From Pigmentiphaga aceris (GTDB lineage Bacteria > Pseudomonadota > Gammaproteobacteria > Burkholderiales > Burkholderiaceae_B): DNA of 64,000 bases. This document shows positions 1 through 64,000 of this stretch, piece by piece. Location: the NCBI RefSeq assembly GCF_008119665.1, contig NZ_CP043046.1, positions 2,790,001 through 2,854,000 of the forward strand. Direction: 5' to 3'. The position numbers and the translations under genes are program-made. Every line of letters begins with the position of its first letter. Positions within the stretch are counted from its first letter, which is position 1. The notes beneath the pieces are model-generated. The model ran no database searches, had not been told where the DNA came from, and worked only from the letters and a program-made list of their open reading frames with translations.

Positions 1-91
1 CCAGCCCCAGTACCGGACGCAATTGCGTCTCGCACGTGGCGATCAAGGCATCCACTCCCGGGTCGCCGAGTTCCATCGGCTGACGGCTCAT
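1..91 (-). CDS. 5' end of an unidentified gene (truncated by window edge)
   Basis: On the minus strand an ATG at 91 is preceded by a strong ribosome binding site (AAGGAGG, about 8 bases upstream) and opens a 30-codon frame that runs off the window without a stop. The visible peptide starts MSRQPMELGDPGVDALI. That is too short to assign a family. The strong Shine-Dalgarno sequence and the clean frame make a real gene start likely. It is divergent from the amidase operon, so its product could be that operon's regulator, but nothing in the 30 residues proves this. Confidence 0.5.
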   Translation of the reverse strand, partial: MSRQPMELGDPGVDALIATCETQLRPVLGL

Positions 92-330
92 GGCGTCGGT
101 GACCTCCTTCGGAATCGGGGTCGGGCCAGGGGAATGGAGAAAGGAAATGCCAGAGCGGCGAGTGGGGGTAAACACAGTCCTGTCCTTTGGGGTGGGGTAG
201 GTAAGCCGGCGTGCGCAACTGCTGAGGGACGACATAACTGGGATCTGCTGTACGGCTTTAAGCACAAAAGTACGTGCAGAAGGGAATGCGTCCTGTCGCC
301 CTAGCATAAAGCTTGCTTAATTTATTCGCC

Positions 331-479
331 ATGCAATTCATATGTATTGAATAGCAATATATGCACAGCTATGGTGCGCGTTTCCAATACTGTCTTGCCA
401 GCGTAATAACCCCTATCGCCACGCTGAACAGTGCTGCTATCATTTCGACATGCAATACGTAATGATTGCAATGCAATAC
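331..479. promoter_or_regulatory. AT-rich region with repeated GCAAT motifs upstream of the amidase operon
   Basis: The 440-base gap between the divergent partial gene (ends at 91) and the amidase start (532) holds no convincing gene. From about 300 it becomes AT-rich and carries several copies of GCAAT: ATGCAAT at 331-337, an inverted repeat TATTG/CAATA at 345-349 and 355-359, and ATGCAATAC at 450-458 and again at 471-479, with TTGCAATG between. Repeated half-sites directly ahead of a long catabolic operon suggest binding by a regulator. Which regulator is unknown; the IclR protein encoded at 9943-10719 is one candidate. Confidence 0.35.
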
Positions 480-531
480 TTAATAAGCCATTTCAGGCCG
501 CACCCAACAACGCGATTCTTATCCGGTAGCC

Positions 532-1971
532 ATGACCATGACGCAGATGACCCCTCAGGAATATGACCAGCTCGACGGCCTGGCGCAGGCCGACCTGGTG
601 AAGCGGGGCGATGTCTCGTCTGCCGAACTCATGGCCTGCGCCATCGACGCTGCAAAGAGAAACGCCGACTTGAACGCGCTGACCTTCGAGCAGTACGACG
701 AGTCCATGGAAATCGCCCGCTATTGGCAGCAGCGCGGCGTGTTTCACGGCATTCCGTTCCTGCTGAAAGACTCCGGGCTGCCGTCTACCCGCTTCCCCTC
801 CAGCATTGGTTCGCGCCTGTTGGAAGGCACCACCTACCCGATCAACGCAACCTTGGCGAACCGTTTCGAAGACGCCGGTTTGATTCCGTTTGCCCGCAGC
901 ACGGTGTCCGAGCTGTGCATGGGCCCATCTACCGAAGCCATTCGCAACGGCGGCCCGACGCTCAATCCCTGGGACCGCAGCCGTTCGGTGGGCGGTTCAA
1001 GCGGTGGCGCGGCGGCTGCGGTGGTGGCCGGCATCGTGCCGGTGGCGCACGGCAGTGACGGCGGTGGCTCGATTCGCCTGCCGGCTGCGTCTTGCGGTGT
1101 GTATGGACTGAAGCCATCTCGCGGCCGCGTGCCGATGGGACCGCTGCGTGGCGAAGGCTGGGGCGGCATGGCGGTGGAAGGGGTGTTGAGCCGCACGGTG
1201 CGTGACACCGCTGCCGCGATGGACGCCATCAGCGGGTACGAGCCGGGTGCGCCGTACAACGCGCCGACCAAGACCGGCAGCTACCTGGAACTGATCAATC
1301 AGCCGACGCCGCAGCGCCTGCGCATCGGCGTGTGGCGTCATGCATGGAACGATATCGCCATCGCCCCCGATTGCCTGGCGGGCATTGAATACGCCGTGCA
1401 GCTATGCCGGGACATGGGCCACGAGATTGTGGAAGTGCCGCTGCCCGAGATCGATTACGAGGGCTTTGTTCGCGCCCACGGCACGGCGCTGGCCAGCAAC
1501 ATCGTGATCGCCGTCGATGCACGGCTGAAGTTGAAGGGCCGGGCGCTGGGCAGTGAGGACATCGAAGACGTGATCCGTGATGGTTATGACATCGGCAAAG
1601 GCCTGTCGGCCACGCAGTACATCGATTCGGTGCAGCGCTTCCACGCCATCGGCCGCCAGATCGACACCGCCATGCGGGATTGCGACATTGTGATTGCCAC
1701 ATCGTTGACGCAGTTGCCAGTGAAGCTGGGTGAACTGGCGCTCACGGGTGGCTTCTGGGACTTCCGCAAGAAGGTGTCCCGCTATGCAACCTTCCTGGCG
1801 GTCATCAATGCATCGGGGCAGCCGGCCGCGTCGCTGCCGCTTACCGCCACGCCGGAAGGTGTGCCGGTGGGCACCCAATTGATTGGCCGCTTCGGTCGTG
1901 AAGACCTAGTGCTGAGCCTGTCCGCGCAGCTTGAAGCCGCCGCGCCGTGGTTCGCGCGTCGGCCGGGTTGA
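532..1971 (+). CDS. amidase (amidase signature family)
   Basis: A 479-residue enzyme of the GatA/amidase signature family, which hydrolyses carboxylic amides to acid and ammonia in the cytoplasm. The Ser-cisSer-Lys catalytic triad is visible: Lys79 in PFLLKDSG, Ser156 in the GGSSGG loop and nucleophile Ser180 in GSDGGGSIR. Spacing between the two serines is the usual 24 residues. It is too isolated from gatB/gatC to be the tRNA amidotransferase subunit, and it heads an operon with a peptide-type ABC importer, so it probably hydrolyses the imported substrate. No clear ribosome binding site precedes the ATG, and a second ATG lies two codons in. Substrate cannot be read from sequence. Confidence 0.9.
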   Translation: MTMTQMTPQEYDQLDGLAQADLVKRGDVSSAELMACAIDAAKRNADLNALTFEQYDESMEIARYWQQRGVFHGIPFLLKDSGLPSTRFPSSIGSRLLEGTTYPINATLANRFEDAGLIPFARSTVSELCMGPSTEAIRNGGPTLNPWDRSRSVGGSSGGAAAAVVAGIVPVAHGSDGGGSIRLPAASCGVYGLKPSRGRVPMGPLRGEGWGGMAVEGVLSRTVRDTAAAMDAISGYEPGAPYNAPTKTGSYLELINQPTPQRLRIGVWRHAWNDIAIAPDCLAGIEYAVQLCRDMGHEIVEVPLPEIDYEGFVRAHGTALASNIVIAVDARLKLKGRALGSEDIEDVIRDGYDIGKGLSATQYIDSVQRFHAIGRQIDTAMRDCDIVIATSLTQLPVKLGELALTGGFWDFRKKVSRYATFLAVINASGQPAASLPLTATPEGVPVGTQLIGRFGREDLVLSLSAQLEAAAPWFARRPG

Positions 1972-2046
1972 ACCCGATACCGCATCGATCCAAAACCAAA
2001 TTTCCCCCCCAGCAGCAAATTTCCACGTACCCCCAAAGGATCAGGC

Positions 2047-3615
2047 ATGAAAAAGTCTCTGCTATTCATGGCCGCGGCAATGTGCGCGGCAGTCGTGATG
2101 CCGGCATCGAACGCGCTTGCCGATGTGAACATCAAGATCGTGCAGCACGGCCCGCTGCGCGTGCTGGACCCCATCTTCACCAGCGCCTACGTCACGCGCA
2201 ATCACGGCTACATGATCTTCGACACCTTGTTTGCGATGGACGCCGCAGGCAAGCCGCAGCCGCAGATGGTCGATACCTTCACCGAATCGCCCGACAGGCT
2301 GACCTACACCTTCAAGCTGCGCAGCGGCCTGAAGTTCCACGATGGCGCGCCGGTGACATCGGACGACGTGATCGCGTCCTTGCAGCGCTGGGCGCAACGC
2401 GACGTGATGGGCACGCGCCTGATGGCCGTGACTGAAAAGCTGAGCGCTGTCGACGCCAACACCTTCACGCTGCAATTGAAGAAGCCTTATGGGCAGGTGC
2501 TGGACTCCTTGGCCAAGCCCGGTTCGCCCGTGCCTTTCATCATGCCCAAGCGCCTGGCCGACACACCTTCGTCGCAGGCGATCACCGAGATGATCGGCTC
2601 TGGTCCGTTCAAATTCGTGCAGGGCGATTTCCAGCCCGGTGTGAAGGCAACCTATCTGAAGTTTGCCGATTACGTGCCCCGCGCTGAACCCGCCAGCAAC
2701 TTTGCGGGCGGCAAGGTGGTGAAGCTGGATCGCGTGGAAGTCGTCAACATTGCCGACGGCCAAACCGCCGTGAATGCCTTGCGCAATGGCGAAATCGACT
2801 TCATCGAAAACGTGGCCCCCGACCTGCTGTCGCAATTCGACGGCGTGAAAAGTGTCACCGTCGAACCGAAAAGCCGCGAATCCAATATGTACACGCTGCG
2901 CATGAACTGGCTGCAGCCGCCGTTCGACAATGTGAAGGTACGCCGCGCTGCCATGGCCGCGCTGTACCAGCTGGATTATCTGGACGCGTCCGTGGGTGAC
3001 GAGAAGCGCTACACCGTGTGCGGCGCGGTGCTCAGCTGCGCCTCACCCTACAAGTCGGAAACCGGTGCCACCCAGACCAAGGCACCCGACCTGGCGCGTG
3101 CCCGCCAGTTGTTGAAGGAAAGCGGCTACAAGGGCGAAAAAGTGGTGGTGCTGCATTCCACCGACTTGCGTGTGCTGGTCAACATCGCCCCGATCACCGC
3201 GCAAGCCCTGCGTTCCATCGGCATGAATGTGGACATGCAAGCCATGGACTTCACCACGCTGCTGGCGCGCCGTACCAAGAAAGACCCTGTCGAAAAGGGC
3301 GGCTGGAGCATCTTCCAATCGTCATTGACCACGCTTGATCTGAGCAACCCCCTGGTCAATCCGAACCTGGATGCGCGTGGCGAAGCCGGTTACCCGGGAT
3401 GGACCAAGGACGACACCATGGAAAGCCTGAAGGATCAGTTCGCGGTCGAAGGCGACGAGGCCAAGCGCATGCAGTTGGCCGAAGCAATTCAGGCCCGTGC
3501 GGTTGACCAGGTGATGTACGTGCCGCTGGGCGAGGCCATCGAATACAAGGCGTATTCGGCCAAGGTGGGCAAGCTGGTGGACGCGCAGCTGCCGATGTTC
3601 TGGTCGGCCAAGTGA
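2047..3615 (+). CDS. ABC transporter substrate-binding protein, family 5 (peptide/nickel/opine type)
   Basis: A 522-residue periplasmic solute-binding protein with a Sec signal peptide of about 25 residues (hydrophobic core LLFMAAAMCAAVV, cut after NALA). The mature part has the features of DppA/OppA-like family 5 proteins: YTFKLRSGLKFHDGAPVTSDD near the N terminus and the RRAAMAAL segment in the middle. It delivers substrate to the permease encoded by the next two genes. AAAGGA 7 bases upstream of the ATG supports the start. The ligand is unknown; family 5 members bind di- and oligopeptides, opines, glutathione, nickel chelates and others. Confidence 0.92.
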   Translation: MKKSLLFMAAAMCAAVVMPASNALADVNIKIVQHGPLRVLDPIFTSAYVTRNHGYMIFDTLFAMDAAGKPQPQMVDTFTESPDRLTYTFKLRSGLKFHDGAPVTSDDVIASLQRWAQRDVMGTRLMAVTEKLSAVDANTFTLQLKKPYGQVLDSLAKPGSPVPFIMPKRLADTPSSQAITEMIGSGPFKFVQGDFQPGVKATYLKFADYVPRAEPASNFAGGKVVKLDRVEVVNIADGQTAVNALRNGEIDFIENVAPDLLSQFDGVKSVTVEPKSRESNMYTLRMNWLQPPFDNVKVRRAAMAALYQLDYLDASVGDEKRYTVCGAVLSCASPYKSETGATQTKAPDLARARQLLKESGYKGEKVVVLHSTDLRVLVNIAPITAQALRSIGMNVDMQAMDFTTLLARRTKKDPVEKGGWSIFQSSLTTLDLSNPLVNPNLDARGEAGYPGWTKDDTMESLKDQFAVEGDEAKRMQLAEAIQARAVDQVMYVPLGEAIEYKAYSAKVGKLVDAQLPMFWSAK

Positions 3616-3664
3616 TTGTTGACGTGACTGTTGACGTGACCATGGGCATTTCGGAGATCGCGCC

Positions 3665-4606
3665 GTGCTGAGCCTCATCATCCGGCGGCTGTTCGCCGCC
3701 ATCCCCGTGGTGCTAATCGTTGCCACGGTGGTCTTCCTGTTGCTGCGCATGGCGCCGGGTGACCCTGCCCGGGTCATTGCCGGCGACATGGCCAGCGAGG
3801 AAACCATTGCGCAGATCCGTAGCAACCTGGCGCTGGACCAGCCGCTGATCAAGCAATACGCGCTGGCCATGGGCAAGATGTTGCAGGGCGACCTGGGCAC
3901 CTCGATCATCTCGCAGCAGCCGGTGAGCAAACTGATCTCGGCACGGCTTGGCCCGACGGCGGCATTGGCCAGTACGGCCATGCTGCTGACCATTCTGCTG
4001 GCGATTCCGATTGGCGTGCTGTCGGCATGGTGGCACCGTCGCTGGTTTGACCGGGTAGCCACGGCATCCACCATTCTGGCCTTCTCGGTGCCGGCCTTCG
4101 TGGTGGGTTACGTGCTGATCCTGGTGTTCTCGGTGCAGCTGAACTGGTTGCCGGTGCAAGGCTACACACCGCTGGCCGATGGCGTCGGGCCGTTCCTGTA
4201 TCGCCTGGTGCTGCCCAGCCTGACGCTTGCCACGGTGTTCGTTGCGCTGATCACCCGCATCACGCGGGCCAGCATGCTGGACATCCTGGGTGAAGACTTC
4301 GTGCGCACTGCACGTGCGAAAGGCGTACCGGAAAAGTACGTGCTGTTCCGACATGCCTTGCGCAATGCCGCCGCACCCATCGTGACGGTAATCGGCGTGG
4401 CCATCACCACCCTGATCAGCGGCGTGGTGGTGACCGAGACGATCTTCAACATCCCTGGCGTGGGCAGCTTGATTGTTGACGCTGTGCTGGCGCGTGACTA
4501 CCCGGTGGTGCAGGGCACGATTTTGTTCTTCTCGTTCATCTACGTCTTCGTCAACCTGGCCATCGACTTGATCTATGTGCTGCTCGATCCCCGCATCCGG
4601 TATTGA
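3665..4606 (+). CDS. ABC transporter permease, DppB-like
   Basis: A 313-residue inner-membrane permease with about six transmembrane helices. It carries the binding-protein-dependent transport signature (EAA loop) around residues 205-235, including DFVRTARAKG and FRHALRNA, which contacts the ATPase. The N terminus (LIIRRLFAAIPVVLIV, then LRMAPGDPARV) is typical of DppB/OppB proteins. It uses a GTG start at 3665 preceded by GGAG. It lies 12 bases before the second permease, so the two should be cotranslated and form the heterodimeric channel. Confidence 0.93.
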   Translation: MLSLIIRRLFAAIPVVLIVATVVFLLLRMAPGDPARVIAGDMASEETIAQIRSNLALDQPLIKQYALAMGKMLQGDLGTSIISQQPVSKLISARLGPTAALASTAMLLTILLAIPIGVLSAWWHRRWFDRVATASTILAFSVPAFVVGYVLILVFSVQLNWLPVQGYTPLADGVGPFLYRLVLPSLTLATVFVALITRITRASMLDILGEDFVRTARAKGVPEKYVLFRHALRNAAAPIVTVIGVAITTLISGVVVTETIFNIPGVGSLIVDAVLARDYPVVQGTILFFSFIYVFVNLAIDLIYVLLDPRIRY

Positions 4607-4618
4607 CCAGGAGCCGTC

Positions 4619-5551
4619 ATGAGTCAAGTTTCCAACCAAGTTCCCACCCAAGCTCCTGTTCAAGCCAAGGTAGCCGTAGCGCCCGTCGCTTCGGCACCCA
4701 GCACGTCGCGCCTGCGTGCCGCGCTGCGGGTGGTCGTGAGCGATCGCATCATGCTGTTCTCTTTTCTGCTGCTGGCCCTGCTGGTCGCGGTGTCGGTATT
4801 CGCACCCTTGATCGCAGTGCACGACCCCTTGCAGCTGGCACCGCGCGTGCGTCTGCAAAGCTCGTCTTCCATTTATTGGTTCGGTACCGATTCCCTCGGC
4901 CGCGACCTGTTTTCACGGGTGCTCTACGGCGGTCGCCTGTCGATCTCGCTGGCCTTGCTGGTGTGTGTGTCGTCGGTCATCGGCGGACTGATCGTGGGCA
5001 TCTTGGCGGGTTATTTCCGCAAGCTGGACTCGATCATCATGCGGGTGATGGACGGCATCATGGCCATCCCCGGCTTGTTGTTGGCCATTGCGATGGTGGC
5101 CCTGGGCGGTGCGCAGATTTCCACCATGGTGTTTGCGATTGCCGTGCCGGAAATTCCGCGTATTGCCCGCCTGGTACGCAGCGTGGTGCTGTCGGTGCGT
5201 GAAGAACCCTTTGTCGAAGCGTCCTTCGGCATGGGCTCGTCCACCATCCGCGTGCTGGGCTGGCACATTCTGCCCAGCACCATCAACCCGCTGGTGATCC
5301 AGGCCGCCTACGTCTGTGCGGCCGCCATTCTTACCGAGGCCGTGCTGGGCTTCCTGGGCGCGGGCTTCCCACCAGAAGTGCCCAGCCTGGGCAGCATCAT
5401 TGCCGAAGGCCGCCCGTTCTTCCAGCGTGCGCCCTGGATCATTCTGTTCCCCGGCGCGTTCCTGGCGCTGTTGATCCTGGCCATCAACCTGTTCGGTGAC
5501 GCCTTGCGCGACCGACTCGATCCGCGCCTGGCGCGCAAGACCAAGGGCTGA
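4619..5551 (+). CDS. ABC transporter permease, DppC-like
   Basis: A 310-residue partner permease. It has a poorly conserved cytoplasmic N-terminal tail of about 40 residues, a first membrane helix, the family segment FGTDSLGRDLFSRVLYG and an EAA loop around residues 185-215 (REEPFVEASFGMG). AGGAG lies 7 bases upstream of the ATG. With the preceding DppB-like protein it forms the membrane channel of the importer. Its stop codon is only 3 bases before the ATPase gene. Confidence 0.93.
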   Translation: MSQVSNQVPTQAPVQAKVAVAPVASAPSTSRLRAALRVVVSDRIMLFSFLLLALLVAVSVFAPLIAVHDPLQLAPRVRLQSSSSIYWFGTDSLGRDLFSRVLYGGRLSISLALLVCVSSVIGGLIVGILAGYFRKLDSIIMRVMDGIMAIPGLLLAIAMVALGGAQISTMVFAIAVPEIPRIARLVRSVVLSVREEPFVEASFGMGSSTIRVLGWHILPSTINPLVIQAAYVCAAAILTEAVLGFLGAGFPPEVPSLGSIIAEGRPFFQRAPWIILFPGAFLALLILAINLFGDALRDRLDPRLARKTKG

Positions 5552-5554
5552 GCC

Positions 5555-7252
5555 ATGACAACCAACGCTACCTCCACTGTCGCCAGCCCGGCGTCATCTA
5601 CCGCCCCGATTCTTGAGGTCCGCAACCTGCACGTGCGCCTGCCGGGCACCAGTGATCGGGTCTATGCCGCGCAAGACATCAGCGTCACGGTCGGGGCCAA
5701 GGAAATCGTCTGCATCGTGGGCGAATCCGGGTCAGGCAAGTCGGTCACGGCCAGCGCGGTGATGGGCTTGCTACCCAAGGACGTGCTGACCTTGGAACGC
5801 GGCCAGATTCTGCTGGAAGGGCGTGACATCACGCATCTGAGCCGCACCCAACTGCGCGAACTGCGAGGTGATCGCATCGCGATGATCTTCCAGGAGCCGA
5901 TGACGGCGCTCAATCCGCTGATGCGGGTGGGCGACCAGATTGCCGAGGTGTTCCAGTTTCACGATGCCTCGCTGGACAGCCGCCAAGTGCAGGCCAAGGT
6001 CCTGGCCTTGCTGGAAGACGTGCACCTGCCGTCGCCGCAGACCTTGCGCTCCGCGTTCCCGCACCAGTTGTCGGGTGGTCAGCGCCAGCGTGTGATGATC
6101 GCGATGGCCTTGGCGATGAAACCGGCGCTGATCATTGCCGACGAGCCCACGACTGCGCTTGACGTGACGTCCCAGGCCCAGGTGCTGCGCCTGCTGGGAG
6201 AACTGCGTGCCAAACACGATAACGGTGTGCTGTTCATCACCCACGATTTCGACGTGGTGGCGGAAATTGCCGACCGCGTGATCGTGATGCAGCACGGGCG
6301 CATCGTGGAATCGGGCACGGCGCGTGAGGTCTTGGACAACCCGCAGCAGGACTACACCAAGCAGCTACTGGCCGCCGTCCCGCGCGGCGAGTTCGGTGCC
6401 CGCATCGACACCGCGCACGACGAACCGGTGTTGCAAGTGAAAGACCTGGCCGTGCGCTACGAGACGGCCAGCTTCTTCAAGTCCCGTCGTCGAGTGGTCA
6501 ATGCATTGGATGGTGTGTCGCTGACGCTGGGCAAAGGCGAAACCCTGGGCATCGTTGGTGAATCCGGTTCCGGCAAGACCACCCTGGGCCGCTGCCTGGC
6601 GCACATGGCACAACCCACGGGCGGGCGCATTCTGCTGGGCGATGTCGATGTCACGCATCTGAGCCGTGGCGGGTGGCGCGCGCACTGCAAGCGTGTGCAG
6701 ATGATTTTTCAAGACCCGTATCGATCCTTCAACCCGCGCATGACCATTCGCCATTCCCTGGCTGAAGGGCCGATGAACTACGGGGAAACCAAGGAACAGG
6801 TGCAGGCACGCATGTTGGCGATGCTGGCCTTGGTGCGTATCGACCCAAGTGCCTTGGATCGTTACCCCCACGAGTTCTCGGGCGGTCAGCGTCAGCGCCT
6901 GTCGATTGCGCGCGCGCTGATGATGGAACCCGAAATTCTGATTGCCGACGAAGCCGTGTCGGCACTGGACGTATCGGTGCAAGCGCAGATTCTGGACCTG
7001 TTGGAAGAGATCCGTGAACGCCTGAACCTCAGCATCGTGTTCATCACGCACGACCTGCGCGTGGCTGCACGCCTGTGCCACCGCATTGCCGTCATGCAAC
7101 GCGGCAAGGTGGTGGAACTGGGCACCGCGCGCCAGGTGTTCCAGCAACCCAGTGCCAATTACACCCGTCAATTGCTGGCGGCCATTCCCGGTCGCCACAA
7201 CCACATCGACCACATCAGCCAACAGGCGCTTGAAGCGTCCACCATGCCATGA
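5555..7252 (+). CDS. ABC transporter ATP-binding protein, fused DppD-DppF type
   Basis: A 565-residue protein with two complete ABC nucleotide-binding domains in one chain, replacing the separate DppD and DppF subunits. Domain 1 has Walker A GESGSGKSV, signature LSGGQRQRV and Walker B LIIADEPTTALD. Domain 2 has GESGSGKTT, FSGGQRQRLS and ILIADEAVSALD; the last has Ala where Pro is usual. Such fusions are common in family 5 importers of Proteobacteria. It powers the importer formed with the preceding permeases. Its stop overlaps the next start by 4 bases (ATGA), indicating translational coupling. Confidence 0.94.
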   Translation: MTTNATSTVASPASSTAPILEVRNLHVRLPGTSDRVYAAQDISVTVGAKEIVCIVGESGSGKSVTASAVMGLLPKDVLTLERGQILLEGRDITHLSRTQLRELRGDRIAMIFQEPMTALNPLMRVGDQIAEVFQFHDASLDSRQVQAKVLALLEDVHLPSPQTLRSAFPHQLSGGQRQRVMIAMALAMKPALIIADEPTTALDVTSQAQVLRLLGELRAKHDNGVLFITHDFDVVAEIADRVIVMQHGRIVESGTAREVLDNPQQDYTKQLLAAVPRGEFGARIDTAHDEPVLQVKDLAVRYETASFFKSRRRVVNALDGVSLTLGKGETLGIVGESGSGKTTLGRCLAHMAQPTGGRILLGDVDVTHLSRGGWRAHCKRVQMIFQDPYRSFNPRMTIRHSLAEGPMNYGETKEQVQARMLAMLALVRIDPSALDRYPHEFSGGQRQRLSIARALMMEPEILIADEAVSALDVSVQAQILDLLEEIRERLNLSIVFITHDLRVAARLCHRIAVMQRGKVVELGTARQVFQQPSANYTRQLLAAIPGRHNHIDHISQQALEASTMP

Positions 7253-8175
7253 CCCGCGTCGCATTGATCAGCAAGTCCGCCAAGCTGGGCTATTTCGGCC
7301 CGCTGTTGCAAGCCCGGGTGCCCGGCCTGGACGTCGTTGTCTGGCCGGACGACGGTTTTCAGGACGCAGAGGTGGCGGTGTGCTGGAACGCGCCGGCCGG
7401 CGTCTACGCCCAGATGCCCGCCTTGAAGATGATTCACAGCATTGCTGCGGGTGTCGACAACGTGGTGGCCGAGCAGGACACACGCGGCCTGCCTGTGTGC
7501 CGGGTCGTCGATCCCGGTCTGGTCAAAGGCATGATCGAGTACGTGTTGTGGTCGGTGCTGTACTTCCACCGTCGCCTGGACTTCGCCCTGGCCAATCAGC
7601 GCGAAGGGATATGGAATCGCCCGCCCCAAGCCGCCGCCGAGCAGTGCCGCGTCGGCATCATGGGTGCCGGCAACTTAGGCAGCGCCATCGCCCGCAAGCT
7701 GTGCGAGATGAGCTACCAGGTAGGCGTGTGGTCACGCAGCCCGCGCGACATGGAAGGAGTTCAAACCTTCGCCGGCCCGGACGCGTTCAAGACCTTTCTG
7801 GGCCAGAGCGACATCCTGATCTGCCTGCTGCCTTTGACTGACGAGACACGCTGCATCTTGTCCAAGGACACCTTCGATGCCTTGCCGCCCGGTGCAGCCA
7901 TCGTCAACTGCGGTCGGGGCGAACATCTGGTGGTGCCCGACCTGCTGGCCGCGCTGGAAAGCGGGCAGCTGCGAGGAGCCGTGCTGGACGTCTTCGCCAG
8001 CGAACCGCTCGCCGCCGACGACCCGCTGTGGCGCACGCCCGGCGTGGTAGTCACGCCGCACATGGCCAGCATGGCTTCGCAGGCAGTGGTCGCCACGCAG
8101 ATCGCCGACAATATCAACCGCCTGGTGGCGGGACATCCCCTTCACAACGAAGTGGACATGCAGCGCGGCTACTGA
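7249..8175 (+). CDS. D-2-hydroxyacid dehydrogenase (glyoxylate/hydroxypyruvate reductase A-like)
   Basis: A 308-residue NAD(P)-dependent dehydrogenase of the D-isomer-specific 2-hydroxyacid family, closest in layout to GhrA. The Rossmann motif GIMGAGNLGSAIA is around residues 129-141. The catalytic Arg lies in NCGRGEH, Glu in FASEPL and His in TPHMAS. It would reduce a 2-keto acid such as glyoxylate or hydroxypyruvate, or oxidise the matching hydroxy acid. It is coupled to the upstream ATPase by a 4-base overlap, which ties it to metabolism of the imported compound. Exact substrate is unknown. Confidence 0.88.
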   Translation: MTRVALISKSAKLGYFGPLLQARVPGLDVVVWPDDGFQDAEVAVCWNAPAGVYAQMPALKMIHSIAAGVDNVVAEQDTRGLPVCRVVDPGLVKGMIEYVLWSVLYFHRRLDFALANQREGIWNRPPQAAAEQCRVGIMGAGNLGSAIARKLCEMSYQVGVWSRSPRDMEGVQTFAGPDAFKTFLGQSDILICLLPLTDETRCILSKDTFDALPPGAAIVNCGRGEHLVVPDLLAALESGQLRGAVLDVFASEPLAADDPLWRTPGVVVTPHMASMASQAVVATQIADNINRLVAGHPLHNEVDMQRGY

Positions 8176-8221
8176 GCCGAGTGCCAGCAGGTCCCATTAC
8201 CCATTCGTTTACGGAGCAATC

Positions 8222-9292
8222 ATGAGTTTTGAAGATCCCGCCGTCTCGGTCCCGATCCCGCCACGTTCCGCGCTCGACCCGCAGGTTGCCGAGTTCGTGC
8301 GTGCCATGGCCGAAGACAGCGCTGCGTTCGCCCCACGTGAAACCCTGCCGATCGCAGAAGGCCGCATCAACGCCGAAAAAGTGCGCGCGCGCTGGGCCAA
8401 AGGCGGCCCCGACATGACGCTCACCGCTGAACACCTGGTGCCTACCCGGCACGGCGACGTGCGCATTCGTGCCTATTACCCGCAATCCCGCAAACTGCCG
8501 GGTGTGTTCATCTACTTGCACGGTGGCGGCTTCGTGTTGGGCAGCATCGAAACGCATGATCGCATCATGCGTGAATACGCGCATCGTGCCGGCATTGTGG
8601 TGGTGGGGGTGCATTACACCCGTGCCCCGGAAGCCAAATTCCCGCGTCCGATGGAAGAATGCCTGGACGTCACTCGCTGGGTGGCTGCCAACGCTGCATC
8701 GTTGGACGTCGATGGCAGCCAGCTGTTCATCGGCGGCGATTCGGCCGGGGCCAATTATTCGATGGGCGTCAGCCTGTCCTTGCGTGACGCGGGCGAACGC
8801 ATTGTGCAGGGCATCGTGCTGAACTACGGCAGCGTCAGCAGCAACCTGTATCGCAATTCCGTGATCCAGTACGGCGGCGGTGCCTACGGCCTGTCGCTGG
8901 TCAGCATGATGTGGTTCCGCGCGATGCACATCACCACGGCGGCTGACATTACCGATCCGCGCGTGGACATTCTGCGCGCCAAGCTGCACGACCTGCCGCC
9001 GACCTGCATGGTGGTGGCCGAGTGCGACCCCGTGCACGACGACATGATGGACCTGGACCGCATGATGCGGGAGGCTGGCAACCAGGTGCAGACCAAGGTC
9101 TACAAGGGGGCGGCACACAGTTTCCTGGAAGCGGTGTCGATTTCGGACCTGGCTGTGGAAGCATTCGAGGACACTGCGGCCTGGCTGCACAAGCGGTCTG
9201 CGGGTTTGTCGCGGGAAGGGGAGGGAAGCACTCCGTCAGTCACTGAGACACCTGTGCGGTCCGCCACACAATCGTCGCATTCAGCAGCCTAG
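8222..9292 (+). CDS. alpha/beta hydrolase (hormone-sensitive lipase family esterase)
   Basis: A 356-residue esterase of the HSL (family IV) group. It shows the oxyanion-hole motif HGGGF, the nucleophile elbow GGDSAGA, the acid residue in AECDPVHDD and the catalytic His in GAAHSFLEA. It would hydrolyse a short-chain ester or related bond in the cytoplasm. GGAG precedes the ATG by 6 bases. It is the seventh gene of the amidase/ABC operon, suggesting that the imported compound also carries an ester or lactone-like bond. The last 30 or so residues are Ser/Thr-rich and look disordered. Confidence 0.9.
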   Translation: MSFEDPAVSVPIPPRSALDPQVAEFVRAMAEDSAAFAPRETLPIAEGRINAEKVRARWAKGGPDMTLTAEHLVPTRHGDVRIRAYYPQSRKLPGVFIYLHGGGFVLGSIETHDRIMREYAHRAGIVVVGVHYTRAPEAKFPRPMEECLDVTRWVAANAASLDVDGSQLFIGGDSAGANYSMGVSLSLRDAGERIVQGIVLNYGSVSSNLYRNSVIQYGGGAYGLSLVSMMWFRAMHITTAADITDPRVDILRAKLHDLPPTCMVVAECDPVHDDMMDLDRMMREAGNQVQTKVYKGAAHSFLEAVSISDLAVEAFEDTAAWLHKRSAGLSREGEGSTPSVTETPVRSATQSSHSAA

Positions 9293-9309
9293 GCCAACGG
9301 GAAACAACC

Positions 9310-9936
9310 ATGTATCACCAAGCCGCCTACGCGGAAACCGACTTGAATGTCTTGCACGACTGTATGCGTCAGTGGAGCTTCGCCACGCTGGTCACCAGCG
9401 GCACAAAAGGCATTCAGTCCACCCCGTTGCCGTTCCTGCTGAACACCGATGGCGCTGGCAATGGCTCGCTGACCACCCATCTGTCATTGGCCAACCCCAT
9501 CGTGCCGGATTTACGTTCAGGCGCAGAAGTGCTGGTGATCTTCCAGGGACCGCATGCATTCATCTCACCCAGCTGGTATCAGGACCAGATGACCTTCCCG
9601 ACCTGGAACTACACGCTGATCCACGCGCGCGGCGTGCCGGTCGTGAAGGAAAGCGAAGATGAAGTCATGGCGGTGTTGCGACGCACGGTGGCGATTTATG
9701 ACACCCCGCTGGGTGGGGAGTGGGATTTCGAGAAGATCCCGATGTCCCACACCGGTTCGCGCCTGAGCCGGATCGCCGCGATCGAGATCCCGATCACCAC
9801 GCTGGAAGGCAAGCTGAAACTGAATCAGGACAAGTCAGTTGCCGACCGCCTGGGTGTGATCGCCCAACTGTCGCGTGGCGATGGCAATGCCCAGGGCGTG
9901 GCCGAGATGATTCGTCGCCAGAAGGACATGGCCTGA
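9310..9936 (+). CDS. FMN-binding negative transcriptional regulator, PaiB-like
   Basis: A 208-residue protein of the PaiB/FMN-binding split-barrel family, recognised from the N-terminal pattern MYHQAAYAETD, the segment ATLVTSG followed by STPLPFLL, and the central FISPSWY and TWNY motifs. PaiB is named for a regulatory role in Bacillus, but most members are uncharacterised flavin proteins. As the last gene of this operon it may instead be an FMN-dependent enzyme. GGGAAA precedes the ATG. The gene ends 6 bases before the convergent IclR regulator. Confidence 0.85.
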   Translation: MYHQAAYAETDLNVLHDCMRQWSFATLVTSGTKGIQSTPLPFLLNTDGAGNGSLTTHLSLANPIVPDLRSGAEVLVIFQGPHAFISPSWYQDQMTFPTWNYTLIHARGVPVVKESEDEVMAVLRRTVAIYDTPLGGEWDFEKIPMSHTGSRLSRIAAIEIPITTLEGKLKLNQDKSVADRLGVIAQLSRGDGNAQGVAEMIRRQKDMA

Positions 9937-9942
9937 GGTGAT

Positions 9943-10719
9943 CTACGACAGCCCGACCTTGCCACTGAGTTCTTTCGCGGCATTGACCACCAAGGGCGAG
10001 AAACGCGTTTCGAACTCATCGCGCGTCCAGTCCGACAACGAGGCCGAGATGTGCACGGCCGCAATGGGCAATTGCTGATGATCGAGAATCGCACATGCCA
10101 GATTCACTTCACCCAGCGCGCTTTCTTCCGAGGACAGCGCGTAACCCTTGCGGCGCGCGGTGTCGATCTCGGCGCGGATCAGATCGTGGTCGGTGATGGT
10201 CTTGGGCGTGAAGGGCTTGGTGGTGGTGTCGGCCAGGATTTGATCGACCTGATCGGCGGGCAGATGGGACAGCACCGCACGCCCGCCAGCCGTGTAGATA
10301 GTCGGCAGACGGCGGCCGATCAAGGTCATGGTGTAGGCCTGGCGCTTGGTCTGCCGGCGCAGCGCAAAGATGATCGTCAGCCCGTCGAACAGGCTGAGTT
10401 CCACCCGTTCGGCCGATTCGCGCTGCAGTTCCACCATGATGGGGGTCGCGCGTTCCAGCAGCGGGACACCGCGCAGATAATCGAAGGCACGATCCAGGGA
10501 CTTCTTGCCCAGGACATAGCCTCGGCCATTGGCACCACGTTCCAGGTACCCCATGGCGACCAGCGTATGGGTCATGCGCTGCACGGTGCTGCGATCGACC
10601 TCACAGGCTTCGGCCAGGTCGTTCAGGCTCATGGGCGAGGGCCGGTCCGCAAAACATTCAAGCAGGCGCAGGCCCTTGGCAAGGGACTGCACAAAAAGCG
10701 AGTCGGTTCGTTTCGACAT
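9943..10719 (-). CDS. IclR family transcriptional regulator
   Basis: A 258-residue regulator with an N-terminal winged helix-turn-helix (about residues 10-70: GLRLLECFADRPSPMSLNDLAE and DRSTVQRMTHTL) and a C-terminal effector-binding domain (GRAVLSHLPAD, ARRKGYALSSEE, AVHISAS). IclR proteins usually control a neighbouring catabolic operon in response to a small acid. It is convergent with the amidase operon and divergent from the aldolase gene, and the shared 185-base region upstream contains two inverted repeats that could be its operators. Confidence 0.92.
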   Translation of the reverse strand: MSKRTDSLFVQSLAKGLRLLECFADRPSPMSLNDLAEACEVDRSTVQRMTHTLVAMGYLERGANGRGYVLGKKSLDRAFDYLRGVPLLERATPIMVELQRESAERVELSLFDGLTIIFALRRQTKRQAYTMTLIGRRLPTIYTAGGRAVLSHLPADQVDQILADTTTKPFTPKTITDHDLIRAEIDTARRKGYALSSEESALGEVNLACAILDHQQLPIAAVHISASLSDWTRDEFETRFSPLVVNAAKELSGKVGLS

Positions 10720-10812
10720 GGTTCTTCAGGAAAGAGCGGCATCATCGTGCCAAACACGTGCAGCAGCATCGCCATGCCCACGCAACCTGCGCTTAACGCG
10801 CTGAAAAAAAGT

Positions 10813-10882
10813 GCGTATCGATTTTAAGTCATTGCCAGTCGATACACCAAGCGAATCACCCCAGCGTTCTTTGAAAAGAACG
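10813..10882. promoter_or_regulatory. inverted repeats between the IclR gene and the aldolase gene
   Basis: The divergent intergenic region carries two perfect inverted repeats. One has arms GTATCGA (10813-10819) and TCGATAC (10837-10843). The other is CGTTCTT-TGAA-AAGAACG at 10865-10882, immediately upstream of the aldolase ribosome binding site. The compact 18-base palindrome has the size expected of an IclR-type dimer site. No protein-DNA data are implied; the assignment rests on position and symmetry. Confidence 0.4.
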
Positions 10883-10904
10883 TTCTTCATTCCGAGAGGC
10901 CCAC

Positions 10905-11645
10905 GTGCATTCCGATTTCCCGCAGTCCAGCGTCGAAGCCAAGACCCGCCACGACCTGGCGCAGCTGTATCGCCTGATCGCGCATTTCCGCATGACCGAC
11001 ATCATCGACACGCATATCAGCGCGCGTGTGCCGGGTACCGAAGACCACTTTCTGATCAACCGCTACGGCGTGTTGTTCCATGAAATGCGCCCGGAAGACT
11101 TGGTCAAGATCGATACGGCAGGCAATCCGGTCGACCCCATCGACCCGGCCGATGCAGAAAGCAGTAAGGTCAACGCGGCGGGTTTCACCATTCATTCGGC
11201 ATTGCACATGGCGCGTCATGACCTGGCTTGCGTGATCCATACGCACACGGCAGACGGCATGGCGGTATCTACACAAAAGCATGGCCTGTTGCCGATTACG
11301 CAACATGCGCTGCGCTTTCATAATCGACTGGCTTACCACGACTACGAAGGCATTGCGCTTGAATTGGAAGAACGCGAGCGCCTGGTGGCCGACATGGGCA
11401 CACACAACGCGATGATTCTGCGCAATCATGGACTGCTTGCTGCAGGCCGCACCATTGCCGAAGCCTTCGTGAATATCTACTACCTGGAACGCGCGTGCCA
11501 GGCGCAGATCAAGGCCACCAGCGGCGGCGCAGAGCTGGTCATCCCATCTGAAGAAGTGCGCGAGCGCACCGCAAAACAATTTGAGCGCCCGACGGCCTTG
11601 CAATATTGCGAGCGCGTGTGGAATTCGGCGATTCGGTTGCTTTGA
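10905..11645 (+). CDS. class II aldolase/adducin family protein
   Basis: A 246-residue protein of the class II aldolase/adducin family (fuculose-phosphate aldolase fold). The zinc-binding histidines are visible in VIHTHTADG and in LRNHGLL. Members cleave or decarboxylate sugar phosphates and other hydroxy compounds; several Burkholderiales homologues sit in aromatic or amide catabolic loci. The start is GTG at 10905, supported by GAGAGG 6 bases upstream. It is followed in the same orientation by an M20 amidohydrolase 175 bases on. Confidence 0.88.
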   Translation: MHSDFPQSSVEAKTRHDLAQLYRLIAHFRMTDIIDTHISARVPGTEDHFLINRYGVLFHEMRPEDLVKIDTAGNPVDPIDPADAESSKVNAAGFTIHSALHMARHDLACVIHTHTADGMAVSTQKHGLLPITQHALRFHNRLAYHDYEGIALELEERERLVADMGTHNAMILRNHGLLAAGRTIAEAFVNIYYLERACQAQIKATSGGAELVIPSEEVRERTAKQFERPTALQYCERVWNSAIRLL

Positions 11646-11820
11646 ATTCGTCTGTGTTGATATTGAAGCCGAAGTTGGCTGGGCATCTGTAGTGATAGTC
11701 GCGTCTACAGCCGTTTTCCAATCGTTTTGGCAGATGCCTGGCTAGTTGCTTTGATGCCCATGTTGGGCCGTGTTGATTCTCGCTTCGCCCCGCCTTGATA
11801 TACCCGCCCGGAGCTTTGCC

Positions 11821-13023
11821 ATGAAGCTGATCGCCTCCATTTTTGCCCACGTGCCGAAGATCGTTGCGCTGCGCCGCGACCTGCATGCGCACCCGGAACT
11901 GGGCTTCAAGGAGTTCCGCACGGCCGACGTGGTGGCAGCAAAGCTGACCGAATGGGGCATTCCGATTCACCGGGGGCTGGCCGGTACGGGTGTGGTGGGC
12001 ATATTGCGGCAAGGCACCAGCAGCCGAGCCATCGGCCTGCGAGCCGACATGGACGCCTTGCCCATGACCGAGCTGAACACCTTCGCGCATGCAAGCCAGC
12101 ACGCGGGCGTCATGCACGCCTGCGGCCATGACGGGCACACGGCAATGTTGCTGGCGGCGGCCCAGCACCTGTCTATGCACAGCGACTTCGACGGCACCGT
12201 CTACCTGATCTTCCAGCCTGCCGAAGAAGGCGGCGGTGGTGCACGCGAGATGGTCAAGGAAGGTTTGTTCGACCGGTTCCCAATGGATGCCGTGTTCGGC
12301 ATGCACAACTGGCCAGGCATGGATGTAGGCCAGCTTGCGGTCAGCCCCGGCCCGGTCATGGCGTCGAGCAATGGTTTTCGGGTGACGATAAAAGGCAAGG
12401 GCGGCCATGCAGCGCTGCCGCACGCGTGCATCGACCCCATTCCGATCGCATGCGAAATCGTCCAGGCGTTTCAGACCATCTTGACGCGTCGCAAGCATGC
12501 GGCCGACCCGGCGGTGATCTCGGTCACGACGATTCACGCGGGCGAGGTCACCAACGTGATTCCAGACAGCTGCGAAATTCGCGGCCAGGTGCGCACGTAT
12601 TCGATGGCTACGCTGGACTTGATCGAATCCAAGATGCGGACGATGGCCGAGCACATCTGCGTGGCCCACGACGCGCAGTGCGAGTTTCAGTTTGTGCGCA
12701 ACTATCCGCCTACGGTCAACACCGTGGCCGAAGCCAATTTCGCCAAGCAGGTGTTCGGCAGCGTGGTTGGTGCGGAAAACGTGGTCGATCAAGTTGCCGC
12801 GATGACGGCAGAGGATTTCTCTTTCATGCTGCTGGCGCGCCCGGGTGCCTACATCTTCATCGGCAACGGTAACGGTGCGCACCGCGCTGCCCAGCACGGG
12901 GGCGGACCGTGCACCTTGCATGGCGCAAGCTACGACTTCAACGACGCGTTGATTCCCATCGGGGCAAGTTGCTGGGTGGCGCTGGTCGAGCGATTTCTTG
13001 CTTTGGATACAGGGTCTTTGTAG
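11821..13023 (+). CDS. M20 family amidohydrolase/metallopeptidase (hippurate hydrolase-like)
   Basis: A 400-residue metal-dependent amidohydrolase of the M20D group (hippurate/N-acyl amino acid hydrolases). Metal-ligand motifs are MHACGHDGHTAM and QPAEEGGGGA, with a late His in the HGGGPCTLHG region and the dimerisation insert around residues 180-290. It would remove the acyl group from an N-acyl amino acid. The frame is open further upstream, but ATG 11821 is preceded by GGAG at 7 bases and matches the usual family start. Its presence beside an amidase and a peptide importer fits amide degradation. Confidence 0.9.
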   Translation: MKLIASIFAHVPKIVALRRDLHAHPELGFKEFRTADVVAAKLTEWGIPIHRGLAGTGVVGILRQGTSSRAIGLRADMDALPMTELNTFAHASQHAGVMHACGHDGHTAMLLAAAQHLSMHSDFDGTVYLIFQPAEEGGGGAREMVKEGLFDRFPMDAVFGMHNWPGMDVGQLAVSPGPVMASSNGFRVTIKGKGGHAALPHACIDPIPIACEIVQAFQTILTRRKHAADPAVISVTTIHAGEVTNVIPDSCEIRGQVRTYSMATLDLIESKMRTMAEHICVAHDAQCEFQFVRNYPPTVNTVAEANFAKQVFGSVVGAENVVDQVAAMTAEDFSFMLLARPGAYIFIGNGNGAHRAAQHGGGPCTLHGASYDFNDALIPIGASCWVALVERFLALDTGSL

Positions 13024-13400
13024 TTGGCGAATGTCGTTATTCGGTATGAGCTGCCGGACAGAGTCGAACTGATTCAGTTTCCAGTCAGGGTCGACAGGCA
13101 TCTGTTTCGTCGGTAAGCACATGTCGCGCTGCGGCTATCCAGAAGGGCTAGCCGGCCGTTCTACGTGAACTCGGCCCGTAAAATAACGCCCTTAAGGCAT
13201 GCCTCACTTCAGGCTTGAAGTTAGGCCGTCAAAGCCTCGGTTCGGGCACGCTCAATGTGGCGGAGCTGCGCTCCTGTCCTTATTGCTAACCACATCAGCA
13301 TGCTCAGCCAACGCCACACTCGGGCGTTGTTGGCGTAGCCATTACTGCTGCCTGCAATGTTGTTTATCTCTCTATTTTTGTCAGACGAACAAGGAAGGTT
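13024..13400. other. non-coding gap of 377 bases, nothing recognised
   Basis: The region between the M20 gene and the antiporter gene has no reading frame with coding character, no clear terminator and no RNA gene that I recognise. The last 15 bases contain the AAGGAAGG ribosome binding site of the antiporter. A plus-strand frame beginning at 13199 runs into the antiporter in another frame and is judged spurious. Confidence 0.5.
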
Positions 13401-15047
13401 TTGGATTCCATCGGCATCACTCTGGTCATGTTCCTGGCCGTCATCGCCAGCGGCATTTTCGTTCGCGCCTTGCCAATCGCCATTCCGCTTCCTTTGGTAC
13501 AGATCGCCCTGGGCGCGGTGATTGCCGGCGTGTTCAACCGTGGGGTGAGCCTGGAGCCCGATCTATTCTTCCTGCTTTTCCTGCCCCCGTTGCTGTTCCT
13601 GGACGGCTGGCGCATTCCGAAAGAAGGCTTGCTGCGCGACCGTTTCACCATTCTTGAGTTGGCGCTGGGGCTGGTGATCTTCACCGTAGTGGGGCTCGGC
13701 TTCCTGATCCATTGGATGATTCCGGCCATGCCCTTGCCAGTCGCGTTCGCGCTGGCAGCCATCGTGTCCCCAACCGACCCGGTAGCCGTCTCGGCGATCA
13801 CGGCGCGTGTGCCGATTCCCAAGCGTGTCATGCATGTGCTGGAAGGCGAATCCTTGCTGAACGATGCCACCGGTCTGGTGGCATTCCGGTTCGCAGTGGC
13901 AGCAGCGGTCACCGGTAGTTTTTCGCTGACTTCGGCCACGCTGTCCTTCCTGTGGGTGGCGATTGCCGGCTTGGCGATCGGCGCGGTGTTCACCTGGGTC
14001 GTTGCACGTGCCAAGGCCTGGATCAGCAAGCGCCTGGGAGAAGAGCCGGGTTCAGAAATTCTGCTTAGCCTGTTGATTCCTTTTGGTGCCTACGGCTTGG
14101 CCGAGCACGTTCATGCCTCCGGCATTCTGGCCGCCGTGTCGGCTGGGGTGACCATGAGCCTGGTCGAGCTGTCGGGCCGTTCCTTGGCAACCACGCGTGT
14201 GCAGCGCACGGCAGTGTGGAACACCGTGCAGTTCACCTTGAACGGCATCATGTTCGTGCTGCTGGGTGAGCAATTCCCGGCGATTTTCCGGGGTGCCGTG
14301 CGTGTGGTCGAAGAAACCGGCCACGACAATCCCTGGTGGCTGCTGGTCTATGCGCTGGCAATCAACCTGGCCCTGGCCGTGCTGCGCTTCACCTGGGTAT
14401 GGGTGTCCTTGCGCATCAGCCAAGCCGTTGCCGCTCGTACGGGCCGTGAAGCACCGCGTGCCGGTCTGCGCCTGACCTTGGCAGTGTCGATCGCGGGGGT
14501 GCGAGGTGCCATCACCCTGGCAGGTGTGCTGACCCTGCCGCTGGTGATCGCAGACGGCACGGAATTTCCGGCGCGGGATCTGGCTATCTTCCTGGCCGCA
14601 ACGGTGATCGTGGTGTCCTTGGTCGTGGCCAGCGTGGGGCTGCCAAAACTGCTGAACGGCTTGCCTGTCGCGCCCGATACCGAACACTACGAACAAGAAC
14701 AGATCGCCAACGCCGCCGCCCGCGAAGCGGCATCGCGGGCGGTGGAAAAACACCTGCATGACATGGTGGCCGCCGACCCGGAAGGCGACCCGAAGGTCTA
14801 CACCGACGTGGCCAGCCGCCTGATGGACAGCATGTCGCAGCAGGCGCGTGGTGGCCTGGAGGGCGACGTGCCGCCCGAGGTCTTGAAGCGGCAACTGGCT
14901 ATCGAGCAGGCCATGCGTCTGGTAGCGCTGGACGCTGCGCGCAGCGAGCTGTTCCGCCTGGCCCGACGCCGCAAGATTTCCGACGACGTCTGCCGCGAAG
15001 CCGTGCGGCGGATTGACTTGCAGGAAGCGCGTGTGGGGAGGGCGTGA
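13401..15047 (+). CDS. Na+/H+ antiporter, CPA1 family
   Basis: A 548-residue inner-membrane antiporter. About twelve hydrophobic helices span residues 1-420, and a charged cytoplasmic tail of about 130 residues follows. CPA1 hallmarks include FLDGWRIPKEG, the ion-site motif SPTDPVAVSAI and EGESLLNDATGLV. It exchanges sodium or potassium for protons in pH and salt homeostasis. The start is TTG at 13401, chosen because AAGGAAGG lies 2-9 bases upstream and the protein then begins with the first membrane helix. It appears to be a single-gene unit. Confidence 0.93.
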   Translation: MDSIGITLVMFLAVIASGIFVRALPIAIPLPLVQIALGAVIAGVFNRGVSLEPDLFFLLFLPPLLFLDGWRIPKEGLLRDRFTILELALGLVIFTVVGLGFLIHWMIPAMPLPVAFALAAIVSPTDPVAVSAITARVPIPKRVMHVLEGESLLNDATGLVAFRFAVAAAVTGSFSLTSATLSFLWVAIAGLAIGAVFTWVVARAKAWISKRLGEEPGSEILLSLLIPFGAYGLAEHVHASGILAAVSAGVTMSLVELSGRSLATTRVQRTAVWNTVQFTLNGIMFVLLGEQFPAIFRGAVRVVEETGHDNPWWLLVYALAINLALAVLRFTWVWVSLRISQAVAARTGREAPRAGLRLTLAVSIAGVRGAITLAGVLTLPLVIADGTEFPARDLAIFLAATVIVVSLVVASVGLPKLLNGLPVAPDTEHYEQEQIANAAAREAASRAVEKHLHDMVAADPEGDPKVYTDVASRLMDSMSQQARGGLEGDVPPEVLKRQLAIEQAMRLVALDAARSELFRLARRRKISDDVCREAVRRIDLQEARVGRA

Positions 15048-15240
15048 GAGCTGGCCAACGAAGCTTCGCCAGATAGTTGATAGATCGGGCAATCAAACAG
15101 CAGCCAGTGCAGTCGACAAGCCAGTGACACCGCTGCCGACGACGCCAAGTACATCGGCATGCAGATGCTGGGGCAGCGCGTCGGCGATGGTGCAGGCGGC
15201 GATCAATCGGCCGATCAGGCCGCTACAAGCGCTCTGGCGC

Positions 15241-15999
15241 TCAGTTCGAGGAAAAGCGCATTCCGCCATCCACCGGCATGACTGCCCCGGTGATGTACCG
15301 AGCAAGCGGAGAAGCCAGGAAAGCCACCAGATTGGCGATATCTTCCGGCTCGCCGAAGTAGCCGATCGGAATCATCTTGGCGATGAATGCCTGGCGGTTT
15401 TCCTCGGTCGGGTGCAGACGGTTCAGAATCTGCTCGCTGTTGATGCGACCGGGCGGAATGCAGTTCACGGTCACGCCATCAGGAGCCACGTCACAAGCCA
15501 GGCCCTTGGCCCAGGTATGCATCGCTGCCTTGGCGGCGGTGGCCGAGTTCAGGGATCGTGGCTCCATCGAGCCGCTGATGTTCACCACGCGGCCCCAGCG
15601 TCGTTCACGCATTGCGGGCAACAGTGCCTGCGTCAACCTGCGGGCAGAGGTGAAATTCAGCGCAAAGGCTTCGTCCCAGTCCGAGTCTGGGGCATCGGTC
15701 TTGATCGGACGCGAGCCGCCTGCAGCGTTCACCAGAATGTCGACCTGACCCAGCGCAGACGTGGCTTCAGCAGCAATACGCGCCACATCGGTCGCGTCGG
15801 TGATGTCGCCCAGGATGATGACAGGGCGAACCGCGCCTGCATCTTCGATTTCCTTTGCCAGTTGCTCCAGCAATTCGCCACGCCGCGCGGTGATGGCGAC
15901 TCGCACGCCTTCGCGTGCCAATACGCGCGCAATCCCTGCGCCGATGCCCATGCTGGCACCGGTTACCAATGCGGTTCGTTCCTGAAGCTGCAAATCCAT
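15241..15999 (-). CDS. SDR family oxidoreductase lacking the catalytic tyrosine
   Basis: A 252-residue short-chain dehydrogenase/reductase. The cofactor motif TGASMGIG is at residues 13-20 and NAAGG at 91-95, with the catalytic-region Ser in VNISGS (about 142). In the YxxxK motif the lysine is Lys157, but the tyrosine position (153) is Ala (NSATAAK). The C terminus has the usual TGAVMPVDGG. Loss of the tyrosine either makes the enzyme non-reductive or means another residue serves. It is divergent from a LysR gene, the common arrangement for a regulator and its target. Confidence 0.88.
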   Translation of the reverse strand: MDLQLQERTALVTGASMGIGAGIARVLAREGVRVAITARRGELLEQLAKEIEDAGAVRPVIILGDITDATDVARIAAEATSALGQVDILVNAAGGSRPIKTDAPDSDWDEAFALNFTSARRLTQALLPAMRERRWGRVVNISGSMEPRSLNSATAAKAAMHTWAKGLACDVAPDGVTVNCIPPGRINSEQILNRLHPTEENRQAFIAKMIPIGYFGEPEDIANLVAFLASPLARYITGAVMPVDGGMRFSSN

Positions 16000-16229
16000 T
16001 TTTATCTCCTGTTTGTCAATGCCTCGAAGGCCTGGACGCAGTGTGATTCAAAACTGGTAGGCACATAAATAGCGATAAAATTGATTCACTTATTAGTCAG
16101 AGTGTGGAATGTGGTCGCCGTTTTCCTGCGATTGCGATTGCTCATGCGTTGACTGCTTCTTCTCATCACGTAGCGTTCTGTTCGCCCCAGATCTTGTGAC
16201 TGTTGAGCATTGAACAGTAAGGAACCTGC

Positions 16230-17114
16230 ATGGACCTGCTCGGCAGCATGAAAGTTTTTGTCCAGATCGTCGATCGGGGCAGCCTGAGCGCAGCGGCGGC
16301 GGCCAGTGGCATTTCGCCCACCATGGCGGGCAATCATCTGCGCGCGTTGGAACAACGGCTGGGCATGAAGCTGCTGAACCGCACCACGCGCCGCCAGCAG
16401 CTGACCAGCTTCGGGCAGGACTACTACGCGCGTTGTCAGGAAATCCTGCGCTTGATTGCCGATGCCGACAGTCAGGCGCACGACCTGCAGGCCACCCCCA
16501 CGGGCCAACTGCGCGTGACGGCACCGGTCACTTTCGGCACCGAGGCCTTGATTCCTGCGCTGGCTGAGTATCTGGCGCAGTACCCGGATATTCATATCGA
16601 TCTGGTCTTGAGCGACCGGGTGACGCACTTGGTGGAAGAGGGCTTCGACGCCGCCATTCGCATTGGGGATTTGCCCGATTCGGGTCTGATCGCGCAGACC
16701 CTGGCACCGTATCGGCTGCTGGTTTGCGCGGCACCGTCTTACCTGGCAAGACGTGGGACGCCCACCAGCCCGGACGACCTGAGCGCGCACGAATGCCTGT
16801 CGTTCAGCCACACGGCTTTTGAGCAGTGGCGAATGCAGAATCACGAATCCGGCGCGCGGGTGCCTGGCTCGGCGCGATTGCAGCTCAACAATGGCCAAGC
16901 ACTGCGTGTGGCCGCGCTGCACGGGCTGGGCATCGTGCTGCAACCCGCCGCGCTGTTGCAAGCCGATATCGCAGCCGGACGTCTGATTCAACTATTCCCG
17001 TCCTACCCGCTGCCGACCCGCCAGATGAGCATTGTCTATCTGCCGGATCGGTATCGTTCGGCGCGGCTGCGCAGTTTTGTGGACTTCGTGGTGACGCGGT
17101 TTGGCGGGATGTAG
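16230..17114 (+). CDS. LysR family transcriptional regulator
   Basis: A 294-residue LysR regulator with an N-terminal winged HTH (residues 1-60, FVQIVDRGSLSAAAAASGIS) and a periplasmic-binding-protein-like effector domain. It resembles the AaeR/PA4203-like group (NRTTRRQQLT, then GQLRVTAPVTFG). AAGGA precedes the ATG. The gene is divergent from the SDR gene across 230 bases that include an AT-rich stretch at about 16063-16100, so the SDR is its probable target. The inducer is unknown. Confidence 0.92.
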   Translation: MDLLGSMKVFVQIVDRGSLSAAAAASGISPTMAGNHLRALEQRLGMKLLNRTTRRQQLTSFGQDYYARCQEILRLIADADSQAHDLQATPTGQLRVTAPVTFGTEALIPALAEYLAQYPDIHIDLVLSDRVTHLVEEGFDAAIRIGDLPDSGLIAQTLAPYRLLVCAAPSYLARRGTPTSPDDLSAHECLSFSHTAFEQWRMQNHESGARVPGSARLQLNNGQALRVAALHGLGIVLQPAALLQADIAAGRLIQLFPSYPLPTRQMSIVYLPDRYRSARLRSFVDFVVTRFGGM

Positions 17115-17215
17115 GGCGGCGATGCGGATTCAGTGACGTCCGCGTATCGACATCCCAGGTCCATCACGCTGCCGTACGAATTCAGCGTAGTTGACCCGGC
17201 GTTACCTGATCCCGC

Positions 17216-18016
17216 TCAACGCCGCAGTTCCAACACATCGAAATTCGATTCTGCGGTGGGCGAGGGCAGCTCAAGCCGCATGTGTTTGGCCGACAAGGGG
17301 ACCAGATACCCCACCTCGTTGCTGTCCTGCGATTCGCCATACCGCGTGACACGCTTCTGATCGCCCAGCGACACCGCGCCCACATATGCCAGCTTGTTGT
17401 CGTTGATGTCGTAGAACGTACCGTTGGTGCGTTGCGAGCCGGTCAGCTTATGCAGCGCCAGGCCGGCACCGTCGTCGGTGATGCGGCAGCGGAAATCGTT
17501 GTACGCAATGATCGGCAGGTTCGGCTGCTTGGATAGTTTGATGACACGGCAGCGCCAGTCGCCCGCAATCTTTGCCGCATCGATTTTTTTCGCATCACCT
17601 GCCATGACGGCGTTGACCATCTTCACATCCGAAGGCGAACCGTGGGCGCGGACATAGTCGAGCGTGGTCTGGCGGACTTCTTGATATCCATCAAGACGCG
17701 CCTTGTCCTGTTCCGTCAGCATCTTGGGGAAGGAGCCATCAGCCAATACGGGGGCAGCGGCAAACATGCCGACGCAGAGAGCGAGGCTGGCGAAAGCAAG
17801 GCTGAAGCGATTGCTGGGTGGGCGGCCAGTGCGGGAATCATTGGCGCTGGGGGCGACAGGGTTCAGATCACCGAAGCTCAGTTCATTGAAATTTGGTTCA
17901 CCAACATGCGGTTCACCGATGCGGGGGCGAAGATTGGCGTGGGTCAACTTGAAGACTCCGTTGGCGGGGCCCCCATGCTGACATGCGAAGCCATGACTGG
18001 ATGCTTCAAGGCGCAT
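17216..18016 (-). CDS. DUF4893 domain-containing secreted protein
   Basis: The C-terminal 170 residues match the DUF4893 pattern as I know it: DWRCRVIKL, YNDFRCRITDDG, KLTGSQRTNGTFYD and the closing DVLELRR. A hydrophobic segment (LAFASLALCVGMFAAAPVLA) followed by DGSF looks like a signal peptide but begins about 70 residues into the frame. No ATG, GTG or TTG lies close upstream of it; a TTG at about residue 24 is the nearest internal candidate. Either the protein has a long N-terminal extension or the start is misread. The protein is probably periplasmic; its function is unknown. Confidence 0.75.
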   Translation of the reverse strand: MRLEASSHGFACQHGGPANGVFKLTHANLRPRIGEPHVGEPNFNELSFGDLNPVAPSANDSRTGRPPSNRFSLAFASLALCVGMFAAAPVLADGSFPKMLTEQDKARLDGYQEVRQTTLDYVRAHGSPSDVKMVNAVMAGDAKKIDAAKIAGDWRCRVIKLSKQPNLPIIAYNDFRCRITDDGAGLALHKLTGSQRTNGTFYDINDNKLAYVGAVSLGDQKRVTRYGESQDSNEVGYLVPLSAKHMRLELPSPTAESNFDVLELRR

Positions 18017-18175
18017 CGATATCGTACGGTCGGGTTTGGTGGCGACAATGTCGGCATTCGCACCAGGACTGGCATGTCGGCAGGCATTGACGAGGATACA
18101 GAGACCCGCATTAGTACCCGTGCATGTAAGAGCGCCAGAGCTCGAGTCCGCAAGCGCTCAAATGCCATCGCGCCC

Positions 18176-18385
18176 TTAGCCGAGCTTTTTCAGCGCCTCG
18201 CCTTTGTGAATCGCCGTTTTTCCGCTTTTGGCGCTTTTGACCCGGTACTGGGGTTCGTCGGCCGAGGCTTTGGCAACGTGGCCGCCTGCCTTGGCGGTGC
18301 CGGTTACCTTCGCGGTGATGGTGCCTTCGGTTTCACCCTGGGCTGTATTCCAACGAACCTTGTCGCCTGTCGAAAGCTTGCTCAT
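18176..18385 (-). CDS. small DUF2945 (hypervirulence-associated TUDOR-like) protein
   Basis: A 69-residue protein beginning MSKLSTGDKVRWN, with the repeated G-x-V and K-S-x-K-S-G-K-T-A-I-H-K pattern of the DUF2945/HVA1 TUDOR family. AGGAG lies 7 bases upstream of the ATG at 18385; a longer frame begins 12 codons earlier but has no ribosome binding site. Family members are small, probably cytoplasmic and of unknown role. It stands alone between the DUF4893 gene and regA. Confidence 0.8.
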   Translation of the reverse strand: MSKLSTGDKVRWNTAQGETEGTITAKVTGTAKAGGHVAKASADEPQYRVKSAKSGKTAIHKGEALKKLG

Positions 18386-18538
18386 GCCGATCTCCTGAAA
18401 AGGCTGATCGATCAAGAGCAAGCGCGATGCCCGGATGTTGCGCGCACGCTTACCACTGCGCGTCCGCGAGGCATTTGGTCGCCCAGTTGGCCATCGACTT
18501 CGCCGTCCGGTCCGACGCTTGACACGCTATCCAGCCAG

Positions 18539-19099
18539 CTATTTCACCCGCTGTTTTTCCAGCTTTCGCGCAAGCGTCCTTCGATGCATGCCAAGACGCC
18601 TTGCGGTTTCAGAGATGTTGAATTCCGACGCCGCCAAGGTCTCGTGAATGCGTTCCCATTCAAGCGTCTTGATCGAGGTCGTGCGTTCGGTCAGCGGCAC
18701 CTCCACGTCACCCGTGGCACGGTCGAATGCAGCTTCGATGTCATCGGTGTTGGACGGCTTGGCCAGGTAGTGACAGGCTCCCAGCTTGATGGCCTCAACC
18801 GCCGTCGCAATGCTGGCAAAGCCCGTCAGCACCACGATCAGCATCTCGGGGTTGTGGGCGTTCAGCGCCTGCACACACGCCAGCCCCGACGCCTCGCCCT
18901 TCAGCTTCAGGTCGACCACGGCATAACCCGGGGTGTGCTCATCCAGCGCGGCCACCACCGATTCCAGGCTGCAGGCATTGTGCACCTGGTACCCGCGGCG
19001 CTCGAACGAGCGGGTCAAGGTGCGCGCAAACGCCGCGTCGTCCTCGACGATGAGCAGACTGCGCTCGGGGTGCTGCGGGGTAATGTCGTCAATCTCCAT
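18539..19099 (-). CDS. regA: RegA/PrrA/ActR-type response regulator
   Basis: A response regulator of about 186 residues. The receiver domain has the acidic pair in VEDDAAF, phospho-acceptor Asp in AVVDLKLKG and Lys in YLAKPSN. A short linker leads to a C-terminal Fis-type HTH (ISETARRLGMHRRTLARKL), the signature of the RegA/PrrA family. These regulators control respiration, carbon fixation and nitrogen pathways in response to redox. An ATG two codons earlier (19105) is possible, but the AGAGG sequence spaces correctly only for 19099. The gene overlaps the 3' end of regB, so the two are cotranslated. Confidence 0.93.
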   Translation of the reverse strand: MEIDDITPQHPERSLLIVEDDAAFARTLTRSFERRGYQVHNACSLESVVAALDEHTPGYAVVDLKLKGEASGLACVQALNAHNPEMLIVVLTGFASIATAVEAIKLGACHYLAKPSNTDDIEAAFDRATGDVEVPLTERTTSIKTLEWERIHETLAASEFNISETARRLGMHRRTLARKLEKQRVK

Positions 19100-20582
19100 C
19101 CACATCCTCTTCAGTTTCCAGCGCCACGGCGGCCAAGGGCAGGGTCAGGGTCACCACGGCACCGCCTTGCGGCCGGTTGCGCGCGGCAACACTGCCGCCC
19201 AGCGTGCGCGCCACATTGACGACCAGGAACAAGCCCAGGCCACTGCCGGGCCGGCCCTTGCTTGACTGATACGGCTTGCCGAGCCGGTCGAGCATCTCTG
19301 TCGGAAAGCCCGGCCCGTCGTCAGTCACGTCGATGATCAAGTCTTGCCCGTCACGCGTGGCATCGATGCGCACCCATCGGGGTGATGCCTCGAGCGCATT
19401 GTCCAGCACGTTGCAGATCATCTGCTTCAGCGCCGAGTCGGACACGATACGCATGTCCTGGCCAAAGCGATTGTCGTACAGCAGGGTGTTGGCCGGGCGC
19501 GTCGTGCGCCATTCCACCACCAGATCGTCAAGAAAGTTGCGCACCGTGGTTTCGACCGGCGCTTCGCCACGCGCTTCGCCCGCCGACAGCAAAATGCCAC
19601 TGACGATCGATTTGCAGCGCAAGACCTGCGCTTGCATCTCGTCCAGTTCCTGGCGCAATTCAGGGTCGGACGTGAATGCCTTCATGTGACCCCAGTCACC
19701 CAGGATCACGGCGAGGGTGGCCAGCGGTGTGCCAAGTTCATGCGCTGCCCCGGAAGCAAGCAGACCCATCCGAACAATATGCTCTTCTTCGGCAGCGCGC
19801 TGGCGCAGATCGGCCAGACGGTTGTCGCGCGCGCGCAGATTTTTACTGATCCGGGTGATGAAGCTTACCAAGAGCGCAGCATTCAGGCCGAAGCAGATCA
19901 GCATGCCTTGCAGATAGGGGCTGGCCAGGCCTTGGTCGTGCGCCAGCGGCAAGGCAAGGGGCTGCCCGAACATGGCCAGCCCGGCAAAGCAGGCCGCCGT
20001 GATGCCCACCATGGTCCAGGTGGTCCACGATTCCAGCAGTACTGCCGCCAGAATGACCTGCAGCAGGTACAGGAAGACGAAGGGGTTGCTGGCACCACCG
20101 CTGAGATAAAGCTGGGTGGTCAGCATGGCCACGTCGATCAGCAGCGCGACAAAAATCTCGGCGTTGGTGATCTCGCGGCGAATGCGGATACGAAGATGGC
20201 TGGTGATGTTGAACGCCACCAGGCAGCCCAGCACGCCCAGCATGTATTCCAGCGGCAAGGAAATGCCAAAACCGAAATGCACGACGCTGATGGTCGCAAC
20301 CTGACCAAGCACCGCTATCCAGCGCAGCTGGATCAGAATCTGCATGTTCTTGCGGCCGGTCGCGTCGTCCTTGCCCGCAGCGGGCGGCTTGGCACCGGGC
20401 AGGCCTGGACTGGTGGAGGTCTTGCGACTGCCGGCTTGGCTGGCTGTCGTGCCCGGCTTACCCGGCGTATTACCGGTCGGGTTGCGGGGCGAATCACCAG
20501 CAGGGTGGGGCAACGCTGGTGTTGCCGTCTGACCGGTATTTGGCGGCTGCGCCGGTGTGGGCGCGGGTATCTGGGGCGGCAT
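19089..20582 (-). CDS. regB: RegB/PrrB-type redox sensor histidine kinase
   Basis: A membrane kinase of about 497 residues with six predicted helices, the quinone-site motif GGASNPF in the sensor region, H-box AHELGTPLA and ATP-binding motifs ending in GSGLGL. A cysteine lies 42 residues after the phospho-accepting His (LRCKSIV), close to the place of the redox-active Cys in RegB, so the redox-sensing chemistry looks intact. The first 80 residues are a Pro/Thr/Gly-rich extension not usual in RegB; a start near MQILIQL is an alternative. It is adjacent to SURF1 and cyoABCD, its probable targets. Confidence 0.92.
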   Translation of the reverse strand: MPPQIPAPTPAQPPNTGQTATPALPHPAGDSPRNPTGNTPGKPGTTASQAGSRKTSTSPGLPGAKPPAAGKDDATGRKNMQILIQLRWIAVLGQVATISVVHFGFGISLPLEYMLGVLGCLVAFNITSHLRIRIRREITNAEIFVALLIDVAMLTTQLYLSGGASNPFVFLYLLQVILAAVLLESWTTWTMVGITAACFAGLAMFGQPLALPLAHDQGLASPYLQGMLICFGLNAALLVSFITRISKNLRARDNRLADLRQRAAEEEHIVRMGLLASGAAHELGTPLATLAVILGDWGHMKAFTSDPELRQELDEMQAQVLRCKSIVSGILLSAGEARGEAPVETTVRNFLDDLVVEWRTTRPANTLLYDNRFGQDMRIVSDSALKQMICNVLDNALEASPRWVRIDATRDGQDLIIDVTDDGPGFPTEMLDRLGKPYQSSKGRPGSGLGLFLVVNVARTLGGSVAARNRPQGGAVVTLTLPLAAVALETEEDVDGD

Positions 20583-20675
20583 CTTCACTTCTCCGTGGAA
20601 GCGAAGTGTATGCCAAGAGAAGTGAATGCCCGGACGGGAGGCCAGGAAGCGGGTGGCTGGACGTGAATCCGAGAC

Positions 20676-20759
20676 GTGACTACCTGGAAGTGACTACCTG
20701 GAAGTGACTACCTGGAAGTGACTACCGGGAAGCGACTACCGGGAAGCGACTACCGGCAA
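20676..20759. repeat. 14-bp tandem repeat, six copies
   Basis: Six head-to-tail copies of a 14-base unit: GTGACTACCTGGAA three times, then GTGACTACCGGGAA, GCGACTACCGGGAA and GCGACTACCGGCAA. A decayed seventh copy follows to about 20790. Substitutions accumulate in one direction along the array. The unit length is not a multiple of three, and the array lies between SURF1 (ends 20805) and regB (starts 20582), so it is non-coding. It sits in the probable regB promoter/leader region. Confidence 0.9.
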
Positions 20760-20804
20760 GCGAGAAGCGAATACCAGGAAGTGCATACCCAGAAGGGTCT
20801 GCCC

Positions 20805-21647
20805 TCAGCGCGTACCGCGTTCCCGCCGTTCATAGCGAGCCACATACCAGGTCACGCCCGCCACCATCAGCGCAAGCAGGTACCAGGTCACTGCATAGAC
20901 CAGGTGATTGTTCTGGAAGTCGATCACCGTCAGCCCGCCCACCGGCCAGACCGTTTCGGCTTGTTTGGATTCAACCATGCGGGCCTCGGCCAGCCTGGGT
21001 TCTGCAGGTTTCTGCTGCGCCAGCACCGGCACCGTGTCGGCATCGACAAAGTAAGGGGCAATGTTGCTCAGGCCACGCGCTGCTGCAATAGCGGCCACAT
21101 CGCGCGAGTACCAGCGATCGGCACCCGGTTCGTTGCTGCGCAGGAAACCGCCCTTGGGCTGGGTGATGCGAAGCAGGCCGGTGACGCTGGTTTCGCCCTT
21201 GGGTTCGTTGGCCGACCGCGTGCTGCGGTCACGCCGCTCTTGCGATACGAAGCCTCGGTTGACCAACAAGGTGGTGCCGTCGGCCAACTGCAAAGGCGTC
21301 ATGACCCAAAAGCCACTTCCCAGGTCCGACACCGCTTGCACCAGCGTTTCGCGGTCATGAAGGAAGACGCCGGTGGCCTGCACGCGGCGATATTCATCGT
21401 TTGCGGCGTTGATGCCCGCCCATTCGGACTGCGCAGGCAGCGCGACAGCCGGGGCATGGGCGCGCTGATCGACACGCGCAATCAGATCAAGCTTCCACGA
21501 CAGACGTTTCACCTGCCAGGTACCGAGCGCGACAAACCCGCTGAAGAGCAGGGCGGCGATCACGGCCAGGGTGACCAGCACGCCTTTGCTGCGCGGGCGG
21601 CGGCCACCTGTCTGCGGATTGTCTTGCGCGGCGTGTGAAGCTTGCAT
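20805..21647 (-). CDS. SURF1 family cytochrome oxidase assembly protein
   Basis: A SURF1/Shy1-type protein of about 280 residues, anchored by one helix at each end (VTLAVIAALLFSGFVALGTWQ near the start; VTWYLLALMVAGVTWYVARY at the end) with a periplasmic domain between. The family motif GTWQVKRLSWK and the segment VNRGFV are present. SURF1 proteins help insert heme into heme-copper oxidases. An in-frame start 41 codons upstream exists, but ATG 21647 places the first helix at the usual distance. It follows cyoD in the same orientation and should assist the cyo oxidase. Confidence 0.9.
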   Translation of the reverse strand: MQASHAAQDNPQTGGRRPRSKGVLVTLAVIAALLFSGFVALGTWQVKRLSWKLDLIARVDQRAHAPAVALPAQSEWAGINAANDEYRRVQATGVFLHDRETLVQAVSDLGSGFWVMTPLQLADGTTLLVNRGFVSQERRDRSTRSANEPKGETSVTGLLRITQPKGGFLRSNEPGADRWYSRDVAAIAAARGLSNIAPYFVDADTVPVLAQQKPAEPRLAEARMVESKQAETVWPVGGLTVIDFQNNHLVYAVTWYLLALMVAGVTWYVARYERRERGTR

Positions 21648-21775
21648 GTCGTGCTGCCTGGTTCTTGATAGGTAAGGGTGTGGTTTGACGGCGGGTTTCG
21701 GAAAAAGTGCACTGACTGGCTGCTGTCGAAAATCCGTGCTCGGAAATTCGCCTTCGACACCCGCTTTCAAAAGCC

Positions 21776-21902
21776 GTTTTCAGAAATGTGCTCGGTCAAA
21801 ACACACTTCTGAAAACGACTGCGGGTCGCTCGATGCGACCCGCAGGTAGTGCTGAAACCGGCAATGTGATTACCGGTCGCCTTGGCGCCAGGCGCTCAAG
21901 GC
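21776..21902 (-). terminator. hairpin cluster between cyoD and SURF1
   Basis: Three inverted repeats fill the cyoD-SURF1 gap. The first, just past the cyoD stop, pairs GCCTTG (21879-21884) with CAAGGC (21897-21902). The second is a perfect 11-bp stem CTGCGGGTCGC (21819-21829) with GCGACCCGCAG (21835-21845). The third is a 15-bp stem at 21776-21790 and 21802-21816 with one mismatch. None has a strong U-tract on the minus strand, so they may attenuate or stabilise the cyo message instead of stopping it fully. Confidence 0.5.
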
Positions 21903-21909
21903 ATCTTCT

Positions 21910-22323
21910 TTACATGTTCTTCATGTCATGCATCATGCCGGGCATCATGTTCTGGTTCAGGTGGAACATGACCCAGATCGAACCCGCCAGGGTGATCACG
22001 ACAATCACCAGCGTGAAGATCAGCGCCAGCATGTTCCAGCCGCCCTCTGAACGCGCATTCATGTGCAGGAAGTAGACCATGTGCACAACGATCTGCACGG
22101 CAGCAAAGCCCATCAAGATCAGTGCGGTGGTGCTGGACGATTCAAAGACCTTGCCCATCACCAGCCAGAACGGGATCACCGTCAGGATCACGGCGAGCAC
22201 GAAGCCCGTCATGTATCCCTTGAGGGTACTTGGTTCGTGGCCGTCATCATGGTCATGACCATGATCATCATGCCCGTGGTGACCGTGGTGACCGTTGGCA
22301 AGGGTATTGGTATGCGCGCTCAC
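21910..22323 (-). CDS. cyoD: cytochrome o ubiquinol oxidase subunit IV
   Basis: A 137-residue small subunit with three membrane helices. The N terminus is His/Asp-rich (HHGHHGHDDHGHDHDDGH), as in some CyoD proteins, and the helices include FAAVQIVVHMVYFLHM. It stabilises the CuB site region of the bo3 oxidase. The start is GTG at 22323, which overlaps the cyoC stop codon (GTGA); a longer upstream frame only reads through cyoC and is rejected. It ends with a Met-rich tail, MMPGMMHDMKNM. Confidence 0.92.
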   Translation of the reverse strand: MSAHTNTLANGHHGHHGHDDHGHDHDDGHEPSTLKGYMTGFVLAVILTVIPFWLVMGKVFESSSTTALILMGFAAVQIVVHMVYFLHMNARSEGGWNMLALIFTLVIVVITLAGSIWVMFHLNQNMMPGMMHDMKNM

Positions 22324-22961
22324 GGCAGCACTCCCATCAGGTAGACGAAGGTAAACACACCGATCCAGACCACGTCCAAGAAGTGCCAGAACATCGACAG
22401 GCACATCATGCGGCGGCGGTTCTCGGGGATGAAGCCATGCTTCTTCAGCTGAACCATCAACACGATCAGCCAGATGATGCCGAAGGTGACGTGCAGGCCG
22501 TGGGTAGCCACCAGCGCGAAGAACGCCGACAGGAACGCACTGCGCTGCGGGGTCGCACCGACGTGGATCAGGTGAGCGAATTCATACAGTTCGAGACCGA
22601 TGAAGGCTGCGCCCAGCAGGCCGGTGATGCCCAGCCACAGCAAAGTGGCGTTCAAGCGCTTGCGTTGCATTTCCAGCATCGCAAAGCCGAAGGTGATGGA
22701 CGACAACAGCAGCATCGACGTGTTGATCGCGACCAGGGTCAGATCGAACAGGTCGGCACCTGACGGGCCTGCTGCATAGCTGCGCCCGACCACGCCGTAC
22801 ACGGCGAAGAGGCAGGCGAAGATCAAGCAGTCGCTCATCAGGTAGAGCCAGAACCCCAGCAGGGTTCCGTTCTGCGGATGGTGTTCACCGGGGACGTAGA
22901 AACGCAGGTTGTCTGCTGCGTGCACGCTGTCGGCGGCGGGGTGGACTGAAGTATTAGACAT
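22320..22961 (-). CDS. cyoC: cytochrome o ubiquinol oxidase subunit III
   Basis: A 213-residue, five-helix subunit of the bo3 quinol oxidase, beginning [12 protein letters not shown]. Subunit III features include [17 protein letters not shown] and the late THGLHVTFG. Its ATG lies inside the 3' end of cyoB (8-base overlap) with no separate ribosome binding site, so translation is coupled. Subunit III supports proton uptake and complex stability in the inner membrane. Confidence 0.95.
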
Positions 22962-24957
22962 GGTTGGACAACAGGCGGGTGCGCTCTGCCTCGGTACGGA
23001 CGACGTCTTCGACCGGAATGTAGAAATCGCGCTTGTAGTTGAAGGTGTGATAGATCGAACCAGCAATCAAGGCCACGAAGGACACGCCAGCCACCAGCCA
23101 CATCTGCCAGATCAGGGCGAAGCCAACCAGCACGCTCATACCCGCGATGATGATGCCGGCTGCCGTGTTCTTCGGCATGTGGATCGGCAGGAAGCCTTCG
23201 GAAGGACGCTGATAACCGCGCTGCTTCATCTGGTACCAGGCGTCGCCATCATGCACTTCAGGCGTGAATGCGAAGTTGTAGTTCGGCGGGGGCGACGAGG
23301 TCGACCATTCCAGCGTACGGCCACCCCACGGGTCGCCCGTGTGGTCACGCAGTTCCTCGCGACGACGATAGCTGACGACCAGCTGGATCAGGAAGCTGCC
23401 GATGCCGAGTGCAATCAGGACTGCACCGAACGCAGCGATCTGGAACCAGATCTGCAGCGAAGGATCAACGAAGTGGTTCACACGACGGGTGACACCCATC
23501 AGGCCCAGCACATACAGCGGCATGAACGCGAAGTAGAAGCCGATGAACCAGAACCAGAACGAGCACTTGCCCCAGAACGGATCGAGCTTGTAGCCGAAGG
23601 CCTTCGGGAACCAGTAGGTGATACCAGCCATCATGCCGAACAGCACGCCGCCGATGATCACGTTGTGGAAGTGAGCAATCAGGAACAGGCTGTTGTGCAG
23701 CACGAAGTCGGCCGGGGGCACTGCCAGCAGCACGCCGGTCATACCACCGATGGTGAAGGTGACCATGAAGCCAACCGTCCACAGCATCGGCACTTCGAAG
23801 CGGATACGACCGCGGTACATCGTGAACAACCAGTTGAAGATCTTCGCCCCGGTCGGGATCGAGATAATCATGGTTGTGATGCCGAAGAACGAATTGACGC
23901 TTGCACCCGAGCCCATGGTGAAGAAGTGATGCAGCCACACCAGGTACGACAGCACGGTGATCACGATGGTTGCGTACACCATCGATGCATAACCGAACAG
24001 ACGCTTGCCGCTGAAGGTGGACACAACTTCCGAAAACACACCGAATGCCGGCAGGATCAGGATGTAGACCTCGGGGTGACCCCAGATCCAGATCAGGTTC
24101 ACGTACATCATGGCGTTGCCGCCGAAGTCGTTCGTGAAGAAGTTGAAGCCGGCGTAACGGTCAAGCGACAGCAGGCCCAGCACAGCGGTCAGCACCGGGA
24201 AGGCGGCAACGATCAGCACGTTGGTGCACAGCGAGGTCCAGGTGAAGATGGGCATCTTCATCAGGCCCATGCCCGGGGCGCGCATCTTGACGATGGTGAC
24301 CAGCAGGTTGATACCGGAAAGTAAGGTTCCTACCCCCGCTATCTGCAATGACCATATGTAGTAGTCGACCCCCACATCCGGGCTATGGAGAATCCCCGAC
24401 AGCGGCGGATAGGCCAACCAGCCGGTCTTGGCGAATTCACCGACGAACAGCGAAGCCATCACCAGGATTGCGCCACCGGCGGTCATCCAGAAGCTGAAGT
24501 TGTTCAGGAAGGGGAAGGCCACGTCGCGGGCACCGATCTGCAGCGGGACGATGAAGTTCATCAGCCCGGTGACCAGCGGCATTGCGACGAAGAAGATCAT
24601 GATCACGCCGTGGGCGGTGAAGATCTGGTCGTAATGGTGTGGCGGCAGGAAGCCGGCCGAATCGCCGAAGGCGATGGCCTGCTGGGCGCGCATCATCAGT
24701 GCGTCGGCAAAGCCGCGCAACAACATCACCAATGCAAGGATGATGTACATGATGCCGATTTTCTTGTGGTCGATACTGGTCAACCACTCGGTCCACAGGT
24801 AACCCCAGACCTTGAAATAGGTCAGGGCACCGAGCAGCGCCAGGCCGCCCAGCACTACCATCGCGAATGTGGCGATCAGGATCGGCTCATGCAGGGGAAT
24901 CGCTTCCCATGACAAGCGGCCGAGTATTAACTTGGTCAGGTCTAGTTGCTCAAACAT
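22954..24957 (-). CDS. cyoB: cytochrome o ubiquinol oxidase subunit I
   Basis: A 667-residue heme-copper oxidase catalytic subunit with about 15 helices. The heme and CuB ligands are visible in [23 protein letters not shown] (crosslinked His-Tyr region), LHHFFT and IAHFHNVI. It reduces oxygen to water with electrons from ubiquinol and pumps protons. Length and the extended N and C termini match CyoB and not cytochrome c oxidase CoxA. It is the second gene of cyoABCD. Confidence 0.97.
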
Positions 24958-25008
24958 CTTGGATATCGTGGCCAGTGGCGCAAGGTAAATGGTGAGTCGG
25001 GCAGCCGA

Positions 25009-26079
25009 TCAAAGCGCTGGGTCCGACGATGCAAAGCCTGCGCCCAACAAATCTTGGGGAGTGCACAAGGCGCCGATGTAAGTGCGTGTCGTGGCACTGT
25101 CGAGCCCGAGCCGATCACGCGTGTCGGTGTTGAGCTGGGCCAGGTTGTAAACGCCGGGCATGCCCAATCCGCCTTGCGCGTCGACCTTCATCATGTCGTG
25201 CATGCACATGCGATTGGCTTCGACGCAGCGATTCACGATCGCGGTGAAGAGGCCATCAGCCACGCTGCCGTAGCGACGCACCGGCTCACGCTCGCTGGGC
25301 TGCTCAAGCTGCAGGTAGGTTTCGCGGCTGAGCGCGTCCTTGCTGCCCTTGTTCTGTGCAATCCACGCGTCGAAGTCGGCGTTGCTCAGGCCATGGAACT
25401 TGAAGCGCATGCCAGAGAAGCCTGCACCGCTGTAGTTGGCCGAGATGCCGTCATAGATGCCGGGCTTGTTGATCACTGCGTGCAGCGTCGTCTGCATGCC
25501 CGCCATCGCGTAGATCTGACCAGCCAGCGCGGGGATGTAGAACGAATTCATCACCGAGGACGCAGTCAGCTTGAACTGAATCGGGCGATCGACCGGTGCA
25601 GCCAGTTCGTTGACGGTAGCGATGCCTTGCTCCGGGTAGACGAACAACCACTTCCAGTCCATGGCAACCACTTCGACCACCAGCGGTTTGACTTCAGCTG
25701 GAACAGCGCGGCCAGGGGCAACGCGATCGAGGGGGCGGTACGGGTCAAGCAAGTGGGTGCTGGTCCAGGTCATTGCGCCTAGCGCAATGATGATCAGCAG
25801 CGGAATGGACCAGATCACCAGTTCGAGCATCGTCGAATGGTGCCATTCTGGGTCATAGACCGCTTCTTTGTTCGACGCACGATAGCGCCAGGCAAACAGG
25901 AGTGTCAGTATGATCACCGGAACGATGATCAACAGCATGAGTCCTGTGGACCAGAGGATCAGATCGCGTTGTTGGGCAGCAATGTCACCGGAAGGGGACA
26001 TGGTTACCATATTGCAACCTGAGAGCAGTACAGCGGCGGGGAGCAGGAGCAGTCCGCGGGGGAGCTTGATGGAAGGCAT
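25009..26079 (-). CDS. cyoA: cytochrome o ubiquinol oxidase subunit II (lipoprotein)
   Basis: A 356-residue subunit II starting MPSIKLPRG, with a lipobox LLSGC (Cys22) and two membrane helices before the periplasmic cupredoxin domain. As expected for a quinol oxidase, the CuA ligands are absent from that domain (NSFYIPALAGQIYAMAGM). A frame extending 13 codons upstream from a TTG is less likely. The C-terminal tail of about 70 residues is longer than in E. coli CyoA and holds extra cysteines (RCVEANRMCMHDMM). First gene of cyoABCD. Confidence 0.95.
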   Translation of the reverse strand: MPSIKLPRGLLLLPAAVLLSGCNMVTMSPSGDIAAQQRDLILWSTGLMLLIIVPVIILTLLFAWRYRASNKEAVYDPEWHHSTMLELVIWSIPLLIIIALGAMTWTSTHLLDPYRPLDRVAPGRAVPAEVKPLVVEVVAMDWKWLFVYPEQGIATVNELAAPVDRPIQFKLTASSVMNSFYIPALAGQIYAMAGMQTTLHAVINKPGIYDGISANYSGAGFSGMRFKFHGLSNADFDAWIAQNKGSKDALSRETYLQLEQPSEREPVRRYGSVADGLFTAIVNRCVEANRMCMHDMMKVDAQGGLGMPGVYNLAQLNTDTRDRLGLDSATTRTYIGALCTPQDLLGAGFASSDPAL

Positions 26080-26148
26080 CACCGGACAGGGAAAGAGGAC
26101 TACGGGAATAGGCCGCAAATGTACGCCTTAAGGACTTTCCCTGGAATT

Positions 26149-26161
26149 GGACATTTTGTCC
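26149..26161. promoter_or_regulatory. 13-bp palindrome between divergent cyoA and MFS genes
   Basis: GGACA-TTT-TGTCC is a perfect inverted repeat lying 70 bases upstream of the cyoA start and 74 bases upstream of the MFS start, in the shared control region. The position suits an operator for either promoter. It does not match a site I can name, and no assignment to RegA is claimed. Confidence 0.3.
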
Positions 26162-26234
26162 TATGGCGGGATTGACTTCCAGATGAGATGCTAGGGGGTA
26201 GGTCCTAAAATCTCCGAATAAACGAGCCAGCACG

Positions 26235-27575
26235 ATGTCCAGTACGACTCAATCCCACGAAGAACCTTCATCGCGCCAGCTAGAGCATGACGCCAGGCGG
26301 CTTACCGCCGACCATACCAAGGTCGCCCCGGGCGAAATTGCCATTGGTGTGGTGATCGGCCGCGCGTCCGAATACTTCGACTTCTTTGTCTTCGGTATTG
26401 CATGCGTGCTGGTGTTCCCGGCCGTGTTCTTCCCCTTCAAGGAACCCCTTGAAGGCACGCTGTATTCCTTCACGCTGTTCGCGCTTGCCTTCCTGGCACG
26501 CCCGTTCGGTACCGCGTTGTTCATGGCCATCCAGCGTCGCTGGGGTCGTGGCACCAAACTTACCGCTGCACTGTTCCTGTTGGGCACGGCTACCGTCGGC
26601 ATGGCGTTCCTGCCTGGCTACGCCACCCTGGGCACCACGTCCATCGTACTGTTGGGCTTCTTCCGCATTCTGCAAGGCGTTGCCTTCGGTGGATCGTGGG
26701 ACGGCCTGCCTTCGCTGCTGGCGCTGAATGCACCGAAAGAACGCCGCGGCTGGTACGCCATGCTGGGACAACTGGGTGCTCCGGTTGGTTTCCTGGTGGC
26801 CAGCGCGCTGTTCCTGTTCCTGCATATCAGCCTGTCCAACCAGGACTTCCTGGATTGGGGCTGGCGCTATCCGTTCTTCGTGGCTTTCGCCATCAACGTG
26901 GTGGCGCTGTTTGCGCGTCTGCGTCTGATCGTCACCCACGAGTACACCAAGCTGCTGGAAGAGGGTGAACTGAACCCGATCAGCGTGCACGAATTGGTGA
27001 AGACCCAGGGCTACAACATCTTCATCGGCGCATTCGCGGCCTTGGCCAGCTACGCGCTGTTCCACCTGGTCACGGTGTTCCCGCTGTCGTGGTTGGCACT
27101 GCGTTCCTCGCAGTCGATCGCCAATGTGCTGGTGGTGCAGATCATCGGTGGCTTCATCGCCATCGTCGGTACGATTGCGTCGGGCTGGATCGCCGACCGC
27201 TTCGGTCGTCGCAACACCCTCGGCACGCTGGCTGTGCTGATCGCCATCTTCAGCTTGTTTGCCCCGACCATGCTCAATTCGGGTGAAGTCGGCCAGGATG
27301 CGTTCATTCTGATCGGTTTTGCACTGCTGGGTGTGTCTTACGGCCAGGCTGCCGGTACCGTGACTTCGAACTTCGAATCGCGCTTCCGTTACACCGGTGC
27401 AGCACTGACCTCTGACTTCGCATGGTTGTTCGGCGCGGCTTTCGCCCCGCTGGTCGCCCTGGGTCTGTCGGCAAACTACGGTCTGGGCTTCCTGAGCGCC
27501 TACCTGATGTCGGGTGCGGTCTGCACGCTGATCGCGCTGCGTATCAACCGTCGCCTGGAAACGCGCGACCTTTGA
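26235..27575 (+). CDS. MFS transporter, metabolite:H+ symporter type
   Basis: A 446-residue, twelve-helix major facilitator protein. The MHS-like pattern is seen in IGRASEYFDFFVFGIA at the first helix, RRWGRGTKL in the helix 2-3 loop, RILQGVAFGGSWDGLPSLL in helix 4-5 and DRFGRRNTLGT in the second half. Such transporters import organic acids or related metabolites with protons. No strong ribosome binding site is seen before the ATG. It is divergent from cyoABCD, a neighbourhood I associate with Burkholderiales cyo loci. Substrate unknown. Confidence 0.9.
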   Translation: MSSTTQSHEEPSSRQLEHDARRLTADHTKVAPGEIAIGVVIGRASEYFDFFVFGIACVLVFPAVFFPFKEPLEGTLYSFTLFALAFLARPFGTALFMAIQRRWGRGTKLTAALFLLGTATVGMAFLPGYATLGTTSIVLLGFFRILQGVAFGGSWDGLPSLLALNAPKERRGWYAMLGQLGAPVGFLVASALFLFLHISLSNQDFLDWGWRYPFFVAFAINVVALFARLRLIVTHEYTKLLEEGELNPISVHELVKTQGYNIFIGAFAALASYALFHLVTVFPLSWLALRSSQSIANVLVVQIIGGFIAIVGTIASGWIADRFGRRNTLGTLAVLIAIFSLFAPTMLNSGEVGQDAFILIGFALLGVSYGQAAGTVTSNFESRFRYTGAALTSDFAWLFGAAFAPLVALGLSANYGLGFLSAYLMSGAVCTLIALRINRRLETRDL

Positions 27576-27598
27576 TCTGCGCTTGAACGACAAGACTT

Positions 27599-27677
27599 GA
27601 AGCACCGGGTTAAATCCGGTGCTTCGAGAAAGAGAAAGGCCCCGGTGCACGTCGTGCAGCCGGGGCCTTTCTCTTTT
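27599..27677. terminator. two hairpins forming a bidirectional terminator
   Basis: A perfect 10-bp stem GAAGCACCGG (27599-27608) with CCGGTGCTTC (27616-27625) is followed by a longer stem. The second pairs AGAGAAAGGCCCCGG (27631-27645) with CCGGGGCCTTTCTCTTTT (27660-27677). The T-rich end on the plus strand and A-rich start on the minus strand let it serve both the MFS gene on the left and the convergent MFS gene on the right. Confidence 0.85.
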
Positions 27678-27688
27678 CTGCCGTCGGG

Positions 27689-28933
27689 TCAGGCGACTGT
27701 TTTCGTCTGTACCAGATGGCGCAGGTACATCGTCACGCCAAGCGTCAGTGCCAGCAGCATCAGCGAGAAATTCGCAATCGCTGCCCAGCCGCCGTGTTCC
27801 CAGAACCAGCCGCTGACCGAGCCAAGTACGCTCGATCCCAGGTAATAGGCCAACAGATAGAGCGATGATGCATGCCCACGCGCTGCGCTACCCATGCGGC
27901 CAACCCATCCGCTGGCGACGGAATGGGTCATGAAAAAGCCAATGGTCAGCAAGATGATGCCGCTAATGATGGCAGGTAGCGGGGTGGCAATGGTCAGACC
28001 AACCCCAAGCGCCGCCGTCAGAATGCCGGCGATCAGCACGGGTGCACGTCCGAAACGGTCGGCCAAGGCACCCGCAGCGGGCGAGGCCGCCATGCCGGCC
28101 AGGTAGGCGCTGAATATCAGGCCAACCTGGGTCTGACTAAGTGAATACGGCGCTGCGGTCAGCCGAAAGGTTGCATAGTTGTAGATCGCCACGAACACGC
28201 CCATGACCAGGAAGGCGGTCAGGAATAGCAGCGGCAACCCCCGGTGCCTAAGGTGGCCACCCCATGCCGCCAGGTGATGGCCAAGCCCCAAGGCACGTTT
28301 CTTCACAAAACGCCGGGACGGCGGCAGCAGCCACAGGAAACCCAGCGCCGCCAGCAGGTCGATCACGCCGATGGCAGCCATGGCAGTCCGCCATGAATAC
28401 AAGTCGGTCAACAGGCTCATGCCCACCCGGCCGATCATGCCGCCGAAGGCCGTCCCGCCCACATACAGCCCCATGGCAAAGCCCAGGCTGCGGTGGTCGA
28501 TCTCTTCAGCAAGATAAGCCATGGCAACTGCCGGCACGCCGCCCAGCACCAGTCCTTCCAGCGCACGGGCAACCAGCAAGGCAGACCAGCTGGGTGAGAA
28601 CGCCGCGATCAGGTTCAGCAGCGCCCCCAGCATCATGGAGATGAACATCAGCCCGCGCCGGCCTGCGCCCTCGGACAAAGCTCCCGCACAGAAAATGGCA
28701 ATCGCCAGGCAACCAGTGGTCAAAGACAGGGCAAGCGAGCTGGCTGCCGGGCCGATGTTGAACTCGGCCGCAAACTCGGGCAGCAGCGGTTGCACGCAGT
28801 ACAGCAAGGAAAACGTGGAAAAGCCGGCCAGGAACAGGGCGAAGGAGATTCGGCGGTATTCGGGGGAACCGCGTGACACGCCGTCTGGAAGGGAGGTTTG
28901 AGCGCTGCGGGATGACAGGGTGGCTGTGGTCAT
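27689..28933 (-). CDS. MFS transporter, YnfM-like efflux family
   Basis: A 414-residue, twelve-helix major facilitator with the drug:H+ antiporter-like motifs of the YnfM/arabinose efflux group: SPEYRRISFALFLAGFSTFSLLYCVQ at helix 1, LSEGAGRRGLM in the 2-3 loop and ADRFGRAPVL in the 8-9 loop. It probably exports small molecules. It is divergent from a LysR regulator, the arrangement of an inducible efflux pump. Confidence 0.9.
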   Translation of the reverse strand: MTTATLSSRSAQTSLPDGVSRGSPEYRRISFALFLAGFSTFSLLYCVQPLLPEFAAEFNIGPAASSLALSLTTGCLAIAIFCAGALSEGAGRRGLMFISMMLGALLNLIAAFSPSWSALLVARALEGLVLGGVPAVAMAYLAEEIDHRSLGFAMGLYVGGTAFGGMIGRVGMSLLTDLYSWRTAMAAIGVIDLLAALGFLWLLPPSRRFVKKRALGLGHHLAAWGGHLRHRGLPLLFLTAFLVMGVFVAIYNYATFRLTAAPYSLSQTQVGLIFSAYLAGMAASPAAGALADRFGRAPVLIAGILTAALGVGLTIATPLPAIISGIILLTIGFFMTHSVASGWVGRMGSAARGHASSLYLLAYYLGSSVLGSVSGWFWEHGGWAAIANFSLMLLALTLGVTMYLRHLVQTKTVA

Positions 28934-29216
28934 GAGCGTGACCTGGAAACCGCCCGTGCGGTGAATGGATTCGGGGACTGCATTGAAGCGCTGCTTGAGT
29001 TGGATGGGTCAGGCAATCATTCTTGAGCTTGGCTTGGATATCTGTCAAATATATGATTGATATCGATTTGATCTGTTTTACAGATACCTGTCGGGAATAT
29101 TGCTTCTGTTCATCTGCCGGTAGCCGCGTTCAGTCGTGACGCGAAGCGCCGCCAAGTTCAGGAGTGACCGGATCGCTTACCTATCACTATCCGCATCACT
29201 TTCAAGAAGGCCACGC

Positions 29217-30122
29217 GTGGAACTTCGTCATCTTCGTTATTTCCTCGCGGTTGCAGAGGAGCTGAATTTCACCCGTGCGGCCGCCCGACTGGGTATCGGT
29301 CAGCCTCCGCTCAGTCAGCAGATCAAAGACCTGGAACAGGAACTGGGTACCGCCTTGTTCCGCCGAACGCCACATGGGGCTGAATTGACGGCGGCTGGTG
29401 TGGCCTTTCTGCCCGAGGCGCGCCTGGTGCTTGGCAGTGCTGCACGCGCACGTGCCTTGGCACAGCGGGCAGGGCGGGGAGAAAGCGGACAGCTGCGTAT
29501 CGGATTCTCAGGGTCGGCCGCCTTCAATCCGCTGGTATCGACGGTGATCCGTAATTTCCGGCGTGCCTACCCTGATGTGCAGTTGACCCTGATCGAGATG
29601 AACACCACCGGCTTGCTGGAGATGCTGGCACAACAGACACTGGATGTCGGCTTTGTGCGTCCCGGGCCGAATGCGCCGACCGGCATGGACTTGCAGCCCA
29701 TGGCGGATGAAGCCATGAAAATCGTGCTGCCGAACAGCCACCGCTTTGCGTCACGCAGGCATTTGTCGCTGGCCGAGTTAGCGGGCGAGCCTTTTGTGCT
29801 GTTTCCGCGCGGTGTGGGTCTGAGTCTGCACGATGAAATTGTCGATGCCTGCAGGCGCGCTGGGTTTGAGCTTATCGTCAGCCAGGAGGTACCGCAGATT
29901 TCGTCGGTGGTGAACTTGGTGGCGGCGGAGTTCGGCGTGTCGGTAGTGCCTGCGTCGATCAGCCAATTCCATATGGCTGGCGTCTGTTATCTGGACATCG
30001 ACGACGCGCAGCCGCCCGTTGCGCGCATGGCATTGGCAACACGGCCCGGGCAAGACGCGCCGTCTGCACATAATTTTCTGGCGTTGGCGGCTAAGGTGCC
30101 GAGTGCCAACCTGCCTGAATAG
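29217..30122 (+). CDS. LysR family transcriptional regulator
   Basis: A 301-residue LysR protein starting VELRHLRYFLAVAEE from GTG 29217, with AGAAGG 6 bases upstream; the frame is open to 29136 but the upstream part is not LysR-like. The HTH (residues 1-60, TRAAARLGIGQPPLSQQI) and the effector domain (GQLRIGFSGSAAFN) are clear. The 283-base divergent region contains an AT-rich tract near 29050-29080 (TGATATCGATTTGATC) that may hold its site. The divergent MFS pump is the probable target. Confidence 0.92.
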   Translation: MELRHLRYFLAVAEELNFTRAAARLGIGQPPLSQQIKDLEQELGTALFRRTPHGAELTAAGVAFLPEARLVLGSAARARALAQRAGRGESGQLRIGFSGSAAFNPLVSTVIRNFRRAYPDVQLTLIEMNTTGLLEMLAQQTLDVGFVRPGPNAPTGMDLQPMADEAMKIVLPNSHRFASRRHLSLAELAGEPFVLFPRGVGLSLHDEIVDACRRAGFELIVSQEVPQISSVVNLVAAEFGVSVVPASISQFHMAGVCYLDIDDAQPPVARMALATRPGQDAPSAHNFLALAAKVPSANLPE

Positions 30123-30277
30123 TTGATCGATGACGAAAATGTCTTATTGGTATCTGAATATTAACTTTTGGCAGTCATATTGACTGGACCATTCACTGCA
30201 AAAACTTGCGTGTGATGCCTGCTGCCTACATAGTCCGAAAACGTGCTTCCGAATCTCGACTTTCAAGGGGTTTTGTC

Positions 30278-30673
30278 ATGGCTTTTCGATCTTTCAATAC
30301 ACGTCTGAATAAATGGGTTGCGGGTATAGGGCTGACGGGCTTGCTGGTTGCCAGCGCGGCGGCTCACCACGGCTGGAGTTGGGCCGATTCCGAGCAAGTA
30401 AAGCTCAACGGCACAGTTCGAAAGGTCGAGATATCTCCGCCGCATCCGTGGCTTGATGTGGAAACTGCAAACGACGGCATGTGGCGGGTTGAACTGGGCA
30501 ACCCAAGCCAGACCGAGCGCTCGGGCTTTGTGGCGGGGTCTGCCAAGCCTGGCGATACCGTGCAGGTAAACGGCAATCGCGCGCGGGATCACAAGGAAAA
30601 GCGCATGAAAGCCGTGCAGATCACAGTGGGAAGCAAGACCTACGACATTTACCCCGAACGCATTGGAAAGTAG
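30278..30673 (+). CDS. DUF6152 family periplasmic protein
   Basis: A 131-residue protein with a signal peptide (helix WVAGIGLTGLLVASAAA, cut before HHGW) and a small domain matching DUF6152: the N-terminal HHGWSW, the segment VKLNGTVRKVEISPPHPWL and the GDTVQVNG core. The fold is probably an OB-like barrel. ATG 30278 is preceded by CAAGGGG; the longer upstream frame lacks a ribosome binding site. It lies ahead of a small membrane protein and both may form one unit. Function unknown; conserved N-terminal histidines hint at metal binding. Confidence 0.8.
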   Translation: MAFRSFNTRLNKWVAGIGLTGLLVASAAAHHGWSWADSEQVKLNGTVRKVEISPPHPWLDVETANDGMWRVELGNPSQTERSGFVAGSAKPGDTVQVNGNRARDHKEKRMKAVQITVGSKTYDIYPERIGK

Positions 30674-30876
30674 GGGGAACGTAATCGGATGAAAATTATC
30701 AGGGCAAAATCGATGTCATTGGGAATAATGGCGATCGTGCAGGGGCTGTAGCCCGGCTGTCGTCCTGCTGTAGTCTGTTTTTAGCTTGGGTGTGACGTTC
30801 GCGCCCAGTTATCGGTCACCATCAAGTCGCCATCTACGCCGTATGCGGATAACGCCGTATATCTGATTGGAACCCG

Positions 30877-31350
30877 ATGGACATCATCTGGACGTGGTTG
30901 GGGCAGCTGCCCCACGCCCTGTTACTGCAGCGCTCGAGTACGAGCTACCTGCTGGTGAATGCTGCGCATATTGCCGCGTTGGGGGTTCTGCTTGGGTCGA
31001 TTATGTCGCTCGACCTGCGCTTGCTTGGCGGTTTCCGCCAAGTGCCTTTGGCCGTAATCGGGCCTTTTCTGTCGCGCATGGCGGCATGGGGTCTAGGCCT
31101 CGCGGTGCTGACCGGTTTCTTGCTGTTCTCGGTTCGGCCTGCGGAATACGCGGATAACCTTGCCTTCCTTTGCAAAGTGGGCCTGGTGGCTTTGGCTGTC
31201 CTCAATGCCTGGGCGGTGCACGCCGGGCCGCGATGGCGTGAAGCGCTTGCAGCGGGTAAGGCATCTTCCGGCCTGCGCGTGCAGGCCTTGTGTTCGATCG
31301 TGTTGTGGCTGGCAGCAGTGGTGGCCGGACGCTGGATCGGTTTTCTTTGA
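30877..31350 (+). CDS. small integral membrane protein (DUF6644-like)
   Basis: A 157-residue protein with four hydrophobic helices. The pattern YLLVNAAHIAALGVLLGSI followed by MSLDLRLLGGF is typical of the DUF6644 membrane family. I have seen this type paired with DUF6152 proteins, and here the two genes are 200 bases apart in the same orientation. Conserved His in the first helix region could bind heme or metal; this is inference only. Confidence 0.75.
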   Translation: MDIIWTWLGQLPHALLLQRSSTSYLLVNAAHIAALGVLLGSIMSLDLRLLGGFRQVPLAVIGPFLSRMAAWGLGLAVLTGFLLFSVRPAEYADNLAFLCKVGLVALAVLNAWAVHAGPRWREALAAGKASSGLRVQALCSIVLWLAAVVAGRWIGFL

Positions 31351-31396
31351 TTGAAAAAGTGGGTCTGATAAACCCGGAAAGACAGGACGTTCACGA

Positions 31397-33070
31397 ATGC
31401 GATTGCGATGTGGCCTGCTGGTGGGCCTGGTGTTATTGCTTGGGTGCACGAAGCAGGCAGATTCAGAACAAGCCAGCGGCAAACAGGCCAACAAAGAAGA
31501 GATCTATTTCGTCAGACAGCTGACGACAGTCAAGCACGGCGGCAGGGGCATGCCGGTTGCGCAATCGAGTTTCAGCGGTATCACAGTATCCAAGCAAAGC
31601 GACGGTGCGCTGACCACGCGCCAACGCACGCTCTGGTCCTGGCAGGCTGGCGGCGGAAGCGCCTCGGGCACGCTGAGCCTGAACCCCAATGATGCGGACG
31701 ACAAGCAGGTGCTGGCGCTGTTGGGCAGCGGCTTCGAGGCGTCGTTGAACAAGGACGGTAGCCTGAAAACCCTGAAAGCTGTCGATCAATCAGCATTTGA
31801 CTCGCTGGTGCAGGCCAAGCCTGAAGCCGCTGCCATCTTCACGTCGCGCGATTCGAGTTTGACTTCGGGTGTCATGCCCTTGACCCTGCCTGAGCAGGTG
31901 CGGGTAGGTCAGGAGTTTGTGCGCCAGGAACAGTCTGGCAAATTCGGCACGCTGAGTTCACGCATGCGCGTCACAGCGCTGACCGACGAGGTAGCGCTGG
32001 TCGATATCGAACTGAGCGGCGGCGGTGTTCAAGGTGGCGGGCAGCAAGCCATTCGCCGCCGTGACGGCATGCCTATCGAACTGCAATTCGAACTGACGCG
32101 CGAGGCCGATGACAAGCAGCCTGCCATCAGCATGCAACTCACCGCCAACAATATGGCGTATTCGAATTACATGACAATCGGCGCGGATGCGACGCTGTAT
32201 AAAACGCATCGCCAGGCCTTGCAGCGAATGCTTGCCAAGCCGCCATTTTCCGCCCAATCCGACGACCCCAAGGTGTATCGCTTGCAGCCTGCTTCCGAGG
32301 CCGACATGCCAAGCTGGATGCTATCGACTGCCGCACTTGATGCCATCGAGAAAGGCCTGAGCTTCGGGCTGGACAAGGATCACAACGCCCACCGGCCCCT
32401 GATTGTCTTGAAAGGAAAGATGCCGGGCAGCTCGCCTGCCAGCTTCAGGGATGCACCGACACAACCACTGCTGCTTGCCGAGTTGCGCAAGGCAACATTG
32501 ATGGACGCGTCTGGCCGCGAATTACCTGATCTGGCAACGATCCCGACGCACCGCAAGATCCTGTTCATGGACAGCTATCGTTCCACGGAATTGGACATCG
32601 ATTTCCCCTTCCGTTTGCCCTTGCAGACCCGGGCGGCGCAACTTACCGAGCTTGACACCATTCGGCTGGATGTCGGCGTAGAAACCTACGCATTGTCAGG
32701 CACCGAGACGCTGAAGGTCGGCGCGCAGTCCAAGGACAATGCCCAGCTTCGCATCGAGTGGCTGGGCCCGCAGCGCGTGACCCTTGCGCAGACGCGAGGG
32801 CACATGCAGACCAGCAAGGGAACCTGGACCGTTGCCGTACCGCTGGATGCAGACGGGAAGCAGATTCCTTCCGCCGCACTGCTGGCGAGCGCATTCGTAG
32901 ATCAAGACGATCCGCAGCGTCCTTACGTCCATGCTCCCTTGGACTGGGAGCTGCGCAATGTGTCCTCGGATTCGCATATTGCGACGGCGCAGCCGATCGC
33001 CGCGCTGCAGCTGCGTCATTACGCCTGGGAACAGGTGCCGCGTCAGTGGAATATCCGCGCCACGCCCTAG
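31397..33070 (+). CDS. predicted lipoprotein of unknown function, paralogue 1
   Basis: A 557-residue protein with a lipobox LLLGC (Cys17), so probably an outer-membrane or periplasmic lipoprotein. I do not recognise a domain. It is a clear paralogue of the next gene over its whole length; shared segments include SFSGITVSKQSDG, RMRVTALTDEVAL, GGGQQAIRR.DGMPIE and KVGAQSKDNAQ. The C-terminal third is beta-rich. The 5' leader is also shared (AGGACGTT, then CGAATGCGATTG), so the duplication included the ribosome binding site. Confidence 0.8.
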   Translation: MRLRCGLLVGLVLLLGCTKQADSEQASGKQANKEEIYFVRQLTTVKHGGRGMPVAQSSFSGITVSKQSDGALTTRQRTLWSWQAGGGSASGTLSLNPNDADDKQVLALLGSGFEASLNKDGSLKTLKAVDQSAFDSLVQAKPEAAAIFTSRDSSLTSGVMPLTLPEQVRVGQEFVRQEQSGKFGTLSSRMRVTALTDEVALVDIELSGGGVQGGGQQAIRRRDGMPIELQFELTREADDKQPAISMQLTANNMAYSNYMTIGADATLYKTHRQALQRMLAKPPFSAQSDDPKVYRLQPASEADMPSWMLSTAALDAIEKGLSFGLDKDHNAHRPLIVLKGKMPGSSPASFRDAPTQPLLLAELRKATLMDASGRELPDLATIPTHRKILFMDSYRSTELDIDFPFRLPLQTRAAQLTELDTIRLDVGVETYALSGTETLKVGAQSKDNAQLRIEWLGPQRVTLAQTRGHMQTSKGTWTVAVPLDADGKQIPSAALLASAFVDQDDPQRPYVHAPLDWELRNVSSDSHIATAQPIAALQLRHYAWEQVPRQWNIRATP

Positions 33071-33155
33071 TCAGGCAGTGATGGGCTGCTTGCGCCGGGC
33101 ACAACGGAATCGGGCAAATGTGTTTGATGGATCGAAGACGAAAGGACGTTAACGA

Positions 33156-34880
33156 ATGCGATTGAAATGTGTTGTATTGCTTGGTCTGGTGCTGTTGGCC
33201 GGATGTTCGAAGCAGGCTGTTGATTCGCAAGCTGGTGTGGGAACACCAGGCAAGGAAGAAATCTACTTCGTCATGCAGGTCATCACCGTAGATACGGGAA
33301 CCGTGCATATTCCGATCACGCAGCGCAGCTTCAGTGGTATCACTGTCTCCAAGCAAAGCGATGGCACGCAGACCATGCACCAGCGCACGCTGTGGTCACG
33401 GCAAGTCGGCAATGGAAGTACCTCGGGCACGCTGGGCATGGACCCGGACGACACCGACGGGAAGCAGGTGCTGGCACTGTTGGCGAGCGGCTTCAATGTG
33501 ACCGTCGACAAGGACGGCGGCGTGAAAGAGATTCGCGCGGTCGATCAGCAGGCGTTCTCTGCGCTGGTGCAGCGCAGACCGGAAGCCGCTGCCATGTTTA
33601 CCCCGCAAAGTTCCAACGCAGGGCTGCGCCCGATCGCGCTGCCAGACCGCCTGAGCGTCGGCCAGGAATTCACGCGTCAAGACCACGCTGGCAGCGCCGG
33701 CGCGGTTGGCGCACGCATGCGCGTCACAGCCTTGACCGACGACGTGGCAGTGGTCGATGTGCAGGTGGAAGGCGAGGGTGTCAGTGGTGGTGGTCAGCAA
33801 GCTATTCGCCGCCAGGACGGCATGCCGATCGAGATGCAATTCGAGCTGAGGCGCGAGGCCAAGGACGGCCAGCCCGCCAGTACGGTGCGGCTCAGTGCCA
33901 TCAACATGGCGCAGCCGCCGGAACTTGAGATCGAAGCCGATGCGAACATGTATCGCATCAACACTGACTTTGCTAAAGAGGCATTCGCCAAACCGCCGTT
34001 TTCTGCGCCTTCGGACGATGCAAGCCTCTACCGTCTGATTACCGAAAAAGAGGGTGAGCTGGCTCCCTGGATGCTGTCGCCTGCCGCCCTCGATCAGATC
34101 GACAAGCACATCTATTTTGGGGCACTCGATGAGCACAACACATCTCGTCCGGTGATTGCGATCGGCGGGAAGTTGCCAGCGGTGTCGTCCAAGGAAGTGG
34201 GCAATGAAGGCGCAAACGGCAGCGACGCTGATCGGTTTGGCCCCTTCGTGATGGCTCAGCTGCACAAGGCAACGCTGCTGGATGCAGCAGGCCGGGAACT
34301 ACCTGGTCTGACGACGGTGCCCGTGCACGCCAAGATCATGTTCATGGACGAGTACCGCAAGACTGAATTGGACGCGGATTTCCCGTTCCGTCTGCCTCTG
34401 CAGACCCGTGCTGAACAACTGACCAGCCTGGAAACCCTTCGCCTGGATATCGGCGTCGAGGCCTACACCTGGGCGGGTAGCGAGACGGTCAAGGTCGGCG
34501 CGCAGTCGAAGGACAATGCTCAGGTGCGGATCAAGTGGACTGGCCCGCAACGGGTCACGCTGGAACAGAACAGGACGCCGTTCGGTACGCGCCAGGGAAA
34601 GTGGACGGTCGCAGTTCCAGTCGATGCCGAGGGACGCCAGATTCCTTCGGCGATCATTGAGATGGCCAGCTACCTTGATAACAGCGATTCGCCGCGCCAG
34701 GAGGATCTGCCGCCGTTGAGCTGGTCTCACCGTACGCTGCCCATCAACCAGGATATTGCGGCATCGCAGCCCATCGCGGCGCTGCAATTACGCCACTACA
34801 ACTGGGAGCAATTGCAGCGCCAATGGAATCTTCGCAATGCTCGGAACGTGCCGGAGCCTGGGAAGCAGGGCGGTCAATAG
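33156..34880 (+). CDS. predicted lipoprotein of unknown function, paralogue 2
   Basis: A 574-residue paralogue of the preceding lipoprotein, with lipobox LLAGC (Cys17). Alignment by eye gives roughly half identical residues, strongest in the N-terminal 250 residues and in the KVGAQSKDNAQ/QRVTL region. It is slightly longer, partly from extra Gly/Asn residues near 330-360 (NEGANGSDADRFG). Separated by 85 bases from paralogue 1 and probably cotranscribed. No enzymatic motif is visible. The pair may interact, or may be diverging copies with separate partners. Confidence 0.8.
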   Translation: MRLKCVVLLGLVLLAGCSKQAVDSQAGVGTPGKEEIYFVMQVITVDTGTVHIPITQRSFSGITVSKQSDGTQTMHQRTLWSRQVGNGSTSGTLGMDPDDTDGKQVLALLASGFNVTVDKDGGVKEIRAVDQQAFSALVQRRPEAAAMFTPQSSNAGLRPIALPDRLSVGQEFTRQDHAGSAGAVGARMRVTALTDDVAVVDVQVEGEGVSGGGQQAIRRQDGMPIEMQFELRREAKDGQPASTVRLSAINMAQPPELEIEADANMYRINTDFAKEAFAKPPFSAPSDDASLYRLITEKEGELAPWMLSPAALDQIDKHIYFGALDEHNTSRPVIAIGGKLPAVSSKEVGNEGANGSDADRFGPFVMAQLHKATLLDAAGRELPGLTTVPVHAKIMFMDEYRKTELDADFPFRLPLQTRAEQLTSLETLRLDIGVEAYTWAGSETVKVGAQSKDNAQVRIKWTGPQRVTLEQNRTPFGTRQGKWTVAVPVDAEGRQIPSAIIEMASYLDNSDSPRQEDLPPLSWSHRTLPINQDIAASQPIAALQLRHYNWEQLQRQWNLRNARNVPEPGKQGGQ

Positions 34881-34892
34881 GGCTTGCTGGCC

Positions 34893-35510
34893 TCAGCGTG
34901 CCAAGTTCGCCGATGCCAGCAACAGCCCGAAACTCACCAAGAGGCCGCCAAACGCGCGGTCAATCCAGTGGCGCACGCGAAGCAGGCGCAAACGGATGGC
35001 CCCGCTGGAAAAGAACAAAGCCACCAGCGCAAACCACAGCATGTGGGCGGCCGAGATGAACGCGCCGTAGCCGATCTGCACCAGAATCGGCGTACTGGGC
35101 TGCACCACCTGCATGAACAGGCTGACGATGAACACGGTGGTTTTCGGGTTCAGCGCATTGGTCAGAAAGCCAATGCGCAGCGCAGCCAGGTCTGACATGG
35201 CTGGGGGCGCGGCAGTCTCCACGCCCATATCAGGCTTGGCACGCAGCATCTTGATGCCCAGGTAGATCAGGTATGCCGCGCCTGCCAGCTTCAACAGATC
35301 AAACAGCCAGACCGACTGTTTGATCAGCAGACCAATCCCCAACAAGGTGTAGCTCACGTGAACAACCACGCCCAGGCCGATCCCCAGGGCGGTGAGCACA
35401 CCTGCGCGGCGCGACAGCAGCAAGCTGTTTCGCGTGACCATTGCAAAATCAGGGCCTGGACTGATCACGGCGAGTATCGTGATGGTGATTACGGCTAACA
35501 GTTCTGTCAC
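34893..35510 (-). CDS. LysE/RhtB family amino acid exporter
   Basis: A translocator of about 205 residues with six helices. The family N terminus TELLAVITITILAVISPGPDF contains the conserved SPGPD motif, and AYLIYLGIKMLR follows in the middle. It exports amino acids or related metabolites. GTG 35510 gives the standard N terminus; the frame is open to an ATG at 35576, so the start is not certain. It is divergent from a LysR gene and its 3' end is convergent with the second lipoprotein gene (12 bases apart). Confidence 0.88.
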   Translation of the reverse strand: MTELLAVITITILAVISPGPDFAMVTRNSLLLSRRAGVLTALGIGLGVVVHVSYTLLGIGLLIKQSVWLFDLLKLAGAAYLIYLGIKMLRAKPDMGVETAAPPAMSDLAALRIGFLTNALNPKTTVFIVSLFMQVVQPSTPILVQIGYGAFISAAHMLWFALVALFFSSGAIRLRLLRVRHWIDRAFGGLLVSFGLLLASANLAR

Positions 35511-35591
35511 GATAGTTACTGGGGGCCATGGATAAGGCCCGAACATGAGTAAGGCCCCAACGATAAGCGGGTTCACATCAAATGAATAACG

Positions 35592-36524
35592 ATGAGTTCT
35601 GACATGAATGGTGAGCCAAACTCACAATTGAAATCACAGTCGCCGACCTGGCGATTGCCTTCGCTTGCTGGGTTGCGCTGCTTTGAAGTCGCCGCCCGCA
35701 CAGAAAATTTCAGCCGCGCGGCCGACGAATTGCATTTGACGCACGGGGCCATCAGCCGCGCCATTCGTGCGGTCGAAGACGACCTGGGCATTGCCTTGTT
35801 CGAGCGCCGCAGCCGCCGCGTGTTTCTGACCGACGCTGGCCGCAAGCTGGCCAAGTCGGTGAATCAGGGCTTCGGCCTGATCCACGACACCGTGCGCGAA
35901 CTTCGTACCCCCTCGCGTGTTGCACCGCTGGTGGTGTCATGCGAACCAACGCTATTGATGCGCTGGCTGATTCCGCGTTGGCCGGATTTCCAGGCGCGAC
36001 ACCCAGACATGCCAGTGCACTTGGTGGCCGGAGGCGGGCCGTTTCGTTTTGGCGATGGCATCGACCTGGCAATTCGCCGCAACGACTTTACGTGGCCGGC
36101 ATCCATCCACGCAACGCCGCTGTTCGCTGAGCAGGTCGGCCCGGTGTGCAGTCCTGCCAAGGCACAGCAGTTTTTTCGCACGGGACGCAAACCCGGCATT
36201 CGGGCGGGGGCGCTGCGCCTGCGCACCAACACCCGCCCGGGCGCATGGTCAACCTGGGCAGCCAAAGCCGGGCATAAACTCGATGAGGAGCCCGAACAGG
36301 TCTTTGAGCATTTCTATTTCAGCCTGCAAGCCGCCGTGGCTGGCCTGGGGATGGCAATCGGCCCGTGGCATATGGTTTGCGATGACCTTGAAAGTGGTGT
36401 GCTGGTGGCCCCGCTGGGCTTCGTCGAAGACGGTTCGAGTTACTACCTCTTGTCCCCACGCGAATCAAGCGTGCATAGTCCGCAAGGACAACTACTGGGC
36501 TGGCTGCGCGAGATCGCGGCCTGA
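35592..36524 (+). CDS. LysR family regulator, GcvA-like
   Basis: A 310-residue LysR protein. The start region is polar for about 20 residues, then LPSLAGLRCFEVAARTENFSRAADELHLTHGAISRAI gives the GcvA-type HTH. The effector domain is normal. A second ATG at 35604 is possible. It is divergent from the LysE exporter, the classic ArgP/LysG-like regulator-exporter pair, so it probably induces export when an amino acid accumulates. Its stop overlaps the next start (ATGA). Confidence 0.9.
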   Translation: MSSDMNGEPNSQLKSQSPTWRLPSLAGLRCFEVAARTENFSRAADELHLTHGAISRAIRAVEDDLGIALFERRSRRVFLTDAGRKLAKSVNQGFGLIHDTVRELRTPSRVAPLVVSCEPTLLMRWLIPRWPDFQARHPDMPVHLVAGGGPFRFGDGIDLAIRRNDFTWPASIHATPLFAEQVGPVCSPAKAQQFFRTGRKPGIRAGALRLRTNTRPGAWSTWAAKAGHKLDEEPEQVFEHFYFSLQAAVAGLGMAIGPWHMVCDDLESGVLVAPLGFVEDGSSYYLLSPRESSVHSPQGQLLGWLREIAA

Positions 36525-36820
36525 TGAAGATGGATACCCTGACGCTGGACAACATTCCCGAGGCGCAATGGGGGGCGTTCATGCATGCCCTGGCGGGTGC
36601 TGGTTGGACGCTGACCAAGGGCGGCGGGCTGGATCATTCCTGGGCCACGTTAACCAATGCTGCAGGTTCGCAGATCGACATGGTCTACGACATCTGGATG
36701 CAGGGCGAAATCACGATTACGTCTGCGGATCTGGACGAGGTCAGCGCGGCGTTGCCCGTGGATCTGAGAAAGCTGCTGGGCGGCGATGTGGCGGGGGCTG
36801 ATCCTATTGACGTGAGATAG
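36524..36820 (+). CDS. small protein of unknown function
   Basis: A 98-residue cytoplasmic protein, MKMDTLTLDNIPEAQWGAF at the start, rich in Asp and Gly, with no membrane segment or known motif. The ATGA overlap with the LysR stop codon shows it is translated with that regulator. Codon usage matches the neighbours, so it is likely real. Its role may relate to the regulator, but nothing in the sequence demonstrates this. Confidence 0.65.
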   Translation: MKMDTLTLDNIPEAQWGAFMHALAGAGWTLTKGGGLDHSWATLTNAAGSQIDMVYDIWMQGEITITSADLDEVSAALPVDLRKLLGGDVAGADPIDVR

Positions 36821-36928
36821 ATTTCGGTTGATCGCGCTGTCTGCTGATGTCTTCCGGCGAGCCGTAGTCTGCAAGCACTTCAACGTCCGCTTTTAAACAC
36901 ACCGTCACATTCCTCTTCGTCCACATCA

Positions 36929-36966
36929 TTGACGTGAATTTCGGTGCGGGCATATGATGAATTCAC
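36929..36966 (+). promoter_or_regulatory. predicted sigma-70 promoter with overlapping inverted repeat, upstream of nadM
   Basis: TTGACG (36929-36934) and TATGAT (36953-36958) are separated by 18 bases, a good sigma-70 match, 56 bases before the nadM ATG. A 7-bp inverted repeat, GTGAATT (36934-36940) and AATTCAC (36960-36966), brackets the spacer and the -10 box, which is where a repressor would bind. NrtR or a similar NAD-metabolism regulator is a possible ligand, but no such gene is in the window. Confidence 0.5.
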
Positions 36967-37013
36967 TTCATGGGGACAGACTCCATGACGCCAATCACTC
37001 TTGAGGGAGCCTC

Positions 37014-38144
37014 ATGAGCACCGTAGTCAGCAAGACCAATAAAAGCACGTCTGTCAGTTCTTCCCATGCCGATTCGTCCAGCACGACCTCGTCTGGCATG
37101 GCTGCATCCGATTCGAACACCAAGCGCTTCGACGCCTTGATTTTCATCGGCCGGTTTCAGCCGCCGCATCGTGGGCACATTGATGTCTTGCAACGCGCGC
37201 TGCGCCAAGCCGACCGCGTCTGCATTCTGATCGGTTCCACCGACAAGCCCCGTACCGTCAAAGATCCGTTCTCCTTCGACGAGCGCCGCGAAATGATTTC
37301 GTCGGTGTTAAGCGAAGCAGATCGTGCACGTGTGTTGATCGCGCCTGTGCAGGATTCGACCTACAACGACGGCGACTGGGTGCGCTGGGTGCAGGACGCA
37401 GTAGCTGCCTTGCTGGGTGACACCAGCGGCCGCAAGATCGGCCTGATCGGCCACGAAAAAGATGCCTCCAGCTATTACCTGCGCATGTTCCCGCAGTGGT
37501 CGTTGGTCGATGTCGATGCGACCGAAGACATCTCAGCCACCGAGATTCGCGAACAACTGTTTGCCGAACGCAGCAACAGCTTCGTGTCCTGGGCCGTACC
37601 AGCACCAGTGCGTGACTGGCTGGATGCATTCCGCGTCAAACCAGAATTTGCGCAGCTTGCGGCTGAATTCGAATTCATCGCCTCGTACAAGAAGGCGTGG
37701 GCAGCAGCGCCGTACCCAGTGACGTTCGTGACGGTCGACGCGGTGGTGGTGCATTCCGGCCATGTCCTGCTGATTCGCCGTCGTGCCGAACCCGGGCGCG
37801 GTCTGTGGGCGCTGCCGGGTGGCTTCATCGAACAAGGCGAGCGCCTGGAAGCGGCTTGCCTGCGCGAACTGCGCGAGGAAACCGGCCTGAAGTTGCCAGA
37901 ACCGGTGTTGCGCGGGTCTTTGAAAGACATGCATGTGTTTGACCACCCGCATCGTTCGCAACGCGGCCGCACGATCACCCACGCGTTTTTGTTCCACATG
38001 CCCACTGGTGAACTGCCGCGCGTGAAGGGCAGTGACGACGCCGACAAGGCAAAGTGGGTGCCGCTGAATGTGTTTGCGCAGATGCGCAACGTGATGTTCG
38101 AAGACCACTTCGACATCACCTACTACTTCCTTGGCAAGCTGTAG
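37014..38144 (+). CDS. nadM: bifunctional NMN adenylyltransferase/Nudix hydrolase
   Basis: A 376-residue two-domain enzyme. After a Ser/Thr-rich tail of about 37 residues, the NadM domain (about 38-200) has the nucleotide-binding motif GRFQPPHRGH (46-55) and the second motif ISATEIRE. A C-terminal Nudix domain (about 225-376) has the Nudix box with GGFIEQGE and RELREETGL. NadM joins NMN and ATP into NAD; the Nudix domain in such fusions hydrolyses ADP-ribose. GAGGGAGC precedes the ATG. It is followed by nadV, so the pair recycles nicotinamide to NAD without deamidation. Confidence 0.94.
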   Translation: MSTVVSKTNKSTSVSSSHADSSSTTSSGMAASDSNTKRFDALIFIGRFQPPHRGHIDVLQRALRQADRVCILIGSTDKPRTVKDPFSFDERREMISSVLSEADRARVLIAPVQDSTYNDGDWVRWVQDAVAALLGDTSGRKIGLIGHEKDASSYYLRMFPQWSLVDVDATEDISATEIREQLFAERSNSFVSWAVPAPVRDWLDAFRVKPEFAQLAAEFEFIASYKKAWAAAPYPVTFVTVDAVVVHSGHVLLIRRRAEPGRGLWALPGGFIEQGERLEAACLRELREETGLKLPEPVLRGSLKDMHVFDHPHRSQRGRTITHAFLFHMPTGELPRVKGSDDADKAKWVPLNVFAQMRNVMFEDHFDITYYFLGKL

Positions 38145-38240
38145 GCGCTGATCCCGTCAGCCACGCACGACGAATACCTGCTTTCCCCTGCCGGGACAGA
38201 CCCGGCAGTTTCTCCAACGGTCCAAGAGGAGCTCTTGACC

Positions 38241-39674
38241 ATGCAAAACGACTATTCCGGCCTGTCGTCTTTCCTGTCGAATCCCATTCTGAATACCGAT
38301 TCGTACAAGGCATCCCACTTCCTGCAATACCCCGCTGACGCCAGCGCGATGTTCTCGTATGTCGAGTCGCGCGGCGGCCGCTACGAACGCACCGTGTTCT
38401 TCGGCCTGCAGATGCTGTTGAAGCAGTACCTGTGCAAGCCGATCAACGACGACATGATCGACGAGGCCAAGGCCTTCTTTGCGGTGCACGGCGAACCCTT
38501 CAACGAGGCTGGCTGGCGCTACATCGTGACGCAGTACGGCGGCTACCTGCCGGTGCGCATTCGTGCGGTGCCGGAAGGCAGCGTGGTCCCCACCGGCAAT
38601 GTGCTGATGACTGTCGAATGTGACGACCCGCAGGTGTTTTGGCTGGCGTCCTATCTGGAAACCATGCTGCTGCGCGTGTGGTATCCCATCACCGTCGCCA
38701 CGCAAAGCTGGTACGTGCGCCAGACCATTCGCCGCGCGCTTGAAAAAAGCAGCGACGACATGACCCAGCTTCCTTTCAAGCTGCACGACTTCGGTGCCCG
38801 GGGCGTGTCCAGCGCTGAATCCGCAGCCATTGGCGGTGCAGCGCATTTGGTCAGCTTCATGGGGTCGGACACGGTGCTGGGCGTCATGGCCGCCAACCGC
38901 TATTACCGCGAAGACATGGCAGCGTATTCCGTGCCGGCAGCAGAACACAGCACCATCACCTCATGGGGGCGTGCCGGGGAAATCGATGCCTACGCCAACA
39001 TGATTCGCCGCTTTGCCAAGCCGGGAGCGATTGTCGCCGTGGTGTCCGATTCCTATGACCTGTTTGCCGCCTTGGAAATGTGGGGCACGCAGCTGAAGCA
39101 AAGCGTGATCGACTCGGGCGCGACCCTGGTGATTCGCCCGGATTCCGGCGACCCGCAGACCATCGTGATGGAATCCCTGCGCAGGCTCGACGGCTTCTTT
39201 GGCAGCACCGTCAACGGCAAGGGTCGGCGCGTGTTGAACCACGTGCGTGTGCTGCAAGGTGATGGCGTGAACCCGGACACCATCGAACAGATTCTGGCGG
39301 CGGCCGATCAGGCCGGTTATGCGGCCGACAACCTGGTGTTTGGCATTGGCGGTGCGCTGTTGCAGCGTGTGGATCGGGACACGCAACGCTTCGCAATGAA
39401 GTGCTCCGCGATCCGCCTGGGCGACACCTGGCACGACGTGGTCAAGGACCCGGTCACCGATACCGGCAAGCGTTCCAAGGGCGGGCGACTGACGCTGCTG
39501 CGCAATGCGCGCACGGGTGCCTATCGCACCGTTGCCGAACCGCGTCGCTGGGAAGAATCGATGATCGAAGGCGAGTGGGAGGATGCCATGCACACGGTGT
39601 TCGATACGGGTCGGCTACTGGTGGATACGTCCTTGGCTGACGTGCGTGTCCGTGCCCAGACGGAGGAATCATGA
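38241..39674 (+). CDS. nadV: nicotinamide phosphoribosyltransferase (NadV/NAMPT type)
   Basis: A 477-residue enzyme of the NAMPT branch of the nicotinate phosphoribosyltransferases, recognised from NTDSYKASHFLQYP near the N terminus, KLHDFGARGVSS in the middle, VVSDSYDLFAA and RPDSGDPQ, then FGIGGALLQ. It converts nicotinamide and PRPP to NMN, the substrate of NadM encoded just upstream. ATG 38241 is chosen because AGAGGAG ends 9 bases before it; the in-frame TTG two codons earlier is too close. Its stop overlaps the radical SAM start by 4 bases. Confidence 0.93.
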   Translation: MQNDYSGLSSFLSNPILNTDSYKASHFLQYPADASAMFSYVESRGGRYERTVFFGLQMLLKQYLCKPINDDMIDEAKAFFAVHGEPFNEAGWRYIVTQYGGYLPVRIRAVPEGSVVPTGNVLMTVECDDPQVFWLASYLETMLLRVWYPITVATQSWYVRQTIRRALEKSSDDMTQLPFKLHDFGARGVSSAESAAIGGAAHLVSFMGSDTVLGVMAANRYYREDMAAYSVPAAEHSTITSWGRAGEIDAYANMIRRFAKPGAIVAVVSDSYDLFAALEMWGTQLKQSVIDSGATLVIRPDSGDPQTIVMESLRRLDGFFGSTVNGKGRRVLNHVRVLQGDGVNPDTIEQILAAADQAGYAADNLVFGIGGALLQRVDRDTQRFAMKCSAIRLGDTWHDVVKDPVTDTGKRSKGGRLTLLRNARTGAYRTVAEPRRWEESMIEGEWEDAMHTVFDTGRLLVDTSLADVRVRAQTEES

Positions 39675-40942
39675 GCTTGTTCGATTCGATTGCGCTTGAT
39701 CGCGGCAGGGTGGTTGATAGACAGCCCAGGGCGGTGGAGCCGCGTCACCAGGCTGATTCGTCTGCAGGCGACCGTGTGCATACGTCTGCACAGCCCCGGG
39801 CCGCCAGCATCGTGCCGATTCCGATTGTGCCGTTCCAGGCTGCGCAGGGCAGGGCACCCCTGATCGAAGCCAGCGCCGCCTATCTGCAACTGCGCGCGCG
39901 TTTCGGTGAGCTTGCCTTGCGCGAGCCTGGGGAAGACGAACAGCATCGATGGCTGGCCCATGTATTGAACGGTCAGGCTTATCGCTTCGCCCAGCCGCTG
40001 ACCTTCACGCCCTATGCGTCTGCCCGCGCATGTTCGGCACGCTGCCGCTTCTGTTCAGAAACCTTGATCGATGAGTCTGCGTCTGGGCCGATGTCGGCCT
40101 CCTTGCGGCCCGGTGCCGATTACTTTGATGGCTTGAGTCGGGCCTTGCGTGCGTTGCGCGGGGTGCCGTTGTCGTACTCCTTGTCGGGCCTGGAAAACAC
40201 GGATGACCCGGACTGGTTGCTGAGCTTACTGAGCACGCTAACCCAAGTAGGCACCGCCGGCCCGGTGATTGAAGATCGCGTGATGTACACCAACGGCGCG
40301 GGGCTCGCGACCGATGGTGCGCGCCTGCTGCCCGCACTGCGCAACTTCGGGCTGTCCTGGCTGGAGTGGTCGCGGCACCATGACGATGCCGCGGCAAACC
40401 AGCAAATCATGCGGTTCCGTCATGACGAAGCCGTCATGAACCAGGACGTGTTCGAGCGCACGCTGGCCACCGCGCAGCAGGCTTTCCCGGTCAAGCTGAT
40501 CTGCATCGTGCAACAAGGCGGTATTGCCACTGCTACGGATGTCTTCCGCTACCTCGACTGGGCGCGCGACCTGGGAGTGCAGACGGTCATCTTCCGAGAA
40601 TTTTCGGTACTGCCAGATCGTTACCGGCGCAACGTCACGCGCCGCTATATTGATGATGCACGCGTGCCCATCGACACCTTGCTGACAGCATGCATGGCGG
40701 ACCCGGCGTTCAATGCGCAGTTCCAACCGCTTGCGCTCACCGGTGGGTATTACTTCTGGAACGCGCGTTGGCGTGGTCCGCAAGGCATGGAAGTGGTGTT
40801 CGAGACCTCGGACTATGGCGCGATGCGGGCGCACGAGGAATCTGGCGCGGTCTACAAGCTGGTGTTCCACGCCAACGGCAATCTGTGTTCAGGCTGGCAG
40901 CCATCGCGCGACGTTTTGTGGAGCGCCCATGAACAGCAATAG
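39671..40942 (+). CDS. radical SAM protein of unknown function
   Basis: A 423-residue protein with a radical SAM cluster motif CxxxCxxC at Cys121, Cys125 and Cys128 (ACSARCRFC), which would hold a 4Fe-4S cluster and S-adenosylmethionine. The first 110 residues are a poorly conserved Pro/Arg-rich leader. I see no auxiliary cluster motif or SPASM domain. Conserved-looking parts include YSLSGLENTDD after the first strands and GGYYFWNARWRGPQG near the C terminus. It is coupled by ATGA to nadV and overlaps the methyltransferase gene by 14 bases, so all four genes should act together. Substrate unknown. Confidence 0.82.
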   Translation: MSLFDSIALDRGRVVDRQPRAVEPRHQADSSAGDRVHTSAQPRAASIVPIPIVPFQAAQGRAPLIEASAAYLQLRARFGELALREPGEDEQHRWLAHVLNGQAYRFAQPLTFTPYASARACSARCRFCSETLIDESASGPMSASLRPGADYFDGLSRALRALRGVPLSYSLSGLENTDDPDWLLSLLSTLTQVGTAGPVIEDRVMYTNGAGLATDGARLLPALRNFGLSWLEWSRHHDDAAANQQIMRFRHDEAVMNQDVFERTLATAQQAFPVKLICIVQQGGIATATDVFRYLDWARDLGVQTVIFREFSVLPDRYRRNVTRRYIDDARVPIDTLLTACMADPAFNAQFQPLALTGGYYFWNARWRGPQGMEVVFETSDYGAMRAHEESGAVYKLVFHANGNLCSGWQPSRDVLWSAHEQQ

Positions 40943-42287
40943 TTGGCTGAAGCTCGACACGCAAGACCCACGTTATCAGCTGCCGGCCGAGTTGCAGGCC
41001 CAGGACCTGCGCGCGGCGCGAGATTGCGGCTGGGTCGAGCAGATGACCCCGTTCATCCAGCACTACGCGCAGCCCGGTGACTGGGTGATCGACCCATTCT
41101 GCGGCTTTGGGTCCACGTTGGTAGCGGCATCGATTGCCGGGCGGCCTGCGCTGGGTGTGGAACTGGATGCGCAGCGTGTCGCGCTGACGCGCGCGCGGCT
41201 GGACGGCTTGGGGCTGGATGCCAAGCGATATCCGGTGTGGCAGGGTAATCTGGCGGATGCTGGCACGCAGGAGCGATGCAGGGGCGGGCTGGGTAGTGTT
41301 GCGGGTGATGTGATGCCAGCGTCGTCGAATACGGCCCAATTTGTCGACAGTGCCTTGCCTACGCAAGGCGTTGCCGCCTCGCGTATCGGCCTGTGCCTGA
41401 CCAACATCCCGTATTTCGGTTGCGATCCAAACGAGCAGGGCGCACCAGACCAGCTTTATCACGCGCGTTATTACGAACCCTATCTGCAAGGTTTGCGCGA
41501 CGTGTTCAACGGCATACATGCTGTGCTGGCACCCGATGCCTGGTGCGTGGTCATGGTGCAGAACCTGCGTCTGGGCGGACGCTTCGTGCCGCTTGCGTGG
41601 GATGTGGCCAAGCTGCTGGACGAGCGGTTTGTGCTGCATGAGGAACGCATGCTGATTTATGAGCGTGGTGGGGAAGCAGTTCGGGATGCTGTTCGTGAGT
41701 CCACACGCGATCCTGTTCACGACGCTGCAAGACCGGGTCTGGGTGGCTTGTCTGTCACCAACCGTGCACACGAATACGCCTTGGTGTGTCGCAAGCAATC
41801 ACGTGGCTTGAATATCAACGCTGGGCTGGACTTGCTGCGAGCGCTGAATCAGGACGGTTTTGCGTTTGTGCTGTACGGCAGTTTTGCAGACTACCTTGAC
41901 CATCATGCAGCTGCTTCGGGGCAGTCGATCACGTCATTGGGCGACCTGCTGTCGATGCGCGAATCTGCGTCGGCGCAGCGGCATCGTGCGGACCCATCCG
42001 CCCCGCGCGAGCCGAACGATATCGACCTGATCGTTCCTCCCGACGAGGCAGAACTGTCGCGCCTGATGCAGCGCCTGGAACGTGACGGCTTTCGTCTTGA
42101 ATCGTGGAACGCGCGGGTCAATGCCCCGGTGGCAATAAAGGCACTGGCGTATCGCTACTATTTTCGTGCGCGCCGTGTGGATCAGGCCGGCCATGCCATG
42201 CAGTTGGACATCGCCGTGGCCGAGACGCAGGCAGTCTTTGACGATCAGCGGATGAAACGCTGTTCCACCACTTCCTTGCCCCACTGA
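40929..42287 (+). CDS. methyltransferase fused to a nucleotidyltransferase-like domain
   Basis: A 452-residue two-domain protein. The N-terminal half is a Rossmann methyltransferase of the nucleic-acid type: SAM motif DPFCGFGST (55-63) and catalytic-loop motif TNIPYF (158-163), a variant of (D/N)PPY. The C-terminal part (about 295-440) resembles a minimal nucleotidyltransferase, with YGSFADY (Gly317-Ser318), NDIDLIV (Asp364, Asp366) and a third acidic residue in QLDIAV (Asp427); about 45 residues are inserted between the GS and DxD motifs. GGAG supports ATG 40929, inside the radical SAM gene. Target (DNA, RNA or small molecule) unknown. Its 3' end overlaps the convergent MarR-GNAT gene by 43 bases. 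Confidence 0.78.
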   Translation: MNSNSWLKLDTQDPRYQLPAELQAQDLRAARDCGWVEQMTPFIQHYAQPGDWVIDPFCGFGSTLVAASIAGRPALGVELDAQRVALTRARLDGLGLDAKRYPVWQGNLADAGTQERCRGGLGSVAGDVMPASSNTAQFVDSALPTQGVAASRIGLCLTNIPYFGCDPNEQGAPDQLYHARYYEPYLQGLRDVFNGIHAVLAPDAWCVVMVQNLRLGGRFVPLAWDVAKLLDERFVLHEERMLIYERGGEAVRDAVRESTRDPVHDAARPGLGGLSVTNRAHEYALVCRKQSRGLNINAGLDLLRALNQDGFAFVLYGSFADYLDHHAAASGQSITSLGDLLSMRESASAQRHRADPSAPREPNDIDLIVPPDEAELSRLMQRLERDGFRLESWNARVNAPVAIKALAYRYYFRARRVDQAGHAMQLDIAVAETQAVFDDQRMKRCSTTSLPH

Positions 42288-43336
42288 CTACCGGGTTGTT
42301 CTTCTGCCAGCTTGAAACCGGCTTCTTCATAAAGCCGCCTGGCTGCATCCAGGCTTTTGAAGGTCCACAAGTGGACGGCGGCAAAGCCCTGGCGATCGCA
42401 AAAGTCCAGGGCTTGCGCCAGCAACTGGCGGCCAAGACCTGCACCACGCAGGCCGTCGTCAACGATGAACCAGCGTAGATGCGCAAGGTTTTGGCCGAGG
42501 TCTTCACCGTCGATAGACACGCTGCCCACAATCCGGTCGCCTTGCGTGGCGATCCACATGCTGTTGCGTGGGTTGCCAAGCCGGCCGGTGAACTCGGCCA
42601 GTCCAGCCGCTACCTTGCTTTCAAAGAACTGTCCGAAGCCTGCGTGTCGGGCGTAGAAGCGGGCATGCATTTCCGTGATCCGTCCGATTGCGCCTGCCTG
42701 GTAACCGGGGGCAATCTGTATTGCGGATGCGGTCTCGGCGTTGATTGCCTTGACGCCGATTGGCTCTGCACTGGTTGCGTGTGCATCAGTTGCGTCTGGG
42801 TGCAGGGCTTTCGCGTTGCTTGCTGCCATATTGGCTGCTGCGATGTTGGTTGCGACACTGCTCGTTGTGATGCTGTCCACGGCCGTGCTGATCGCTTCAC
42901 CCAATCGATGCGCTTTCAAGGCACCGGCGTAGGCCGTCAACCCCTGACCAACTGCTTGTTGCTGATCGGCCCGCAAGTGTGCCAATGCGGTGGTGACTTG
43001 TTGCCGACCAAAGTCTTGAATGGACGCCCTGGTGTGTTCTCCCCTGGACGTCAAGCTAAGCAGTTTGGCACGGCCGTCTTGGCCGCTGGCGGTTTCTTGC
43101 AGCTCGCCCGCTTCGACCAGTTTGCGCACCATTCGGCTGACGCTGGATTTTTCCAGGCCTAGAAAATCCGACAGTTCTGCGGCGGTCATTGACCCACGTG
43201 CCCCGATTTCCAGAATGGTGTGCACTGCTGACGCGGGGTAGTTTGTCGCGGCCAGGGTTGCCTGCATGAAGCCCAGTTCTCGCACCATCTGACGCGAAGC
43301 GGCGCGGATCGTATCAACAAACTCGTGCTTGGACAT
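42245..43336 (-). CDS. MarR-type HTH fused to GNAT acetyltransferase
   Basis: A 363-residue fusion. Residues 1-145 form a MarR winged HTH (AAELSDFLGLEKSSVSRMVRKL, then the DGRAK wing). Residues about 225-363 form a GNAT domain with the acetyl-CoA motif DDGLRGAGLGRQLL and the late LWTFKSLDAARRLYEEAGF. Between them lies an unusual Ala/Ser/Thr-rich linker of about 75 residues. MarR-GNAT fusions are common in Proteobacteria; their targets are mostly unknown. The gene is convergent with the methyltransferase gene. Confidence 0.9.
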   Translation of the reverse strand: MSKHEFVDTIRAASRQMVRELGFMQATLAATNYPASAVHTILEIGARGSMTAAELSDFLGLEKSSVSRMVRKLVEAGELQETASGQDGRAKLLSLTSRGEHTRASIQDFGRQQVTTALAHLRADQQQAVGQGLTAYAGALKAHRLGEAISTAVDSITTSSVATNIAAANMAASNAKALHPDATDAHATSAEPIGVKAINAETASAIQIAPGYQAGAIGRITEMHARFYARHAGFGQFFESKVAAGLAEFTGRLGNPRNSMWIATQGDRIVGSVSIDGEDLGQNLAHLRWFIVDDGLRGAGLGRQLLAQALDFCDRQGFAAVHLWTFKSLDAARRLYEEAGFKLAEEQPGSQWGKEVVEQRFIR

Positions 43337-43449
43337 TTGGGGTTACTCGCTGGGATAAAGTTGTGCAATACAACTATATTGCTGGATAAGGTTGTTTGAT
43401 GCAACTATCTTTTTATTGGTGGTTTGCAGCGTTGAGTGCGTTCTTTTGC

Positions 43450-43833
43450 CAGTCGTGGGTGTCGGGGGCGCGTCGCCTGCCCCGCTGGACTTTCGCGTCG
43501 GGTCTCCCGCCCTCCACGTCGTCCAGAAGGGCAGCCGCCACGCCCCCGACACCCACGCCTTCAAGGTCGTTTGGTTAAAAGCAGATCCCGCCTGTGGGCG
43601 ATCTGCAATTTTCTGGCTGCTTGGTGCTGGATGCGGTTCTCGGCATGCGGCGGCCACCGTCCTTAATCGCCAAACGGCTGGCCTTGCGGACCGGCTGCCC
43701 AGGTCGCCACGAAGCGACTCAGCGGCTCACGTTTCGGGCCGTTCTTTAGAGGCCTTTCAGAGCAGCGCCACGCAAGGAAGTTACGCGCCTGCTTGGTGGT
43801 GGGGTAACTTGGAAGCGGGTGGCCGCGCATCAG
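43450..43833 (+). repeat. left copy of a ~385-bp structured inverted element
   Basis: Runs from CAGTCGTGGGTG to GGTGGCCGCGCATCAG and is homologous, at about 75-80% by eye, to the reverse complement of 43952-44337. It opens with a long hairpin: a perfect 17-bp outer stem (43454-43470 with 43541-43557), an inner stem CTGCCC/TGGAC paired with GTCCA/GGGCAG (43477-43490 with 43521-43534) and a small apical CGGG-TCT-CCCG hairpin. Shared blocks after it include GGTTAAAAGC, CTGGCTGCTTGGTGCTG and CAGGTCGCCACGAAGCG. Confidence 0.85.
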
Positions 43834-43951
43834 GTAATGCGACGAAAAGGCGGGGCGTCGACCGATTATTCAGCTAGGTATGCGGTAAACGCTCGAAACC
43901 GTATATTCAGCCGCCAGCGCCACGATCGTCGCTTCCGCTCTCCGCATGCCG

Positions 43952-44337
43952 TGATGCGGCGGCCACCCGCTTCGGTGTCACCCCACCATTAAGCAGACGC
44001 GCAAATTTTCTTAAGTGGCGCTGCCGTAAAAGGCAACTGAAGAACCCACCGAATCGCGAGCCGGAGAGACCGCTTCGTGGCGACCTGACCAGCGAATCCC
44101 CCCGGCCAGCCGTATGGCGATCAAGAATGGCGGCCACCGAATGCCGAGCACCGCATACAGCACCAAGCAGCCAGCAAAACGGCAAACGCCCAAAGGCGGG
44201 ATCAGCTTTTAACCAAACCGCTTTGAAGGCGTGGGTGGTGGGGCCGGATTGGCTGCCCTTCTGGACGAGGTGGAGGGCGGGAGTCCCGACGCCAACGTCC
44301 AGCGGGGCAGACGAGCCGGCCCCACCACCCGCGACTG
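43952..44337 (-). repeat. right copy of the structured element, inverted
   Basis: Homologous in reverse complement to 43450-43833 along its whole length. Its hairpin has a perfect 15-bp outer stem, GGGTGGTGGGGCCGG (44233-44247) with CCGGCCCCACCACCC (44316-44330), which differs in sequence from the left copy at three positions on each arm, every change compensated. The inner stem is unchanged. The preserved pairing with changed sequence indicates selection on structure. No transposase or inverted terminal repeat of a known IS was found nearby. Confidence 0.85.
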
Positions 44338-44418
44338 ACTACACAGCCCCACACCCTTGCAGAAAAAATCAACGCATCACAAGCACGACATCTCATTAGT
44401 CAGTTATCAGCCAATAGC

Positions 44419-45336
44419 TCAAACCGCCCGCCACCGCAAAGGCAGTGCGTTGGCTCGATACACCACTTGCCTTGGCGTGAATCGCCACAGCCGTTCAGCA
44501 CCTGGGAAATCAGCCGTGCCCACGCGGTCCGGCATCACCTCCGCGTCACCGGTCAAATGCAGCAAACTGCCCGACGCAAAATCAACGAACAACAGGCCAG
44601 CCCTCGGATTCACCAGCAAATTCCCAAGCGTGTTGAAAAACCGATTCCCCGCATAGTCGGGAATAGTCAGCACTCCATCATTGCCGACATGCACAAACCC
44701 CGCGCGCCCACCGCGGTGCGACACATCAACCTGACGGCCATCATCCGTGTCGGCATACGACGCCACAAAAAAGGTATCAGCCTGCGTCACCATTGCCGCC
44801 AACGCAGGATCAAGCTGAGTCATGTACTGCGCCCTGCGCACCGTCACATCCGCAGCCGGCGCGTGCTGCTCAATGTGTCTCGGATGGATGTACTGCGGGC
44901 AATTACCAAAACTCTGCGCAACTTCGATACTGAAGCTGTCATCCGTCGTGCGACGCACCTTGCCATTGACCCGAATACGATGACGATGGGCCAGATCAAT
45001 GCCCAGCAATCCCATCGACAGACCATCGCTCATTCCAACATCGGCTGGGTCGCTCGCGTCGCGCGGCATGGCAATCGACACGTGCCGGGCGTCAGTGGCA
45101 TGCACAAAACCCGCTTCGCCTGCCAGCAAGCTTGCCCAGGCGTTCCCCTCTGCATCGACCGCACCTACGACAACAAAAGGCAGATACGACAGGAAATCCT
45201 GAAACTGCTCAGGCACAGTCTGACGAATCCATCTCGGCCCCAACTCCAGCATGCGCTTGGCAACGCCGACGCGTTGTTGAAGCTGGATTTCACCCGCATG
45301 CCAGGGGAACGTAGGCGAGGTGGATGCATCATGCAT
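44419..45336 (-). CDS. pyridoxamine 5'-phosphate oxidase-like flavin protein
   Basis: A 305-residue member of the PPOX/FMN-binding split-barrel group, of the long type with two barrel-like halves. Segments such as FLSYLPFVVVGAVDAEGNAWASLLAG, FFVASYADTDDGRQVDVSHRGG and VHVGNDGVLTIPDYAGN are typical. It probably binds FMN; the reaction is unknown. AGGAG precedes the ATG by 8 bases. It is divergent from a LysR gene, its likely regulator. Confidence 0.85.
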   Translation of the reverse strand: MHDASTSPTFPWHAGEIQLQQRVGVAKRMLELGPRWIRQTVPEQFQDFLSYLPFVVVGAVDAEGNAWASLLAGEAGFVHATDARHVSIAMPRDASDPADVGMSDGLSMGLLGIDLAHRHRIRVNGKVRRTTDDSFSIEVAQSFGNCPQYIHPRHIEQHAPAADVTVRRAQYMTQLDPALAAMVTQADTFFVASYADTDDGRQVDVSHRGGRAGFVHVGNDGVLTIPDYAGNRFFNTLGNLLVNPRAGLLFVDFASGSLLHLTGDAEVMPDRVGTADFPGAERLWRFTPRQVVYRANALPLRWRAV

Positions 45337-45509
45337 GGTGGAGCTCCTGAGTCGGCGGGTGGCGTTGAAAAGTGCATCACAATCAACATGGCAAGACGCT
45401 TTAGCACTGCTGTACTGACGCTTGGTCGTAAGTGCAAAACACGTTCATCAACGTATTAGCCATTCTTTCAATTTCCCTGGAGGCGGTGAATCCGCTGCAT
45501 CAGCAATTT

Positions 45510-45532
45510 ATAATTTCGCCCAATGAAATTAT
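45510..45532. promoter_or_regulatory. candidate LysR operator
   Basis: A perfect 8-bp inverted repeat, ATAATTTC (45510-45517) and GAAATTAT (45525-45532), separated by GCCCAAT. It lies in the region between the divergent flavin protein and LysR genes, 49 bases before the LysR start. Symmetry and AT-rich arms fit a LysR T-N11-A type recognition site. Confidence 0.5.
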
Positions 45533-45580
45533 CTCGGCCTACGGCATTCGCCCATGCCCGGTCGTCTGGAAGGAATGCAC

Positions 45581-46474
45581 ATGGACCGTCTGCAGGCCAT
45601 GAAGGTCTTCGTGAAGGTGGCCGAAACGCAAGGCTTTGCGGAATCTGCCCGACAGTTGCTGATGAGCCCGCCTGGCGTAACCCGGGCCATCGCTGCGCTG
45701 GAAGCGGGTATCGGTGCGCGGTTGTTCACCCGGACCACGCGGTCGGTCAAACTCACCGAGGCAGGTGAGCGCTACTACGAAGATTGCCGCCGCATTCTGG
45801 GCGAGATCGAAGAGGCGGAAGCGGCGGCGGGTGGCTCTTATGCCACGCCGGCCGGCACATTGACGGTCACGGCTCCCGTGCATTTCGGGCAGCTGCATGT
45901 CTTGCCGGTATTGATCGATTATCTGGATCAGCACCCAGCAGTCACGGTACGCACCATGTTCGTGGATCGCCTGGTCAATCTGGTGGATGAAGGGATCGAG
46001 GTCGCAATCCGCATCGGCCACTTGCCGGATTCCGGGCTTCACGCGGTGGCGGTAGGGGAGGTGCATCGGGTCTTGTGTGCGTCACCCAACTACCTGGCGA
46101 ATGCCGATCCGCTGACCGAGCCCGCCGATCTGGCAGCGCATCGCATCGTTGCATCGACGGGGGCTTGGTCATCGACTGAATGGCGCTTCGGGCTGGAGAG
46201 CAAAACCACGATTAATGTAAAACCGCGTCTGCTGTGCAATACCAATGACGCTGCGATTGCGGCGGCGGTGTCGGGGTGGGGCATCACACGGGTGCTGTCG
46301 TATCAGGTTCGCCAGCATGTGAATGAAGGCCGCTTGCAGATATTGTTGCCGCAATATCAAGAGGCAGCCATGCCCGTTCACATCGTCTACAGCGCCGGGC
46401 GCAAGGCGTCGGCGAAAGTCAGGGCATTTGTGGATCTGGCCGCGGCACGCTTGCGGGTTGCGTTGGCTGCTTGA
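45581..46474 (+). CDS. LysR family transcriptional regulator
   Basis: A 297-residue LysR protein starting MDRLQAMKVFVKVAETQGF. GGAAGGA lies 6 bases upstream of ATG 45581; two earlier in-frame starts (45554, 45575) are poorly placed. The HTH, TRTTRSVKLTEAGERYYE linker and GTLTVTAPVHFG effector domain are standard. It is divergent from the PPOX-like gene and probably controls it, and possibly the small VOC gene 63 bases downstream. Confidence 0.92.
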   Translation: MDRLQAMKVFVKVAETQGFAESARQLLMSPPGVTRAIAALEAGIGARLFTRTTRSVKLTEAGERYYEDCRRILGEIEEAEAAAGGSYATPAGTLTVTAPVHFGQLHVLPVLIDYLDQHPAVTVRTMFVDRLVNLVDEGIEVAIRIGHLPDSGLHAVAVGEVHRVLCASPNYLANADPLTEPADLAAHRIVASTGAWSSTEWRFGLESKTTINVKPRLLCNTNDAAIAAAVSGWGITRVLSYQVRQHVNEGRLQILLPQYQEAAMPVHIVYSAGRKASAKVRAFVDLAAARLRVALAA

Positions 46475-46537
46475 GCTCAACAGCCAAGACACCACAACCA
46501 TCACCGACACTATCAACGCACACCAAGGAGCCCGACC

Positions 46538-46956
46538 ATGAGCATGGAAACCATTGAAATCAAGGCCTTTCTGCCATCGCAGGACTTCGACCTATCCATC
46601 CGTTTCTACACCGATCTTGGTTCACGGTGGCCTGGGTGGAAGAGGGCGTGGCCTATCTGCGTGCGGACAAGTCGAGCTTTCTGCTGACCCGTTACTACCA
46701 GAAGGAGTTCGCCGAGAACTGCATGATGCATCTGCTGGTCAAGGACGTGGAAGCCTGGTGGCACCATGTCGAGATGCAGCAGTTGGGCCAGCGTTATGGC
46801 GTGCGGGTGAATCCGCCAGAAGACCGGCCCTGGGGGCTGCGCGACTTCACGATCGATGACCCGTGCGGGGTGTTGTGGCGCATTGGGCAGGTGATTGAAG
46901 CGCGTGATCCGGTTGATCCCCGCGATGCGGGTCTGAAAGACAATCCCACCGACTGA
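46538..46956 (+). pseudogene. VOC (glyoxalase/bleomycin resistance) family gene with a frameshift
   Basis: ATG 46538 has a good AAGGAG and starts a VOC-type domain (FLPSQDFDLSIRFYTDLG). At 46619-46621 the frame breaks: the sequence continues correctly (FTVAWVEEGVAYLRADKS) only in the next frame, as if one base were missing. The second part runs to 46956 with normal VOC features (MHLLVKDVEAWW, WGLRDFTIDDPCGVLWRIGQ). Together they make a protein of about 139 residues of the usual length. Either the gene is broken or the base is a sequencing error. Confidence 0.8.
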
Positions 46957-47070
46957 AAAAACGTTTGCGGGAATGTCTGATCCAGTCCGTTTGCATACAT
47001 TCATCTGCATGTGCGGATGTGCTCATGGCTTTGCACTCAGCGGTCTATGCCGACCGCCAACACAAGATCA

Positions 47071-47988
47071 TCAACGGTCCCGCAACAGGAACGGCAACGC
47101 ATGCTCAAGCAGCGCGTCGGGCGCTTCTTCGGCAATGTAGTGACCGCAAGGCAGCGCTCGGCCTTCAACCTGGCGGGCGACGCGCTTCCATTCTTCCAGC
47201 GGCTGGAAGCACTTGTGCACCACGCCTTGTTCTCCCCACAAGGCCAGCAGCGGAGTCTCCAGCAGGCGTCCAGCGTCGCGGTCGGCGCGGTCGTGTTGCA
47301 GGTCGATGCCAGCCGCTGCGCGATAGTCTTCACAAATACCGTGGGCAGTCCCCGGCAGCGCGATGCAGCGCTGATACTCAGCCAGCGCACGCGGATCGAA
47401 CGGGGCCAGGCCAGCACTGCGACGACCCATGACGTCGCGGATGTAGGCAGCCGGGTCGGCTTCGATCAAGCGTTCTGGCAACGGCGCGGGCTGGATCAGG
47501 AAGAACCAGTGCCAGTACGCCCGCGCGAACGCATCGTTGGTCTGTTCGTACATCGCCAGGGTGGGTGCAATGTCGAGCAACACCATGCGCTTGACGGCTT
47601 CCGGGTGGTCCAGGGCCAGCCGGTGCGCTACACGCGCGCCACGGTCGTGCGCCAGCACGTGGAATTCGGCAAAGCCCAAAGACTGCATCAGTGACAACTG
47701 GTCTTGCGCCATGACCCGCTTGGCGTAATTGGCATGGTCAGCCGTACCCGCTGGTTTGGATGAATCGCCGTAGCCGCGCAGGTCGGCTGCCACCACGGTG
47801 AAGTGTTTTGCCAGCGCAGGTGCCACCCGATGCCAGATCGCGCGCGTTTGAGGATGCCCGTGCAGCAACAGCAAGGGTGGCCCTTCGCCACCAACGATTG
47901 CTTCGATGCGGATGTCGGTATCGACCTGCATGGTGTGTGGCGTGAAATCGGGGAACAAGGCCTGAAGGGCATTGGTCGAGACGGACAT
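47071..47988 (-). CDS. alpha/beta hydrolase, haloacetate dehalogenase-like
   Basis: A 305-residue hydrolase starting MSVSTNALQ (AGGAG 5 bases upstream; a longer frame is rejected). Nucleophile Asp lies in AHDRGARVAHRLALDHP, with the two Arg of the carboxylate clamp. The halide-site His-Trp pair is in YWHWFFL and the catalytic His in GHYIAEEAP. This set of residues is that of fluoroacetate dehalogenases (such as RPA1163-type). Related epoxide hydrolases share the fold, so dehalogenation is inferred, not shown. Confidence 0.85.
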   Translation of the reverse strand: MSVSTNALQALFPDFTPHTMQVDTDIRIEAIVGGEGPPLLLLHGHPQTRAIWHRVAPALAKHFTVVAADLRGYGDSSKPAGTADHANYAKRVMAQDQLSLMQSLGFAEFHVLAHDRGARVAHRLALDHPEAVKRMVLLDIAPTLAMYEQTNDAFARAYWHWFFLIQPAPLPERLIEADPAAYIRDVMGRRSAGLAPFDPRALAEYQRCIALPGTAHGICEDYRAAAGIDLQHDRADRDAGRLLETPLLALWGEQGVVHKCFQPLEEWKRVARQVEGRALPCGHYIAEEAPDALLEHALPFLLRDR

Positions 47989-48410
47989 CGGGGCTCCTGG
48001 CGGCAAACAGAGGGCAATAACGCTGCGGTGACTATGCAATCAACGCTGCAATGCTAATCGCAGTGGGCACGTGCCGTCTTGGCGGCGTATGGCACAAGCA
48101 ATACGCATGCGGTTACCTGCTTGTTCAACGGGCGCAATGTCCACAAACCCCCGGTCCTGGTACCCATTTGGATCAAGTTCCCCGACCCGGTCCAGTCCCG
48201 CTTTCCATGTCAACCAGAAGCACCGTACATCCGAAAAACGGACTTCAGAAAACCGATGGGCAAACCCGCCGAGGCCCTTGATCTATAACGCTTTCGCCAC
48301 TCGTCGCTGAGCTTTCTGTCAAGCTGCTACCCGTCGGTAATTTTCGCTGTTGATGTGGGAGAATTCCGGCACAGGTCGGCATTTCAGGCCAGTTTGTGCG
48401 GTAGGTTCAC
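47989..48410. other. non-coding gap of 422 bases
   Basis: The divergent region between the hydrolase and the beta-helix protein has no supported gene. A plus-strand frame from 48071 to 48310 exists in three overlapping versions, with no ribosome binding site and no recognisable product, and is not called. No hairpin terminator or RNA gene was identified. Confidence 0.5.
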
Positions 48411-49025
48411 ATGATTGATCATCAGCACTACATCCTTGATTTCGCGACCTCGGCGATCGCGCGCTGGGGCCATCTGACCCCTTGGGAACTGGTGGCTGCA
48501 TCGGCGGACGTGGTGCGCCAGCTGCTGGCGGAACTGCCGCCAAACGAGTATCTGACCTCGGACGAGATCGCTGCGCACCCCACGGCCATTGTCGAGCGCG
48601 GGGCGGTGTTGAAAGGACCACTGATCTTGGGACCAGGCTGTTTTGTGGCCGCTGGTGCTTATCTGCGTGGCGGCTGTTGGCTGGCGCGCGATTGCATCAT
48701 CGGGCCCAGTTCAGAGCTGAAGTCATCCTTTGTCTTTGCGGGCAGCCGGCTGACGCATTTCAACTTTGTCGGTGATTCGATCCTGGGTGCCAACGTAAAT
48801 CTGGAAGCGGGCAGCATTGTTTGCAATGCCCGCAACGAGCGTTCCGACAAGGAAGTGCAGGTGCGGCTTGGCGAACATCTGCATCGCACCGGCAGCAACA
48901 AGTTCGGCGCGCTGCTGGGCGATGGGGTCTGTATCGGGGCCAATGCGGTGCTGGCACCGGGCAGCATCCTGCGGCCGGATACGGTCGTGCGACGCGCGAG
49001 CCTGTGTGATCAGGAAGCTGCCTGA
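48411..49025 (+). CDS. left-handed beta-helix (LpxA-like) protein
   Basis: A 204-residue protein with the hexapeptide-repeat pattern of the left-handed beta-helix fold from about residue 55 on (AIVERGAVLKGPLILGPGCFVAAGAYLRGG, VNLEAGSIVCNA, VCIGANAVLAPGSIL). An N-terminal helical segment precedes it. Such domains occur in acyltransferases and in the acetyltransferase half of GlmU-like enzymes; without a partner domain the activity is not clear. It may act on a sugar nucleotide. It is convergent with the FAD oxidoreductase gene (12 bases apart). Confidence 0.82.
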   Translation: MIDHQHYILDFATSAIARWGHLTPWELVAASADVVRQLLAELPPNEYLTSDEIAAHPTAIVERGAVLKGPLILGPGCFVAAGAYLRGGCWLARDCIIGPSSELKSSFVFAGSRLTHFNFVGDSILGANVNLEAGSIVCNARNERSDKEVQVRLGEHLHRTGSNKFGALLGDGVCIGANAVLAPGSILRPDTVVRRASLCDQEAA

Positions 49026-49037
49026 GCCTGGGCCATA

Positions 49038-50510
49038 TCAGTCCGCAGCCAGCGCCACGTCAGCGCGCTTCCACAATGCTGACCCATACAATTCTTCGCC
49101 AAAATCGGGCGGCACGTGGGTGCGAATGCGTTGCTCGTGTCGCGCCAGATCAGCCAGGACCAGGTCTTGGCTGATGCGGGCAACGGTTGCGGGAATGTCC
49201 CGACGCATGCATGGCACGTCGCCCAGGGGAACGCCGACACTGGCAAAGCCGCCGGGGTTGTGCACGTGGACGTCGCGCAGCCAGGGTGCACTGCCAGGGA
49301 CTTTTTCCAGGTATTCCAACCCCGTGCCCAGGTAGGGCGAGGCACCCAGTTCATCGTCGCGCGCGTTGTCTGCGGGGTGATAACGATCGCGCCAGCGCAG
49401 AATGTGGGGCGCAATGTCGGCCAGTTCCGGGCGCACGGCGGGGTCAACCAGATAACCCGTGCCTGCGATGGCGAAGTCGAAGGGCAGGGTTTCGTCGCCA
49501 ACCTGGGCGAGCAAGCGGCCAGACTGCGCGTCAACACTGCGCCAGTCGGCGTTCAGATGCAGATGGAAATTGGGGAAGGCCAGCACCCGCGCGATGGAGT
49601 CGGCAGGCGGGGTCGATCCGGCACGGCGGTATCGCAGGGCTTGTTCCCATCGCAGGGCATCGGGCAAGGACAGATAGTTGTCGTAGATGCCCGGGTAGGC
49701 GCGAACCTTGATGACCGGCGTAGCGGCAATATGATCTCGGCGGGCAAACAGGTGCACGGCTGCGGCACCCGCTTCCAGCGCCACGGCGGCTGCATCGAAA
49801 GCGGAAGCCGCCGCGCCCAGCACGGCCACCGTCTTGCCTTGCAAGGCGTCGAAGTCGATCGGGTCGGCGGTATGTGCAACCAGCCCGGCTGCCTGTGCCT
49901 TGGCCAAGACGGCGGGAACGAACGGCGTACCGTTGCCCGCCACACCGTTGGCCAGAATGACCTTGCGGGCGGTTTCGACACGCGTCTCGCCCTGGTCTTT
50001 CAGGTGCAGGCGGAAGTAGGACACATCGGCGTCGGTGACGGGTTCGATGCGCAGCACTCGCACGCCGTAACGCACTTCAATGCCAAGAAATTCGCGGTAC
50101 CAGTCCAGATAGTCGGCCCAGACCGTGCGTGGGATTCGGTCGATGCTGGCGTAAGCCTCGGCTCCGTGACGCGCTTCGTACCAGGCTTGGAAGCCCAGGG
50201 TGGGCAGGCCGAGTTCCGGCCCGACCAGACTTTTCAAGGTGCGCAGCTTGTGCATGCGGGCCCGGTTGCGCCATACGCCGGCGCGTGATCCATCCGGGGC
50301 GGCGTCCAGCACGGCTACCCGACCAATGCCCGCACGCCTGAGCGCAAACGAATACGCGCTGCCGCTTTGGCCGCCGCCAATGATGGCAACGTTGTGGTCA
50401 ATGCCAGGATGGTCGGGCACCCAGTTGTCGGGGGCAGGCCCAAGCAGGCGCAGTGTTTCGCGCGCTAGGTGGTCGGGGTCGGGTCGTTGGGTGGACAAGG
50501 TATCGGTCAT
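49038..50510 (-). CDS. FAD-dependent NAD(P)-binding oxidoreductase
   Basis: A 490-residue flavin oxidoreductase with an N-terminal FAD motif GGGQSG, a second Rossmann motif LGAAASAFDAAA for NAD(P)H and FAIAGTGY late. The layout resembles flavin-containing monooxygenases. The ATG overlaps the stop of the LLM gene by one base, so it is cotranslated as the last of four genes. An upstream in-frame extension of 74 codons is inside the LLM gene and is rejected. It may supply a step in sulfur-compound or related oxidation. Confidence 0.85.
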   Translation of the reverse strand: MTDTLSTQRPDPDHLARETLRLLGPAPDNWVPDHPGIDHNVAIIGGGQSGSAYSFALRRAGIGRVAVLDAAPDGSRAGVWRNRARMHKLRTLKSLVGPELGLPTLGFQAWYEARHGAEAYASIDRIPRTVWADYLDWYREFLGIEVRYGVRVLRIEPVTDADVSYFRLHLKDQGETRVETARKVILANGVAGNGTPFVPAVLAKAQAAGLVAHTADPIDFDALQGKTVAVLGAAASAFDAAAVALEAGAAAVHLFARRDHIAATPVIKVRAYPGIYDNYLSLPDALRWEQALRYRRAGSTPPADSIARVLAFPNFHLHLNADWRSVDAQSGRLLAQVGDETLPFDFAIAGTGYLVDPAVRPELADIAPHILRWRDRYHPADNARDDELGASPYLGTGLEYLEKVPGSAPWLRDVHVHNPGGFASVGVPLGDVPCMRRDIPATVARISQDLVLADLARHEQRIRTHVPPDFGEELYGSALWKRADVALAAD

Positions 50511-51877
50511 CAGGCAAGGGCCTCGGCTGGCTGTAGGGAGGAAACGGCTGCAGCGGTGGTGGACGGGCGTGCAAGACCAAAGTGATCGCGCAGCGTGCGA
50601 CCTTGGTACTCGGTTCGGAACACGCCGCGTTTTTGCAGAATCGGAACAACGCCGTCGACAAAGTCTTTCAGGCCATCGGGCAGCGCATCGGGCATCAGGT
50701 TGAAGCCATCGGCCGCGCCGTGCTTGAACCAATGCTCGATGTCGTCGGCGATCTGTTCGGGTGTACCCACGATCACCCGGTGCCCCCCGCCGCCTGCCAG
50801 CTCATGCACCAACTGGCGCACGGTGAAGTTGTTGCGCCGGGCAAGCGCCAGGGTGGCGTTGAAGAAGGTGTGATTGCCGTTGCCATTGGCGGGCAAGCTC
50901 AAGTTGTCGGGCAGGCGTTCGTCCACCGACAGGCGTTCCGGGGCAATGCCCAGAATGCCGGCCAGCCGTTTGATGCTGTAGTCCCAAGGCATCAGTTCCA
51001 CCAAGTCGTCGCGGCGGCGGCGCGCCTGCGCTTCGGTTGCGCCGATGATGGTCGTCAGGCCCGGCAATACGCGTATGGCGTCAGGACCACGCCCCAGTGC
51101 CTGCGCACGTGCCTTGATTTCGCGGCTGTAAGCCAGGGATTCTTCAAAGGACTGCGATGCTGAAAACACCGCTTCTGCATGTCGGGCAGCAAGCTCACGG
51201 CCATCGGCCGAGCCGCCTGCCTGCAACACCACCGGATGGCCTTGCGCCGAGCGCGGCAGGGTCAGCGGGCCGTGCACGTCGAAGTGTTCACCATGATGCG
51301 CAATGGGCCGAACCTTGTCGGCATCGACAAAGTTGCCCTGGATCTTGTCGCCCACAAACGCATCGTCATCCCAGCTGTTCCACAGCGCCTTCACCACCGA
51401 CGCAAATTCCGCCGCGCGTGCGTAACGCTGGCCGTGGTCGGGGGCGGCCTCGCGCCCGAAGTTGCGGGCCGATGGCACGTCGGCAGTGGTCACAGCATTC
51501 CAGCCCGCACGGCCGTTGCTGACGTGATCCAGCGTCATGAAACGACGCGCAATGTTGTAGGGCTCGTTGTAGCTGGTGGATGCCGTGCCGATCAGGCCGA
51601 TGTGGGTGGTTGCCGCCGCCACCACCGCCAGCAACACCGTCGGCTCCAGCGCGGTGATCGGCCGGAAATTGATCTGGTCGATGATGGCCGCATTGTCGGC
51701 CAGGAAAATCGCGTCGAGCTTGCCGGCTTCGGCAATCTGCGCCACGCGGACATAGTGCTGCACGTCGACAAATGCGCGCGGATCGCTGTCCGGCAGCCGC
51801 CAGGCCGAGGGTAGGAAGCCCGAGTGCAGAATGTTGACGTTCAGATGCAGCTGGCGGGGAGGGCGGGCAGCGCTCAT
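50510..51877 (-). CDS. LLM class flavin-dependent monooxygenase (NtaA/SnaA/DszA family)
   Basis: A 455-residue FMNH2-dependent monooxygenase of the luciferase-like NtaA/DszA group. The family pattern is seen in MTLDHVSNGRAGWNAVT, then HPVVLQAGGSADGRELAA and VIVGTPEQIADDIEHWF. Relatives oxidise sulfones, nitrilotriacetate and similar small compounds and need reduced FMN from a separate reductase. AGGAA precedes ATG 51877, and the start overlaps the upstream stop (ATGA). Confidence 0.92.
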   Translation of the reverse strand: MSAARPPRQLHLNVNILHSGFLPSAWRLPDSDPRAFVDVQHYVRVAQIAEAGKLDAIFLADNAAIIDQINFRPITALEPTVLLAVVAAATTHIGLIGTASTSYNEPYNIARRFMTLDHVSNGRAGWNAVTTADVPSARNFGREAAPDHGQRYARAAEFASVVKALWNSWDDDAFVGDKIQGNFVDADKVRPIAHHGEHFDVHGPLTLPRSAQGHPVVLQAGGSADGRELAARHAEAVFSASQSFEESLAYSREIKARAQALGRGPDAIRVLPGLTTIIGATEAQARRRRDDLVELMPWDYSIKRLAGILGIAPERLSVDERLPDNLSLPANGNGNHTFFNATLALARRNNFTVRQLVHELAGGGGHRVIVGTPEQIADDIEHWFKHGAADGFNLMPDALPDGLKDFVDGVVPILQKRGVFRTEYQGRTLRDHFGLARPSTTAAAVSSLQPAEALA

Positions 51878-53121
51878 TGATAGGTTCCTGGTTGCGGGTA
51901 GCCTTCCCCCAGCGCCCAACTGCCTACGTTGCGCGTCTTGTATTCGGCCGGGTTGTGAAGCGTGTGAATGCGGGCATTGCGCCAGAAACGATCAAGGCCG
52001 TGTTTGCGGACGGCCGAGCGTGCGCCAGTCACTTCGAAAATCTCGCTGGACACCTGCAACGCAACCTCGCCCGCCAGCACATTGGCCGCCGCGATGCGGA
52101 TGGCCGCATCGCCCCGTTCTTCTGCGGTCAGTGCCTGGCCGCGTGCGAACACGTGGTCAAGTGAGATCAGTGCGCGGTCGGCCAATGCGGTGGCTGCGCG
52201 GGTCTTCACCAGCAGCTCGCCATACTGGCGCTGCACCCACGGGTCGTCGACATGACGGGCCACACCAGAGTGAAGCCAGGGGCGCGACTGATTCACCGTG
52301 TAGTCGCGCGCGGCAAGCAGCGCGCCTTGCGCGGTGCCGATGAAGACATTGAGCAGCACGCTTTGCTGCTGCAAGCCGGTGATGCCGCGCCAGATTTCAG
52401 CCGGAGCGGCCAACGGGTCCAGTTGTGCCGGTTCACCCAGGACTTCGTCTTGATGGATACGCACGCCGTGGTACGACACGCGACCGCTGCCCGTCTGACG
52501 TTGGCCGATGCCATCCCAGTCGTCTTCGATCACGATGCCTGTGCGGTCTGCCGGAATGGCAGCAAAGCGACGTTCGTTGGTGTCGGCGTCTTCCCAGGCA
52601 ACCGCCAGAAAGTCCGCCACGTGTGACCCCGACGTGAACGGCCGGAAGCCGTCGAGCACAAAGTAGTCACCGTCGCGGCGGCCGAACAGACTCTTGGAGA
52701 AACTGTTGGCGTTGTTGCCCCAGAACCAGCGGGCCTTGGCTGACCTGCGCCACAGGTCATCGGTCTGGGCGGGCGCGTTGCGCAGTCGTGGGCTGAGCAG
52801 GCTGCCGTAGTGGTACCCGTACAAATGGCCCAAGGAGCCATCGACTTGCGCAAACAGGCGCACGATCTGTAACGCAGTCGACCAGGGCTCGCCCTGGCCG
52901 CCATGCGTGCGCGGCAGCAACAGCGCCAGCAAGTCATTTTCTTTCAGCAGCTCAATCTGCGCGGTGGGACGGCCGCCAGCGCGGTCGCGCTCGATGGCGT
53001 CTTCTGCAAAGCGCTCGCGTAGCGCTGCGGCGCGGGCAATGAACGGATTGCGAGTGTCTGGGGCAAACAGCTCGGGCAGGCTGTCGGCCTGCGCGTGGAG
53101 GTATGCGGGATCTGCGGACAT
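51874..53121 (-). CDS. acyl-CoA dehydrogenase-like flavin monooxygenase (DszC/SfnB type), copy 1
   Basis: A 415-residue member of the acyl-CoA dehydrogenase fold in the DszC/SfnB group, with GFRPFTSGSHVADF, EDDWDGIGQRQTGSG and the C-terminal RNARIHTLHNPAEYK. The catalytic Glu of true acyl-CoA dehydrogenases is not evident, consistent with an oxygenase role. ATG 53121 is chosen as the family start with AAAGG upstream; the open frame further upstream overlaps the next gene. It is about half identical by eye to the next gene product. Confidence 0.9.
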   Translation of the reverse strand: MSADPAYLHAQADSLPELFAPDTRNPFIARAAALRERFAEDAIERDRAGGRPTAQIELLKENDLLALLLPRTHGGQGEPWSTALQIVRLFAQVDGSLGHLYGYHYGSLLSPRLRNAPAQTDDLWRRSAKARWFWGNNANSFSKSLFGRRDGDYFVLDGFRPFTSGSHVADFLAVAWEDADTNERRFAAIPADRTGIVIEDDWDGIGQRQTGSGRVSYHGVRIHQDEVLGEPAQLDPLAAPAEIWRGITGLQQQSVLLNVFIGTAQGALLAARDYTVNQSRPWLHSGVARHVDDPWVQRQYGELLVKTRAATALADRALISLDHVFARGQALTAEERGDAAIRIAAANVLAGEVALQVSSEIFEVTGARSAVRKHGLDRFWRNARIHTLHNPAEYKTRNVGSWALGEGYPQPGTYQ

Positions 53122-53191
53122 GATGTGGGCCTTTGACTGAGGTGGACCGTTACTGGCTGGGCGCTTGCGGCCCTTTACGCGGCACAGACCT

Positions 53192-54430
53192 TCAACGATA
53201 GGGAGCCGGCACGGGATGGCCGCCGCCCAGCACCCAGTTGCCGACAGCGCGCTTTTTATATTCGGCTGGGTTGTGCAAGGTGTGCGTGCGCACGTTGCGC
53301 CAGAAGCGGTCAAACCCGTTGGCAACTGTGGCCGATCGGGCACCCATGACTTCGAAGATGTCGTTGGACACGGCCAGCCCGGTTTCGCCGGCATACAGGT
53401 TGGCGGTGGCGATATCGATGGCGGCCTGGCCTCGGCGTTCCTGAGTAAGGGCCGGGCCGTCGGGGTAGATTGCATCCAGGCTGTGCGCAGCCTGATCGGC
53501 CAGTTCGATGGCGGCCAGCACACGAATGCTTAGTTCGCCGTATTTGCGTTTGATCCACGGGTCGTCCACGTGGCGATCTACGCCGGAATGAATCCAGGGG
53601 CGCGAGCGCGTGGCGGTGTAGGCGCGGCCTTCGTCCAGCGCGCCCTGGGCGCTGCCCAGAAATACGTTCAGCAGCACGCTTTGCTGAAGCAGGGATACCA
53701 GCGATGCATACGGTGTCAGCGGGTCATCGGCGCGACCCAGCAATTCATCGTCATCTACCCGCACATCCTTGAAGGTGACGGTGCCGCTGCCGGTCTGTCG
53801 TTGGCCGATGCCATCCCAATCGTCCTCGATGACAATGCCCGCGCGGTCGGCGGGCACCAGCCCGGACACGCGGTGGCCCAGCGCGTTTTCCCACGACACC
53901 ATGATGACGTCGGCAACATGGCTGCCACTTGAGAACGGCCGGAAGCCGCTGATCAGCCAGCCTTGGTCGTCTGGCGCTCGTCGCGCAGATGAGGTCTTCG
54001 ATAGCGCGTTGCCTGAATTGCTCCACAACCATTGATCACGCACCGCCGCGCTCAGCAGTCGTTGCTGTTGTTCCGGTGTGGCGCGCGACAGCACGTTGTG
54101 TTGCGGCAGATGGTGATAGCCGAACAAGTGAGCCAGCGAGCCGTCGGTGTGCGCGATCTCGCGTACCGCACGCAGGACGGACAGCCACGATGCGCCCGTA
54201 CCGCCGTACTGCGTTGGAATGGCCGCAATCAACAAGCCGCTTTCTTTCAGCAGTCGAACCTGGTCCACCGGCCGCCCGCCAAGCTGGTCGCGTGCTGCGG
54301 CATCGACCGCGAAGGCATCACGCAAGGCTGCGGCCTTGGCGACGATGGGGTCGCTCAGATCGGGCTGGAAGGGGGATGACAGGTACGGGGAAGAAAACAG
54401 CGCGGCGATATCGCCGGAGACAACACCCAT
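53192..54430 (-). CDS. acyl-CoA dehydrogenase-like flavin monooxygenase (DszC/SfnB type), copy 2
   Basis: A 412-residue paralogue of the preceding protein, sharing GFRPFSSGSHVADV, EDDWDGIGQRQTGSG, the SRPWIHSGV segment and VRTHTLHNPAEYK. It heads the four-gene minus-strand operon. GGAGAGG precedes ATG 54430. Family members are FMNH2-dependent oxygenases of sulfur heterocycles and sulfones or proteins of unknown role. Two different copies in one operon suggest a heteromer or two substrates. Confidence 0.9.
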   Translation of the reverse strand: MGVVSGDIAALFSSPYLSSPFQPDLSDPIVAKAAALRDAFAVDAAARDQLGGRPVDQVRLLKESGLLIAAIPTQYGGTGASWLSVLRAVREIAHTDGSLAHLFGYHHLPQHNVLSRATPEQQQRLLSAAVRDQWLWSNSGNALSKTSSARRAPDDQGWLISGFRPFSSGSHVADVIMVSWENALGHRVSGLVPADRAGIVIEDDWDGIGQRQTGSGTVTFKDVRVDDDELLGRADDPLTPYASLVSLLQQSVLLNVFLGSAQGALDEGRAYTATRSRPWIHSGVDRHVDDPWIKRKYGELSIRVLAAIELADQAAHSLDAIYPDGPALTQERRGQAAIDIATANLYAGETGLAVSNDIFEVMGARSATVANGFDRFWRNVRTHTLHNPAEYKKRAVGNWVLGGGHPVPAPYR

Positions 54431-54960
54431 GAACCTCTCCACTGATAACCATGCGGCGATGGGCACGGCCAGGGGGCCGCGACAAGATGCCGGATGCTGC
54501 CGCCAAGGCAGAAGTGAAAAAGCATTCTAGGAGTGCGCACTTTCAATGCGAACGAACGATTACGCGCTTGAATATCCGCTGTAGCTATATAGGGCGAGCC
54601 GCATTTTTTCGCATATGAATATGTGTCATGGTGCTCGGGGTGGCAAGTCAGGATTTGCTGCCTGGATATCAGGGCTTATCTCATTCATTTATACGAATAC
54701 AGATAAGCTCGATTTCTGCTTTGCATTATCGAAAAGGCAGGAAAGCCGCTTTTTCAAGTCATCTGATCCTCGGATGCCCCTGGATTTCCGCGTAAAATCT
54801 AGGTCCGATGCGATTTGTAACGCCTGGGAACCGATGTAACCCCTGGGTGTCGCGTGCCATGGATATACTCCACCGCTGATGAGAAGCCGTCTTATTTGAA
54901 TTGTGAAGTCTACGAATTCGAATTCAAGACGCCTACCCACAACTTAATAAAATTAGACCA
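54431..54960. other. 530-base intergenic region with an inverted repeat
   Basis: The region between the monooxygenase operon (leftward) and the ydgA-like gene (rightward) is more AT-rich than its surroundings. I see an 8-bp inverted repeat GCTTATCT (54674-54681) and AGATAAGC (54701-54708), and a double EcoRI-like palindrome GAATTCGAATTC near 54915. Short open frames (for example 54615-54839) lack support. The regulator of the sulfur-type operon probably binds in the left part. Confidence 0.4.
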
Positions 54961-56916
54961 ATGAAAAAATCGGTAGGGATTGGGGCCGGCGTGGCCGTGG
55001 TTGTCGTTGTCGCAGGCGGCTGGATCGGCGGGGCTTGGTACACCGGAAAGCGTATTGAAGCCGAGTCGGTGAAAAAGCTGGAAGAGGCGAATGCCTTCCT
55101 GACCGCCAAATACCCGTACCTGGGCCTGAAGCTGGTTGCCGACCGCTACGAGCGCAATCTGTTCAGCACCAACGCCCGCTATGTGTTGCTCGGCACGATG
55201 TCGCCCGATGCGGCCAAGCCGAATCGTCTGGACATCGACGCGCGCATCGACCACGGCCCGTTCCCTTCCGGTGCACTGTCGTCCGGACACCTGGCTCCGC
55301 ACGCGGCCTACGTCCGTGCAGCGATCAGCAATACCGACGTCACCAAACCGGTCTTCGACATTACGAAGGGTGTTTCCCCCCTGACGGCCAATGCGCTGGT
55401 TTCCTACAGCGGCAACACCGCTTTCGATTGGTTGGTGCCTGCCATTGAACACGCCGACGGCGGTCGCAGCTTGAGCTTCTCGGGCGCTCGCGGCAAGGGC
55501 ACTTTCGATCGCAGCACCCTGGCAGTCAACGGTGACCTGCGCATCGACCTGCTCAAGTTCCAGGGCACCGAAGCCGAAGAAAAAGCCAACGTCGAAATCC
55601 ACGGCATCGGTGGCAAGTTCGACAGCCGTCCAGGCAAGTTCGGTATCTCGATCGGCACTGGCGACATGGGCTTTGACCGTGTCGTGGTCACGACCAAAGA
55701 TCCGAAGCAAAGTGGCTCGATCGAGAAGGGCAACTACCGCGTCAAGATCGACGAGAACGACAAGTTCATCAATGTCGAAGCTGCGTATGCCGTCGGCGCG
55801 ATGAAGCTGGGCACCGTGGATCTGGGTTCCCTGCAGACCACGCTGAAGTTCGCGCAGCTGGACGGCGCGTCGCTGAAGGTGCTGTCTGACTTCTACGCCA
55901 AGCTGCCGGCAACGCTGAGCACCACCGGCAGCAGCAGCGACGACGCATTGAAAAGCGGCATGACCGCGTTGATGGGCTCGGGTCAGCAGTTGTTGGCGGC
56001 CAACCCGACCTTCAGCATCGATCCGCTGTCGTGGAAGACGGACAAGGGCGAGCACCGCGCGTCGCTGTCCGTGCAGTTCGATCGTTTCCCGGTTGAACAA
56101 GGCTTCCAGCCCGATACGGCCATCAAGGCATTCAAGCGTGTGGATGCGTCGTACACCCTGTCCAAGACCATGGCCCAAGACCTGGTGACCAAGATCATGG
56201 TCGAACAGATGGGTGAGTCACCTGCAGATGCGCAGAAAACGGCTGCCGAGCAGATCGAGCAAGTCGTTGCCATGGCGCAGATGATGAACGTGGGCAAGGT
56301 CGAGGGCGACAACCTGGTTGGCCGTCTGAGCCTGGTCGATGGTGTGGTCGACGTGAACGGCACCAAGACACCGGTCGAAGAATTTGCCGATCAGTTCGGT
56401 CTGCGTAACAGCAGCTTCGGCAGTGACGACGACAGCAGCGACGTGGAAGTGGACACGGTGTCGCCTGCGATGCCCAGTGGCTACATGAACAGCGTTGATA
56501 CCGATGTCATGGGCGAGATCCTGGACGATTTGGGCTACGCCTACACCGTGGATACCGATAGCGCTGGCGATCCGAAAATCGTTATTGAACCGGGCGACCT
56601 AGGTGCCAAAAGCGTTGAAGTCGAGTACTACAACTGCACGGGTGACAGCAACCAGAACTGCGAAGACTTCTTGATGAAGGCTGTCTTCAAGCCCAGCAAG
56701 GGTGCAACCCTGAAGGTCTTGAACGAATTCAATCGCGAAAATCGCTGGGTTCGTGTCTACCTGGATGATGACAACACGGCCGTGGTCGAGATGGACGTGA
56801 ACGCCGACGGCGGTCTGGGCCGCGAATCGCTCAAGATCCTGGTGGATCTGTTCTTCAGCGTATCCGGGGACTTTGCCGAGGCCATCAAGCCGGCAGCTGC
56901 GCCCGCTCGCCGTTAA
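54961..56916 (+). CDS. YdgA-like (DUF945) protein fused to a YbjN domain
   Basis: A 651-residue protein. Residues 1-480 match YdgA/DUF945: an N-terminal signal-anchor helix (IGAGVAVVVVVAGGWIGGAW), then GKRIEAESVKKLEEAN and the long beta-rich periplasmic body. Residues about 505-651 match the YbjN sensory-regulator domain: GYAYTVDTDSAGDPKIVI, YYNCTG..QNCEDF, LNEFNRENRWVRVYLD and DVNADGG. E. coli YdgA ends without such a domain (about 500 residues). A low-complexity Asp/Ser segment (about 490) joins them. No clear ribosome binding site is seen before the ATG. Function of both parts is poorly known. Confidence 0.85.
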   Translation: MKKSVGIGAGVAVVVVVAGGWIGGAWYTGKRIEAESVKKLEEANAFLTAKYPYLGLKLVADRYERNLFSTNARYVLLGTMSPDAAKPNRLDIDARIDHGPFPSGALSSGHLAPHAAYVRAAISNTDVTKPVFDITKGVSPLTANALVSYSGNTAFDWLVPAIEHADGGRSLSFSGARGKGTFDRSTLAVNGDLRIDLLKFQGTEAEEKANVEIHGIGGKFDSRPGKFGISIGTGDMGFDRVVVTTKDPKQSGSIEKGNYRVKIDENDKFINVEAAYAVGAMKLGTVDLGSLQTTLKFAQLDGASLKVLSDFYAKLPATLSTTGSSSDDALKSGMTALMGSGQQLLAANPTFSIDPLSWKTDKGEHRASLSVQFDRFPVEQGFQPDTAIKAFKRVDASYTLSKTMAQDLVTKIMVEQMGESPADAQKTAAEQIEQVVAMAQMMNVGKVEGDNLVGRLSLVDGVVDVNGTKTPVEEFADQFGLRNSSFGSDDDSSDVEVDTVSPAMPSGYMNSVDTDVMGEILDDLGYAYTVDTDSAGDPKIVIEPGDLGAKSVEVEYYNCTGDSNQNCEDFLMKAVFKPSKGATLKVLNEFNRENRWVRVYLDDDNTAVVEMDVNADGGLGRESLKILVDLFFSVSGDFAEAIKPAAAPARR

Positions 56917-56968
56917 GCCAAACGGCAACAGCCTGTCGAACCGGCAGACTGTGCGCGCGTGGGAAAGC

Positions 56969-56995
56969 AAAGCGCCTCGATCGAGGCGCTTTTTT
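56969..56995 (+). terminator. Rho-independent terminator after the ydgA-like gene
   Basis: AAAGCGCCTCGA (56969-56980) pairs with TCGAGGCGCTTT and is followed by a run of six T, a perfect stem with U-tract 52 bases past the stop codon. Confidence 0.92.
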
Positions 56996-57054
56996 ACGTC
57001 GACTGAAAACGCAGTCCAGCTTTCAGCTGGTATCGCGAAAAACACAGGAGATAC

Positions 57055-57978
57055 ATGACGATGCTGCCCATGTTTTTCTACTGGAACGACGCAGTCTTCC
57101 TGCCTGCTTATGCAGCGCTGCTTGTCGTGACGGTACTCGGTCACCGTGCCTGGTTGCGCTGGCGCAATCGCCCGCAGGCTCCGAGCGCGACCAACCCCTC
57201 GCCACTGACCGATCCGTATGCCGTGGCCTACTTGCGCGGTGGCGCTGAAGAGGCTGTGCGCACGGCGGTGTTCGCGCTGTTGTATCGCGGTGCGCTGACG
57301 CGGATCGTGAAGAATAATCTGCAGCGGGCCCAACACGTAGACGAAACGGCACTGCGGTCGCTGGAGGCGCAGGTACTGACGCGTTTCGACACGCCGCGAT
57401 CTGCGGAAGGCCTGCTGTGGGAATCGTCATGGATTCGCCAGACGGTCGGGGACTATGCACGACGTTTGGAGCGGGCCGGGCTGTTGAACAAGCGAGGCCT
57501 GCTGGAGCGCCGGGTGTACACCACGCTGGTGATCCTGCTGCTTGTGGTGACGATCGTCCGCAGCTTCGTTTCGACGCAGATGGGTTTCACCGGCTTCCCC
57601 TTGATGATCGGCGCAACCTTGATTGCATGGTTTTTCCTGCGGCCATTCTGGCGCATGCAGACGCCGCTTGGCCTGCGTGTGCTCGACCAGCAGAAACAAG
57701 CGCATCAACGCTGGATGAATGGGGCGAATAATGTTGACGACGCCACCTGGGTCGCGGCTGCATTTGGGGTGGCTGCCTTGTCGGCACTGGCTTACCCGAT
57801 GGCAATGTACGCCATGCCAATGATGCGCAAGCCGTCGTCCAGCAATGGGGGAGATGGGGGAAGCAGTACCAGTGGCGGCGATTCTTCATCGTCCAATGGC
57901 AGTGGATGCAGCAGCGATTCAGGCAGCAGTGACGGCGGCAGTTGCGGTGACGGAGGCGGGGGAGGGAGCAGCGATTAA
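57055..57978 (+). CDS. TIGR04222 family membrane protein
   Basis: A 307-residue protein with one N-terminal helix, a charged cytoplasmic-type region (DPYAVAYLRGGAEEAVRTAVFALLYRGAL, a TIGR04222 hallmark), two central helices and a long Gly/Ser-rich C-terminal tail containing scattered Cys, which is the normal end of the family. AGGAG precedes the ATG. The function of TIGR04222 proteins is unknown; they are often next to polyketide or lipid loci, but no such context appears here. Confidence 0.88.
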   Translation: MTMLPMFFYWNDAVFLPAYAALLVVTVLGHRAWLRWRNRPQAPSATNPSPLTDPYAVAYLRGGAEEAVRTAVFALLYRGALTRIVKNNLQRAQHVDETALRSLEAQVLTRFDTPRSAEGLLWESSWIRQTVGDYARRLERAGLLNKRGLLERRVYTTLVILLLVVTIVRSFVSTQMGFTGFPLMIGATLIAWFFLRPFWRMQTPLGLRVLDQQKQAHQRWMNGANNVDDATWVAAAFGVAALSALAYPMAMYAMPMMRKPSSSNGGDGGSSTSGGDSSSSNGSGCSSDSGSSDGGSCGDGGGGGSSD

Positions 57979-58160
57979 TACGGTCATCGGGCTACTCCTG
58001 GGTAGCGAGGCATGCTTGACTGACTGCGTGATAGGCTGCTCGCGGACACCCTGTACCCGTCGTGGTACTCCCCGTTCTACCCACATGTGCGATTCGGATG
58101 TCCCACTGATTTTTCTCGCTCGCACATGACCTAAACATCATCTGTGAAGGGAGCCCAGCT

Positions 58161-58871
58161 GTGTACGAACTGATCATCGCCAACAAGAACTATTCGTCGT
58201 GGTCTTTGCGGCCCTGGATCTTGCTCAAGAGCCAGGAGATTCCGTTCAAGGAAACGCTGATCACTTTCGGGGATGGGTTCGACGATCCGGCGTTTCGCGC
58301 CTTGTCACCTGCCGGCAAGGTGCCGGTGCTGATCGACGGTCCAATCCGGGTGTGGGATTCGCTGGCGATTATCGAGTACCTGGCAGAACGCCACGGCGGC
58401 GTCTGGCCGCCCGATGTAGCAGCGCGTGCGTGGGCACGGTCGGCTGCGGCAGAGATGCATTCGGGGTTTTCCGTGCTGCGTGAACGCTGTTCAATGAGCT
58501 GCGGCATCCGCGTCAAGCTTGCAGAAATGCCCGAGGCCTTGATGCAAGACTTGCAGCGGATCGAGGCGCTGTGGGCAGAGGGCTTGGCCCGATTCGGTGG
58601 CCCCTTTTTGGCGGGCTCGCATTTCACTGCGGTCGATGCTTTCTTCGCGCCCGTGGTTTTTCGTATCCAGTCTTATGGTCTGCAACCCGGTCCTGCAGCA
58701 AGCGCGTATGTCCAGACCATGCTGGCGCAGCCCGCCATGCGCGACTGGTACGACGCCGCGTTGGCTGAAACCATGCGCGACGAGGCGCATGAAATATCGC
58801 TGCGTGCGGCAGGAACCTGGACCGAAGACTTGCGGGCAGCATCGCGTATCAGCCTGTCGTCAAACGGCTGA
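58161..58871 (+). CDS. glutathione S-transferase
   Basis: A 236-residue cytosolic GST. The N-terminal thioredoxin-like domain (residues 1-80) has NKNYSSWSLRPW, with the catalytic-region Ser, and the cis-Pro segment GKVPVL. The C-terminal helical domain has GSHFTAVDAFFAP. The start is GTG at 58161 after AAGGGAG. Its 3' end overlaps the convergent histidine kinase gene by 23 bases. Confidence 0.92.
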   Translation: MYELIIANKNYSSWSLRPWILLKSQEIPFKETLITFGDGFDDPAFRALSPAGKVPVLIDGPIRVWDSLAIIEYLAERHGGVWPPDVAARAWARSAAAEMHSGFSVLRERCSMSCGIRVKLAEMPEALMQDLQRIEALWAEGLARFGGPFLAGSHFTAVDAFFAPVVFRIQSYGLQPGPAASAYVQTMLAQPAMRDWYDAALAETMRDEAHEISLRAAGTWTEDLRAASRISLSSNG

Positions 58872-60207
58872 TGGTCGCCTGAAACCCCGACGATTTTCCG
58901 TCTTGGTGCAGATTCGCAAAAGCAATCGACAGCCCGTGCATGGACGCCACGCGCTTGGCAATCGATAGGCCAAGCCCGCTACCTGATTCTTGTTGACCCG
59001 GTGCGCGGAAGAAACGATCGCCTAGCCGTGCCAGGAGATCCGGCGGCACGCCAGTACCCTGGTCCGTCAGTGTTATGCCGTCAGGTTTGAAGTGCACGGC
59101 GACCATTCCCCCGGGCGGGCTGTAACGAATTGCGTTGTCCAGCAGATTACGCAGCATCAGCCCGAGCAGATGTTCGTCGCCAGTCAGTGGTAGCGGGGCG
59201 ATGCCGTCATCCGGCCAGAACAGTTCCACGTCGACCTGCTTGCTTGTCGCCAGCCACAAGCTGTCAGACAACGCATGCCCGCTGATCTCCGGCCAATTCG
59301 CGGTGTCGGAAAAGCTGGTTTTCGTCCCGCTTTCCAAGCGCGACATCGCCAAGAGTTGAGATACCAAGCGGTTCAAACGTTGTATGCCCAGGGCTACCTT
59401 GGCATCTGCTTCTGCGCGTTCTTCGACATTCACCGCGCGTTGTGCCACTTCCCATTGCACATGCAGGGCGGCAAGTGGCGTGCGCAGTTCATGCGCGGCG
59501 TCCGCTGTCAGGCGGCGCTCATGTTCGATTGCTGACGCCACACGTCCAAGCAGGCGATTCATGGCCACGACCAATGGACGCAACTCCCCGGGGGCAAGGC
59601 TGGGGTCGATGGGCACGGGATCGTTGGGATTGCGTCGTTCGAGCGCCATCGACAGCGCGTTGACTGGTTTCAGTGCCTGGCGGACACCGCCGACCAGCAT
59701 CAACAGCAACAAGGGTAGTGCGAATAGCCAGGGGAGTATCTGGCCCAGTAGATATGACGATACAAGTTCCTCTCGTTCTCCTAGCCGCTGACCCACCGCC
59801 ACGCGAGACGCATCAATGCTGTTCTCCAGGTAATACACGCGCCAGGTCACGTTTTCAACGTCGGTATTGGTGAAGCCCTGTACGCCTGGTTGGCGTGGCA
59901 AGGGATCGCCGTCTGGATCGATACGCAAGGCCCGGCCGTCGGGAAGCCAAGCCGCAACCGCCAGGTCTCCAAGGTGGGCCTGACCCAGATCGCCCACTTT
60001 GGGGGGAGCCGTGGCGACACGACCAGGCGGCGGTGCGCCGAATACGTCGAGCAGGTCGTACAAATGCTCGGCCATTCGAACCATGTCAGTGTCGTACAGC
60101 TCGTTGATTTCCTGCTGCGCACGAAAATAGGTCACGCCGATGGTCAGCAGCCAGGCAAACGGTGCCGCCACCAGAACGGCGATGATGAGCCTTCGTTGCA
60201 AGCTCAT
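58849..60207 (-). CDS. QseC/PmrB-like sensor histidine kinase
   Basis: A 452-residue inner-membrane kinase with two helices, a periplasmic sensor domain of about 130 residues, H-box ADAAHELRTPLAAL and ATP-binding motifs including ESGSGLGLSIAKRV. The class (TctE/QseC/PmrB) senses cations, autoinducer-like signals or envelope stress. The ATG overlaps the response regulator stop (ATGA), so the two form one operon. Confidence 0.92.
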   Translation of the reverse strand: MSLQRRLIIAVLVAAPFAWLLTIGVTYFRAQQEINELYDTDMVRMAEHLYDLLDVFGAPPPGRVATAPPKVGDLGQAHLGDLAVAAWLPDGRALRIDPDGDPLPRQPGVQGFTNTDVENVTWRVYYLENSIDASRVAVGQRLGEREELVSSYLLGQILPWLFALPLLLLMLVGGVRQALKPVNALSMALERRNPNDPVPIDPSLAPGELRPLVVAMNRLLGRVASAIEHERRLTADAAHELRTPLAALHVQWEVAQRAVNVEERAEADAKVALGIQRLNRLVSQLLAMSRLESGTKTSFSDTANWPEISGHALSDSLWLATSKQVDVELFWPDDGIAPLPLTGDEHLLGLMLRNLLDNAIRYSPPGGMVAVHFKPDGITLTDQGTGVPPDLLARLGDRFFRAPGQQESGSGLGLSIAKRVASMHGLSIAFANLHQDGKSSGFQATISRLTTG

Positions 60208-60875
60208 GCAGCAGTCTCGACAACACCAAGGGCATAACCTGAACCACGCAGGGTACGAACGATTTTCGGATGGATTTTCTTTCGGAGGTGATGGATATGT
60301 ACCTCCAACGCATTGCTCTCGATGTCTTCGTTCCAGCCGTACAGCTTTTCGCGGATGAAGTCGCGTGTCAGTACCCGATTCGGATGCATCAACAGCAGTT
60401 CAAGCAGCATGGCTTCGTGGCTCGTCAGGCTAACTGGCTTGCCCTGCCACGCAGCGTCGCGCGAGGCTGGTTGATACACCAGATCACCGTGCGTCCACAC
60501 CGGTTCGGGCATGCCGGCGCTGCGGCGAGTAACGGCACGTAGCCTTGCTGCAAGCTCATCCAGCGTGACGGGTTTGATCAGGTAGTCGTCGGCACCAGCG
60601 TCCAGTCCGCTGATGCGGCTCTCGATCGCGTCACGGGCAGTCAGGACGACCACGGGCGTTCCCCGGCCCGACCTGCGCCAGCGTGCAAGAAGACTCATCC
60701 CATCTTCGCCCGGCAGCCCAAGATCCAGCACCACGGCATCGTAATGCACCACTTGTTGCGCACTGTCGGCTTGCGCAGCGCTGGTGAACCAGTCGATGGC
60801 GTAGCCCAATAGTCGCAGGCCCTTGCTCAAGCCGTCGCCAAGCAGGGGGTCGTCTTCAACGATAAGAATTCTCAT
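60204..60875 (-). CDS. OmpR-type response regulator (QseB/PmrA-like)
   Basis: A 223-residue regulator: receiver domain with acidic pair in IVEDDPLL, phospho-acceptor in VVLDLGLPGED and Lys in YLIKPVT, then a winged HTH (LTSHEAMLLELLLMHPNRVLTRD, EVHIHHLRKKI). The TGGAG sequence 5 bases ahead supports ATG 60875; ten codons of upstream extension have no support. It faces the hemolysin operon, which is a likely target. Confidence 0.93.
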   Translation of the reverse strand: MRILIVEDDPLLGDGLSKGLRLLGYAIDWFTSAAQADSAQQVVHYDAVVLDLGLPGEDGMSLLARWRRSGRGTPVVVLTARDAIESRISGLDAGADDYLIKPVTLDELAARLRAVTRRSAGMPEPVWTHGDLVYQPASRDAAWQGKPVSLTSHEAMLLELLLMHPNRVLTRDFIREKLYGWNEDIESNALEVHIHHLRKKIHPKIVRTLRGSGYALGVVETAA

Positions 60876-60924
60876 ATCGCTCCAGCATTGAGCCAAACAG
60901 GACATTTCAATCTCGCCTGCTCAA

Positions 60925-60941
60925 CTTAATGTGACGTTAAG
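60925..60941. promoter_or_regulatory. PmrA-like box between the response regulator and hemolysin genes
   Basis: CTTAAT (60925-60930), five bases, then GTTAAG (60936-60941): two half-sites one helical turn apart, similar to the CTTAAT-N5-CTTAA(T/G) site of PmrA-type regulators. It lies in the shared upstream region, 49 bases from the response regulator start and 43 from the hemolysin start. Confidence 0.5.
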
Positions 60942-60984
60942 GTTGGGTTCCTATTCTGCGTCCACGCCATTCAGGACGCCAGCC

Positions 60985-61632
60985 ATGCCCGCGCATTCTC
61001 GACATTCCCGCACCATTTCCGGGGCTGCCTCTACATTTTCTACAGGGACGATCAGACCAGCGCAGCCCTACGCCAGCACCGAACTGAAAATACACCCGGT
61101 CGGTGCACCCGGGCGAGCCGCCATCGAAACATTCATTCAACAACGATACGCGCAGCGCTATGCCGCGCATGTGCAGGAATGGCCGCCATTCCTGGCCAGC
61201 CTTGAGCTTGATGGGGAGACGGTGGCCGCAGCGGGATATCGCGGTGCGAGCGAAAGACTCTACCTTGAGCGTTATCTGCCCGCACCGATCGAAGCCTGTC
61301 TGACGCAGCCGCTTGCCGGCCCGCCGTCGCGCCTGCGTATTGTCGAGGCAGGTACGTTTGCCGCGACGCAGTCAGGTGCGGGCCGACTTCTGGTACCGCT
61401 GCTGGCAACGCATCTTCACCAGCAAGGGTACGAGTGGGCCGTCACCACCGTTACGCAGACGCTGCGCCACTTGTTCTCGCGTTTGGGGCTGTCGCCTCAA
61501 TTGCTGGGAGATGCGCGCCGCGATCAGTTGCCACTTGAGGAGCAGGCGGGCTGGGGAACTTACTACGATCATGCCCCGGTTGTGCTGGCCGCGCGGCTGG
61601 ACGCGGTCATTGGCAAGCTGGTGCGCACATGA
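60985..61632 (+). CDS. thermostable hemolysin (delta-VPH) family protein
   Basis: A 215-residue protein of the thermostable hemolysin family (PF12261), recognised from IQQRYAQRYAAHVQEWPPFL, AAGYRGASERLYLERYL and VEAGTFAATQSGAG. Despite the name, family members have a GNAT-like fold and are mostly part of small biosynthetic clusters. ATG 60985 is preceded by AGGA at 8 bases; a GTG at 60931 is less likely. It is coupled (ATGA) to the AMP-ligase gene. Confidence 0.85.
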   Translation: MPAHSRHSRTISGAASTFSTGTIRPAQPYASTELKIHPVGAPGRAAIETFIQQRYAQRYAAHVQEWPPFLASLELDGETVAAAGYRGASERLYLERYLPAPIEACLTQPLAGPPSRLRIVEAGTFAATQSGAGRLLVPLLATHLHQQGYEWAVTTVTQTLRHLFSRLGLSPQLLGDARRDQLPLEEQAGWGTYYDHAPVVLAARLDAVIGKLVRT

Positions 61633-63125
61633 ATACCGCAGATTTCTTCGCCCGGCTTGAATCGCATGCCGAAGACGCCGAACGCATTGCCTTGATCGGT
61701 AAAGGCACGACGTTGACCTACGCGGATCTGACCGCAGCCGTTGCCGAGCGCGCGAAGTTTTTGCGATCCGTGGGTATCAAGATGCTTGCTACCTTCAGCG
61801 ACAACGACCCCGCTTGGATCGTCACTGACCTGGCCGCGTTGGCGGCCAATGTGCCCCACGTGCCCTTGCCGCTATTTTTCACGCCCGCGCAGATAGCAGC
61901 CACGCTGGCTGCCACTGCCGCCGACGCGGTGATTGCGCCGATGGGTATGGCCAGGAGCTTTCAGGCACTTGGTTTCACCATCGTGGATGAGTTTGACTAT
62001 GTGCTGGTGCTGCTGCGCCGGATCAGCGTCACGCCCAGTCTGCCGGCAGGAACGACAAAGATCACGTTTACCTCGGGCTCGACGGGTAACCCAAAGGGCG
62101 TCTGTTTGAGCGCGCACGCCATGTTTGACGTCGCTGACGCCATTGCACAGTCGACTACTGAGCTAGGTATCACCAGGCATTTGAATGCCTTGCCCTTGCC
62201 GGTTTTGCTCGAAAACATCGCTGGTGTATATGCACCGCTGCTTCAGGGCGCAACGTGTGTCGTGCTGCCTTTGGTCGACGTCGGGTTGAGCGGTTCATCG
62301 AGCTTCGATCCGGCGCTCTTCCACGCTGCCCTGGTCCGATATCGGGTGCAAAGCGTGATCACGCTACCGCAGATGCTGCAGGCTTATGTCGCCAGCTTGC
62401 AGCGAAACGAGGAGCGCTCCCCTGCTGATTTGGCGTTGGTCGCCGTGGGCGGAGCCAGGGTCGGTGACGCATTGCTTGCCCAGGCTCAAGAGCTCGGCCT
62501 GCCGGTGATGGAAGGGTACGGATTATCCGAAGGGGCGTCGGTACAGACACTGAACCTGCCAGGAAAAAGCCGCTTCGGCAGTGCGGGCAGAGCGCTGGGA
62601 CACGCGCGCCTGCGTGTTGCGTCAGACGGAGAAATCGAAATTGCGGGCAGTCTGTTCCTGGGTTATCTCGGCGGGCCCGTCGTCACCGAACAATGGCTGC
62701 CTACGGGTGATCTTGGTCATCTGGACCAAGACGGCTTTCTGTTCGTCAGTGGGCGCAAGAAAAATGTGTTGATCACCGCCTATGGTCGAAACGTATCGCC
62801 GGAATGGGTCGAGGCTGCATTGCGTGACCATCCCTTGATCGCACAGGCGGTCGTGCTTGGCGACGCCGAACCCGTTCTGGGAGCCGTGCTCTGGCTCAAG
62901 GATTCAACGCTGTCGGACGATGCGGTGCAGGAAGCCATCCACGAGGTCAACAGCGGTCTGCCCGACTATGCGCGCATTGGACCATGGTGTCGCGCCGTCG
63001 CCGACTACTCGGTGGCGACAGGGCTGGCTACTGCCAACGGCAGGCCGCGTCGCCAACACATCTTTGACCTACATAACACGTTATTCCGTGCCGCCCATCT
63101 CAATTCATTCGCTCGCCAGCACTAA
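61629..63125 (+). CDS. AMP-dependent acyl/aryl ligase (ANL family)
   Basis: A 498-residue adenylate-forming enzyme. P-loop-like motif TFTSGSTGNPKGV, adenine motif EGYGLSEG, PTGDLG and the late SGRKKNVLITAYGRNVSPEWVE are all present, so it should activate a carboxylic acid as acyl-AMP and pass it to CoA or another acceptor. No carrier protein is next to it. It lies between the hemolysin-family gene and a diiron protein gene as part of one operon, which suggests modification of a fatty-acid-like substrate. Confidence 0.9.
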   Translation: MNTADFFARLESHAEDAERIALIGKGTTLTYADLTAAVAERAKFLRSVGIKMLATFSDNDPAWIVTDLAALAANVPHVPLPLFFTPAQIAATLAATAADAVIAPMGMARSFQALGFTIVDEFDYVLVLLRRISVTPSLPAGTTKITFTSGSTGNPKGVCLSAHAMFDVADAIAQSTTELGITRHLNALPLPVLLENIAGVYAPLLQGATCVVLPLVDVGLSGSSSFDPALFHAALVRYRVQSVITLPQMLQAYVASLQRNEERSPADLALVAVGGARVGDALLAQAQELGLPVMEGYGLSEGASVQTLNLPGKSRFGSAGRALGHARLRVASDGEIEIAGSLFLGYLGGPVVTEQWLPTGDLGHLDQDGFLFVSGRKKNVLITAYGRNVSPEWVEAALRDHPLIAQAVVLGDAEPVLGAVLWLKDSTLSDDAVQEAIHEVNSGLPDYARIGPWCRAVADYSVATGLATANGRPRRQHIFDLHNTLFRAAHLNSFARQH

Positions 63126-63138
63126 GAAGGACATTGTC

Positions 63139-63813
63139 ATGCCGCTTTTCGATCAACTCGTCGCTCGCACGCAAGATGCACGTCAACATCTCGTGAGTGC
63201 ACCCATCGTGCTGGATTGTCTGCGCGGTGAGGTATCGCTGGAAAGCTATCTGGCGTTTCTTCAAGAGGCCTATCACCATGTTCGTCATACCGTTCCCTTG
63301 CTTCGGGCCTGTCGTGCTGCGTTGCCCGAGCATCACGCGTGGCTTGCCCCGGAACTGGATGAATACATCGAAGAAGAAATAGGCCACGATGTGTGGATTC
63401 TCGATGACATTGCGGCCTGTGGTGGCGATGTGGATGCGGTCCGTCGGGCCGGTCCGGGGGCGGCTACTGAAGTCATGGTCGCTTACGCATACGACACCAT
63501 TGCACGGGGTAATCCGCTCGGATTCTTCGGGATGGTGCATGTGCTTGAAGGCACGAGTGTCGCGCTTGCGCTGGCGGCTGCCGACAATATTCAGACAGGC
63601 CTGGGCCTGCCCGATTCGGCCATGAGCTATCTGCGTTCACACGGCACGCTGGATCAAGAGCACACGGCGCATTTTGCCGACTTGATGGACATGATCGACG
63701 ACGCCGATGATCAACGCGCAATTGTGCATGCGGCCACGATGTTCTATCGCTTGTATGGCGATATCTTCCGCAGCTTGCCCTTGTCGCGCATGACGATGGA
63801 GTCAAGCGTATGA
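63139..63813 (+). CDS. heme-oxygenase-like diiron protein (TenA/UndA-like)
   Basis: A 224-residue all-helical protein of the iron-containing redox enzyme (heme-oxygenase-like diiron oxidase) group. Candidate metal ligands are Glu43, Glu80 and His83 (EEEIGHD), Glu137 (HVLEG), His168 and the DQEH region (Asp172, His175). Related enzymes such as UndA cleave or desaturate fatty acids. The frame is open well upstream, inside the ligase gene, but AAGAAGGA supports ATG 63139. Coupled by ATGA to the SDR gene. Confidence 0.86.
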   Translation: MPLFDQLVARTQDARQHLVSAPIVLDCLRGEVSLESYLAFLQEAYHHVRHTVPLLRACRAALPEHHAWLAPELDEYIEEEIGHDVWILDDIAACGGDVDAVRRAGPGAATEVMVAYAYDTIARGNPLGFFGMVHVLEGTSVALALAAADNIQTGLGLPDSAMSYLRSHGTLDQEHTAHFADLMDMIDDADDQRAIVHAATMFYRLYGDIFRSLPLSRMTMESSV

Positions 63814-64000
63814 AACTGTCTCAGACGTCGGTGGTTCTGACGGGCGCATCAGGTGGTATTGGATCGGCAACAGCACGCCTGCTCATTCACGAGGGAGCCA
63901 AGGTGTTGCTCGTCGGACGCTCCAAAGACAAATTGATGAAACTTGCGTCGGAATTGGGTGCAGGCGCGTCGGATCGCAGCCGGCTCGATGCGTTGGTGGT
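63810..64000 (+). CDS. SDR family oxidoreductase, 5' part (truncated by window edge)
   Basis: The first 63 codons of a short-chain dehydrogenase/reductase, with the cofactor motif TGASGGIGSA at about residues 11-20 and VLLVGRSKDKL in the second strand region. The ATG overlaps the diiron gene stop (ATGA). It is the fourth gene of the hemolysin-family operon and probably reduces or oxidises the product of the diiron step. The catalytic motif lies beyond the window. Confidence 0.88.
   Translation, partial: MKLSQTSVVLTGASGGIGSATARLLIHEGAKVLLVGRSKDKLMKLASELGAGASDRSRLDALV

Follow-up and report, generated by a model that had tools for sequence, protein, structure and literature searches.

The window analysed here, a stretch of 64,000 nt of Pigmentiphaga aceris (NZ_CP043046.1, 2,790,001-2,854,000 of the forward strand; all positions below follow window numbering), raises the question of what a radical SAM protein and a fused methyltransferase-nucleotidyltransferase (MT-NT) do directly behind two genes of NAD salvage. 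Four genes stand head to tail on the plus strand: nadM-Nudix (37014..38144), nadV (38241..39674), the radical SAM gene (39671..40942) and the MT-NT gene (40929..42287). The spacing between nadM and nadV is 96 bases, whereas nadV and the radical SAM gene overlap by 4 bases (ATGA, 39671..39674, plus strand) and the radical SAM and MT-NT genes by 14 bases (40929..40942, plus strand); the tight row described in the first-pass annotation therefore stands, with its coordinates and both overlaps. The GC content, followed in 1500-base steps, gave no island signal.

The first two genes presented no difficulty. The product of nadM-Nudix, a bifunctional NMN adenylyltransferase/Nudix hydrolase, scored 704.9 bits on the NCBIfam model NF003787 (cut-off 449) and matched the solved relative 2qjo with an E value of 4.5e-95. 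NadV, a nicotinamide phosphoribosyltransferase (NAMPT), reached 95.4 bits on the Pfam family NAMPT_N, PF18127 (cut-off 25), and also exceeded the gathering score of PF04095; 30 of its 32 matched solved chains are named nicotinamide phosphoribosyltransferase. The top two solved matches are labelled “Pre-B cell enhancing factor related protein,” an older name of the same enzyme, whereas the top NCBIfam model is called nicotinate phosphoribosyltransferase. The earlier reading of nadM-Nudix and nadV as a salvage route was thus borne out, both enzymes being recognisable by Pfam, NCBIfam and solved relatives, and NadM and NadV are ordinary salvage enzymes.

The radical SAM protein was compared over 79 aligned rows, and MT-NT over 80. 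Its CX3CX2C motif for the [4Fe-4S] cluster (CSARCRFC, residues 121-128; 40031..40054, plus strand), with C121, C125 and C128, is kept in all 79 rows. The window protein matched neither the Pfam radical SAM superfamily (PF04055) nor any NCBIfam model, and its relative P0116 reached 27.3 bits on PF04055, under the gathering score of 29.5; it is, as first described, a radical SAM protein that lacks a recognised subfamily. The predicted structure (pLDDT 89.5) had radical SAM enzymes as its top structural matches, consistent with a partial TIM barrel. In the VIA-align ranking, MoaA was tied with the archaeal lipid synthase GDGT-MAS, followed by viperin and, on par with it, peptide enzymes, while RlmN ranked far below MoaA and viperin. 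Each of two MoaA NCBIfam models was matched by one of the 79 rows (E 0.16 and 0.18), and the viperin model NF038283 by five of the 79 (best E 0.05), the window protein not being among the latter. Such likeness in a predicted fold does not reveal a substrate.

Note that the cysteines bear on the possibility that the radical SAM enzyme matures a peptide or protein to which the nucleotidyltransferase then adds a nucleotide, in the manner of MdcG, which adds a nucleotide to acyl carrier protein. The window protein has only six cysteines (121, 125, 128, 278, 341 and 406) and no CXXC beyond residue 128, so the SPASM-type cysteine set is absent. Moreover, no conserved small peptide gene was present among the gene clusters, which comprised ORFs of at least 90 aa passing a GC3 filter and therefore miss shorter ones. 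Peptide maturation is accordingly very unlikely.

The MT-NT protein consists of a methyltransferase domain with its motifs and a nucleotidyltransferase-like domain that keeps catalytic residues. The MT domain covers approximately residues 1-292 (40929..41804) and the NT domain approximately residues 293-452 plus the stop codon (41805..42287), both on the plus strand. Methyltransferase motifs lie at residues 55-60 and 158-164, and the latter, motif IV, reads T[NS][IVL]PYF[GA] in 80/80 rows (TNIPYFG in the window; 41400..41420, plus strand). By sequence profile, a DNA modification methylase was the best solved match of the MT domain, aligned across the region of motif I. The DNA N6/N4 methyltransferase family PF01555 scored 45.6 bits against a gathering score of 26.7, but covered 48 of the 221 profile positions, again the motif I region; motif IV of DNA N6/N4 methyltransferases, (D/N/S)PP(Y/F/W), is not what the 80 rows carry. 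In the NT domain, G317, D364, D366 and D427 occur in 80/80 rows and S318 in 75/80, which provides the G-S and D-x-D ... D residues of a Pol-beta-like nucleotidyltransferase, and the three aspartates are invariant across 12 NT rows, including three stand-alone forms. The family PF14907 was matched weakly by 7 of these 12 rows (best E 0.0014) and TM1012 weakly by the NT domain (E 0.035); the fold matches of the MT-NT model were filled by the MT domain.

In its fold, the MT domain resembles the Trm11/TrmN core. A competing reading is that the pair modifies RNA (tRNA or rRNA): one nucleotide would be altered jointly by the radical SAM protein and the MT domain, and the nucleotidyltransferase would recognise or extend the RNA end. 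However, the MT-NT model shows neither a THUMP domain nor any further part that would bind RNA, and with motif I already at residue 55 there is no room ahead of it for an N-terminal THUMP. Small-molecule methyltransferases follow close behind Trm11 in the Foldseek list, and the low rank of RlmN in the radical SAM comparison also speaks against this reading. In addition, the profile of the radical SAM protein was found in only 4 of 369 genomes of the class, two of them at full strength (a partial, weaker match in genome G301, E 5e-20 over model positions 72-300, was excluded from the strict counts), whereas most tRNA modification genes are not rare. RNA modification would, moreover, leave the NAD context unexplained, and we regard it as rather unlikely.

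The two genes clearly belong together. MT and NT were both found in 74 of the 80 fetched loci, and the overlap of the radical SAM and MT-NT genes is beyond chance, because it recurs in 73 of 75 loci. In Hymenobacter and in a planctomycete MAG, the radical SAM gene is followed by a stand-alone NT homologue. Together, the two genes make up a module that is complete in itself; its core is the radical SAM protein plus the nucleotidyltransferase, with the methyltransferase fused to the latter in Proteobacteria.

The neighbourhood of this module shows how far it follows NAD genes. nadM-nadV is present at 37 of the 80 loci, 26 of them from Xanthomonas; an operon of nicotinamidase-like, pncB, nadE and nadM genes adjoins nrtR at 5 loci; and nrtR occurs alone at 3. 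At the same time, the fetched stretch of 35 loci, 5 of which have less than 3 kb of upstream sequence, holds no nadM, nadV, nrtR, pncB, nadE or nicotinamidase-like gene. The eight nrtR loci belong to Oxalobacteraceae, where the pair is adjoined by the deamidating genes or by nrtR alone, and seven of them share an operator-like block, a putative operator; the same nrtR-side block precedes both the nicotinamidase-like and the radical SAM genes. The NrtR proteins scored 161-178 bits on the NCBIfam NtrR model, below its cut-off of 400. In the window, no nrtR match was obtained at E 1e-5, and the operator-like block was also absent. Passages on NrtR in PMC5343134 mention no radical SAM member.

Co-occurrence at the genome level gave a similar picture of a link that is not obligate. 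nadV was absent from 17 of 50 genomes tested. In a Variovorax sample, in which the two genes are not adjacent, nadV was found in 6 of the 7 genomes that carry the radical SAM gene and in 10 of the 54 that do not, a comparison that ignores kinship. Among the 50 genomes tested, two of Variovorax beijingensis carry the radical SAM gene and lack nadV. The Burkholderia counts (8/8 with the radical SAM gene, 42/53 without; p 0.33) were uninformative. Both full-strength genomes of the class sample have nadV, one being that of the window, and the Fisher p of 0.043 obtained after its removal is too little to lean on. Independent events are few, for all nrtR-linked loci fall within a single clade and three changes on the tree suffice for the NAD label.

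The claim that four proteins serve one process consequently survives in part: the last two form a unit that stands beside NAD genes in several arrangements, but the association is not obligate, given the 35 loci with no NAD gene in the fetched stretch, the genomes that lack nadV and the deamidating or nrtR-only surroundings in Oxalobacteraceae. Homologues occurring mostly without nadM/nadV had been named as the outcome that would speak against a shared process, and this applies partly, with both genes absent at 38 of the 80 loci and nadM present at 42 (26 in Xanthomonas). The NAD link of the pair is real and is not specific to nadV.

These data can also be read as an independent mobile pair with no functional link to NAD, one that merely ends up close to NAD genes or draws on NAD-derived metabolites in an indirect way. 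The 35 unlinked loci agree with such a pair, and so does its rarity in the genus of the window, where the radical SAM profile occurs in 1 of 11 genomes and nadV in 2 of 11, the second merely 34-35% identical, which points to cassette transfer. However, three NAD arrangements are not readily explained by chance neighbourhood, and neither the same nrtR-side block before two different genes nor the Variovorax co-occurrence without adjacency fits it well. Independent mobility is therefore unlikely, and it is highly probable that the pair is an NAD-linked module.

A role against phages, by restoring NAD or by modification of nucleic acid, had also been suggested. NadM and NadV have relatives in phages (phrog_395 and phrog_448 in the PHROG scan), the fold of the radical SAM protein is viperin-like, and tblastn against phages and plasmids found a distant relative of this protein in Dulem virus 40 (24.5% identity). 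PADLOC matched the Nudix part of NadM to PDC-S07 and MT-NT to generic type II methyltransferases (MTase_II), with weaker PglX and mad2 matches. Nevertheless, PADLOC assigned neither the radical SAM protein nor NadV to a family, viral contigs scanned with A1 contained no relative, and the neighbours in the loci inspected by eye resemble housekeeping genes; in the window, three of five neighbours match non-defence Pfam families and two match nothing. The remaining hits were three plasmid records, one of them a Hymenobacter with radical SAM and NT genes, short motif-level methyltransferase matches in 48 phage records and 9 viral contigs, and three phage contigs with relatives of the Dulem protein, which carry no hint of function. 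The PADLOC and PHROG scans, the viral-contig scans (A1, A2) and the tblastn searches thus gave no support to a defence role, which we consider highly improbable and have set aside.

We favour another early suggestion, synthesis of a nucleotide-derived cofactor, and tentatively propose, as the best statement of the whole, a pathway that tailors nucleotides in connection with NAD metabolism. The data show the gene unit, its domains, the conserved active-site residues, the NAD context and the co-occurrence with nadV, while the substrate, the order of the steps and the product are what we infer. Several lineages of beta- and gammaproteobacteria have the module within NAD salvage operons or next to nrtR. 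The MoaA/viperin-like enzyme would perform radical chemistry on a nucleotide that comes from the pool of nicotinamide nucleotides or is controlled in common with it; the MT domain, Trm11-like in fold, might methylate a base or amino group; and the nucleotidyltransferase could join a nucleotide to the product, by analogy with MobA/MocA, which attach a nucleotide in molybdenum cofactor synthesis, a route started by MoaA. The product may be a modified nucleotide or dinucleotide serving as a cofactor or signal. This chemistry is possible, though doubtful. Its most specific version, a novel modified nicotinamide or adenine nucleotide, cofactor or signal formed by MoaA/viperin-like rearrangement of a nucleotide from the NAD pool, Trm11-like methylation and nucleotidyl transfer to a dinucleotide under NAD-responsive control, is speculative and, taken whole, rather improbable.

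Judged by titles and abstract openings, the papers listed in literature searches included none on this gene pair or linking nadV or NrtR to radical SAM proteins, and only unrelated work on nicotinamide phosphoribosyltransferase together with radical SAM. The pair, a radical SAM protein that lacks a family model and a fused MT-NT beside NAD genes in several lineages, suggests an undescribed step of nucleotide metabolism. Few parts of the bacterial cell are mapped as well as NAD metabolism, so an enzyme pair with no assigned reaction that follows the genes of this metabolism is a testable gap, and the surrounding genes narrow the candidate substrates to NMN, NAD, ADP-ribose, nicotinamide and NTPs.

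Compared with known systems, the module shares parts with several of them. The tRNA guanine-N2 methyltransferases Trm11/TrmN/Trm14 have the core fold of the MT domain, which differs by lacking THUMP, by its fusion to a nucleotidyltransferase and by its motif IV, T[NS][IVL]PYF in place of (D/N)PPY. Viperin and the prokaryotic viperins are near the radical SAM protein in fold, while the family score was never significant, and we know of no viperin with a fused MT/NT partner or an NAD context. MoaA, the GTP 3',8-cyclase tied for nearest fold, has a second, C-terminal [4Fe-4S] cysteine set (CX2CX13C), which the window protein lacks. The NrtR-controlled NAD salvage operons (pncA/pncB/nadE, nadM/nadV) differ from the nrtR-free window, and their genes nrtR, pncB, nadE and nadM adjoin the pair in five loci.

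The four genes described in the first-pass annotation were recovered at the same coordinates, all on the plus strand: nadM-Nudix (37014-38144; NF003787, with the solved relative 2qjo), nadV (38241-39674, with an alternative TTG start at 38235), the radical SAM gene (39671-40942) and the fused methyltransferase-nucleotidyltransferase gene, MT-NT (40929-42287). Along this row, a 96-base gap separates nadM from nadV, nadV overlaps the radical SAM gene by 4 bases, and the latter overlaps MT-NT by 14 bases. Judged by sequence, the first two products are ordinary enzymes. NadV is of the NAMPT type (PF18127, solved NAMPTs as relatives), and although the NCBIfam model that it matches bears the name nicotinate phosphoribosyltransferase, its NAMPT_N domain and its relatives of known structure point to nicotinamide as the substrate. 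A MarR-type HTH-GNAT fusion (42245-43336, minus strand) is convergent with MT-NT and overlaps its 3' end by 43 bases. The window also carries a large inverted repeat (43450-44337; arms 43450-43830 and 43954-44337, 81% identity, 123-base spacer), the arm of which has no further copy within the window; a minus-strand gene (44419-45336) whose product has two stretches resembling pyridoxamine phosphate oxidase; and, by eye, tandem lipoprotein-like genes (31397-33070 and 33156-34880, plus strand) with 57% identical proteins, the second without a Pfam match up to E 1.

Among the best 80 of 108 relatives confirmed in a scan of genome contigs, both the MT and NT domains were found in 74 loci. The radical SAM gene stands alone in L009 and in two Myxococcota loci (L074, L076), is accompanied by a stand-alone NT in L052 and L083, and lies with an MT at a contig end in L030. 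On a Hymenobacter swuensis plasmid, the radical SAM and NT genes overlap by 4 bases; an NT match without MT was obtained for this plasmid record, to which the H. swuensis search applied, and for the Hymenobacter lucidus genome. Further matches in genomes of the planctomycete, the Myxococcota and Burkholderia Ac-20379 were short methyltransferase-motif stretches. Because of such MT-less, NT-bearing loci, the module core appears to be the radical SAM protein plus NT. Of 75 loci, 73 have the radical SAM and MT-NT genes overlapping, by 1 to 26 bases, and in the other two gaps of 4 and 8 bases separate them; individual values may be off, the start being taken as the start codon nearest a conserved Ser-Trp. 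A distant full-length radical SAM relative (149.8 bits) is encoded by Dulem virus 40 (L003:5806-6837), adjoining another radical SAM gene (PF04055) and one that bears a NAT annotation; relatives of this viral protein occur in three viral contigs.

In a tblastn survey (E 1e-20) of the stretch around each of the 80 loci, nadM and nadV were found together in 37 (26 Xanthomonas, 8 Lysobacter, 2 genus-less Lysobacterales MAGs, 1 Paraburkholderia). Five loci (4 Herbaspirillum, 1 Burkholderiales MAG) carry a nicotinamidase-like gene, pncB, nadE and nadM with divergent nrtR, and three (Massilia, two Pseudoduganella) carry nrtR alone. The distance from nadM to the radical SAM gene reaches about 1 kb in the MAG locus L039. 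No NAD gene was detected in the stretch examined at 30 loci, nor at 5 more with less than 3 kb upstream. A single process served by all four products is too strong a proposal, since 35 of the 80 loci lack NAD genes in the vicinity; there is good support for the radical SAM/MT-NT unit and for its link to NAD.

Across 50 hand-picked genomes of the 80, nadV was present in 33 (in one, a planctomycete, as two contig-end pieces) and full-length nadM-Nudix in 39 (listed places, E under 1e-60); all 50 gave some nadM match, the rest being of Nudix size. With weak matches counted, 17 of the 369 class genomes carried nadV. In a Variovorax sample (n=61; radical SAM gene in 7, nadV in 16), nadV accompanied the radical SAM gene in 6/7 genomes vs 10/54 without it (p 8.5e-4), and in 9/12 vs 10/54 when five further radical SAM Variovorax genomes (three with nadV, two without) were added, kinship being ignored in both. 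The Burkholderia values were 8/8 vs 42/53 (p 0.33, kinship ignored), with G710, a genome with a weak partial match, classed as lacking the radical SAM gene.

The nicotinamidase-like protein of the Herbaspirillum NAD operon (L062:2944-3816), which we take to be of this type from motifs judged by eye, had no Pfam match at E 1e-4 and no NCBIfam match at 1e-5. Four NrtR proteins score above gathering for PF21906; with the NCBIfam NtrR model they reach 161-178 bits, below its cut-off of 400. Six of eight pairs of nrtR intergenic regions beat all 300 mononucleotide shuffles, one being equalled by 1 shuffle and one by 3, and the regions of L062 and L049 have an ungapped block of 35 bases in common. 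The block pattern, derived from these same regions and hence no independent test, matches 7 of 108 loci, always in the space separating nrtR from its divergent neighbour, which is the nicotinamidase-like gene in 4 of them and the radical SAM gene in 3; L054 shows no more than a near match, and the window has none. Because the nrtR-linked loci form one clade, we read the block as a putative single ancestral promoter, kept before the module either since the departure of the other NAD genes or from a time preceding their arrival. In L034, L049 and L077, nrtR is kept beside the radical SAM gene, and neither nadV nor full-length nadM-Nudix was found in the genome.

A tree was built by a quick method from the window and 57 loci out of the 80, including 18 of the 37 nadM-nadV loci. 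Loci with an NAD link occupy three positions in it: the Oxalobacteraceae together with L039; the window and Paraburkholderia, beside the Burkholderia group; and the Lysobacteraceae. The labels require 3 changes for NAD vs none and 6 for the four labels, with five short-flank rows unlabelled and L076 and L083, labelled none, being non-Proteobacteria; the long branches of L083 and L081 meet. The radical SAM profile matches 1 of 200 family genomes, the window's own, and hence 1 of 11 in the genus, where nadV occurs in 2 of 11, the second a distant relative. This rarity and the tree placement suggest acquisition as a transferred cassette; the local GC content is ordinary.

As to function, we favour nucleotide tailoring, a nucleotide-derived cofactor having been among the earlier readings. 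Three lines, each of them a prediction, point to nucleotide chemistry: the predicted radical SAM fold, the NTase, and an MT domain resembling the tRNA methyltransferase Trm11 but lacking an RNA-binding part. In addition, the module genes follow NAD supply.
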